From positions 1 through 37,466 of IMG/VR virus record IMGVR_UViG_3300024335_000022: DNA of 37,466 nt, one strand, 5' to 3'. How positions within the stretch are numbered: the first letter of the stretch is position 1; each line of letters opens with the position of its first letter. Source of the DNA: a virus. Shown here one piece after another: positions 1-37,466 of this stretch. Under the pieces are notes generated by a model, which did no database searches, was not told the origin of the DNA, and saw only the letters and a list, made by a program, of their open reading frames with translations. A program made the position numbers and the translations under genes.

Positions 1-3000
1 TCAAGTAAAGGTCCTTTAGCACCTTTCATAACTTTACTAAACTCTGAAAAATCCCACTCAGCACCTTGTGCCTCCATTTCACCAGCCTTTTTAGCGAACT
101 CAGTAGCTGTTAAAGATCCAGTTTTACCATCAGGCATTGTATACAACACATTGCTTTTAGTAGTAGCTAATGTATCATCAAAGTCAAATACTCTAATCTT
201 TTTAACTGGAGCATCAGCATTTCTAGCTATAGATAATGCTTTGTCTATATTACCTAAGTTGTTTAATATGTTTTGATTAGTGTTTTTGTTAGATACTTTA
301 GAGAACTTTAAACTGTTAGGTGCCTTGTTATTGTTTGTATTTTTTGTTTTTACGTAATCTCTATAATTTTCAAGTATATTTCTAACCATAATGCCTTCAG
401 CACTAAGTTTATTTCTACTAACACTACCTATTTTTTGAATTTGACTAGAGTTTAAGTTTTGAGCTATAAACTCAGCCATATTTATGCCAGTAAAATCTTT
501 ACCTATATCTAATTTATAAGTACCTATAGGTATTTGGTTAACAGCATCTTTACCTAAGAATGTTATAGGATCTACAAAATCTCTAACAGAAGCACCACTA
601 GCATCTTTTTGAACTCTCATTCTTTCTGATATTACCGCCTGCTGCAACTTATCAACGTTTTGCTTTACTGTTTTTCTTAAAACGCTTTCCGATATTTTAC
701 CATTAATAAACTTATTAAGTGTAATTAAAAAGTCCTTGTTAGCGTTAAAAAGTTCAATTAAATGCTCATTATGCATTAGCTTATTTTGGTTTTTAGTGTC
801 ACCTCTTTCAGGCTTCATACTAAAACTTGTCATAGGGACCATCCCTTTAAATAAACCGGTAGCTCTATTAACTTGAGACTCTAAAACATCAGCGACAAAC
901 CCTAAAGATTCCTTGCTTTTATTTTTGATAACAAAATTTACTAAAGATGAATAGCCTCTGTTTAAAAGTTCTCTATTTGATTTTATAGTTTCATCCACAG
1001 TGCTTCCTTCGGCTGATAATAGTTTTTCAACCTGTAATTTAGCTTCGCTAGGTGTAACACCCTCCTTTAGTACAATGTTTTCAACTTTTCTTCTGAAACC
1101 ACCCCAGTTTCTCGGAGCAAAGACAGCCCTACTATTACTGTAATCAGAACCAGTACCTACAATAACATCATCTCCAAAAACTTTTTTAAGTAAATTACTA
1201 TAACCTTTTACTCCATTAGTTACTTCTTTATAGGTCAAAGGTCTTCCACCTAAAGTTATTCTAGTATCTCCAAATCCTACAGAGTCAACAATAGCTTGCT
1301 GCACAGACTTAGGTAAATCGTCAAATGTTTTTCCTTTTGGTATTAGATCTTTAATAAAAAATTTATACGTAGATTTTAACTTCTCGGAGTTTTCAACTGA
1401 AGTTATATTTTTTTTACCACCCTCTTTTATATTAAGTAAACCTCTAAGTTTTTTATATTTAGATATATTATCGTTTATATTTAATAATACATCTCGAGGT
1501 TCTATACCTAATTCTTCTGATATTTTCTGTATTGCTAAAACTTCTTGAGCAACTTGTATATCACTTAATCCTTTAGTTAGTTTTTTAAACTCTTTTGCTT
1601 TACTAAACTTAGCACCAGCTTTAATATCTACTCTAGCCTTAGGCTCTGCTGTTTCAGCAGCTTTTTCTACTATTAAGTTTCTAAAAGACATTGCAGCTAG
1701 ACCCTTTATAGTTTGAGCTTCAGCAGCTCTGTAAACGCTACCATCTATTTTACCTAAAAGATCTTTGTAGTCTTGTACAGTTTTAGTAGGATCTTTCTCC
1801 CACTTACCTTTATCGTTTTTTCTATATAAAGCGTTTAGTATGTTGTTAGGTATAAATGTTGATTTACCCTCTATAGTACTAGGGCCAGCATAAGCATCTG
1901 GTAATAAAGAAAAATCTTTTGCAGCATTATTATCTAAGAACTGTCTTAAGTTTCTTAAACCATCAAGTTCTTTTTTCTGTATATTTCTAGTCTTCTTAGT
2001 AAATACCTCAGGGTTTAAACCAAAAGCTTTACCAAGAGTTTTAGCTAAATTAGTACCGATGTTTCTACTCTCACCAAAAGTTTTAATTGGTTTATCTTTA
2101 AGATCAGCTTCTATAGCTTTATCGATTGTATTAGCAACTTCTGAGCCACTAACTCCTAGGTTACTTGCTACAACACCAGTGTATGTTTTAAGCTTCTTAG
2201 GACTTATCTTTTTAACAGGTTTGTCTTTAGCCTCGACTACAACTTCTTCAGCTGCTACACCCTTAGCCTCTGTTACATCATCTGTAAACTTTTCACCTAA
2301 TACTCTTTTCGATGCTTCAATTGCTCTAGCAGGTAAGAATTTATTTATATAAGCAGCTAATGGCACTCCAGATTCTGGCTTATATTCTTTTATAAGATCA
2401 AATATACCACGTTTACCTGTTTCTATTTCGTCAGTTAATAACTGTTTATCAAAATTTGGAGCATCTCTTCTACGCTCTACTATTTTGTTTGTTATTGGTT
2501 TAAACTTTTCTAGTATATCAAAAGCACCGGCAACACCTTGTTCATCATATATTCTTTGTACCTCTTGAGAAGCTTCTTCAGATTTAGCCTCTTTTACTAT
2601 CGCTTCGTCAGTAGTTTTTACTTTTGGCGCAACTAGCTCACCCTCTACACCTTTAGTTACTGCTTTAGTCTGAGCTTTAGTTAGTTTACCTTTTTCTATG
2701 CTCTTGTTATAGTCTTTTATAAAATTATAAACATCTCTACCGTTATTAAATTTAATACCAGTAAGACCGGCTTTCTGCAACACTCTTCTTATAGTATCAC
2801 CTATTTTAGTAAATAAGTTTTCTTCAAAAACTAAATCACCAGTAGCAATAGCATCGGAAAATAAAGTTAATGTTTCTTCTCCAACTATAGCATCAGGATC
2901 TTGCTTGTATAGTTCTAAACGTTTCTTAAAGTCGCTATCTTTTATTTTACCAGCATCTATATTATTTAGTTCTAACTTGAGAGCATTACCTAAATTAACA

Positions 3001-4868
3001 GCTGTATCTGGACTATCTACTATAGTTTTAAATAAAACACCGTGTAAAAGCTCGTGAGCTGCTACATTTACAGCAAATTCTTTTTTAGCTATTTCTTCGT
3101 TTATAACTATAGTCTGCTCACCAGTCTTAGGATCTTGTAGTATATAACCTTGCTCTGTCGATGCTTTCTTCTGCAGGTCTTTATCTTTAGCTATTTTATC
3201 AGCTTGTTCTTGATCTTTTGCTATCTCTATATTTATAGACTCAATGCCTTTAACTATGTCAGTTACCTTCTCTGTAGTTATTTTTAATTTGTTCTCAGCA
3301 CTTATGTTTGACAACCTGGCATCTATTTCTTTTAACCTCTGATCTTGAGTCTCTACTAAGGATTTATTATCACCTGCTTTTGCTATTTCAGAAGCAACAT
3401 CTTGTCTTTCATTTAATAAATCTACAGTTTCTTTAAATAAGCTTTCTGTTATATTTAAATCATCAGCTATTTTGACATTTTTTTGAGTTATATTAAACTT
3501 TTGCTTAATAGAATTAGACTCTTCAGTACTAATATCTCCGTCAGATACTTTTTTTCTAAGCTCTATATCTAAAATATTACCACTGTATTTGTTTTTAGCT
3601 ATATTTATAGATTTATCGCTAGAAGGGTTTAATTCAAACTCATTTAAAACAGATTTAGAATTATTCTGCTCTAATGTCTTGTTTACAGAATTAACCTGAA
3701 CAGCTCTATTTATAGATCTACCAGCTACACCTAAGGCTCCAGTTCCAGACATACTACCACCAGTTGCTACACCTATAATAAAAATATCAGCAAGTTCTGG
3801 CCAAAAATTATCAAACTCATCTCCTTTATTGTAGTAAATAGCATCGATGTTTCTATTTAATACCTCAGTAGTTGCTTCGGAAAAACCTTCTTTTCCAGCT
3901 TCTTTAACAACTTGCAATGTAGCATCTTTTAAGGTTTTTTCTATAACATCTCTACTTTTTCCAATTAAATTTCTAAATAGACCTTTACCTATTCTTTTAG
4001 TAGCAATCTCCAATAAACCCTCTGAAAAACCTGTCAAAGTAGATGCCGCCATGTTAGCTGCATCTAGCTTTTTACCTTCAGCTAATGCTTCTGTAGAATA
4101 ATCAGCTGCTGAGCCGGCTACAATAGAAGATATACCTACGTAAGGTATCATTGCTTGAGCTATAGATGGTATTGTACCAACAACCTCGTTAAAAGTACGA
4201 GAAATAGCTTGAGAAAAGTCTAACTCTAAAAGGTCTTGTCCTATTGTAGTGTCGTATTGTGTAAGTGTTTTTTCTATTTTTTTAGCATCATTTTTTAGCT
4301 GATTTGCAGCTTCCAATCCTTTAACACCAGCTGAACCAATGTCGTTGGCACCTGAAAAAGCTCCTAAAGCTTGAGCTACCGCGTCTTGTGTTTTACTGTC
4401 TGATTCTTGAAACTTTTTTATATCTTCTTCAAAAGCAGATCCAGCTATACCAATAAGCGCGGTCATTTTTAATCTGTTGACAAAAGCTGGTATTTGCGCT
4501 ATGTTTGATCCAGCTCTAAAGGTGTTTGCTTTGAACTTCTTAATAGCCTCAGATTCTAGTATTTTATCTAGTACTGTTTCTTCTTCTTCAAGCTCCTTAG
4601 CTTCTGGTAATTCCGAAGAAGTATCTTCCGAAGGTAACTCCGTAACGCCCGCTTGTGATGCTGTCATTGGCTGCACTACATCCGCATCCGCTGCAGCGCT
4701 TATTGGAAAATCCTGTGTCTCGTCTTTAATTTCTTGCTCTACAACTACACCTTCTTCATCTAAAACGCCTATAAAAACAGCATTACTGAATTTATTTAAA
4801 AATTCTTGTTCTTTGGCATCAGATACATCATAAGGATTACCGTCAACTTCATATCTTTTTACTGGCAT
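1..4868 (-). CDS. Giant multidomain (polyvalent) virion/ejection protein, C-terminus cut by window edge
   Basis: An uninterrupted frame runs from an ATG at 4868 to the window edge, giving at least 1622 residues; the true C-terminus lies outside. The N-terminal ~100 residues are acidic, followed by helical segments and a hydrophobic stretch near residues 230-250. An HELLH zinc-peptidase motif lies at 605-609, with the two His and the Glu in place. Residues ~782-870 resemble sigma-70 region 2 (GIFDLIKEYKPESGVPLAAY at 821-840). Near the end VFDFDDTLA (about 1560-1567) is HAD-superfamily motif I, with the nucleophile Asp at 1562 and the acid Asp at 1564. Size, multidomain make-up and position after a gp13/14/15-like run suggest a T7 gp16-like ejected protein of the 'polyvalent protein' kind. 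The motifs are directly visible; ejection and enzymatic activity are inferred. It starts 13 bases after the stop of the 575-residue gene. Confidence 0.85.
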   Translation of the reverse strand, partial: MPVKRYEVDGNPYDVSDAKEQEFLNKFSNAVFIGVLDEEGVVVEQEIKDETQDFPISAAADADVVQPMTASQAGVTELPSEDTSSELPEAKELEEEETVLDKILESEAIKKFKANTFRAGSNIAQIPAFVNRLKMTALIGIAGSAFEEDIKKFQESDSKTQDAVAQALGAFSGANDIGSAGVKGLEAANQLKNDAKKIEKTLTQYDTTIGQDLLELDFSQAISRTFNEVVGTIPSIAQAMIPYVGISSIVAGSAADYSTEALAEGKKLDAANMAASTLTGFSEGLLEIATKRIGKGLFRNLIGKSRDVIEKTLKDATLQVVKEAGKEGFSEATTEVLNRNIDAIYYNKGDEFDNFWPELADIFIIGVATGGSMSGTGALGVAGRSINRAVQVNSVNKTLEQNNSKSVLNEFELNPSSDKSINIAKNKYSGNILDIELRKKVSDGDISTEESNSIKQKFNITQKNVKIADDLNITESLFKETVDLLNERQDVASEIAKAGDNKSLVETQDQRLKEIDARLSNISAENKLKITTEKVTDIVKGIESINIEIAKDQEQADKIAKDKDLQKKASTEQGYILQDPKTGEQTIVINEEIAKKEFAVNVAAHELLHGVLFKTIVDSPDTAVNLGNALKLELNNIDAGKIKDSDFKKRLELYKQDPDAIVGEETLTLFSDAIATGDLVFEENLFTKIGDTIRRVLQKAGLTGIKFNNGRDVYNFIKDYNKSIEKGKLTKAQTKAVTKGVEGELVAPKVKTTDEAIVKEAKSEEASQEVQRIYDEQGVAGAFDILEKFKPITNKIVERRRDAPNFDKQLLTDEIETGKRGIFDLIKEYKPESGVPLAAYINKFLPARAIEASKRVLGEKFTDDVTEAKGVAAEEVVVEAKDKPVKKISPKKLKTYTGVVASNLGVSGSEVANTIDKAIEADLKDKPIKTFGESRNIGTNLAKTLGKAFGLNPEVFTKKTRNIQKKELDGLRNLRQFLDNNAAKDFSLLPDAYAGPSTIEGKSTFIPNNILNALYRKNDKGKWEKDPTKTVQDYKDLLGKIDGSVYRAAEAQTIKGLAAMSFRNLIVEKAAETAEPKARVDIKAGAKFSKAKEFKKLTKGLSDIQVAQEVLAIQKISEELGIEPRDVLLNINDNISKYKKLRGLLNIKEGGKKNITSVENSEKLKSTYKFFIKDLIPKGKTFDDLPKSVQQAIVDSVGFGDTRITLGGRPLTYKEVTNGVKGYSNLLKKVFGDDVIVGTGSDYSNSRAVFAPRNWGGFRRKVENIVLKEGVTPSEAKLQVEKLLSAEGSTVDETIKSNRELLNRGYSSLVNFVIKNKSKESLGFVADVLESQVNRATGLFKGMVPMTSFSMKPERGDTKNQNKLMHNEHLIELFNANKDFLITLNKFINGKISESVLRKTVKQNVDKLQQAVISERMRVQKDASGASVRDFVDPITFLGKDAVNQIPIGTYKLDIGKDFTGINMAEFIAQNLNSSQIQKIGSVSRNKLSAEGIMVRNILENYRDYVKTKNTNNNKAPNSLKFSKVSNKNTNQNILNNLGNIDKALSIARNADAPVKKIRVFDFDDTLATTKSNVLYTMPDGKTGSLTATEFAKKAGEMEAQGAEWDFSEFSKVMKGAKGPLL

Positions 4869-4881
4869 ATTTTATTTAATT

Positions 4882-6609
4882 TTATATGTTAAAGTCTTGA
4901 TTAGCTTTACGACCACCATCTCTACTCTGTTTTTTTACAAAATCTTCAAAATCTTTTTTACTTTGCTCTGGAGAAAGAGGCGTACTGTTTTTTAACCCTT
5001 CTGTAAAACTATTTTTAGAGCCTTTTGGAAAAGTTTTGTCTATAATTCTCATTATTTCTCTACTCTCTTTATCACCGCCGACTTCACCTTTTATTAAGTC
5101 TCTAAGTAATCTTTTACCTTGTGAACTATTTATAGGAAAAGACTTCTCTTCTTGCTCTTCTAACTCTATGATGGCATCATCTCCTTTTCCAACTTTAAAC
5201 TCTTTATCTGGTGGTCTAACTGTTATTAACCCATCTTTAAATGACATTTCTTTATAAAAACTACCTTCTTCTCCTACAGAAAATCTAGATTTCAAGAAGC
5301 TGACCGGATCTTTAAGAAAAGAGTCTATATAGTTTTTAGCTATAATAGGTGCCTCTGATTTATTACCTTCTTGTTGTTTTTTAACTTTTACAGCTGGAGG
5401 TATGTTTTTGGTGTATATTCTGTTTGGTATTTTTTCACCGTCTTTTTCAATATACTTTTTAAGACCAGGTATATTTTTTACATCTTCATCCGTAACTTCT
5501 CTAGACTCACCCATAGCTTCAAGATCTTTTCGCGTGACTTCATCTATTAAAAAAGCTTCTCTTTGCTTCATAGTAGCGTTTTCATAAGCTTTTGCTGTAT
5601 CACTTGTCCATTTTAATCTACCAGTAATAAACTGTTTTTGTTGTTTAATATCTTGAGACATTAACCCTTTTGCGTTAGCTTTTAATAGGTCCATATAAGC
5701 AACATTACTTCTTAATGATTGCTCATCAATAACCTGCTCTCTATACTGAAAACCACCTGCAGTTCTTGTAGTTATGTTTTGAAACACAAAATCTTTGGTA
5801 AGATTGTCTTTCTCATCAACTATACCAACTTGTTGAAATCTTTTATTTCTATCACTAAAGCTCATTATAGGTTGAAAAAATGTACCATCCCATTTAGATA
5901 GATCACGCTCAAATTTTACATTAACATAGCCGTCAGATTCTTCATATTCATCTAGTTGACCAGATTCTTTAAACCTATTATACACCTCACTACCAACTTT
6001 TATTCGTGAGTTTACTGTTAGTATATTTGAGTTGTTATCATTAGCAATTACGCTTACCTCACTTTCAATACCTGGTGTTTTTCTACCACTAATAGCTACT
6101 ACGCCTATTAGGTTGGAAACTTCATCACCACTAGCAGGTGCGTGGCCACTTACTATTTGGTCTATAGTAGCTTCATTAAACTCTTGAGCTCCAGTAGATA
6201 TATTGTTTATTTGATTTTTAGTGTTGATCATGTAAGACTGAAAATCAGTAATAGATTTTCTATACTCTTGCCTTTGCTGTTTACTTAAATTAGTATTTAT
6301 ACCTAATTCTGCTGAAGCTGCCATAGCTGCAGCGCTTTTATCTTGGAATATTTTAGTGAGTTCTGATCTAACCCTATCATCTTTTACACCTGATACAGAT
6401 TTCAATATTTCTTTATCGTACTGTAACTCTGTATTTACTAAGAATCTATTATTAGCTTCATCTATTTTATTCTGCTTTTCTTCAGCAATTTTCTTGGCTT
6501 TATAATAGTCTGTTATACCAGCACTAACAGTTTCACCTATTTTACCAACACCTTGAGCCCATATCTCAGCTGATCTATCTACTATTATCTGTGGGTTTCT
6601 ATAACTCAT
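4882..6609 (-). CDS. Putative internal virion / ejection protein (gp15-like position)
   Basis: A 575-residue protein starting MSYRNPQIIVDRSAEIWAQG. I recognise no catalytic motif. The N-terminal third is rich in charged helix with coiled-coil character (around residues 35-140, many Lys/Glu/Gln), the middle is mixed, and the C-terminal ~60 residues are Lys/Ser-rich and probably flexible. There is no signal peptide or clear membrane segment. It lies 3 bases downstream of the Ala/Gln-rich protein and directly upstream of the giant multidomain protein, which is the position of gene 15 between 14 and 16 in T7-like phages. By that synteny it is likely part of the ejected core that helps form the DNA-transfer channel. 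The role rests on position and composition only. Confidence 0.7.
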   Translation of the reverse strand: MSYRNPQIIVDRSAEIWAQGVGKIGETVSAGITDYYKAKKIAEEKQNKIDEANNRFLVNTELQYDKEILKSVSGVKDDRVRSELTKIFQDKSAAAMAASAELGINTNLSKQQRQEYRKSITDFQSYMINTKNQINNISTGAQEFNEATIDQIVSGHAPASGDEVSNLIGVVAISGRKTPGIESEVSVIANDNNSNILTVNSRIKVGSEVYNRFKESGQLDEYEESDGYVNVKFERDLSKWDGTFFQPIMSFSDRNKRFQQVGIVDEKDNLTKDFVFQNITTRTAGGFQYREQVIDEQSLRSNVAYMDLLKANAKGLMSQDIKQQKQFITGRLKWTSDTAKAYENATMKQREAFLIDEVTRKDLEAMGESREVTDEDVKNIPGLKKYIEKDGEKIPNRIYTKNIPPAVKVKKQQEGNKSEAPIIAKNYIDSFLKDPVSFLKSRFSVGEEGSFYKEMSFKDGLITVRPPDKEFKVGKGDDAIIELEEQEEKSFPINSSQGKRLLRDLIKGEVGGDKESREIMRIIDKTFPKGSKNSFTEGLKNSTPLSPEQSKKDFEDFVKKQSRDGGRKANQDFNI

Positions 6610-6612
6610 AAT

Positions 6613-7386
6613 CTAATCCCTTTTTGAAAAAATTGTTTTACCTGTTGCTGGATCATAGCTATTACCAGCAGCAGTAACACCTGCGCTAATTATATTACCA
6701 ACGCCGCTTATGGCGCCACTCCATGCTTGCGCTTTAGCTTGATTAGCAGAAGCCTCTTGAGCTTGAGCTTGTGATATTTGACCAGATGCTCTATCAAGAT
6801 CCATGTTTATTCTATTTTCACCAGCTTGGAACATAAACTGTTGACCAGCGGCATCAGCTGCTTGTACTCTCTGCCCTTCAGATATAGCAATACTCTGTAA
6901 CCTCTGTTGTTCAGAGATTTTTGCATTCATCAAGTTTTGTTCTCCTTGAGCTCTTAATTTTTCGTTTTGAGCTTCTTGCTGTTCTATACTAGCAGCAACA
7001 CCTTGCTTACTCTGCAGAGCCGCTTGAGCTAAAGCAGTTGCACCACCAGCGCTTGCTCCAGTAGCTCTTATAGTATCTAGAGTGTTAGCTAGAGATATGT
7101 CAGCCTGCTCTATCTGTATTTCAGCCGCCTTAGTTGCTACACCTAAGTCATCAAAAGGATTTGACAATTGCCCACTTAAATCAGATGCTAAACCACTAAG
7201 ATCTTGTGTAGAAGCGTAAGGATTTGTTATTTCTTCCCTAGAATTTTTTATAGATTCTAATTCAGCCTCAGCCCTCTGCTTATCTGCCCTAGCTCTTTTG
7301 GCCGCTTTACCAGCCGCTCCGCCAGCTATAGCGCCACCTGCTAAACTCGCTGCTGCTCCTACGGCCATTGCTGTTACTACACCCAT
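6613..7386 (-). CDS. Ala/Gln-rich internal virion protein (gp14-like)
   Basis: A 257-residue protein with an N-terminal small-residue hydrophobic segment (VVTAMAVGAAASLAGGAIAG, residues 3-22) followed by a basic helix (AAKRARADKQRAEAE). A long Gln/Ala-rich helical centre (~100-215) follows, then a second weakly hydrophobic segment near 222-240 (GAISGVGNIISAGVTAAGNS). This pattern is typical of podovirus proteins that leave the capsid and build the outer-membrane part of the ejection channel (T7 gp14 class). It lies between the GNAT-like gene and the 575-residue gene, matching the T7 order. The Gly/Ala segments could also be read as flexible core-packing regions. Function is inferred from composition and synteny. 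Confidence 0.75.
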   Translation of the reverse strand: MGVVTAMAVGAAASLAGGAIAGGAAGKAAKRARADKQRAEAELESIKNSREEITNPYASTQDLSGLASDLSGQLSNPFDDLGVATKAAEIQIEQADISLANTLDTIRATGASAGGATALAQAALQSKQGVAASIEQQEAQNEKLRAQGEQNLMNAKISEQQRLQSIAISEGQRVQAADAAGQQFMFQAGENRINMDLDRASGQISQAQAQEASANQAKAQAWSGAISGVGNIISAGVTAAGNSYDPATGKTIFSKRD

Positions 7387-7389
7387 AAT

Positions 7390-7794
7390 TTATATTTTTT
7401 TTACTAATTCTTTAGAAGACTTGTCGTCTACATTCCAACCAAGCTCTTCGTGTATATTTATTAATGATTCATTTCTACCTATAGAGAACATGTACTTCAC
7501 ACCGTTACTTTTACAAACTTCTTCAGCTGCATTTATTAAAAGCGCTATAGCGTGTTTTCTGTCAGCTTCTTTGTAATCTGGATTAGATACAACCCATTCC
7601 AATAAAGCTCCCTTAGAGTTAGTGTAATATATGAAACCTGCCACAATAGGCACGTCTTTTTCAACCATCAAACCTCCCTTACCATTATCAGGTAAAAAAT
7701 CTCTAGGTGGACTTTGCCATTCAGGCCATTCATCCCACCAAGAACATAAGGTTTCCCAGTCGCTCTCTTTTAATTTTCTAATATTTAATTGCAT
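7390..7794 (-). CDS. GNAT-fold acetyltransferase-like protein (gp13-like position)
   Basis: A 134-residue protein with the GNAT layout: an N-terminal strand and helix (NIRKLKESDWETLCSWW), central strands (VPIVAGFIYYTNSKGALLEWVVSN split around 48-71), then helix 3 and a late strand plus helix (GVKYMFSIGRNESLINIHEELGW, 98-120). The acetyl-CoA pyrophosphate loop, normally R/QxxGxG/A, is here around DRKHAIALL (78-86) and lacks the glycines, so catalysis is doubtful. In T7-like phages the gene between tail tube and gp14 (gene 13, 138 codons) is about the same size, and I recall it being described as GNAT-like. A structural or scaffold role in virion assembly is therefore as likely as acetylation. 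It lies 13 bases after the 519-residue tail gene. Confidence 0.8.
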   Translation of the reverse strand: MQLNIRKLKESDWETLCSWWDEWPEWQSPPRDFLPDNGKGGLMVEKDVPIVAGFIYYTNSKGALLEWVVSNPDYKEADRKHAIALLINAAEEVCKSNGVKYMFSIGRNESLINIHEELGWNVDDKSSKELVKKI

Positions 7795-7807
7795 TTAATT
7801 TAATTGT

Positions 7808-9367
7808 TTAGCTACTAACAACAAAAGTAGAGTTTACAGCAAAAAGCTCTTTAGCTCCACCAGGATTAGTACTATTATCGTTTTGTAAAGTTACAGTACA
7901 ATAGTAACCTTTTATACCTGTCATATCTTCTCCAAATATAACTTCTCCAGGCATTGTTTGACCTTCGCTGTTATTAACTAGATTAGCGTAGTATTTATTT
8001 TCTTTTCTAACAAAGCCAGCATATTCTTTATTATAAGGTGGATTGTTAGATGCGAAAGTACTAACGTAGTCTGGTCTATAAACAGGTTCGTTATACGTAG
8101 GACTTGATTGTATAGGGTTTATTATATACTCACCTTCATAATAACTATTTATTGGATTGGTAGTATCTCTTAAACTAGGTGGTAAAATCCATATAGGATT
8201 TCCGCCACTATCTAATTCAAAACTGTCAACACCAGTAACATCTGAAATATACTCTGAAACTTCCCAACCATTACTACCTTCGTAGTTTATAGTTTTGAAG
8301 ACTTTACTAGTACTTATATCTGGGTTTACTACAAAAGTAATTTTTGATTTATTAGATTCACTGTAAAATTCAGCTCTATCAACATTCGTGCTATTATGGA
8401 CATATAATTTATTCCATCCAGCACTATCATATCCACCTATGCTATACATTCTGTTTGCTAAGCTAAAAGTAAACCTAGGTTTAAATGTATAAAAAGAAGG
8501 CCAACCTAAAACAGCTTCATCAAATTGAAGTGTGGTATAGTCATAGTAACCAGGACCTGGTCTAGAATTTATAGGCGTGCTTGGCTGTAGCGATAGAGTA
8601 TACTGTTTAGTGTATATATCCCAACCACCTATTATTTTACCCGGTCCAAAACTAGATGAATCTACAATACTTAAATTGTCTCTAAACCAATCAATCATAC
8701 CATAGTTTGATATCTCAGTTATACCATCTCTAGATAACCTTAAAACAGCTCCTCTATTTTTATCTACAAAATATTTTCTATATCCATAAACAGCAAAGCT
8801 TTCTGGGTTAGTGCTTATTCCAAAGTTCCCAGCGTAAGGTATTATTTGTCCAATAACAAGGTTTAGTTGGTTTACAGATACTCCACCTCCTTCAGCTGTG
8901 TATATAGCATCTTTGTCTATAAGTGCTCTACTAACTTTCTTCTCTGATAATATAATTAAATTAGAGTCTTCAGCATGTAACTTTTGTATGCTACCATCAG
9001 CCGGATCAGTTGCTTTAGTTATTTCTTCACCTACAGAGAATTGATTTGTTTGATTTATACCTGTTCTAGAATTATATATACCAGAATATATCATAGCATT
9101 ACCTCTAATACTACCATTAGGTTCATCTTCAACTAAGTAAGCTTTAGCACCTAAAGAAGTAGAAGTATTATTATAACCACCTCTAATTCTAGACTCTTCA
9201 ATAGCCCAGTTAAGATCATTATCATCTTCTGGAACATTACCAGTTTGATACCAACCACCTATAGATTGAGGTATACCTCTAGAGCCAAACCATTTCATAT
9301 CGCTAGCTGAGTCTACACTTTTTCTTAAAGTGAATGAGTTATAGTATTTTACTTCTATTAGTGCCAT
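7808..9367 (-). CDS. Tail structural protein next to muzzle/nozzle gene
   Basis: A 519-residue protein beginning MALIEVKYYNSFTLRKSV. It is rich in aromatic, Ser/Thr/Asn and Gly residues in a beta-strand pattern, without signal peptide, membrane segment or catalytic motif. Stretches such as EESRIRGGYNNTSTSLGAKA (57-76), KKVSRALIDKDAIYTAEGGG and ESFAVYGYRKYFVDKNRGAV recur, as far as I recall, in tail-associated proteins of crAss-like and related marine podoviruses, often annotated as stabilisation or tail proteins. It follows the 1520-residue muzzle gene by 35 bases and precedes the ejection-protein block. It is probably a beta-propeller-like or beta-rich distal tail component; its exact place in the tail is not decidable from sequence alone. 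Confidence 0.7.
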   Translation of the reverse strand: MALIEVKYYNSFTLRKSVDSASDMKWFGSRGIPQSIGGWYQTGNVPEDDNDLNWAIEESRIRGGYNNTSTSLGAKAYLVEDEPNGSIRGNAMIYSGIYNSRTGINQTNQFSVGEEITKATDPADGSIQKLHAEDSNLIILSEKKVSRALIDKDAIYTAEGGGVSVNQLNLVIGQIIPYAGNFGISTNPESFAVYGYRKYFVDKNRGAVLRLSRDGITEISNYGMIDWFRDNLSIVDSSSFGPGKIIGGWDIYTKQYTLSLQPSTPINSRPGPGYYDYTTLQFDEAVLGWPSFYTFKPRFTFSLANRMYSIGGYDSAGWNKLYVHNSTNVDRAEFYSESNKSKITFVVNPDISTSKVFKTINYEGSNGWEVSEYISDVTGVDSFELDSGGNPIWILPPSLRDTTNPINSYYEGEYIINPIQSSPTYNEPVYRPDYVSTFASNNPPYNKEYAGFVRKENKYYANLVNNSEGQTMPGEVIFGEDMTGIKGYYCTVTLQNDNSTNPGGAKELFAVNSTFVVSS

Positions 9368-9402
9368 AGTATTATATTACATGTTTATAAGTGTTTTACC
9401 AC

Positions 9403-12400
9403 CTACGTATTAGCTCTTTGTGCCGTTGCTATTACTTTTGTGTTAGTGTTTACATCCATTTCACAAATCCAATTTCTATTCTCTTGACTCAACGTTGAGT
9501 AATTAGTGCTAGTACCAAAATTAGCTCCTTCAGCCGCTAAAGCTAAGCCCTGTGTAATACTTGGACCATTGCTGTATGGAGTAGTGTAAGGAGTACCTGA
9601 TACATCTGTACCAGCTGAGCCAACAGCGGCGTAAGAAAGTATTGTTTTATTAGAGTTTCCGTTATTTATATATCCAGTAAACTCTGTTTGAAGCGTTGCA
9701 TCTGTGTAGAACTTAGTGACATACCTATGTATTCCCTCTCTAGCAAAAACCGTGCGGTCGTAACTTGTGTTGTTCTTAGCAGATATTATACCAGTAGAGT
9801 TATTCTCAAATAATTCATCTTTTATCCTATAACCAAAAGCTGTTTTATCGCCTAAGTCATAGTAAAAATCTCCAGTATCTAAAATAGCTGTAGCTCCTGC
9901 GTAGTTTATCTGACTAGTATTACCACTCCCAATAGGAGCTTCACATGACTGACAATCAGCCTGTTTTCCACCTATTCTTTGTATAACCACTCTGTATTCA
10001 CCAAATTTATCGTAAGCGGTACCATAAGGACTTTTACCCACTACAGCCCATTTACCATGTTTACCATTACCAAATGTATAACTAGACCCAGATCTATTCC
10101 AAGCAGATGTTCTAAACCAGTTAGCATATGAATTACCTGGTACATCTCCATCAGATGATCCAAACTGAATATTAGTCTTTGTGTTTGAACTAGATATAGG
10201 ATATGTTGCCTTAGTAGCAGTGTTATTGCTTATCTGTGGACTATTACTAGAGTTACTAACCTCACTATTGAAAGATAAAACATTACCTTCTATATCTATA
10301 GCTGCCTCCCATTGATCTGAAGCAGTAGGTCTATATTCTATAACCCAAGAAATGTCATTGTGATTATCAATATTACTTATATAACTAGGAGTAAAAGCCT
10401 GCATCGCGCCTTGCAAACTAATATAAGCTGTACCCTTGGTTAAAGGACCTGCTAAACTAGTGTTTGCTCCAGAAGGTATTTGATTTCTTTCAAGATAATT
10501 ATACGGCTGACCACCTGGTTGACCACAAGTAGTGCTATCTGGCGCGCTTATTCCTACTAAATTAGTATCAGGAATATTTTGTGGTGCTGGGTACATTTCG
10601 GTAAATGAGTTGCCTGGCCCTGAAGTTAATTGACTAAAAGGATTAGTTGTTGAGTCATGTGCACTTAATATATAAGCATAGTTTACATCTAGATCTAATC
10701 TATTTTTAACACTAAAACTACCATCAGCTAATTCCTCACCTACGGTTAAATTAAAGTTACAATTGTCAGATGTGCCATCAAGACCTGTTAAAGTAACTGT
10801 TATATTGTATTCACCATTAGCAGGATTACCAATAGGATCTATTACTTTTAATATACCAATATTACTAGGATCAGTATCAAACTCAAAAACATTAACCACT
10901 TGACCGTTTTGTGTTTGATCACCGGTAGCTATATTCCAAACAAGACCGTTTTGATTGTCATCTGGATTCCTATTAGCTCCATTAGATCCATAAAACTTAA
11001 TTTGCCAATCTGTTGAAAGAGGTACTTGAAGCTGTGCAGGTGGACATACTTTTTCATAATTAATAACAGGTAATTGACGTCGTCCCCAAATATCAACACT
11101 ATTAAATGTTTCACCTCCGACTATTATTGTAGGTAAGTTGTCTACTTCAGTCTCGCCTTGCGTTGGTGATGATGTAAAAGTTTGAGTGTATAGAGGCGCG
11201 TCTGTCACACTACCATCTCTACCACTTATTGTAACAACGAAATTCATTTGATTCGCATTAGCTGTGGTATATTCTCTATATACTTTATTTACTATTATAA
11301 AAGAGTCATCTGCTAAAGCAGGTGTTGAATTTCCTTGATAATCAGTGTAACTACCTGTTCCTCCATTGCTAGTGCCTTGAATCTTTATTAATTCAAAATC
11401 AGATGTTCGATCTATTCCATTTGGAACATCAGTTACAGTGAAAGACGCGTCTATTATAGTCTGTATTGGGTTTGTTACAGAGTCTTCAAATTGAAATTGA
11501 CCTGTTACAACTGATCTAAATCTACCAAGAAGACCGTTAGCTGGTAGTGGTTGATCTGTAGTGCCGCCAGGTTCTGGACTAGAGGGATTTCCACTATATA
11601 CACCAAAGTATTCGTTTACGTACCAATCAAGATTTGCTATATTAAATATAGTTTGGTTTCCATCAGCATCTATTTGATCGTTTAAATCGCTTATTGTGCC
11701 TGAGCTACTAGTTTCCCAGTATATATCTAGTCTAGATTCTATTGGCTCTGTTTCATAAACAGCTAAATTTTGTATATTATAGGTATTTGGACTAGGGTCT
11801 ATTTGACCAAATCTATCTGACGTACTGACTCTACCGATCAAAGGATTTGATTCCGCTTCGTAAAAAGCTGCATCATAGTCGTTATTGTAACTAGTACCTG
11901 AATCGATATTAAACATATCAAACATGTTAGACACTGTAGAAACTGTATCAGCAAACCTTGATGGGAAATATTGTTTATTAACAACTCCAAAATTAGTTGA
12001 TATTATTGGTGGTGTTCCAGTTCCATTTGCTACACCTAAAGTGTTTTCAACTCTACCAAACAACCTAACGGAACTTCTAAATTGTTTTTGATCAGGTCCT
12101 ACTTCAGATAAATCTCTAGGTATTTTATTTATATTGTCGTTTAATAATGTTATATGTGAGGTTACACCAACCTCTAAATCAGTTGTAATTGGATATGATG
12201 TTATTGCCCCTGGAAGATATACGTTATAGTAATCTTGCTCTTGTTGTTTTACAACAACTTTCCAAGTATAAAAACCTAAAGGATTATAATTAGCATCGCT
12301 AGGATCTCCGTTATACACACCTGGATAAAGATTTAAACCAACAGGTACCGTCTGTATTGGCTCTTGTACATCAACAAATAAAGAATCACCCGGCCATAAA

Positions 12401-13965
12401 CCTATATCTACACCCGATGGATTATAACCAGAATAAACCGTTGACAACTGAGTAGCGCTCAAGCTTGACGCTGAGGTATCACTTGAGTTTGACAATACAG
12501 TTGACGTAGTTCTACTAAACCTATCAGAAAAAACAAAACCAGCTTGATAGTTTCTATTTTGTTTTAAAGTACTATTTGGATATTCTATTATATTTGTGTT
12601 CCAAGAAGTTGGGTTATTAGGACTAGTAGTTACATCAAAGCTTTTTTTAGCCCCCGCACCAACATTATAGTTTATAGTTGGTGGTGTATGCTTTGTTTGA
12701 AAGTTACTATATACGATCCTATTGCTTATTATCTCTTGACCTAGAGCTTTTACAGGAACTTTATCATACACTCTAATTAATTGATCTTCTGGAAGTGTTC
12801 TAAAAGGCTTAGTTCCAGAGTATGTGTACTTATATGTGTTTGAAGGATTTGATGCGTCAAATTGACTTGCTATTTGAGCAGGTGTTATAGTATCTACAAC
12901 TGATACAGCTAAACCATCTGACTCTTTATATAATATATCTATCTCTACTATCTTAAAATGGCTAGTTACATTTTGTAAAGTTGTTAAATAATTTGGATCA
13001 CCTAATTTAGGTAAATCTATCAATAGATCGATTTGATTTACTTTGTTCTCCATGAAATCAACGACAGTGCTTCTATAAGCCGCCGACATATCATTATCAT
13101 CATCATTCGTGTATAGAAAATAACCGTCTTGTTTAGGTATAAAGCACTCTTGTGTAAACGGTGCAAATACAGAATATTCACCGTCATCAAACTTAAATCT
13201 ATAACTAAACCTAACAAATTTATCCTCTAAGTAATCAGGATCACCTTGATAGCTAGTGTTGTAATATGGATTACCTGTACTGCCATCTGGTAAATCCTGA
13301 CTAACAACATCTTTCATAGTTGTCTCGTAACTACCAATAGCTGGTGATAAATTTGGATTATCAGCTGCCATATCTGCTGTTATTTCTTGCCAAAGCACAG
13401 GCGCACTGTAGGGCATATATTTTGCCACAGATATTGTATCTTCTACGTTGTAATAATCACTATCATCAGCTGCAGCGCTAACCCTTATTTTTCTAGGTTG
13501 ATTTCTATTATCAGTCCAGAATAAAAGATCTTCTAGCAAATTTACACCATGTATAGGATTATCTTCATAAAAATTCAGAAAAGGTCCTTGTACTAATACA
13601 GTGCTTTGTATAGATGTGTTTGGTGATATTATTAATTTAACTATATAATTTTGAGCTAGAGGTTCATATGCACCATAAGGGTTTTTAGCAACTGTATTGT
13701 CGGTCAGAAATAAAAATATGCTAGAATCTACTTCAGAAACTAAATATCCAACACATATCAGATCATCTTCTTCAGATTTAGTAACTGATTGAAAATCAAA
13801 CACCATTTCATTACCTAATACGTTTTCTAATGCACCAACGTCTTCAGATTCTGATTTACTAACTTGTACGTTTATTGCGTTTCTATATTCTCCTTGAGGT
13901 AATAATCGATCGTCAAGATCTTTATTCATCTTGGACTTTATGAAAATATTTTTAAAACTAGCCAT
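9403..13965 (-). CDS. Tail nozzle / muzzle protein (T7 gp12-like, crAss muzzle-like)
   Basis: A 1520-residue protein with the characteristic start MASFKNIFIKSKMNKDLDDR, LLPQGEYRNAINVQVS and DVGALENVLGNE (about residues 1-50), seen in tail nozzle proteins of crAss-like and T7-like podoviruses. The next part, LLFWTDNRNQPRKIRVS (about 145-160), is also typical. T7 gp12 is roughly half this length, so much of the central and C-terminal part is extra. Residues ~970-1080 look like an Ig/cadherin-type beta domain, with YNITVTLTGLDG followed by CNFNLTVG. The protein would form the distal opening of the short tail through which DNA leaves. It ends with TAG; the sequence beyond reads only five codons to the next stop, so there is no sign of stop-codon reassignment. 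Its start is 6 bases after the upstream connector gene. Confidence 0.8.
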   Translation of the reverse strand: MASFKNIFIKSKMNKDLDDRLLPQGEYRNAINVQVSKSESEDVGALENVLGNEMVFDFQSVTKSEEDDLICVGYLVSEVDSSIFLFLTDNTVAKNPYGAYEPLAQNYIVKLIISPNTSIQSTVLVQGPFLNFYEDNPIHGVNLLEDLLFWTDNRNQPRKIRVSAAADDSDYYNVEDTISVAKYMPYSAPVLWQEITADMAADNPNLSPAIGSYETTMKDVVSQDLPDGSTGNPYYNTSYQGDPDYLEDKFVRFSYRFKFDDGEYSVFAPFTQECFIPKQDGYFLYTNDDDNDMSAAYRSTVVDFMENKVNQIDLLIDLPKLGDPNYLTTLQNVTSHFKIVEIDILYKESDGLAVSVVDTITPAQIASQFDASNPSNTYKYTYSGTKPFRTLPEDQLIRVYDKVPVKALGQEIISNRIVYSNFQTKHTPPTINYNVGAGAKKSFDVTTSPNNPTSWNTNIIEYPNSTLKQNRNYQAGFVFSDRFSRTTSTVLSNSSDTSASSLSATQLSTVYSGYNPSGVDIGLWPGDSLFVDVQEPIQTVPVGLNLYPGVYNGDPSDANYNPLGFYTWKVVVKQQEQDYYNVYLPGAITSYPITTDLEVGVTSHITLLNDNINKIPRDLSEVGPDQKQFRSSVRLFGRVENTLGVANGTGTPPIISTNFGVVNKQYFPSRFADTVSTVSNMFDMFNIDSGTSYNNDYDAAFYEAESNPLIGRVSTSDRFGQIDPSPNTYNIQNLAVYETEPIESRLDIYWETSSSGTISDLNDQIDADGNQTIFNIANLDWYVNEYFGVYSGNPSSPEPGGTTDQPLPANGLLGRFRSVVTGQFQFEDSVTNPIQTIIDASFTVTDVPNGIDRTSDFELIKIQGTSNGGTGSYTDYQGNSTPALADDSFIIVNKVYREYTTANANQMNFVVTISGRDGSVTDAPLYTQTFTSSPTQGETEVDNLPTIIVGGETFNSVDIWGRRQLPVINYEKVCPPAQLQVPLSTDWQIKFYGSNGANRNPDDNQNGLVWNIATGDQTQNGQVVNVFEFDTDPSNIGILKVIDPIGNPANGEYNITVTLTGLDGTSDNCNFNLTVGEELADGSFSVKNRLDLDVNYAYILSAHDSTTNPFSQLTSGPGNSFTEMYPAPQNIPDTNLVGISAPDSTTCGQPGGQPYNYLERNQIPSGANTSLAGPLTKGTAYISLQGAMQAFTPSYISNIDNHNDISWVIEYRPTASDQWEAAIDIEGNVLSFNSEVSNSSNSPQISNNTATKATYPISSSNTKTNIQFGSSDGDVPGNSYANWFRTSAWNRSGSSYTFGNGKHGKWAVVGKSPYGTAYDKFGEYRVVIQRIGGKQADCQSCEAPIGSGNTSQINYAGATAILDTGDFYYDLGDKTAFGYRIKDELFENNSTGIISAKNNTSYDRTVFAREGIHRYVTKFYTDATLQTEFTGYINNGNSNKTILSYAAVGSAGTDVSGTPYTTPYSNGPSITQGLALAAEGANFGTSTNYSTLSQENRNWICEMDVNTNTKVIATAQRANT

Positions 13966-13971
13966 TTAATT

Positions 13972-15198
13972 TTAATGTTTTAACCATTTAGATTTACCTC
14001 TCATTGTTTGAACTATTTCATCAAGCTTTATATTAGATAATCTTATCTTTGCATTTCTAAGTTTTGCAGACTTTTCTTTCTTGAGTCTTTGTATAATATA
14101 CTCTGGTTGATTTATTCTAGTAGAAATTACAGCATGTGATATATAAGCGTACATAGCTTCTTCAATCATCTTAGGTACTCTAGTATCTAAACTAGAAGAC
14201 AAACCATCAGATATGTATTCTAATACTATTAGTTTATCAACTAAGTTAGAAGAGAAAGAAAATTTACCTTCTCTGTCATTTATAGTAAACCAACCATTAG
14301 CGTTTGCGTACTGAGGATCTAATCCATAAGCGCCTCCGTAACCATAACCAAAAGCACCTCCATAAGGACCATTTGCAAGAACATCGTCAACGTTGGTCGA
14401 TCGATCGTTTTTGTAAAAGTTTGTTTTCCATCTTTCCTCTACGACTGAAGTACCCTCTATGTTGTTGCTATTAGCATCTTGAGTTGGTTGACCCTCGCTA
14501 TCTTGTACAGGTGTTTGATATGGGTTTGTGGTTAGTTTTGTTGGGTATATTTTATGAGCGATACCTTGACTATCGTACCATGACATGCTAACATAGTTTA
14601 CATAATCTTGAGGTATTATAATACTTAAACTATTAGGTATTGTTAATTCCTGAGAGTTTATACTTCTTAATGTATCATAGCTAAACTCTTGCATAGCTCT
14701 TTTAGCGTGAAATATAATGTCTGTTCTCTTGCAACTTGGTATCAATTTACCGCTACCAACATATGCAACTATGAAATTATTTATTACGTCATTAAGTTTT
14801 ATATAAGCATAAGACCCATAATTATCTTCAGTGGTGTTTCCATAAGCTTTTTCAGAAGGCGTATTACCATAAACACCTCCATCTAACTTTTTTAATTGAA
14901 CAACCACAACTGCATTTGCAGGTATGTTTACACCTATAGTAACAGTATTCACTGACACGGTGTAGTTTGTAACTTCCGTGAAGCTACCACTGATACCGGT
15001 TGGGCTTACATATACTTTAAAGTTGTTTAAATCATATTGAGGATCTGTAGTGACGGTAGAGTAAAATACTAAATCAGTGTCGAAAGTAGTAGTAAAGCTT
15101 TGTCCTGAAGTACCACCTGCATCACCTGCAAAACTTTGTGCGCCTTCGTAATATTGTCTATTGTTTTCGGTTATTAAACCACCATTTGGTAAAGGCAT
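13972..15198 (-). CDS. Head-tail ring / tail tubular protein A-like (gp11-like)
   Basis: A 408-residue protein. Residues ~1-125 are Gly/Thr-rich beta sequence (SFAGDAGGTSGQSFTTTFDT, then VSPTGISGSFTEVTNYTVS), resembling a T7 gp17-N or fibre-dock beta domain. The rest is the connector part, with YAYIKLNDVINNFIVAYVG, then FHAKRAMQEFSYDTLRS, VPKMIEEAMYAYISHAVIST and a basic C-terminal tail (SAKLRNAKIRLSNIKLDEIV). These connector motifs match, from memory, the ring proteins of crAss-like phages and the T7 gp11 role. It is likely to form the ring between portal and nozzle and to receive tail fibres through the N-terminal domain. A Gly/Tyr-rich loop (YGGAFGYGYGGAYGLD, ~278-293) is low complexity. 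It lies between another connector gene (7 bases) and the muzzle gene (6 bases). Confidence 0.75.
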   Translation of the reverse strand: MPLPNGGLITENNRQYYEGAQSFAGDAGGTSGQSFTTTFDTDLVFYSTVTTDPQYDLNNFKVYVSPTGISGSFTEVTNYTVSVNTVTIGVNIPANAVVVVQLKKLDGGVYGNTPSEKAYGNTTEDNYGSYAYIKLNDVINNFIVAYVGSGKLIPSCKRTDIIFHAKRAMQEFSYDTLRSINSQELTIPNSLSIIIPQDYVNYVSMSWYDSQGIAHKIYPTKLTTNPYQTPVQDSEGQPTQDANSNNIEGTSVVEERWKTNFYKNDRSTNVDDVLANGPYGGAFGYGYGGAYGLDPQYANANGWFTINDREGKFSFSSNLVDKLIVLEYISDGLSSSLDTRVPKMIEEAMYAYISHAVISTRINQPEYIIQRLKKEKSAKLRNAKIRLSNIKLDEIVQTMRGKSKWLKH

Positions 15199-15204
15199 AT
15201 CTTA

Positions 15205-16020
15205 TTAGCTTTTTTGATTTATTTCGTTTTGTTGTACCTCACTAGTAGCTGCTTGCACAATTTGAGGATCTCTTATTATTATACCGGCATATGCTAATAT
15301 TCTTAATATAACATTAACTTGTTCTGACTCGTGCAACTCAAAGTCTATAGAACCAGTCCCGTCAGAGGAATCATAGTAATTACTGTTATATATATATTGA
15401 CCTCTAGAACCTGTAGTAAATCCCCATATAGGGTTTATAGGTTTTCTTATGTAATCAACTTCAACTCCATCAGTGATACTAACTGGGTTGATATACATGA
15501 TATTCTGAATATTACTATTTATTGGTTGACCAGGTATATTTACATTACCCTTGTTTTCATATAAATAAGTAGGAAATCTTTTTGTTGCTTTAGTAAGTTG
15601 AGATCTTTCTATGTTGTAGAATTCTGTTCTTGAAAGTCTTTGTAGTTCTGTTATGTCACCCTTGCCATCTTTGTATGTTACAGCTCCCAACCTATAGAAG
15701 TCTACATTATTCCCGTAGTCATCTTGAGTAGGTAATGAAAATGATTTTAGTTTAGGGTTAGAAGAGTTATTGTATATAGCCGTGCCAAATGTTTTAAATA
15801 TAGCTAATTTTTCATCAAGATTCATAACTCTGTCAGAGTAGTCAGCATCTGCTTGAGGAACTCTTAATTGTTGATTTAAATCTTCAAAGTATTTCTCAAA
15901 TATATCTAACTGTACCTGTGTACCTAACTTATTAAATTCTGACGGTGTTAAAAACCCTCTCTGTTCTTTATTAAGTATAGACAGAACTGTTTGATAAACT
16001 GTATTTACATTTATAGCCAT
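15205..16020 (-). CDS. Head-tail connector / ring protein
   Basis: A 271-residue protein. The N-terminal helices (VNTVYQTVLSILNKEQRGFL, TPSEFNKLGTQVQLDIFEKY) and the C-terminal helix (ESEQVNVILRILAYAGIIIR, then DPQIVQAATSEVQQNEINQK) frame a beta-rich centre. This is the pattern of portal-adaptor/ring proteins that sit under the portal in podoviruses, and I recall the same N- and C-terminal motifs in crAss-like phage connectors. It is the first gene of the tail block, 58 bases after the accessory head gene. A compact hairpin lies in that gap at 16043-16063, so its expression may be separated from the upstream gene. No enzymatic motif is present. Confidence 0.7.
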   Translation of the reverse strand: MAINVNTVYQTVLSILNKEQRGFLTPSEFNKLGTQVQLDIFEKYFEDLNQQLRVPQADADYSDRVMNLDEKLAIFKTFGTAIYNNSSNPKLKSFSLPTQDDYGNNVDFYRLGAVTYKDGKGDITELQRLSRTEFYNIERSQLTKATKRFPTYLYENKGNVNIPGQPINSNIQNIMYINPVSITDGVEVDYIRKPINPIWGFTTGSRGQYIYNSNYYDSSDGTGSIDFELHESEQVNVILRILAYAGIIIRDPQIVQAATSEVQQNEINQKS

Positions 16021-16042
16021 ATTTGTTTGAATTATAATACAA

Positions 16043-16063
16043 AGGGTAGCATTACACTACCCT
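16043..16063 (-). terminator. Hairpin between accessory head gene and connector gene
   Basis: On the minus strand AGGGTAG, a 7-base loop and CTACCCT form a perfect 7-bp stem, followed by TTTGTATTATAATT. It is 15 bases after the stop of the 277-residue gene and 23 bases before the start of the connector gene. The U-tract is short and broken, so this could be a weak terminator, an RNA-processing site or a stabiliser rather than a strong terminator. The stem shares its GGGTA/TACCC core with the hairpin at 16949-16975. Confidence 0.6.
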
Positions 16064-16078
16064 CTATATTATTACATA

Positions 16079-16912
16079 TTAATTAATCTTTTTATCTATA
16101 GATTTGTATATCTCAACACCTTCATCTGTTTTTAAGAAGTATGCAAATGCTGAATATGGATTTTCATCAAAAGGAACCTCCATTAGTTTCCTACCATTAC
16201 TAGCCCAAGTAAAATATCTTTGATCATCTGATAATTTTATGATATTAGCTTCAGCAGCTTGTATTGCAAAATTCCTTAATTGTACATTTTCATCATTAGC
16301 TAAATCTAGGAATAAACCTGGACTCATCTTAGCGAATAACATCAAATCTCTTTTAAGCTCCTTAGAACTCATCTTAGATACCTTAGATCCTATCTCAACT
16401 CTTAGTATTGCTTCAGCATGATCTATATCCATACCTCTAGCAGCATTTAAAGCATCAATCTGTAGTTCTAATATATCTAATTCATCTTCTGCTATTTCAA
16501 CCTGATCAAGCTCTTTATATAACTTATTTTTTAAAGGGTGATATAAAGATAGTACTTTTTGAAGATTTTGTTTTTCTTTTGGAACAAATAACGAACCGTC
16601 TTTAAATATAATGTGACCTAAAGTAGCTTCCCCTTGTTGTTCTTTTACAAATGGTGAAGATTGGTTTGTTGCATATCTTATTTCTTTTTGTTCACGAGCT
16701 TCTTTATCAAAAAATAGTAAAGCATGTTTAGAAGTATGTTTACTAGGTATTGTAAATGTTACTGGTGATCTATTAGAAGTTAATATATATGTTCTATCTT
16801 TTATTTCCCAGCTTGGTTTAGCTGGTTTTTGTACTTTTGGAGCAGCTTTAACTACTACTTCTTGCTGAGGAGCAACCTCAACTTTCTTTGCTGGTGCTTT
16901 TTTTGCAGCCAT
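16079..16912 (-). CDS. Phage head-region protein of unknown function with Lys/Ala/Pro-rich N-terminus
   Basis: A 277-residue protein. The first ~35 residues are low complexity (MAAKKAPAKKVEVAPQQEVV, then KAAPKVQKPAKP), a histone-H1-like basic tail. The folded part begins at SWEIKDRTYILTSNRSPVTF with a beta domain (to ~120), continues with charged helices (DQVEIAEDELDILELQIDAL) and ends with a motif I recall from many marine phage head modules, YFTWASNGRKLMEVPFDENP (~233-252). I do not know a function for this family. It is isolated from its neighbours by two hairpins: one after the capsid gene (16949-16975) and one after its own stop (16043-16063). That suggests its dosage is set separately, as for a head decoration or capsid-associated DNA-binding protein. 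The basic tail could bind packaged DNA; this is inference. Confidence 0.6.
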   Translation of the reverse strand: MAAKKAPAKKVEVAPQQEVVVKAAPKVQKPAKPSWEIKDRTYILTSNRSPVTFTIPSKHTSKHALLFFDKEAREQKEIRYATNQSSPFVKEQQGEATLGHIIFKDGSLFVPKEKQNLQKVLSLYHPLKNKLYKELDQVEIAEDELDILELQIDALNAARGMDIDHAEAILRVEIGSKVSKMSSKELKRDLMLFAKMSPGLFLDLANDENVQLRNFAIQAAEANIIKLSDDQRYFTWASNGRKLMEVPFDENPYSAFAYFLKTDEGVEIYKSIDKKIN

Positions 16913-16948
16913 AATATAATATAATTAAATAATTTATAAGAGTAATAA

Positions 16949-16975
16949 TTACCCCCGTCAGTTCAACGAGGGTAA
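16949..16975 (-). terminator. Hairpin downstream of the major capsid gene
   Basis: On the minus strand TTACCCTCGT, a 7-base loop and ACGGGGGTAA form a 10-bp stem with one T-G wobble. It lies 19 bases after the capsid stop codon and is followed by TATTACTCTTATAAATTATT. It is the strongest intergenic stem-loop I found in the window. A rho-independent terminator (probably partial, since late genes continue beyond it) or a 3' stabiliser of the abundant capsid message would both fit. Confidence 0.7.
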
Positions 16976-16994
16976 GAATTACATTTGTTAGTGA

Positions 16995-18449
16995 TTACAC
17001 TCCTTTGAATAATACAAAGTTGTTAGCACCTTGTACACATAAACATCTTTCAGATAAGAAGTTTACTTCCATAGCGTCTAGATCAGATGTAGCAGCACCA
17101 CCGGCAGAACCAGTTACCCATTGCTTCATTCTTCTGTCATTTGCTTGAGAAGCTCTATATCTTACGTGTAAGAAAGGACGTCTGATGTTTGTACCTAATA
17201 CTTGGTCATAAACTGTAGAAGTTCCAGCTGGTACTAATACACCTTCGATTGAAGAAGGTCCAGTCATACCACCACGTGTAGAAGCGTCGTTTAAGTATTT
17301 CCAGTCAGTCTTATAGAAATCATAAGAACCTCTTCTGAATCCAGAGAAACCTAAGTTCAATGCCATTTCTTCAGAGTTTTCAAATAATCCATAAGCAGTA
17401 CCACCTTGAGCACCTCCAGATATTGCAGCTAACATATCGTCAAAATCTAAAGACGTTTGTCTTTGTAAGAATAACATGTTCTCTTCAATAGCTCCTTGAG
17501 TATCTAGGTTTTTCAAGATGTCATCAAAAGTATCAAGACCCGCAGCAGCAGTAAATCCTACATTTACATTACCTCTATCTTCGATAGCAGCGAATAAACC
17601 TTGAGTACCTTTATACCCAGCAGCAGCAGCAGATCCCGCTCCAGCTACACCAGCTTTTTCTCCTTCAACTACAGACATTTCTAAGTAGTCTTCAAAACGT
17701 AATCTTGTTTCAGATTCAGCTTTTAAGTACCATAAATATCCAGATGTTCCGTCTTCAGTAGCAACTTCTACCCAACCGATTTGAGCCATATCAGATCCGT
17801 TTACAACGTATTTATTTCTGATAATGATTGGTGAGTTAGAGAATTGTGTGAAAGAAGGATCAACAGATACATACCCGTCAGCAGCTCCTGCATTAACAGT
17901 AGAGTTAGGAGTAACTGAACCTTTTCCGTATTCAGATCCAAATACAAATACTTTTACGCCTGTAGTTGCTAAAGCAGCTGTAGTTGTAGCGTTGTAAGGA
18001 GCTACTGTTAAAGCACCTGTAGTTAAGTTAGAACCAGTTACAACAGCTTTTAATTCAGCACCTAAAGCATCTATAGCTACGATAGTAGCCCCAGGAGATA
18101 CAACATTAGCAACATAATCCTTAGGATCTGCTGGTGTTAAATCTACAGGTATTGTAATTGTGTTTGTTTGGTCGTTAGTACACGCTTCATAAGAAATATG
18201 TAATCTATTTTGCTCAGACCAAATTACTTGATCAGAAGTCATTGGCATTTCTGCTCCTACCATTCTTAAGAATCCAGATAATGTTCTGTTTCCGTAACGC
18301 TCTACTTCTTGTTCGTAGATCTCTGGTAAGTATTGTTGTGCGAAAGTGTCTGTTCCAGCAGCACCGTCGTTAAACTTTAGATAATTGCTATCTAAAATCT
18401 CTTGTTTTTGAGATGGTTTCAATGAACCAAATTGTGGAGTTAAACTCAT
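16995..18449 (-). CDS. Major capsid protein (HK97-fold, crAss-like)
   Basis: A 484-residue protein. After an N-terminal helical part (LKPSQKQEILDSNYLKFNDG, residues 10-29; YLPEIYEQEVERYGNRTLSG) comes a beta-rich, Ala/Gly/Thr-rich insertion (~90-190). A long segment typical of the HK97 E-loop/P-domain follows (SETRLRFEDYLEMSVVEGEK) and then a C-terminal A-domain ending SDLDAMEVNFLSERCLCVQG and ANNFVLFKGV. The C-terminal motif and length (~480-500) match my memory of crAss-like and marine podovirus capsids. Position right after the scaffold-like gene and portal is standard. It has a higher G+C and smoother codon use than neighbours, as expected for the most highly expressed late gene, and a strong hairpin follows its stop. 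It is the shell subunit of the head. Confidence 0.85.
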   Translation of the reverse strand: MSLTPQFGSLKPSQKQEILDSNYLKFNDGAAGTDTFAQQYLPEIYEQEVERYGNRTLSGFLRMVGAEMPMTSDQVIWSEQNRLHISYEACTNDQTNTITIPVDLTPADPKDYVANVVSPGATIVAIDALGAELKAVVTGSNLTTGALTVAPYNATTTAALATTGVKVFVFGSEYGKGSVTPNSTVNAGAADGYVSVDPSFTQFSNSPIIIRNKYVVNGSDMAQIGWVEVATEDGTSGYLWYLKAESETRLRFEDYLEMSVVEGEKAGVAGAGSAAAAGYKGTQGLFAAIEDRGNVNVGFTAAAGLDTFDDILKNLDTQGAIEENMLFLQRQTSLDFDDMLAAISGGAQGGTAYGLFENSEEMALNLGFSGFRRGSYDFYKTDWKYLNDASTRGGMTGPSSIEGVLVPAGTSTVYDQVLGTNIRRPFLHVRYRASQANDRRMKQWVTGSAGGAATSDLDAMEVNFLSERCLCVQGANNFVLFKGV

Positions 18450-18463
18450 TTTGTTTAATTTTG

Positions 18464-19663
18464 TTAGTTAAATTTTCTTGTTTTTATCTTTAATTTTGAA
18501 GAATCAGCACCAGAAATAGCTTTAACCTTTAAACCATTAATAAACACATCACCACCACTAGTTTTTCTAGGTTCTGTTGAAATGTTTTTTGATTTAACCA
18601 TAACATCTCTAACAGCGTCGGCTTTGCCTTGCTCATAAAAATGTTGCGCTATCGTATCAGCGTTTCTAGCAGCATATAAAGCTTTGTGGTAACCTTTAGT
18701 GTCTTTAACTTCTCCTTTGTCATTTAGGAACGTCCCAATGAAGTTAGAAATATCAGACTGTGCTTCTGCTACCTTTTGTGGATTTTTTACACTGTACCTA
18801 AACTTACTTTCACCAACGTTGAAATCAAAACCTTTGAAATCGTCAGTTAGCAGTTCATTAGTACGTTTTAAAAATTCCGAGTGTTTTGCTTTACCAGCTT
18901 TCTGCTCTTCGTTATATCGGTTAAAAAAGTCAGTAGCTTTTTGTTGGTCTTGAGTTACGCCTGGTCTCAACTTGATCTCATCGTAATATTTACTCTTAGT
19001 TTCCTCTAAAAAGTTTCTAGCTTTTGCAACTTCTTCTTTAAATGCAAGTTTCTTCTTGCGTATGTCTCTTTGCTCGTCAATATCTTCATCATATGAAAAA
19101 TCTTCTAACATTAGACTTATATCGTCACCTTCTAAATAAGGTTTCGTTTTTTTATAATATTCTTTTAATAATGTTTCGTTATCTACACTAGAGTAATCAG
19201 CGTTAAGCCTAACGTAATCACTTATGTTACCACCAGTTTCCTCCATAAAAGAAACTAGTTTTTCGATATTTTCAGGTAAAGGCTTGCCTAATACTTTTTC
19301 ATCTCTTATAGCTTCTTTGTATTCAGTGGTTACTTTATCAGCCCCTTCGTTATCATCTTCACTTACTAATTGTATTGGTGAATCTACTTCTTCTTCGGAC
19401 TCCCGTATTTCTTTAACCACTGCTTCGCCGTTTGAACTGTTTTCGGGTTTTTTGACAATAACATCGCTATCATCTGTCGCTTGTGTTTGAATGGCATCAG
19501 TTTCTTTTTTTATTACTACTTTTGTAACCTCTGGCTCTGTCTCAATCAAAGGTTCTTTCATGCTAACCTTAGTAACATTGTTCTCTGGTGTAGCTAATTT
19601 CTTAGGTGTCTTTCTTTTTTTTATTTTAAATTCACCCTCTTGTTTTACTGTTTGTTCTGACAT
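18464..19663 (-). CDS. Putative capsid scaffolding / assembly protein
   Basis: A 399-residue, strongly charged, Lys/Glu/Asp-rich protein. The first ~130 residues look disordered, with alternating basic (FKIKKRKTPKKLATPENN) and acidic (EVDSPIQLVSEDDNEGADKV) stretches. The centre (~190-260) is predicted helical or coiled (EQRDIRKKKLAFKEEVAKAR), and the C-terminus is short and basic (SSKLKIKTRKFN). There is no enzymatic motif. Placement between portal and major capsid gene, with acidic coiled-coil composition and a basic capsid-binding tail, is what scaffolding proteins of tailed phages show. It starts 31 bases after the portal stop and ends 14 bases before the capsid start. No protease gene is visible next to it, so whether it is cleaved or simply exits cannot be told. 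Confidence 0.65.
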   Translation of the reverse strand: MSEQTVKQEGEFKIKKRKTPKKLATPENNVTKVSMKEPLIETEPEVTKVVIKKETDAIQTQATDDSDVIVKKPENSSNGEAVVKEIRESEEEVDSPIQLVSEDDNEGADKVTTEYKEAIRDEKVLGKPLPENIEKLVSFMEETGGNISDYVRLNADYSSVDNETLLKEYYKKTKPYLEGDDISLMLEDFSYDEDIDEQRDIRKKKLAFKEEVAKARNFLEETKSKYYDEIKLRPGVTQDQQKATDFFNRYNEEQKAGKAKHSEFLKRTNELLTDDFKGFDFNVGESKFRYSVKNPQKVAEAQSDISNFIGTFLNDKGEVKDTKGYHKALYAARNADTIAQHFYEQGKADAVRDVMVKSKNISTEPRKTSGGDVFINGLKVKAISGADSSKLKIKTRKFN

Positions 19664-19694
19664 AATATAATAATATAAAATTAATAAAGTTTTT

Positions 19695-22115
19695 TTATCT
19701 AGGGTCGAACTGTTCTAATCCGAAACCACCTAGCGAGTCAAAACCTGAAGACTCAAAATTCTTAGGTAATTCATCGTTCTGACGTTGTGCTATAAGCTCT
19801 GATTGTTGTGTAGCTTGTATTCTAGTTCTTTCGTCTTTACGATCTTCTATATCTTTTTCTTTTCCTTTTTCAGCATCAGCCCTTGCTTTAGCTAACTGAA
19901 TATTGTAATTAAATTCTTCAGCCATAAGCTCTTTTTTAATTTGAGCCTCAGCTTGCATGCGTTGCATCTCGAATTGAGATTTACCTTGTTCTATCTGAAG
20001 AGTCGTCTGAGCTAATGCTTGTTGCTTTTGAACCTCAGCCATAGCAGCTTTTTCAGCGCCCTGAGCATTTGCTTGGGCTTGAGCCTGTATATTCTCCATT
20101 TGAGCTTTTCTATCAGCCTCCATCTTTTGCTTACGCTTTATTTTAAGCATTTGGTTAGCTAACTTAATATTAGATATCTGCCTTAAGTCTATAACGTCCT
20201 CAAGATCAATACCTCCAGACTGTAATGCTATTTGTATATTTCTTTCCAGTATCTGCTTTTCCTCTTCATCAGGTTCTAAATCTAAGAATATACCAAACTC
20301 GTGCATGTTTAATTTCTCCACTTGCTCTAACGTATTAACATTAAAGCTACTTATAGAATTCATTAAAGCGTTTTTAGTTAATGGGAAGTTCAACATATCA
20401 GCCGCTCTTAAACTTATATTCTCACACACTCTTACAGTTATATACATTAAGGACTGTAATATATGTTTAGTAGCTGTATTTGAAGCAGCTGCAGCTAGTT
20501 TTTGTAAACCAACTAAAGAATCCTTTGCTGGTTGACTACCATCCCTAGCCTCATTAAGTCCTGTCACGTCTCTTATCATCTGTAAATAATACTGATAAGT
20601 TTGTATAAGCGCTTGTATTTTGCTCATACCTGACGATGTTTGTAATTCTTGTATAGGTACTTTAGCTCTGTTAGGATCACCATCTTGTGTTAATGATCTA
20701 CCAACTATACTACCAGTTTGGAAGTACATATTGAGAGCCTCTTGCGGATTGTAATTTGTTCCATTCCCAAGATCAACCTCAGCTAATCCGTCAACGTCTA
20801 CAAATACACCATCAGGTACCATACGTGCTAATACTTGTTGTATCTTTAAGTGTGTTAGCTGTATCATATCAGCAAAACCAATAGTCTTACTAACTATACT
20901 CTCAACTCTACCTTTGTACATTCTAGGAGCAGATATAGTGTAGTTCATATTAACTTTAGTCTGATCACTGAAAGGTCTAGTCATATTCTCTGCTAGTTCC
21001 CATTTAAGCATTTTTTCGTAACCTAATATTTTAGCACCACTGTATAATACCTCTATTGATCTACTAACTCTGTTAAAGTTATCACTCTCAGGCGGGTCAA
21101 ATGTGTCGTCTTTCTCTAAAGCTTTTTCTAAGCCTTGATCAGTTTGCTTTATCTTAAATACTTGATTACTATAAGTCTTATACTCGAAGTATAAAACCTG
21201 AACATTATCATTATTACTGTCCTGTCCATTAAAGTTTCTAGTCCTAGTTGAATCACCAGGGTAGCGCTGTATCTCTATAAGATCTTCGTCTGTTAAGTCT
21301 GGGAATTGTTTTTTAACCTCCTCTAACGGTACGCTCTTAACCTCTCCTACATAGTATATATCTTCGAAGTTTGGATCTTCTGTGTAAGAGTGTACTAAAT
21401 TAACTGGATCTACATAGTCAACAGTAACTCCATTAGCTAGGTTAAAGTCAGTTTTACTAGCACCTATACCTAACACAACTAAATCGTAAGCTACTCTTTT
21501 CTTAACTTCTTCGTACTTGTTGTAATCTAATACATTGTTTATAAGCTCTTCTTCTGCTATTTCTATAGCTTGCTTATATGTTAGCTGCATGTGCAACTCT
21601 AGTTCTTCTTTACTTTTAGGTAATTGATCTTTAGGTGTATTAGTCCTACTTAAATCTATACCAAAATTCTGCTGAGCTTCTTGTATTAAATCCTGAGAAA
21701 AAGCATCTTCAGCTAAATCAGTGGCATGTTGTGTTCTTTCTTTTACAGCGAAAGGATCTGATGCAAATGATTTTATTTCGTAACCTTTATCTGTCATACC
21801 GTTGACAACAATATCAACAAACTTAGATAGAACAGCTACAGGTTTCCAGTCTAGGTTTAAGTAGCTTAAGTCACCGTTTATAGATAACTCATCTTTGTAT
21901 TTTTGAACAGATTGTTCTCCTCTAGCGTATAATCTTAACTTATGGAAATACTGCCAATTACCAGCAAATCTACCACCAATGTTAGTCCCTCTATCACCCT
22001 TAAACCATTCGTTTTCAATAGCTCTACCTACAGCATAACCATATTCTAAGGTTTGCTTTTCTGCGTCTGGTACTACCTGACTGGGGAAAGAACTGTTCGT
22101 ATTAGTATAAATCAT
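19695..22115 (-). CDS. Portal protein
   Basis: An 806-residue protein of podovirus portal size. The N-terminal part (ENEWFKGDRGTNIGGRFAGN, then NWQYFHKLRLYARGEQSVQK) and DWKPVAVLSKFVDIVVNGMT are typical of portals. They are followed by wing-domain sequence and a stem/crown helix region around GLNEARDGSQPAKDSLVGLQ. From ~655 to ~780 is a Gln/Ala/Lys-rich coiled coil (KMEADRKAQMENIQAQAQAN), compatible with the long barrel that reaches into podovirus heads. The portal is the dodecameric DNA channel at the head vertex that docks the terminase. The start is immediately next to the terL stop (TAAATG). The gene order terminase, portal, scaffold, capsid supports the call strongly. Confidence 0.85.
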   Translation of the reverse strand: MIYTNTNSSFPSQVVPDAEKQTLEYGYAVGRAIENEWFKGDRGTNIGGRFAGNWQYFHKLRLYARGEQSVQKYKDELSINGDLSYLNLDWKPVAVLSKFVDIVVNGMTDKGYEIKSFASDPFAVKERTQHATDLAEDAFSQDLIQEAQQNFGIDLSRTNTPKDQLPKSKEELELHMQLTYKQAIEIAEEELINNVLDYNKYEEVKKRVAYDLVVLGIGASKTDFNLANGVTVDYVDPVNLVHSYTEDPNFEDIYYVGEVKSVPLEEVKKQFPDLTDEDLIEIQRYPGDSTRTRNFNGQDSNNDNVQVLYFEYKTYSNQVFKIKQTDQGLEKALEKDDTFDPPESDNFNRVSRSIEVLYSGAKILGYEKMLKWELAENMTRPFSDQTKVNMNYTISAPRMYKGRVESIVSKTIGFADMIQLTHLKIQQVLARMVPDGVFVDVDGLAEVDLGNGTNYNPQEALNMYFQTGSIVGRSLTQDGDPNRAKVPIQELQTSSGMSKIQALIQTYQYYLQMIRDVTGLNEARDGSQPAKDSLVGLQKLAAAASNTATKHILQSLMYITVRVCENISLRAADMLNFPLTKNALMNSISSFNVNTLEQVEKLNMHEFGIFLDLEPDEEEKQILERNIQIALQSGGIDLEDVIDLRQISNIKLANQMLKIKRKQKMEADRKAQMENIQAQAQANAQGAEKAAMAEVQKQQALAQTTLQIEQGKSQFEMQRMQAEAQIKKELMAEEFNYNIQLAKARADAEKGKEKDIEDRKDERTRIQATQQSELIAQRQNDELPKNFESSGFDSLGGFGLEQFDPR

Positions 22116-24344
22116 TTATTTTATTATTTTTGAAATACTTCCGTTGTTGTCATATCGGTTAAAAGATAATTGCACTTTTTTCCTTTGTGTTTTGTATACT
22201 GGCGAATACTTATTTTTATTACAAGCCATAGCAGCAAGTCCAGAACTTATCGTAGCATCATGCTTTGTTCTATTATTTATATTAAATCTTGCCCAGTCTT
22301 CTAGTGTTCTTTGAAAATACATTTGCCCATACCCTTCACCAGTGTAACCAACGTAATCTTCTATATATGTTTCAATAGAAGCCGCGTGAGCTTGTTTAAT
22401 ATCCTCACTAGAGTTTGGTATACCACCTATTTCTTTTTCAGTCACTGACAATTTATTGTATGCTTTATCAGGTCTATTTATAGAGAAGTTTCTATAACCT
22501 CTTCTTTTTAAATAATATAATAACCTAGGTTTATTATTCTCTGCTAATATAGGCATACCATAGAAATGTAAAGCCATTAGTACATCTTCAAAGAATATCT
22601 CAGCTGTCTGAGGTCTAGCTATATATTCAAGGAAAAACATATTAGATGGAGCGTTGTCCATATTAAATTTAGTTAAACCATGTAAAGCTCCGTTAGATCC
22701 TCTTTTATCTACTGTACCCGATATATCATAACTATCACATCCAAAAGCACCAATATGCTCATTACCTGGATACTTAAGGCCATTTTTAACAATAACGTTG
22801 TTTTGCAAGTTCATTGATGGAACCCAAGACACATAAAACCTACCATTACTGTTTGGTCTAAATTCAACGACAGTATCTTTAACATCACCTCTCCACTGAA
22901 AACTACCTCTTGTAACTAAACTTTTATTTCTAACCTCTTCATTGTAATCTATTTGCTCGTATATCTTAGTTAGATTATATAAAGATAATTTAGCTTCGTC
23001 TCTAAAAGCATGTTTCTCAGTTCTTGGAAACTGTCTATAATATTCGTTTAAACCATCTTGATCGTTTTTTAAACCATCAACTTCATTTTCCCAATGCTCT
23101 ATTACTCCTGTGGGTATTAATTCACCGGTTGGATCTTTAATCTTTTCACTTGGCGTATCGAATACAGGTATTCCATAAGCATCGATGAATCCTTCGTAAT
23201 TCCATTCCATAGGTATGAACAAAGAATATAGTCCTGAGCTAGTCTGTCCGTTGCGGTTTCTCTCCCTGACGTCTGAAGCATAATATAATTTTTTAAAATT
23301 AGCACCACCTTTATCTAAAGCATTTGATGTTGAACCCATCATACACTTACCTACAATTCTTTTACCTAGTCGTAAACATGTTTTTGTAACCCTCCAGTTA
23401 TTTAATATATTGTCAGGTCTTTCCCATTTACCACTTTCATCGTGTACTAATATCTTTAGTTTTTCCCCATCGTACGAGTTGTCCCCGGTGTTCTTCCAGT
23501 CGATCGTGGTATCAAGACCTTGCCTCTCCTCGGAAGCAATACCTTCGTCGAGTTTCTTACGGGTAAGTTTCGAGGCTGGGACTCTATAGGCGAGCTCCGT
23601 CTTCGGCCTGTCCATACCGTCCTGGATTGGTTTGAAGAAGAAGGGATAATTAACTGAGATGGGTACCACTTTATCAGTAAACATTTTTTTCGCATCCTGA
23701 CCAGATTTTGATAAAATTCCGAACCTTGAGTCTGTGGATATTGTAGCGAGATTAACCGCTTCGCTTGATGCCATGAAAGAAAACCCTGACCGTCTGTTCT
23801 TAAGATAGCACATTCCGTAGCAACGTACATCTGATTTACAAGCTTCCCAGAATATGAAGAATAATCTGTTTGATTCTCTATAGTCTGCTGCCCCAACATC
23901 AATCTTGGACCACTGCAAGAACATATAGTGAGTGCCAGTAATATAATTAGCAACACCATTATTTTTGAACCAAAAACCTTCTTCACGTCTTTTAAACTCT
24001 TCATCAATATAGTCATACCATTTTTCTTTAAATGCGTTAGGATATTTCTCCCAGTCAAACACGCTTTTTATTTTTAATAGCTCTTTAGGATAATTTAACT
24101 TTTCCCATTTCTGCTCTGCTCTCTTGTTTGAACGCTTGTAAACTTTTTCAGGCTCAGATGGCAAACCTATAACTAGGTTTTGTATTTGTACTACTTCACC
24201 TAAAGTACCGTCTTTACTTATTATAACTATATCGTGATCAGCGTTGTAACCATAACTCCACTTTTTATGTCTGTTATTCTTTTTTACAACTGATGGCTTA
24301 ATATAATCGTCTAGCGTTTTTACTAATGTCTGCTCGTAAATCAT
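22116..24344 (-). CDS. terL: Terminase large subunit
   Basis: A 742-residue DNA-packaging motor. The ATPase carries a deviant Walker A, KNRRSGFS (182-189, no classic GKS/T), a Walker B ILVHDE (298-303, Asp302-Glu303 acid pair) and coupling motif GSTS (337-340). The C-terminal nuclease domain shows FGCDSYD (Asp537) in the expected first metal-site position. The length and N-terminal extension (~170 residues before Walker A) resemble crAss-like and related marine phage TerL proteins. It overlaps the upstream small gene by ATGA and abuts the portal start. Codons for residues ~236-295 (23461-23640) have about 53% G+C against ~30-35% on the 3' side, suggesting an acquired tract. Confidence 0.9.
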   Translation of the reverse strand: MIYEQTLVKTLDDYIKPSVVKKNNRHKKWSYGYNADHDIVIISKDGTLGEVVQIQNLVIGLPSEPEKVYKRSNKRAEQKWEKLNYPKELLKIKSVFDWEKYPNAFKEKWYDYIDEEFKRREEGFWFKNNGVANYITGTHYMFLQWSKIDVGAADYRESNRLFFIFWEACKSDVRCYGMCYLKNRRSGFSFMASSEAVNLATISTDSRFGILSKSGQDAKKMFTDKVVPISVNYPFFFKPIQDGMDRPKTELAYRVPASKLTRKKLDEGIASEERQGLDTTIDWKNTGDNSYDGEKLKILVHDESGKWERPDNILNNWRVTKTCLRLGKRIVGKCMMGSTSNALDKGGANFKKLYYASDVRERNRNGQTSSGLYSLFIPMEWNYEGFIDAYGIPVFDTPSEKIKDPTGELIPTGVIEHWENEVDGLKNDQDGLNEYYRQFPRTEKHAFRDEAKLSLYNLTKIYEQIDYNEEVRNKSLVTRGSFQWRGDVKDTVVEFRPNSNGRFYVSWVPSMNLQNNVIVKNGLKYPGNEHIGAFGCDSYDISGTVDKRGSNGALHGLTKFNMDNAPSNMFFLEYIARPQTAEIFFEDVLMALHFYGMPILAENNKPRLLYYLKRRGYRNFSINRPDKAYNKLSVTEKEIGGIPNSSEDIKQAHAASIETYIEDYVGYTGEGYGQMYFQRTLEDWARFNINNRTKHDATISSGLAAMACNKNKYSPVYKTQRKKVQLSFNRYDNNGSISKIIK

Positions 24345-24610
24345 TTAGATCTCCCTTCTGCAAAACCTCTAAAAGGTTTTTCTTTAGCATTGTCAGTATC
24401 ATTTATCATACTTTTCTCTTCTTCTATACGTGTTAGTATTTCAAAAGCGTCAAATATTGCTAGCTTCTTTGTAGCTGCAGCGTTCTTTAATCTATCAGCA
24501 GTTATATCATCACCTGAATCTACTATAGGTTCTTTAGCTACTTTTATTAACTCCTCAACTGCTCTTTGCCCAGCTTGGATTATACTGAGCTTGGTTTTTT
24601 TCGTGCTCAT
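24341..24610 (-). CDS. Candidate small terminase subunit
   Basis: An 89-residue, largely helical, charged protein (LSIIQAGQRAVEELIKVAKE, residues 8-27; LKNAAATKKLAIFDAFEILT). The C-terminus is polar and ends at the terL start with a 4-base ATGA overlap, so translation of the two is probably coupled. Small size, helical DNA-binding-type N-terminus and position directly before terL make it the best candidate for the small terminase subunit that recognises packaging sites. It is shorter than typical TerS proteins, and I see no clear helix-turn-helix consensus. It overlaps the end of the upstream gene by 56 bases, so an alternative later start is possible but would lose the conserved-looking helix. 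Confidence 0.5.
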   Translation of the reverse strand: MSTKKTKLSIIQAGQRAVEELIKVAKEPIVDSGDDITADRLKNAAATKKLAIFDAFEILTRIEEEKSMINDTDNAKEKPFRGFAEGRSK

Positions 24611-25160
24611 ATTTAATTACAATATCTTTTGATTTCATACAATATAATAATTCATCGTTAACGACAAATTCGAATTCGCTGTTAGGTGTAAAGCCTATAA
24701 CATCTCCTTCGTTTATTTTAAGAGCTTCTAAGGAACTATTACCATACTTTAGTATTCCAATATGGTTTTTATCTTTCTTTAGCTCTAACTCATCCTTATT
24801 AAGTACAGGCGCTACAAAGCATCTATTATTAAAAGGTTTCCACGAGTTATCTTTGCCATACAAATATATTTGATCTAATTGACAAAAATATTTATTATCT
24901 TTAAAGTATTTACTACTATTTACCTCTTTACCTTTTTGGTTATAGTATCTTCTAAATACATTGTGGTGAATAATAACCTCATCACCTATTTTTATGGGGG
25001 TTTTGAAGGCTATTGGCACAGATATCACTCTAGCTTTATTATTTATAAACTTGTGACTTTCTATTTTAGAATTTAAAACTAATTTCTTATCACCTATTTT
25101 TAACTCGTTGTCGTATCTCTCTCCTATTGGCTCTACAATAAAGTCATATACACTTCTCAT
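24555..25160 (-). CDS. Tandem GroES-like (co-chaperonin-like) protein, unassigned role
   Basis: A 201-residue protein that reads like two GroES-type beta barrels in series. Barrel 1 (~1-110) has YDFIVEPIGERYD, KLVLNS, ARVISVP, IKIGDEVIIHH and YFCQLDQIYLY, which line up with GroES DRVLVKP, GGIVL, GEVLAVG, VKVGDxVIF and EEYLIMxExDILA. Barrel 2 (~111-193) repeats it more divergently (NRCFVAPV, HIGILKYG, INEGDVIGFT, LLYCMKSKDIVIKYE). The likeness is mine by eye and not searched. A similar reading frame is common in marine phages, as I recall, without a proven function. Located just before the terminase genes and about 9.7 kb from the phage groEL/groES, it could be a second co-chaperonin, a chaperonin adaptor or an unrelated beta-barrel structural protein. 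Its ATG overlaps the upstream stop by one base (TAATG). Confidence 0.65.
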   Translation of the reverse strand: MRSVYDFIVEPIGERYDNELKIGDKKLVLNSKIESHKFINNKARVISVPIAFKTPIKIGDEVIIHHNVFRRYYNQKGKEVNSSKYFKDNKYFCQLDQIYLYGKDNSWKPFNNRCFVAPVLNKDELELKKDKNHIGILKYGNSSLEALKINEGDVIGFTPNSEFEFVVNDELLYCMKSKDIVIKYEHEKNQAQYNPSWAKSS

Positions 25161-25387
25161 TAATACTGAAGATCGTATTCAATGGATATTGCCATATTAG
25201 AATTAAACTTCTTCCACGGCATTACCTCATTGTTTTTTTTGATGTGTATATTATAAGAGTTATCTTCTTCGCTCAGCAGTATATAAGCTATCTTGTGACC
25301 GCCATATACTTCTTGACCTACAGAGTAATGCATTGCATCGTTCTTATAGTCTGAACCTATACTTATTTTTCTTATAATAGAACTCAC
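25160..25387 (-). CDS. Small phage protein of unknown function
   Basis: A 75-residue protein starting MSSIIRKISIGSDYKNDAMH. The sequence looks like a compact alpha/beta fold with a central strand-rich part (YSVGQEVYGGHKIAYILLSE) and no recognised motif, signal peptide or membrane segment. Close relatives of this N-terminus occur in many marine phages in my memory, always as hypothetical proteins. It uses a GTG start that shares its first base with the upstream TAG stop (TAGTG), and its own stop overlaps the next ATG (TAATG). It is therefore translationally coupled on both sides to a coiled-coil protein and the GroES-like protein. Confidence 0.65.
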   Translation of the reverse strand: MSSIIRKISIGSDYKNDAMHYSVGQEVYGGHKIAYILLSEEDNSYNIHIKKNNEVMPWKKFNSNMAISIEYDLQY

Positions 25388-25644
25388 TATTCAGCTACTT
25401 GAAGAGTTTTTGTTTCCTTAGCCTCTACCTTCTCAAAAGACCCATCAATTAGGTTTACAGTGATATCACCATACTGCTCTTTTAGCTCTGACTTAATTTC
25501 CTCTAGAGCTTTTGCAGCTTCAAAATGCATACCTAAGTATTCAGCTTTTTTAGACTCTAAGAAACCTATTTCAACTAATATGTTGTTGATCTTTCCTTGT
25601 GATTCTTTTACTGATTTTAATTGTTCATCTGTTAATTTTCCCAT
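25387..25644 (-). CDS. Small coiled-coil phage protein
   Basis: An 85-residue protein that is mostly a single amphipathic helix or coiled coil (ESQGKINNILVEIGFLESKK, residues 14-33, to about residue 58), followed by YGDITVNLIDGSFEKVE. That second motif recurs after coiled coils in small proteins of cyanophages and other marine phages as I recall it. Function is unknown. It is coupled through a 1-base TAGTG overlap to the next gene. A 44-base A/T-rich gap separates it from the upstream gene. Confidence 0.65.
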   Translation of the reverse strand: MGKLTDEQLKSVKESQGKINNILVEIGFLESKKAEYLGMHFEAAKALEEIKSELKEQYGDITVNLIDGSFEKVEAKETKTLQVAE

Positions 25645-25688
25645 TTTATTTAATTTGATTGGTTATTTTTTATATATAGTTACACTAT

Positions 25689-26054
25689 TTATTCTGAAAT
25701 TACTTCTTCTTCTTCAATAGGTGGTTGAACTTCTGCGTTTCTTGGAAATCCATAGAATTGATGTGCTGAAGCATCTCCTGGGTAAACTTCATTACTTCCG
25801 AAGTCTAAGTCATCTGTACTCATAATATCATAAGCAACACCATCGTAATAAATTGGAGGTGTTATTTCCTTTCCATCTGGGTCATAAGTACCAGGTGTTT
25901 TTACCACCTTGCCAATATAAACAACTGCTTTTGTTCCGTTGATATACCGCATTGATGTAACACCTTCTTCTGTTACTTCTTGCCAAACGTCTTTTTGTAT
26001 TAAAACGTCTTTACCTTGTTGTTCTGTATCAAATACTGTTTTATAAATATTCAT
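25689..26054 (-). CDS. Small fibre-associated phage protein of unknown function
   Basis: A 121-residue, Val/Tyr/Gly-rich and mostly beta-type protein. Visible segments are VWQEVTEEGVTSMRYINGTK, AVVYIGKVVKTPGTYDPDGK and a middle part YYDGVAYDIMSTDDLDFGSN. It ends in an acidic tail (EEEEVISE). It sits 2 bases downstream of the giant fibre gene and is likely co-translated with it. This suggests a fibre chaperone, cap or attachment partner, but nothing in the sequence proves this. No membrane segment, signal peptide or catalytic motif is seen. Confidence 0.6.
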   Translation of the reverse strand: MNIYKTVFDTEQQGKDVLIQKDVWQEVTEEGVTSMRYINGTKAVVYIGKVVKTPGTYDPDGKEITPPIYYDGVAYDIMSTDDLDFGSNEVYPGDASAHQFYGFPRNAEVQPPIEEEEVISE

Positions 26055-26056
26055 AA

Positions 26057-29000
26057 TTATATTGTTGTTAAATCTTCTAATTGTACGTCTGCTAATGCTT
26101 TTGGATAATATTTTAAACCTTTAGTGTTACCGAAGAAATCAAAACCACTTACTGATGGTATACCAAAATCAACTCTATTAAGTGTATTAGGTGGGTAAAT
26201 TGCACCACTTGTATCTGTAAAAACATTTACTCCGTTTAGATATGCTTTAAAATCATTTTCTTTATAACTAAAGGCTATTTTATTAAAATTTAAAATATTT
26301 GCCGATATATTACTTTTAGTTGCTACTGTTACACCATTTACATAACAAATAACTCTCATCAAATTATCTGTATTTGAATAGCTTATTTCTACTCTATTGT
26401 CAAGTGTTCCGTCTGAAATATTTATCATTCTAAAAGTACTATCATTTGCCAAAGCTGCTATCTCAGCATACAATGTTCCTTCCTCGCTATTAATAACTGG
26501 TGTTGCATTGTTACATAATTCTTGATTACGTGTAGCTGATGCTCCCGATGTTGGGATGTATGAAGTTGCGTAGGGTAGGTTTTCTACTTGAACAAAAGTT
26601 TGATAAGCTATTGTTCCAACCGAAACACCCGCCCAATTTGATGTTGAGCTTGTTGAAAAATAAGTTTTTAATGAAGCATATATACTTGAGACTGCTGCGG
26701 TAAAAGTTATTTCAGCCTTTACCCAACCATCGCTTAAGGATTTAATATTATAGCTATCAATAGATGGGTCTGCGGATATAACTGTATTATTTACGTTATC
26801 CCAAACAATATAAGCGCTACCACTTAATGCGTGTATTTGAAAATGTATATAAGGTGCATCGTCACATTTTACATATCCTTGTTGCGTATATGTGTTTCCT
26901 ATTGTTACACCTGATGGCAACTTGTAATACATTTGATTGTATTGAGTTTGTGTTACCTCATACTTAATAACATTAGAAGTTGGGCTTAAATAAAATAAAC
27001 CAACACCTCCATCTGATAAAACACCACTTTGCTTACTCCAATAAGTGCTGTTATAGTTTTGACTATCTGTTACCAAATTCGTACTCTGCGGCTCTAACAA
27101 GAATGCCTCTGCACCAGTTGAGTAATCTATTCTTGGTGTGTTAGTTGCAGATATTACTTCTTTTACAGATACGTTGTCTATTGAGCCAGTAAAATTTAAT
27201 TGTGGTGTAAATCTTATATAATCTGTTGAGACTGCTGTAGCATAAAACTCGAAACTTCCATTATTTTGATTATAGCCGCTTAAATTAACACCTCCAAATT
27301 TAGCATATATGCCACCAACTCCACTATTATTAATAACATCATATTTTACAAGATAAGTTTTTCCCACGACACCATTTGCAGTTCCTTGTCTTAATAATTG
27401 ATATGCATTTACACCATCATAGTTTGCACTGCCTCCACTAATAGTCCATCCAGTACCCTTAGTCCAATTACTATCTGTAGCAAAATCTCCATTAGTCACC
27501 AATTCTGGACCTATTTGATTTGTACTTTCAATTAACCCTTGTTCATTTACAAACGTAGCTTCTGAGCCTCTAGTAAAAGTAAACTGCTCTGCAATAGTAT
27601 CAAAGTCTAAATCAAATGTTGTTGCAACTGGATTTGGATATGTAAGGCATCTTAGATTTGCATCTGTTAATGCTTCTTTGTAAACTGCTAGTGCTTTGGT
27701 TTTTCCAAAGAATTTTAAAGACCCATTTCCGTTGTAATCAAAGGATAAATTATCTAATGGCAGTGTAAACAACCAAGCACCAGTAAAAGTACCTTCTTTC
27801 GTGCCATCTATAAATAACCCTATATTTCCTTGCTCATATCTTATTGCTACTTTATGAAAATCACCAATAGACATTGGTATGCCTTGATTTGTATAAGAAC
27901 CATTTGGACTTTTTACTCTCACATAAAATAAATCAGAACCATTAACTCCAATAGCAACAGAATTTGCATCACTATTAGAGGATGCGTTGTTTAATGAAAT
28001 TAAATGAAATGTATTAGCAGATGTATCCCTTTTTATTTCAGCATAAAATACACCCTCTGTACTATTTATTAAACTAGAGTTACCACTATTGTTTGCAATA
28101 TCTTGTAGCCTAGTGTTTGTTGCTCCGTTAGTTGGTATGTAGGAGGTGCTATAAGATTGGTTTTCTAGTTGCGCTCCCCATAGTAAAACATAATCATCAT
28201 TAGTCATTTGAACTGGAAATTGAATATGTGGTCTTACTTCAACAGAAGCATCAGAGGTAAATGATAGAGAAATTCTATACCAACCATTACCATAATCTTC
28301 AATAGATTCAGATGGATTAGAATAAGCACCATTAACAGAGGCTGCTGAGGATACACTACCATCTGACAAATCAAAAGATACTTGAGCTCTATTAGCACTT
28401 GATGAGCCATAAGAAATAAGATTCACAACAGTATAATTAATTGCCTTAACAAAAACACTCTGAGTGTAGTTTAAAGCAGAGCTAGATTTAGAAATATTTA
28501 AACTAAAACTTCCATAAACTCCAGTAGATGTTAATTTAGCTGAATTTACATCACCACTTGGAGAAGTTGCTGAATTTAATGTTGGAGTTGTTATGTAACT
28601 AGTCCATTGACTAAAATCCTCACTATAAGGCAACAAATTCGTACTCTGTGGCTCTAATAACCAACTTCCACAACCACTATCTGGTACTACTTCTTGACCA
28701 AGATATTCTTTTACAGATACGTTGTCTATTGTTGCAGTTGTTGCTCCAGATGTTCTGACATTTATTGTTTGAGTTGCTGCAGTTGCAATAAATGTGTTTG
28801 AATATACACCAGCACTTGTTTCATAAGCTGGTCTACTATGTGATGATTCATATACAACAAGTCCACCAGTTAAAATACTATTTATATTGTACTCTATTTT
28901 ATAACTCGCTCCTATGATGAGATTTGTTATTGACTGTTGAGCAGTATTGTTTATAGATGTAGTTGATATATTTAATTTTCCATTCAAAACAGTTGAATCA

Positions 29001-30373
29001 GACAAACTCCAATTAGCACTTCCATTTTCAAAATCACCATTTACAATTTCCTCACTTCCTAAAACATCTTGATAACTGAAACCCTCGTAGTTTATTCTTG
29101 GTATGTTTGTATCGTCTGTTATTTCTTTAATTGATACGTTTGTTACAGATAAAGTAGTTCCACTACCAGCCCAAGTTGCAATTTGAAAAGAAGATGTATT
29201 TGCTGAAGTTAAAGTAAATGTAAAACTCCCATTACTTGAAACCGTTGCGCTTGAGGTGTTACCAATTTTAACAATAACATTTCCTTTTACATAGTTTGAA
29301 ACATCAAAAGATATTTTATATTTTTTACTTGCTCCAATAGCAGCACTGTTAGCAAGTTGTGAGTTAAATGCAGCATCTGTTGCGTCAGCCTTACTATTAG
29401 CTTGGTCTACACTCCAACCAGTACCAAACGTCCAATCTTGCCCAACTTCTTTAATTGATATGTTTGTTACTTCAACATCTATATCAGCACCAAGTGCTCT
29501 AATTCGAATATTTGTACCTTGTGCGGTAAAAGAACCTGTATAAACTCCAGCCCCATTAGTAAAGGCAGCAATTGCTCCAACACCCGCTACGTATAATTGA
29601 GCGAAATTTGTACCATTTCCTGTAAGCAATTCTACAGAATAAGTATAATCTTTTCCAATAGTTAATACATTATCTTGAGTAGAATATTCAGGGCTAGAGC
29701 CTGCAGGGTGAATAATTTTATTTTCACCAATAGTCCAATCTCCACCTAAATTCCAATCTTGTCCTACTTCTTTAACTGAAACGTTGTCTATTGATAGGGT
29801 TGTACCACCTCCACCTAAAGTCTGAATACCAATATTTGCATCTGCTAAAGCAGTTACATAAAATGTAAAAACACCATTAGAGGATTGTGTTGATGTAACA
29901 GAACCACCTAAAATAATTCTAACTGAACCTTTTACATAATCACTTATTTCAAGAGTAACTTTATATGTTTTTCCTACCGTTGCGACATTAGTTTGAAGAA
30001 CCGATTTTGCGTATGCAACATCTAATAAATTTAATTTACCGCCACTTATACTAAATCCATTAATATCAGAACTAATCCAATCACTATCTGTAGCAAAATC
30101 ACCATTTGTAACTAACTCACTTCCTTCTTGTGAAAAGTTTCCATTTAAAACTTCTTCTGCACCTATCTCTGAAAAGTTACCATTTGAAACTAACTCTGGA
30201 CTGATTATCTGTACATTCTCTACTAAACCTTGTGCATTAACTCGGGTCGCAGCAGAATTTCTTTGAAAGTCAAAATCTCCATCTCCATTTTCTGGCTTAA
30301 TAGCATGCATGCTACCATTGTCGTATGCGGTAGGGGTTAAAAGTATTGAGGCGTCTTTCAGTAAGTTACTCAT
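26057..30373 (-). CDS. Large tail fibre / adhesin with two homologous halves, carbohydrate-binding and LamG-like domains
   Basis: A 1438-residue protein without signal peptide. It contains two copies of one architecture. Half 1 (~35-912) has an entry motif FQRNSAATRVNAQGLVE, then four ~110-residue NGDF...NVSVKE modules (~86-204, 205-310, 311-417, 442-555) resembling CBM4/9-like beta sandwiches. It continues with LLEPQSTNLLPYSEDF (572-587), another beta domain ending TSYIPTNGATNTR and a LamG/concanavalin-like domain (~765-912). Half 2 (~932-1438) repeats FTRGSEATFVNEQGLIE, one NGDF module (957-1073), LLEPQSTNL (1092-1100), TSYIPTSGASATR (1270-1282) and a final LamG-like domain. This fits sugar-binding receptor recognition at the cell surface. 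The ATG overlaps the stop of the 50-codon gene (TAATG). Confidence 0.8.
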   Translation of the reverse strand: MSNLLKDASILLTPTAYDNGSMHAIKPENGDGDFDFQRNSAATRVNAQGLVENVQIISPELVSNGNFSEIGAEEVLNGNFSQEGSELVTNGDFATDSDWISSDINGFSISGGKLNLLDVAYAKSVLQTNVATVGKTYKVTLEISDYVKGSVRIILGGSVTSTQSSNGVFTFYVTALADANIGIQTLGGGGTTLSIDNVSVKEVGQDWNLGGDWTIGENKIIHPAGSSPEYSTQDNVLTIGKDYTYSVELLTGNGTNFAQLYVAGVGAIAAFTNGAGVYTGSFTAQGTNIRIRALGADIDVEVTNISIKEVGQDWTFGTGWSVDQANSKADATDAAFNSQLANSAAIGASKKYKISFDVSNYVKGNVIVKIGNTSSATVSSNGSFTFTLTSANTSSFQIATWAGSGTTLSVTNVSIKEITDDTNIPRINYEGFSYQDVLGSEEIVNGDFENGSANWSLSDSTVLNGKLNISTTSINNTAQQSITNLIIGASYKIEYNINSILTGGLVVYESSHSRPAYETSAGVYSNTFIATAATQTINVRTSGATTATIDNVSVKEYLGQEVVPDSGCGSWLLEPQSTNLLPYSEDFSQWTSYITTPTLNSATSPSGDVNSAKLTSTGVYGSFSLNISKSSSALNYTQSVFVKAINYTVVNLISYGSSSANRAQVSFDLSDGSVSSAASVNGAYSNPSESIEDYGNGWYRISLSFTSDASVEVRPHIQFPVQMTNDDYVLLWGAQLENQSYSTSYIPTNGATNTRLQDIANNSGNSSLINSTEGVFYAEIKRDTSANTFHLISLNNASSNSDANSVAIGVNGSDLFYVRVKSPNGSYTNQGIPMSIGDFHKVAIRYEQGNIGLFIDGTKEGTFTGAWLFTLPLDNLSFDYNGNGSLKFFGKTKALAVYKEALTDANLRCLTYPNPVATTFDLDFDTIAEQFTFTRGSEATFVNEQGLIESTNQIGPELVTNGDFATDSNWTKGTGWTISGGSANYDGVNAYQLLRQGTANGVVGKTYLVKYDVINNSGVGGIYAKFGGVNLSGYNQNNGSFEFYATAVSTDYIRFTPQLNFTGSIDNVSVKEVISATNTPRIDYSTGAEAFLLEPQSTNLVTDSQNYNSTYWSKQSGVLSDGGVGLFYLSPTSNVIKYEVTQTQYNQMYYKLPSGVTIGNTYTQQGYVKCDDAPYIHFQIHALSGSAYIVWDNVNNTVISADPSIDSYNIKSLSDGWVKAEITFTAAVSSIYASLKTYFSTSSTSNWAGVSVGTIAYQTFVQVENLPYATSYIPTSGASATRNQELCNNATPVINSEEGTLYAEIAALANDSTFRMINISDGTLDNRVEISYSNTDNLMRVICYVNGVTVATKSNISANILNFNKIAFSYKENDFKAYLNGVNVFTDTSGAIYPPNTLNRVDFGIPSVSGFDFFGNTKGLKYYPKALADVQLEDLTTI
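27074..28731 (-). repeat. DNA-level repeats inside the fibre gene
   Basis: Near-identical segments recur between the two halves of the fibre gene. Positions 27158-27183 and 28706-28731 are identical over 26 bases. Positions 27074-27097 and 28634-28657 match at 23 of 24. Positions 27463-27492 also match 30076-30105 at 28 of 30, outside this span. They encode the LLEPQSTNL, IDNVSVKE and LVTNGDFATDS motifs. Such identity could support recombination that gains or loses modules. Confidence 0.8.
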
Positions 30374-30525
30374 TATGATTTACAGTTTTCTAGTTTTTGA
30401 AGTATAGCTGTGGTGCAGGTCTTGTTTTCACAATATGTGGATCTTACACATAAAGTTTTTATCAAGCCTGGTATAAGTGAAGATTGTGTAGGCCACCATA
30501 CGCCTAGTCCTAGACCAAGTCCCAT
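30373..30525 (-). CDS. Small Cys-containing protein with Gly-Leu repeat N-terminus
   Basis: A 50-codon reading frame that completely fills the space between its neighbours: ATG at 30525, TAA at 30373-30375. It begins MGLGLGLGVWWPTQSSLIPG and continues with four cysteines (TLCVRSTYCENKTC, and Cys48 near the end). It starts 1 base after the stop of the spike-base-like gene, and its stop overlaps the fibre ATG (TAATG). That spacing is the same coupling seen for other genes here and is the main evidence that it is real. The Gly-Leu start and paired Trp could be a membrane or docking peptide; the cysteines might bind metal or form disulphides. Function is unknown. Confidence 0.6.
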   Translation of the reverse strand: MGLGLGLGVWWPTQSSLIPGLIKTLCVRSTYCENKTCTTAILQKLENCKS

Positions 30526-30526
30526 A

Positions 30527-30772
30527 TTATTTTATAGCTACAATGTCCGATACAGTAGTGTTTACACCTGCTGTGATAGAGCTAACTATGACAGGTAGGA
30601 AAGATCCATCAGGTATGTTTTTAAACACCACTGAAGAAGAACTACCTATTGCAGTTACTTCTATGTCACCACCTGTTCCAATATAAAGCGCACTGCTCTC
30701 TACATTTGTTGTACCAACTACTACAGTCTCAGCTGATGTAGCGAAATCTGGTTGATTTGCGTATTGTCCCAT
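30527..30772 (-). CDS. Small beta-rich virion protein, spike-base-like
   Basis: An 81-residue protein, MGQYANQPDFATSAETVVVG followed by ESSALYIGTGGDIEVTAIGS and VVFKNIPDGSFLPVIVSSIT. The pattern LYIGxGGDxxV...VxFKNxPDGSFLPV is widespread in small virion proteins of marine phages and gene transfer agents as I remember it, where it is linked to a spike base or fibre base. It lies in the lysis/fibre region between the holin and the large fibre gene, fitting a role at the fibre attachment point. No membrane segment or enzymatic motif. Confidence 0.65.
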   Translation of the reverse strand: MGQYANQPDFATSAETVVVGTTNVESSALYIGTGGDIEVTAIGSSSSVVFKNIPDGSFLPVIVSSITAGVNTTVSDIVAIK

Positions 30773-30782
30773 TATTTATTTT

Positions 30783-31190
30783 TTATTTATTTTTATTGAA
30801 TAGTGGCCCTAGCTTGTCCACGATTTTTTCACCACTTCTACCTATTACATAACCTCCAATACCTATTTCTAGTAAACTCCAGAATTGAGGCTCTAATGTA
30901 GGTGTTACTAAATGTACAGATAACTGTGATATGAACTTAGTATATATTATTACAAAACCAAATGAAAGCATTAGTATTGGTCTCCAGCTTCTCTGTAGCC
31001 AATTACCGCTAGCTTCAGCTACAATAATCTCAGTCTGCATTTTTTGCAACTCTAACTGAGCATCTTGTAGTACTTTAAATATTTCATTTCTAGCATTGAG
31101 TCTTTCTTCTTCGCTAGTGAATAGGTTATCAACCACATCACCAACTTGTTTGAAAACTTTAGTGCTGAAAAATTCTAATATTTTTTTCAC
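30783..31190 (-). CDS. Holin of the 3TM / GTA type
   Basis: A 135-residue protein. The N-terminal ~60 residues are charged and helical (TSEEERLNARNEIFKVLQDA). Then comes the family signature GNWLQRSWRPILMLSFGFVI (62-81), forming a first membrane helix, and a second hydrophobic helix around FWSLLEIGIGGYVIGRSGEK (103-122). The WLQRSWRPILM and GIGGYVIGRSGEK motifs match, as I recall, the 'holin of 3TMs, for gene-transfer release' family. It would form the inner-membrane holes that release the M15 endolysin encoded 2.3 kb upstream. The start is GTG, sharing one base with the preceding TAG stop (TAGTG), so translation is coupled. Confidence 0.8.
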   Translation of the reverse strand: MKKILEFFSTKVFKQVGDVVDNLFTSEEERLNARNEIFKVLQDAQLELQKMQTEIIVAEASGNWLQRSWRPILMLSFGFVIIYTKFISQLSVHLVTPTLEPQFWSLLEIGIGGYVIGRSGEKIVDKLGPLFNKNK

Positions 31191-31942
31191 TATTTTCTAG
31201 CTTTTTTTCTTGACTTAATTAATTCTTGTCTAGCGAACTTTTTATCGTTTTTTCTTTTTTCAAATGTTTCGATGTTTTGTAAATGCTGCTCGAACTTCTT
31301 TTCTCCAATATTGTATGGATTAGCTCCTTTGTAAAAATTTGATTTCATAAGTTGATTCTCTCTCGCTGTGATCTTTCTAGACGTAGCTATATTAGGCTTA
31401 CCTGACATCGGATTTTTTGGAGATTCCGTATACGACTGACTAAACTTAGGTGTTTCGCCAGCTGCTGTTCTCCCGTATGTACTGTGCCCACCAAAATTCA
31501 TATTATGCATATTTGATCCAAATGTAAAACTACCGTAATCTTTAGCAATAGATGGTTTTTTGCTTAAGTCAATTTTAGGTTTAGGCGTGCTTGTTGAAAC
31601 TGGCTTTATACCCGCTGGCTTGTTTCCACCATACGAATAAGTTGTTGTTCTAGAGCCTGATTTACCAGCATTAAACTTTTTTGCCGCTGCTACGTCTCCA
31701 CCTTCTTTTGCAAACTCTTTATAACTTTTGCTAGTTTTTTTACCATTTGACGAAAAAGGTTGAGTTACAGTAACTGTAGTTCTACCGCTAGCGTTCGTGC
31801 TAGAGGTCTTCTCTAAAGCACCGTATTTTACATTACTTGGTTTTGGTTCTTTTGGATCTAGGTTTGGCATAGTTAATACACTTGGTATTCCTTGTCCAGT
31901 TTTAGGCATATTCATTCTACCTGGTGATTGTTTGTAAGCCAT
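31190..31942 (-). CDS. Basic, disordered phage protein, unknown function
   Basis: A 250-residue, Lys/Ser/Thr/Gly-rich and probably mostly unstructured protein, starting MAYKQSPGRMNMPKTGQGIP. Residues ~46-130 are low complexity with many Thr/Ser/Lys, and a C-terminal basic helix follows (KKFEQHLQNIETFEKRKNDK). The YKQSPGRMNMPKTGQGIPS start is a motif I have seen in several Bacteroidota and marine phage proteins of unknown function. No catalytic residues, membrane segment or signal peptide. Its stop is coupled to the holin GTG start, so it could be needed at lysis or be a minor virion protein; both are guesses. Confidence 0.6.
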   Translation of the reverse strand: MAYKQSPGRMNMPKTGQGIPSVLTMPNLDPKEPKPSNVKYGALEKTSSTNASGRTTVTVTQPFSSNGKKTSKSYKEFAKEGGDVAAAKKFNAGKSGSRTTTYSYGGNKPAGIKPVSTSTPKPKIDLSKKPSIAKDYGSFTFGSNMHNMNFGGHSTYGRTAAGETPKFSQSYTESPKNPMSGKPNIATSRKITARENQLMKSNFYKGANPYNIGEKKFEQHLQNIETFEKRKNDKKFARQELIKSRKKARK

Positions 31943-31949
31943 AATTTAT

Positions 31950-32267
31950 TTATTTTTTCTTTGTTTTATTATACGCCTCTTTTTCCCAGGCTAAATTTGG
32001 AGAACCTTCGCTCATCTGTGCTCTTGAATATTTTTTACCTTTCCAGTATACGTAATTATTGTCATAGTCTAAGTCACCACGTCTCATTTGATCTATATGT
32101 ACCATTTCGTGGTCTATAACGTCTCGTTCTTGATTAGCATTTAGATTATTGTTTAGTATTATGGTACCGTTATTATTGGCTTTACCTAGAACACCATTCT
32201 CCATATCAACCCTATATATAGGTGTATTATCACTTGAATAAGGTGGGTTGTCCAGTTTAAATGCCAT
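31950..32267 (-). CDS. Small HExxH zinc-metallopeptidase-like protein
   Basis: A 105-residue protein with DVIDHEMVHIDQMRRGDLDY: His53, Glu54 and His57 form the classic zinc-peptidase HExxH. A later WEKEAYNKTKKK (~94-105) provides a Glu that could be the third ligand, as in small gluzincins where a WExEA-type helix follows. The fold would be minimal (one strand sheet, active-site helix, short C-terminal helix). No signal peptide. It is encoded between the mini-gene at 32271 and the disordered protein, in the endolysin/holin region. Possible roles are host-protein cleavage, virion-protein maturation or part of the lysis/penetration machinery. The motif is visible; activity is inferred. Confidence 0.7.
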   Translation of the reverse strand: MAFKLDNPPYSSDNTPIYRVDMENGVLGKANNNGTIILNNNLNANQERDVIDHEMVHIDQMRRGDLDYDNNYVYWKGKKYSRAQMSEGSPNLAWEKEAYNKTKKK

Positions 32268-32270
32268 ATA

Positions 32271-32363
32271 TTATTTTTTATAAGGTAATATCTTGTTTAA
32301 TGTTTCTTTTCTAGCAGCACAACTGCAAGGGATGTTTAACCCCTTGCTAACTGTGTCTACCAT
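32271..32363 (-). CDS. Thirty-residue Cys-motif mini-protein
   Basis: ATG at 32363 starts 2 bases after the upstream gene's stop and TAA is at 32271-32273. The predicted peptide is MVDTVSKGLNIPCSCAARKE followed by TLNKILPYKK. The core PCSCAARKETLNKILPY resembles a motif I know from many phage small proteins (consensus roughly D/PCGCxxRKExLNxxFPY), usually at the end of slightly longer proteins. The tight gene-to-gene spacing and this motif together make a real gene likely despite the length. The CxC pair may bind metal. Function is unknown. Confidence 0.6.
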   Translation of the reverse strand: MVDTVSKGLNIPCSCAARKETLNKILPYKK

Positions 32364-32365
32364 TT

Positions 32366-32671
32366 CTAACTTGGGTTTGTGATCGTATCTAAAACACCTT
32401 CCATACCAGCTGGTGTGATTTCAACAACTCTACCTCCTGGGTTTGATGTTAAAGCGTCGTTAATAGCTTTTTCTATAGCTATTGCACTAACACCGAAATC
32501 TGAACCTACACTTTGTACGATGAAATAAGAGCCAGTTGACGTGTACAAATACACTTTATCATCTCCCATTCCATCTGGAATAAAAACAGCACGAAAAATA
32601 TCGTCTGCGTTAAACACGGCTGTCTTTTTGCTTCCGTATTGCTCATAATTAATTTTTAATCTTTGTGACAT
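32366..32671 (-). CDS. Small phage protein of unknown function
   Basis: A 101-residue alpha/beta protein, MSQRLKINYEQYGSKKTAVF then FRAVFIPDGMGDDKVYLYTS, and a helix SAIAIEKAINDALTSNPGGR. I do not recognise a family. The sequence reads as a folded cytosolic protein with alternating strands and one helix, without membrane segments or motifs. A 59-base A/T-rich gap separates it from the upstream basic protein. Downstream, the mini-gene at 32363 starts two bases past its stop. Confidence 0.55.
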   Translation of the reverse strand: MSQRLKINYEQYGSKKTAVFNADDIFRAVFIPDGMGDDKVYLYTSTGSYFIVQSVGSDFGVSAIAIEKAINDALTSNPGGRVVEITPAGMEGVLDTITNPS

Positions 32672-32730
32672 AATTTTTTGAGTTTTTTGTCGTTTATATT
32701 ATTTTTTAGGTTTATACAGTCCTATCTGTT

Positions 32731-33234
32731 TTATTTTTTAGATTTTTTAGCTATTCTTCTTTTAAGCCTTCTCTCTCTACGCTTTAATCTCATAGCTTTT
32801 GAAGTGTTACCATCTTCTAGTGCTTGTTTACCTTTTTCTCTGGTTTTTTCAACTCTATCTGCTTTTCTTTGTACGCTTTTAGATTTAGGTGCTTCTTTTT
32901 TAGTTGGCTTAGCTGAAGACAATTCAACTTTAGGAGATGAAACTTCTACAGACTTAATACTAGCAGCCTTGTCATCAACTGGATTATATTTCATTAAGTC
33001 TCTCTTTTCTGTAGACGCTTTTTCTTTGCTATTACTTGGTTCAGTATTCATATGAAAAGCACTTCCACCCATATGCTTATGTATAGAGTGAGAACCCATT
33101 TTCATTGGAGATCCATATTTTTTAGCTGGACTGTCTTGATCATGTCTAGCGTTTTCTAAGTAATGTAGTCTAGCACTAGGTTTTAAGTTTTTGTTGTACG
33201 CCTGTTTGTAGTCGAATTTTACACCTTTTTTCAT
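32731..33234 (-). CDS. Lys/Arg-rich basic protein, unknown function
   Basis: A 167-residue, very basic protein. The N-terminal part has KFDYKQAYNKNLKPSARLHY and then KKYGSPMKMGSHSIHKHMGG (His/Met-rich, ~38-57). The C-terminal half is a Lys/Arg-rich helix (RLKRRERRLKRRIAKKSKK). It is probably disordered in solution and likely to bind DNA or RNA or pack with the genome. SPAKKYGSPMKMG-type motifs are frequent in Bacteroidota and marine phage proteins I have seen. No enzymatic motif. It is followed by an A/T-rich 59-base gap and preceded by another basic gene, 5 bases away. Confidence 0.6.
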   Translation of the reverse strand: MKKGVKFDYKQAYNKNLKPSARLHYLENARHDQDSPAKKYGSPMKMGSHSIHKHMGGSAFHMNTEPSNSKEKASTEKRDLMKYNPVDDKAASIKSVEVSSPKVELSSAKPTKKEAPKSKSVQRKADRVEKTREKGKQALEDGNTSKAMRLKRRERRLKRRIAKKSKK

Positions 33235-33239
33235 TATTG

Positions 33240-33521
33240 TTATTTTTTAGATTTATTTTTTTGACAAAAGTTTTTAGCTGCTCCTACGCTGCCAAATCCC
33301 CATTTTTTTAAAGCCATTGCTTTTTTAGTTGGTTCACCTTTAGAGTCTTTCATAGCTCCGGCCATGCCAGCAAATCTACAGGCAAAAGATACTCTTCTTG
33401 AGCTTGTACCCTTGGTTAGTCTTTTACCCAAGCTTTTTCCAGTTTCAGACTTGTATTTCGAACGCATCTTTCTATTCTGCTTTTCGTAAGACTTTTCTTT
33501 TATATTTAGAGGTGATCCCAT
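33240..33521 (-). CDS. Small basic phage protein with RVSFACRFAGM motif
   Basis: A 93-residue, strongly basic protein. The first ~40 residues are a Lys/Arg tail (KEKSYEKQNRKMRSKYKSET), followed by a conserved-looking core: RRVSFACRFAGMAGAMKDSK, then GEPTKKAMALKKWGFGSVGA. The same core occurs, in my memory, in many cyanophage and marine phage proteins of unknown function, including a Pfam DUF I believe to be DUF6321. The two cysteines (one in the core, one near AKNFCQKN) might be structural. It starts 1 base after the endolysin stop. Role unknown. Confidence 0.65.
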   Translation of the reverse strand: MGSPLNIKEKSYEKQNRKMRSKYKSETGKSLGKRLTKGTSSRRVSFACRFAGMAGAMKDSKGEPTKKAMALKKWGFGSVGAAKNFCQKNKSKK

Positions 33522-33522
33522 A

Positions 33523-33882
33523 TTAATATGTCCAAAGGACGTTTTGTGATTTATCTTTATCTATATCTACATGTATAAATGTTGAACCCATACCTATTCT
33601 CTTGAAACCAACCTCAATTAATATACTAGTTAGTTTAAATCTATCAATAGAGTTTTTACACGCAATATCAACAGCTAAGCCCTTTAAATGAGATGAACCA
33701 GGTTTACCACCTACCTCTTTATTACGCTCAGGTGTTCTATAGCCTGAATTTATAGTTATTGATTTACCGTATTTTTTACGAACAATATCTAGCATATTTA
33801 TTAGTTCATCACTCACTTTTTTACCACTACCTTTTAGGCTTGGGCAATCAAACTCATCGTAAGTAAAGTACTTAAACTTCAT
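33523..33882 (-). CDS. Endolysin, M15-family peptidoglycan peptidase
   Basis: A 119-residue peptidase of the M15 type (Peptidase_M15_3-like). It has NSGYRTPERNKEVGG (45-59) with the conserved Arg-Thr-Pro, then SSHLKGLAVDI with zinc ligands His65 and Asp72. GSTFIHVDID follows, with His104 as third ligand and the Asp106 beside it. The family cleaves peptide bonds in bacterial cell-wall stem peptides. The protein is a single catalytic domain without a cell-wall-binding domain or signal peptide, so it needs the holin (30783-31190) to reach the wall. The ATG overlaps the preceding stop (TAATG). Confidence 0.9.
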   Translation of the reverse strand: MKFKYFTYDEFDCPSLKGSGKKVSDELINMLDIVRKKYGKSITINSGYRTPERNKEVGGKPGSSHLKGLAVDIACKNSIDRFKLTSILIEVGFKRIGMGSTFIHVDIDKDKSQNVLWTY

Positions 33883-34082
33883 TAATACGCTTTAGCTCTT
33901 GAAGTAATAGGTCCTTTTACAGAGTCACATCCACAGTCGGCTTTACTAACCTCCATACCTTGAGAACCTGAACTAGATCCTTTACCCATTGGAAAACCTT
34001 CTTTACTTAGAGGTCCATCCCATATAGCGTTTTCACCTACTTGACCGGCTAAATCTACTTTTAATTGTTTAATGTCTTTCAT
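33882..34082 (-). CDS. Small Gly/Ser-rich phage protein
   Basis: A 66-residue protein starting at MKDIKQLKVDLAGQVGENAI. I chose the ATG at 34082 because it begins one base after the preceding stop (34084). The longer frame from 34157 would overlap that gene by 74 bases and add an unrelated-looking extension. The sequence continues with PMGKGSSSGSQGMEVSKADC and ends in SRAKAY, with a CGC dipeptide pair. It is probably flexible. No motif is recognised. Its stop overlaps the endolysin ATG, so translation of the endolysin depends on it. Confidence 0.6.
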   Translation of the reverse strand: MKDIKQLKVDLAGQVGENAIWDGPLSKEGFPMGKGSSSGSQGMEVSKADCGCDSVKGPITSRAKAY

Positions 34083-34083
34083 A

Positions 34084-34422
34084 TTAGTATTTTTTATTAC
34101 AGTTCTTCTTAAACATAGGTGTAGCAAAAACTGAATTTTGTCTATCCTGGATTCCACCGTTTATTTTTTCAGAAAATAACTGCGCTTGTTCTGAAAAAAC
34201 TGGTTTAGCATTACCCATTGTATTATATTGTTGAGGCGGTACATTTGTAATTTCACTTTGTTGCATGGGCATACCTGTCATTGGGTCGATTACGACCTGC
34301 TTCGCTGGTGTATCGTAACCCATTTGAGCTGGGCTTTCTGGAGCTGCTTCAATCTTTGCTTTTAAAGCTTCAGGAAGTTTGTTTTGATCTCCAATTAGTT
34401 TTTTGTCTAATGGTGTGTACAT
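34084..34422 (-). CDS. Pro/Gln/Met-rich small phage protein
   Basis: A 112-residue protein, MYTPLDKKLIGDQNKLPEAL followed by KAKIEAAPESPAQMGYDTPA, then a Pro/Met/Gln-rich middle (DPMTGMPMQQSEITNVPPQQ) and a basic C-terminus (ATPMFKKNCNKKY). It looks largely disordered apart from the N-terminal helix. It could be a virion-associated or assembly peptide, but I recognise no family with known function. It lies 1 base downstream of the winged-helix-like gene. Confidence 0.55.
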   Translation of the reverse strand: MYTPLDKKLIGDQNKLPEALKAKIEAAPESPAQMGYDTPAKQVVIDPMTGMPMQQSEITNVPPQQYNTMGNAKPVFSEQAQLFSEKINGGIQDRQNSVFATPMFKKNCNKKY

Positions 34423-34423
34423 A

Positions 34424-34867
34424 TTATCTATTTTTATCTCTATTAATGTTTCTTATTGATGTTCTTAACACCTTGTCAGTGTAAGTTTCCCCTGTTATAA
34501 TGCTATTTGATTTACCAACAGGTATATCTTCTTCACCTAGCATTACTTTGTATATTCTATTTATAAGTTGCTTACACTTGAAAGATACTTTGTATATACT
34601 ATATTTTATATCCTTCCTGTTTCTATGGCGCCAAACTGTTATCCAGCCTTCTTTCAAAAGCCTGTTCCAACGCCTGTTATCCCAACTATAAGAGTATACA
34701 CCCATTTCAAAGTCGTGCTTTGAAAATAGGTCCATACAATCAAGATATATTAATAGCTCTAAATCAGCATCATTAAGGTTGTTGTTCCTGCAAGCCCACC
34801 GTCTTATTATTCGATAGTGTTTCAACAAGTTCATATCTTTTATGTCCCTTGCTTCTAGCCTTTTCAT
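34424..34867 (-). CDS. Winged-helix-like (MarR-type) DNA-binding protein candidate
   Basis: A 147-residue basic protein. Helices ADLELLIYLDCMDLFSK (34-50) and SYSWDNRRWNRLLKEGWITV (59-78) are followed by a basic hairpin (WRHRNRKDIKYSIYKVS). This order (helix, recognition helix, GWI turn, beta wing) is that of winged helix-turn-helix proteins of MarR type. The remaining helix (CKQLINRIYKVMLGEEDIP) would pack on the wing. The ATG overlaps the groES stop (ATGA), so it is made with the chaperonin. It may regulate late transcription or bind host promoters. Fold assignment is by eye. Confidence 0.6.
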   Translation of the reverse strand: MKRLEARDIKDMNLLKHYRIIRRWACRNNNLNDADLELLIYLDCMDLFSKHDFEMGVYSYSWDNRRWNRLLKEGWITVWRHRNRKDIKYSIYKVSFKCKQLINRIYKVMLGEEDIPVGKSNSIITGETYTDKVLRTSIRNINRDKNR

Positions 34868-35127
34868 AAAACAACAACTACATCTTGAAATCTTATAATA
34901 TGATATTTTTCACCATTATGCTCTATACCGTGTCCAGCGTGTTTATCGTAGTATATTTGATCTCCAGCTTTAACACCTTCAACCTCGTTACCAACACTCA
35001 CAACGTCAGCCTGTATATATCGTATATCCTCTCTTTGAGATTCAGCAAGCAGTAAACCACCTTTTGTTTTAGCGGTACCTACTTTATGTTTGTTTATTAT
35101 TAAATTCCTACCTATTGCTATCATCAA
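34864..35127 (-). CDS. groES: Co-chaperonin GroES
   Basis: An 87-residue GroES with the canonical barrel: [11 protein letters not shown], the mobile loop around GTAKTKGGLLLAES (17-30, GGIVL equivalent GGLLL), ADVVSVGNEVEG, VKAGDQIYYDKHAG and a last strand HIIRFQDVVVVL. It caps the GroEL ring during folding. Its start lies 20 bases inside the end of groEL and two ATGs are adjacent (35127 and 35124), so either may be used. The order groEL before groES is the reverse of nearly all bacterial operons. The roof part is short compared with E. coli (97 residues), leaving room for a larger client as in T4 gp31-type capsid co-chaperonins; that is an inference. Confidence 0.9.
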   Translation of the reverse strand: MMIAIGRNLIINKHKVGTAKTKGGLLLAESQREDIRYIQADVVSVGNEVEGVKAGDQIYYDKHAGHGIEHNGEKYHIIRFQDVVVVL

Positions 35128-36661
35128 TCCTTAAATTATTAATTACACAATCAGTAGATAATATTGTTGATGCTACAGACGCTGCGTTTCTTAAAGCGCT
35201 CTTAGTTACTAGCAAAGGATCTATAATACCAGAACCTATCATATTAACTGTTTTACCCGTAACAACATCTAAGCCTTCACCTTCTTTCTTAGGCTTTTTA
35301 TATTCTTCAATACCAGCGTTACTTAGTATTGTATTAAACGGTGCTTTTATAGCTTTCAACAACACCTGCTCTCCTACGGTCTTTGCTTTTATTTTATTTG
35401 ATGCATTTAGTAGTGCAATACCACCACCAGATACAATACCTTCTTTTATTGCGGCTTTAGTAGCACAGATAGCGTCTTCAACTCTGTCTTGTTTTTCTTT
35501 TAATTCTATTTCAGAGTTTGCACCAACTTTTACTATAGCTACTTTAGCAGATATCCTACCTAATCTTCTCTCAAGTCTTATAACTTCGTTAGGATTCTTA
35601 GTAGTTTCTATTTGATCTCTTAGGTCCTTAACTAATTTTTCTACATCTGGATTATTATCCTCGACTTGTATTATAGTCTCTAGATCTGTTGTAATGCTCT
35701 TTAAGCAACTCCCTAGATATTCTGGTTGTATAAGGTCCATATCATCTCCAAGATCCTCATTTATCACTGTAGCGCCTGTTAGAAGAGCTAAGTCATTTAG
35801 TGTATCTTTTTTACTTACACCGTACGTAGGAGCATTGATAATATTTACTTTTATATTCCCTTTAACCTTGTTCATAGCTAAAGCAGAAACAACGCTTTGC
35901 TCGCAGTCAGCTATTATAAGTAAAGACTTGTTGTTTTTTATTACATACTCTAAAACACTTTGTATTTTTCTTATAGACTCAACTGGTGATTCTACTATTA
36001 GTACTAAAGCATTGTCAAGCTCTGCAGCTCTCTTTGTTTTACTTGTAACAAAGTGTGAGTTTACAAGTCCTTTGTCATACTCTACACCTTCAACTAGTTC
36101 AACTGAAGTTTCATTGTCCTCTGTTGGTTCCATGACCACCACACCTGTTAAATCAACTAACCTAAAAGCATCACCAATTATTTTACCTAATTCAGGGTCA
36201 TTATTGGTCGATATAGTAGCTACTTGATCTAGCATGTCATCAGTTACTTCTACAGAGTTTTCTTTCAAGTAATCAACAACAGCCTCAACAGACTTATCAA
36301 TACCTTCTTTTAAATCTCTAGTATTTGTTTTATCTAGAACTTCATAAGCTTCAGTAAGTATTGCATGAGCAAGTACTGTAGCTGTAGTTGTACCATCACC
36401 AGCTTCTTTTACGGTTTTACGAGCTGCTTCTTTTAAAAGCGTAGCTCCCATGTTTTCAACTGGATCTCTTAATATAACTGACTCTGCCACAGTGACACCG
36501 TCTTTTGTTATTATTGGTTTACCCGTGTGATCTTCTAGCATCACGCATTTACCGCTAGCTCCTAACGTAGAGCTAACAGCTTTTGTTAACTTGTCTATAC
36601 CTTTATAGACGTTTTTTCTAGCCTTCTCTCCGAAGTTTAGATTTTTAACTATTGCATCCAT
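35108..36661 (-). CDS. groEL: Chaperonin GroEL (phage-type)
   Basis: A 517-residue type I chaperonin, shorter than E. coli's 548. ATP-site residues are mostly kept: TKDGV with Asp54, GDGTTT at 88-93 with Asp89, the catalytic Asp396 in RVEDA, SGGG at 411-414 and Asp481 in IIDP. The nearly invariant LGPKG loop is changed to LGASG (33-37), and the NAA adenine-contact motif reads DVV (465-467). The Gly-Gly-Met tail is missing; the protein ends IDDSNR. It should form a ring that folds capsid or other large phage proteins, with GroES encoded next to it. The leader upstream (36662-36700) is A/T-rich with no Shine-Dalgarno. The 83-base gap to the next gene upstream is the largest around here and may hold a promoter. 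Confidence 0.95.
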
Positions 36662-36744
36662 AGTTTATTTAATTAAATTTTATTTGATTGTAATATAACT
36701 AGTAATTGTATTATTACTTGTTTTGTTGGGTTTTTACCTACTAA

Positions 36745-37098
36745 TTACTCAGCAGGTGGTACAGGCTCTCCGATAGTCAATGTAACACTTGTAGGTGTAA
36801 TCAAATTGTCTATCTGACTTTGTATGCTTGATTCAATACTAGCAACTTGCTCTTCACCCATCGCTCCTTTAGTCCAGGCAACTACTTCGTCGTTTGTTAA
36901 TTGATCAAACGGTATAAAGTTTGTTATCTGACTTGTGTCTAGAGTTTGTGTTCCAATGTTTGTAGCTGAGTAGCTTTTACCCTCGGAGTCTTCTGAAGTA
37001 CCTGTTACAATCCAGTGCACATTGTATACTACATCTGCTTCGCTATTTTGTTCTGGGTAGCAATCCACTGTTTTGCAATTCCAATCGTAAGTTACCAT
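36745..37098 (-). CDS. Small phage protein of unknown function (fibre-adjacent)
   Basis: A 117-residue, mostly beta protein: MVTYDWNCKTVDCYPEQNSE, then ADVVYNVHWIVTGTSEDSEG, a turn, and helix VASIESSIQSQIDNLITPTS leading to a Pro-rich end. The MVTYxWxxxxxDCYP...DVVxxVHWxxxG pattern is common in marine and other phages; I believe it has a Pfam DUF (7936) but no function. Cys7 and Cys13 could be structural. It follows the C-terminus of a tail-fibre-like protein and precedes groEL by 83 bases, so it is likely a fibre accessory or cap. Confidence 0.65.
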   Translation of the reverse strand: MVTYDWNCKTVDCYPEQNSEADVVYNVHWIVTGTSEDSEGKSYSATNIGTQTLDTSQITNFIPFDQLTNDEVVAWTKGAMGEEQVASIESSIQSQIDNLITPTSVTLTIGEPVPPAE

Positions 37099-37104
37099 AA
37101 TTTG

Positions 37105-37127
37105 TTTATTTATTTATTTATTTATTA
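37105..37127. repeat. Tetranucleotide tandem repeat (TTTA)5 in a gene junction
   Basis: Five TTTA units plus TTA in a row, reading TAATAAATAAATAAATAAAT on the minus strand. It includes the stop codon of the upstream fibre gene and continues into the leader of the 117-residue gene. On the minus strand it gives stops in more than one frame and an A-rich leader. Slippage could alter leader length, but the reading frames at both ends are not part of the repeat apart from the stop. Confidence 0.9.
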
Positions 37128-37466
37128 CATATTTGTGTGACTAACTTTTTGCCAGCTACTTCCATTGTAGAAGCAAATAGTATTTAAAGTTGTATTATAT
37201 GTCATTAATCCTTGCGCGGGTGATGATATAGCGTTTATTTCTGTTGTTGTTAATCTAGGTAGAGCCACACCTTCGGAGTTGTTAAATAGCACAGATCCTG
37301 TGTTACCGCCTTGGTCGTCTATAAGTAAATCACTACCGCTATGGTTTATTGCCCAACTCGGTATAGATGCAGATCCTCCAAATAATAACGCGTTTGTTCC
37401 CTCTATTTTTACATTACCGTTTACGTTTAGTTTAGCTGCAGGACTAGTCGTCCCGATACCGACGTT
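37125..37466 (-). CDS. C-terminal end of tail-fibre-like protein (start outside window)
   Basis: 113 residues and the stop are present; the N-terminus lies beyond the window. The visible part begins NVGIGTTSPAAKLNVNGNVK, a repeat typical of phage fibre and bacterial tail-spike shafts (VGIGTTxPxxKLxVxG), and continues with beta-rich sequence (INHSGSDLLIDDQGGNTGSV). It ends LTTTEINAISSPAQGLMTYN, then a short CFYNGSSWQKVSHTNM tail. No peptidase S74 chaperone domain follows, so maturation by self-cleavage is not indicated here. It is a second fibre-type gene besides the one at 26057-30373. Confidence 0.75.
   Translation of the reverse strand, partial: NVGIGTTSPAAKLNVNGNVKIEGTNALLFGGSASIPSWAINHSGSDLLIDDQGGNTGSVLFNNSEGVALPRLTTTEINAISSPAQGLMTYNTTLNTICFYNGSSWQKVSHTNM

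Follow-up and report, generated by a model that had tools for sequence, protein, structure and literature searches.

At one end of the 37,466-nucleotide stretch of viral DNA analysed here (hereafter the window; IMG/VR virus record IMGVR_UViG_3300024335_000022), a frame of 1622 codons runs open to the edge, raising the question of what so large a phage protein carries, whether it enters the cell with the DNA and what it might do there. The original prediction, made from the letters of the window, had described a frame of at least 1622 residues with a HELLH motif at residues 605–609, a sigma-70 region 2-like segment and a DFDDT motif at residues 1562–1566. The frame was confirmed, and both motifs lie exactly where they had been placed. 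The missing C-terminus was obtained from relatives: the giant of locus L003 is 100% identical across all 1622 residues and extends to residue 1890, where its contig ends, and that of L001, whose best segment is 91% identical, is present in full at 2353 amino acids. As described below, the protein combines several unrelated enzymatic or binding domains (zincin, sigma2-like and HAD) in one chain, and it is very probably an ejected polyvalent protein. What is new is the occurrence of sigma2-like and HAD domains in such a protein, a swapped cassette with K-F-S borders, and the promoter and sigma context. The coordinates are collected in Table 1.

Table 1. Features of the giant gene and its upstream neighbours, in window coordinates
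Feature	Position	Strand	Basis or remark
Giant protein ORF	3..4868	-	1622 aa, ATG start, 3′ end beyond window
N-terminal segment of giant, aa 75-375	3744..4646	-	common to giants of cultured phages
Zincin-like metallopeptidase module, aa 540-744	2637..3251	-	conserved HExxH and EE; model of aa 540-889
HELLH motif, aa 605-609	3042..3056	-	read in sequence
Sigma-70 region 2-like domain, aa 760-859	2292..2591	-	profiles, model, fold alignment
K-F-S tag, N-side cassette border, aa 1087-1089	1602..1610	-	read in sequence
Swapped cassette, aa 1090-1520	309..1601	-	identity drop versus L001, match to L002
K-F-S tag, C-side cassette border, aa 1521-1523	300..308	-	read in sequence
Start of HAD phosphatase domain	3..206	-	DFDDT at 171-185; remainder beyond window
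gp15-like protein, 575 aa	4882..6609	-	position; weak Pfam T7_gp14 match, E 0.0079
gp14-like protein, 257 aa	6613..7386	-	HMM of 60 members
GNAT-like protein in gp13 position, 134 aa	7390..7794	-	Pfam Acetyltransf_1, E 0.01

Searched singly against Pfam, PHROGs and PDB sequences, the window giant gave nothing usable, and ARAGORN found no tRNA genes in the window. A scan of viral contigs with six search patterns returned 91 stretches encoding a relative of the giant, from which 78 loci were kept; their 78 giants and the window protein, minus 10 redundant sequences, formed an aligned set of 69. Complete giants number 55 in this set, with sizes of 2056–3593 amino acids. The best-conserved blocks, in L001 numbering, are the zincin block (about 560–750), the HAD block (1505–1675) and a C-terminal block (1680–2325), the sigma-like block (760–870) being conserved somewhat less than these. 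The C-terminal region is long, conserved and helical; modelled as part of a longer piece, it had no convincing fold match. The alignments comprised A3 (57 of the 64 rows of suitable length, omitting L005, L031, L034, L039, L056, L070 and L078), A4 (38 of 45, omitting L021 and six rows in which the HAD motif is missing), A6 (37 of 41, omitting L021, which has no motif, and L014, L048 and L070) and A7 (48 of 69). Sigma-like segments were divided into A5, 24 of 52 chosen as alike, and A8, the 28 more divergent ones.

The order of the neighbouring genes bears on whether the giant is ejected. A row of GNAT-like, gp14-like, gp15-like and giant genes, with the giant last, is common to five reference phages, namely the cultured phi18:3, phi38:1, elemo and Panino and the metagenomic ctfjg026. 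An HMM of the GNAT-like protein matches all five (E 1.7e-14 to 2.6e-37), and that of the gp14-like protein matches phi38:1 gp99 (9.7e-11), Panino, elemo and phi18:3 gp120 (3.6e-6) but not ctfjg026. The gp15-like protein has no sequence match in the five phages (best E 0.16) and is so called by position. Within the collected family, a gp15-sized ORF lies directly upstream of the giant in 67 of 68 loci, with a gp14-like gene preceding it in 59. The giant itself shares its N-terminal segment with that of Panino (33.7% over 309 amino acids, E 1.7e-29), and the HMM of this block matches Panino (1.9e-16), elemo (1.1e-15), phi38:1 (8.8e-13) and phi18:3 gp123 (3.9e-11), with a weak match to ctfjg026 (domain E 0.00045). 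The giants of the cultured phages (phi18:3 gp123, phi38:1 gp101, elemo gp18 and Panino gp69) therefore resemble the window giant in slot and N-terminal segment but differ from it farther along the chain: the sigma2 and HAD profiles gave no convincing match in the giants of any of the five reference phages, and the zincin profile matches only elemo (1.1e-9) and ctfjg026 (2.6e-6).

GenBank annotates phi18:3 gp120, gp121 and gp123 as virion proteins on the strength of MS/MS, and elemo gp18 (3694 amino acids) as structural. By analogy with the MS/MS-annotated homologue, the window giant is likely to be a virion component that is ejected along with the DNA, although gp123 is homologous to it in the N-terminal part only and matches none of the zincin, sigma2 and HAD profiles. 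The position after gp14- and gp15-like genes is that of T7 gp16, as had been predicted, and the synteny and the gp123 annotation support this slot; kinship with gp16 gained no support from sequence searches of Pfam and the PDB, which turned up neither T7 gp16 homology nor an N-terminal transglycosylase.

The HExxH motif is present in 68 of the 69 non-redundant giants, the sole exception, L005, having EELFH, and an EE pair follows about 55 residues later in all 69. A downstream glutamate pair is the ligand expected of a gluzincin. Since YNFIKDYN, a pattern among the six used in the scan, falls inside the zincin block, retention of the block is partly a matter of selection; HExxH itself was not a pattern. 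An AlphaFold2 model of residues 540–889, which spans the zincin and sigma-like parts, had a mean pLDDT of 82.5. Foldseek returned a single zincin for this model, at rank 15 and with a weak E of 0.67, and zincins were missing from the VIA-align matches listed, which one domain, the sigma part, had filled. The conserved ligands make a zincin fold likely.

The evidence on the neighbouring domain comes from both profiles and structure. The A5 profile, built from the 24 chosen segments, had 23 matches in the PDB at E≤10, and 21 of them were sigma chains (best E 0.0028), which do not amount to 21 independent matches because several are the same protein. The larger A3 profile matched sigma factors in five of five cases (best E 0.02), and as a control an adjoining block of the same giant gave seven PDB matches, none of them to sigma. 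VIA-align placed model residues 221–320, corresponding to protein residues 760–859, on sigma region 2 with a best Z of 9.2 (rmsd 2.7 Å, 90 aligned residues), a score to be read with the program's warning that Z under about 13 may reflect a common arrangement in helical folds; the 50 matches listed were all sigma chains, as judged from titles and chain letters. Foldseek with the same model had no PDB match at E 0.001 or better. The segment originally proposed is thus upheld by fold and profiles, with its limits of about 782–870 better drawn at 760–859.

Single sequences behave differently from the profiles. Pfam Sigma70_r2 matches none of the 24 A5 segments, six of which match DUF2963 instead. 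Among the 28 A8 segments it matches four (best E 0.053), more than any other family does, although the highest score goes to another, and for the A8 profile SPT6 (E 0.0069) ranks ahead of sigma (E 0.1); the stretch is strongly diverged in distant relatives. One giant, that of record G020, itself matches Sigma70_r2 weakly (E 0.007). In a BFVD search the zincin-sigma2 model resembled a structural protein of Tenacibaculum phage Gundel_1 (rank 2, E 0.01), a phage in which Sigma70_r2 had no match, and the list also held a structural protein of Cellulophaga phage phi17:2 (E 0.65). Despite the lack of single Pfam matches in A5, the domain shows the fold and the sequence pattern of sigma-70 region 2, and we consider it probably a true sigma2 homologue. 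Sigma70_r4, the -35-reading HTH of region 4, had no match at E≤0.1 among 19 full-length giants. We therefore call the domain sigma2-like and not a sigma factor, and for the same reason promoter choice by the giant alone is doubtful. According to the profile alignment, the giant has lost both tryptophans that we take to be the DNA-melting residues of sigma70 region 2.

At the edge of the window, the D-F-D-[DE]-T motif is shared by 45 of the 69 giants and missing from 24, several of which come from truncated contigs, the rest being complete. L003, in which the window sequence continues, carries all four HAD motifs I–IV, and the 37 rows of A6, chosen because they contain the domain, show no variation in D-F-D-x-T, L-T-A-R, K and D-D. 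Pfam DUF2608 matches 34 of these rows at E≤1 (26.4 bits for the first member against a cut-off of 22.6). The model of the domain (mean pLDDT 76.1) has the 3′-phosphatase of T4 Pnkp as its nearest structure (5uj0_B; Z 12.2, rmsd 2.3 Å, 126 aligned residues), and the only two PDB matches of the profile at E≤10 were PNKP, at insignificant E values of 1.6 and 1.8. We conclude with high confidence that the DFDDT domain is a HAD phosphatase; its motifs I–IV and Rossmann-like HAD fold are those of the PNKP 3′-phosphatase type. T4 polynucleotide kinase 3′-phosphatase has the same fold, and the window protein differs from it in having no recognised kinase half. Structure prediction has accordingly recovered two of the three folds originally named, HAD and sigma2-like, the zincin being backed by its ligands and a weak fold match.

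The giants also exchange parts. In 50-residue steps, identity between L003 and L001 is 0.74–1.00 up to residue 1100, 0.14–0.26 at 1101–1500, 0.52 at 1501–1550 and 0.88–1.00 at 1551–1850. The relation to L002 is the reverse: the cassette is 0.98–1.00 identical, but residues 101–600 are just 0.14–0.46 identical. A K-F-S tag stands at each border of the cassette. Cassette and tags, like the completed HAD domain, a separate phage sigma gene and a promoter family, lay beyond the view of the original prediction.

Across 68 proteins, [KR]FS was seen 135 times versus 64 expected. Permuted orders of the motif occurred 52–76 times each, except FS[KR] (168 times), which overlaps KFSK, and the excess is not unique to [KR]FS, as [DE]FS was seen 129 times versus 65 expected and [KR]FN 121 versus 70. 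Location sets [KR]FS apart: 60 of its 135 occurrences fall no more than 15 columns from a block edge, the edges having been fixed beforehand, versus 6% of all residues, 2–12% for seven control motifs, 0/129 for [DE]FS and 2/121 for [KR]FN. The sites are largely homologous and were hence also counted as distinct places, which gave 10/50 near block edges for [KR]FS, 0/48 for [DE]FS, 2/45 for [KR]FN, 3/37 for [KR]FT and 4/43 for [KR]SF. At the codon level, AAG-TTT-AGT is over-used (25 of 86 [VILA][KR]FS sites), and AAG encodes 0.53 of the lysines versus 0.17 in the background. We rejected a DNA-level origin of the tags, since both TCN and AGY serine codons occur at them and AAGTTTAGT is mostly in frame in giant genes (32 in frame, 2 out of frame); we read the tags as a signal at the level of the peptide, in part inherited from common ancestors.

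One reading of the sequence pattern is that K-F-S is a predicted cutting site for the zincin. A strict link between the two is disfavoured because L005 is tagged and has a degenerate zincin, and elemo gp18 has HExxH without K-F-S; furthermore, [KR]FS[KLSMRT] is absent from 18 of the 61 proteins over 2000 amino acids. Iyer et al., in the available part of their article, proposed autoprocessing for polyvalent proteins (PMC5512222), for which the K-F-S tags would provide concrete candidate cut sites.

What the sigma2-like domain might do depends on the host and on the promoters of these phages. The terminase and the portal of the window each match 87 phage records, 86 of which are phages of Flavobacterium, Cellulophaga, Tenacibaculum and Maribacter; the remaining one, the metagenomic genome ctfjg026, is the closest of the 87. 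Shine-Dalgarno sites precede 1 of 25 genes in the window versus a shuffled mean of 1.1, which is no excess and agrees with the phages just named, and their absence is a trait of Bacteroidota according to the available text of PMC6847099. Genome-bin labels for 22 loci comprise 8 Bacteroidota (three from one bin) and 14 from other, mutually unrelated groups. On the strength of the terminase and portal matches and of the lacking Shine-Dalgarno excess, the host is most likely a member of Bacteroidota.

A separate sigma gene is frequent in these phages. Pfam Sigma70_r2 matches at E≤1 in 15 of 20 marine records, in 11 above the cut-off and weakly in G014 (E 0.027), and in none of six reference phage records. 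The genes encode 233–261 amino acids, one being cut by the contig end. In G001, the record of L003, the gene lies at 49.3–50.1 kb among ligase, recombination and primase genes, and the sigma of the window's virus matches a PHROG sigma family (E 1.5e-19). A T7-type RNA polymerase (PF00940) was found in none of the 20 marine records, a search in which the controls were equally silent.

The promoters form a family of their own. Five records together have 15 copies of TGGATAAT in front of genes, versus 0.6 expected, and these sites make up one element, TTACAAACaAAATAcgAt-N7-TGGATAATAta. This element precedes a small-gene cluster by the strand switch (G001, 40.9–46.6 kb), outside the window; within the window itself, TGGATAATA occurs at chance level only. 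The promoter has the two-part form TTACAAAC-TGGATAATATA, and promoters of the TGGATAATATA type are used in many marine records. A PWM built from 21 sites of four records matched six of the eleven marine records that had been held out (7, 7, 7, 5, 5 and 1 sites; null 0–0.2) and had no sites in G009, G014, G017, G018 and G019 or in five reference phages. Words of the GATAATAT type are enriched in G014, G017, G018 and G020, and ACGGACTTA also in G017 and G018. With over-representation defined as at most 1 of 60 shuffles reaching the count, GATAATA passes in 12 of 15 marine records (not in G009, G011 and G013) and in none of the five reference phages. TAnnTTTG is over-represented in all five reference phages (with two sites only in ctfjg026) and in one of 15 marine records, G013; TTTG/TAnnTTTG is given as the consensus of the Bacteroidota primary sigma in the available text of PMC6847099. 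The test of GATAATA and TAnnTTTG was strand-aware; like the PWM search, it covered about 53 of 77 kb of Panino, about 46 of 61 kb of ctfjg026, and several marine records minus a few kb.

Records whose giant contains sigma2 tend also to have a separate sigma gene and promoters of a non-host type. There are exceptions: G009 has a clear sigma2, yet no PWM-type promoters, and G013 has a sigma2-like stretch, yet host-type promoters. An argument that took G013 for a natural sigma2 knock-out was dropped, as L031 has a sigma2-like stretch at about 1590–1660 (by eye, 5.2 bits). From the co-occurrence, the giant's sigma2 and the separate sigma cannot be told apart as readers of the promoters.

We propose, with a probability of roughly one half for the model as a whole, that this polyvalent protein is ejected, that its sigma2 primes the host polymerase, that its zincin frees domains and that its HAD trims ends. 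Its N- and C-terminal parts would serve packaging and envelope passage. Inside the cell, the zincin would cut the chain, possibly at K-F-S between the modules, and free the domains; self-cleavage of this kind seems to us possible, if somewhat short of an even chance. The sigma2 domain would dock on the RNA polymerase of the host and enable that enzyme to melt phage -10 elements of the GATAATATA type. Because these elements should be illegible to the host's primary sigma, which reads TAnnTTTG, such help would allow expression of the early genes, and of the separate sigma gene of the phage, to begin. Here too, an action of sigma2 on the host polymerase during infection is a tentative proposal that we hold at slightly under even odds. 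The HAD domain would take 3′ phosphates off DNA or RNA ends. Priming of the host polymerase is the preferred reading because 14 of 15 marine records have no excess of host-type promoters for a first round of transcription. The most specific version, in which the virion-delivered sigma module makes a Bacteroidota polymerase start at phage-only GATAATATA promoters before any phage expression, and zincin cutting at K-F-S frees sigma2 together with the cassette, must be regarded as doubtful.

The alternative that survives best also has the giant ejected but leaves the promoters solely to the separate phage sigma of about 250 amino acids, the sigma2-like domain doing another job, for example occupying host polymerase to shut host transcription. 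We give it appreciable, if minority, weight: this sigma gene is present in most of the marine records, the two-part promoter form suits a sigma with region 4, and the separate sigma covaries equally well with the promoters and is the simpler reader of them. The first transcripts would, however, need an unseen host-type start, and TAnnTTTG is not enriched in front of genes in 14 of 15 marine records, although a few host-type sites could still suffice.

We judge it rather unlikely that the sigma-like stretch resembles sigma2 by chance or convergence and is just a generic helical part of the ejection protein, used in packing or in crossing the membrane. The silence of Pfam on all A5 members, a Z under the level safe for helical folds and the strong divergence among distant relatives speak for it; against it, sequence profiles and fold both point to sigma factors and the adjoining block yields no sigma. 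In addition, hhalign aligned the sigma-like block, in the register to be expected, with the separate sigma of these phages at P 0.0067, against 0.059–0.76 for 12 controls.

It is improbable that the GATAATATA promoters are plain host sigma70 promoters of a host outside Bacteroidota, with no need for a phage sigma. Their -10 part is near TATAAT, such that a GATAAT box could serve an ordinary sigma70, and 14 of the 22 genome-bin labels are non-Bacteroidota; this reading conflicts with the Flavobacteriia phages matched by terminase and portal, with the lack of Shine-Dalgarno excess, and with an upstream promoter part that is unlike TTGACA and varies between groups. Least probable is an unpackaged giant, a late intracellular protein adjoining ejection genes by chance, for although the reference giants share the N-terminal part only (two of them also the zincin), the upstream gp15-sized and gp14-like genes are conserved and the phi18:3 and elemo proteins are annotated as virion or structural components.

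Giant virion proteins that start transcription are among the closest comparisons for the ejected polyvalent giant proposed here. The crAss-like phage phi14:2, presumably a podovirus of marine Flavobacteriia, has in gp66 what we take to be a giant virion polymerase that starts transcription; where gp66 has a polymerase, the window giant has a sigma-like domain. The N4 virion RNA polymerase gp50, as described in the available text of PMC12633501, is likewise a giant with HExxH and a large helical C-terminal region. It is ejected and starts transcription on entry, both of which are only proposed for the window giant, and it carries its own polymerase, whereas the window giant has a sigma2-like domain and no recognised polymerase domain. 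The polyvalent proteins of Iyer et al. 2017 (PMC5512222, available text) are likewise very large, with unrelated domains, a zincin and expected cell entry with DNA. The available main text of that article has no use of 'sigma', and 'had' occurs three times, none of them denoting the HAD domain in the 12 of 13 places covered; the window giant differs in its sigma2-like domain and PNKP-type HAD. In the accessible open-licence literature we found no published phage that injects a sigma domain, injection of a whole RNA polymerase being known.

If the proposal is true, a sigma module would meet the need for a first round of transcription, for which N4 and crAss-like phages package a polymerase, and it would constitute a third route to the start of phage transcription, beside host promoters and packaged polymerases. 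The promoter class makes the idea of an injected sigma testable by ordinary transcript mapping, in a marine phage group whose giants were recovered repeatedly in one scan of viral contigs. Should the sigma piece work, the virus would bring along part of its own gene-on switch.

The giant protein encoded by locus L034 carries a P-loop insert (GGPGAGKT) C-terminal of the zincin, at approximately residues 830–900, which looks kinase-like by eye; the same protein also has the PNKP-type HAD motif. Within the zincin block, the giant protein of L005/L022 has a degenerate HExxH, EELFH, and is the sole such member of the family. Despite this degeneration, it shares 71% identity with the window's protein in the best segment. 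The corresponding giant of the cultured phage elemo, gp18, contains AHEIFHA together with DUF3293 (Pfam E 1e-12).

Genes similar to the separate sigma factor gene of G001, the marine record containing L003 (whose giant is identical to the window's over all 1622 residues of the latter), were found in 15 of the 20 marine records. A phage-specific promoter family, TTACAAAC...TGGATAATATA, lies upstream of small genes in this record, and is present too in L128, L131, L135, L159, L160, L165, L167–L168 and L172. The marine records G014, G017 and G018 exhibited enrichment of GATAATAT-type words as well.

Features of the window, of the L003 record (stretch L126) and of elemo (stretch L082)
Feature	Location	Strand	Support
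Separate sigma factor gene, 259 aa	L126 9336-10115	+	
TTACAAAC...TGGATAATATA promoter family / small genes	L126 866-6568 (G001 40.9-46.6 kb)	+	
519-aa protein, crassvirus muzzle C-terminal domain	window 7808-9367	-	Pfam E 7.5e-11
Phage GroEL	window 35108-36661	-	Pfam E 4.1e-58
GroES-like protein	window 24555-25160	-	PHROG E 7.1e-24
elemo gp18, structural protein, 3694 aa	L082 2852-13936		

The muzzle C-terminal domain of the 519-aa protein constitutes a tail link to crAss-like phages.
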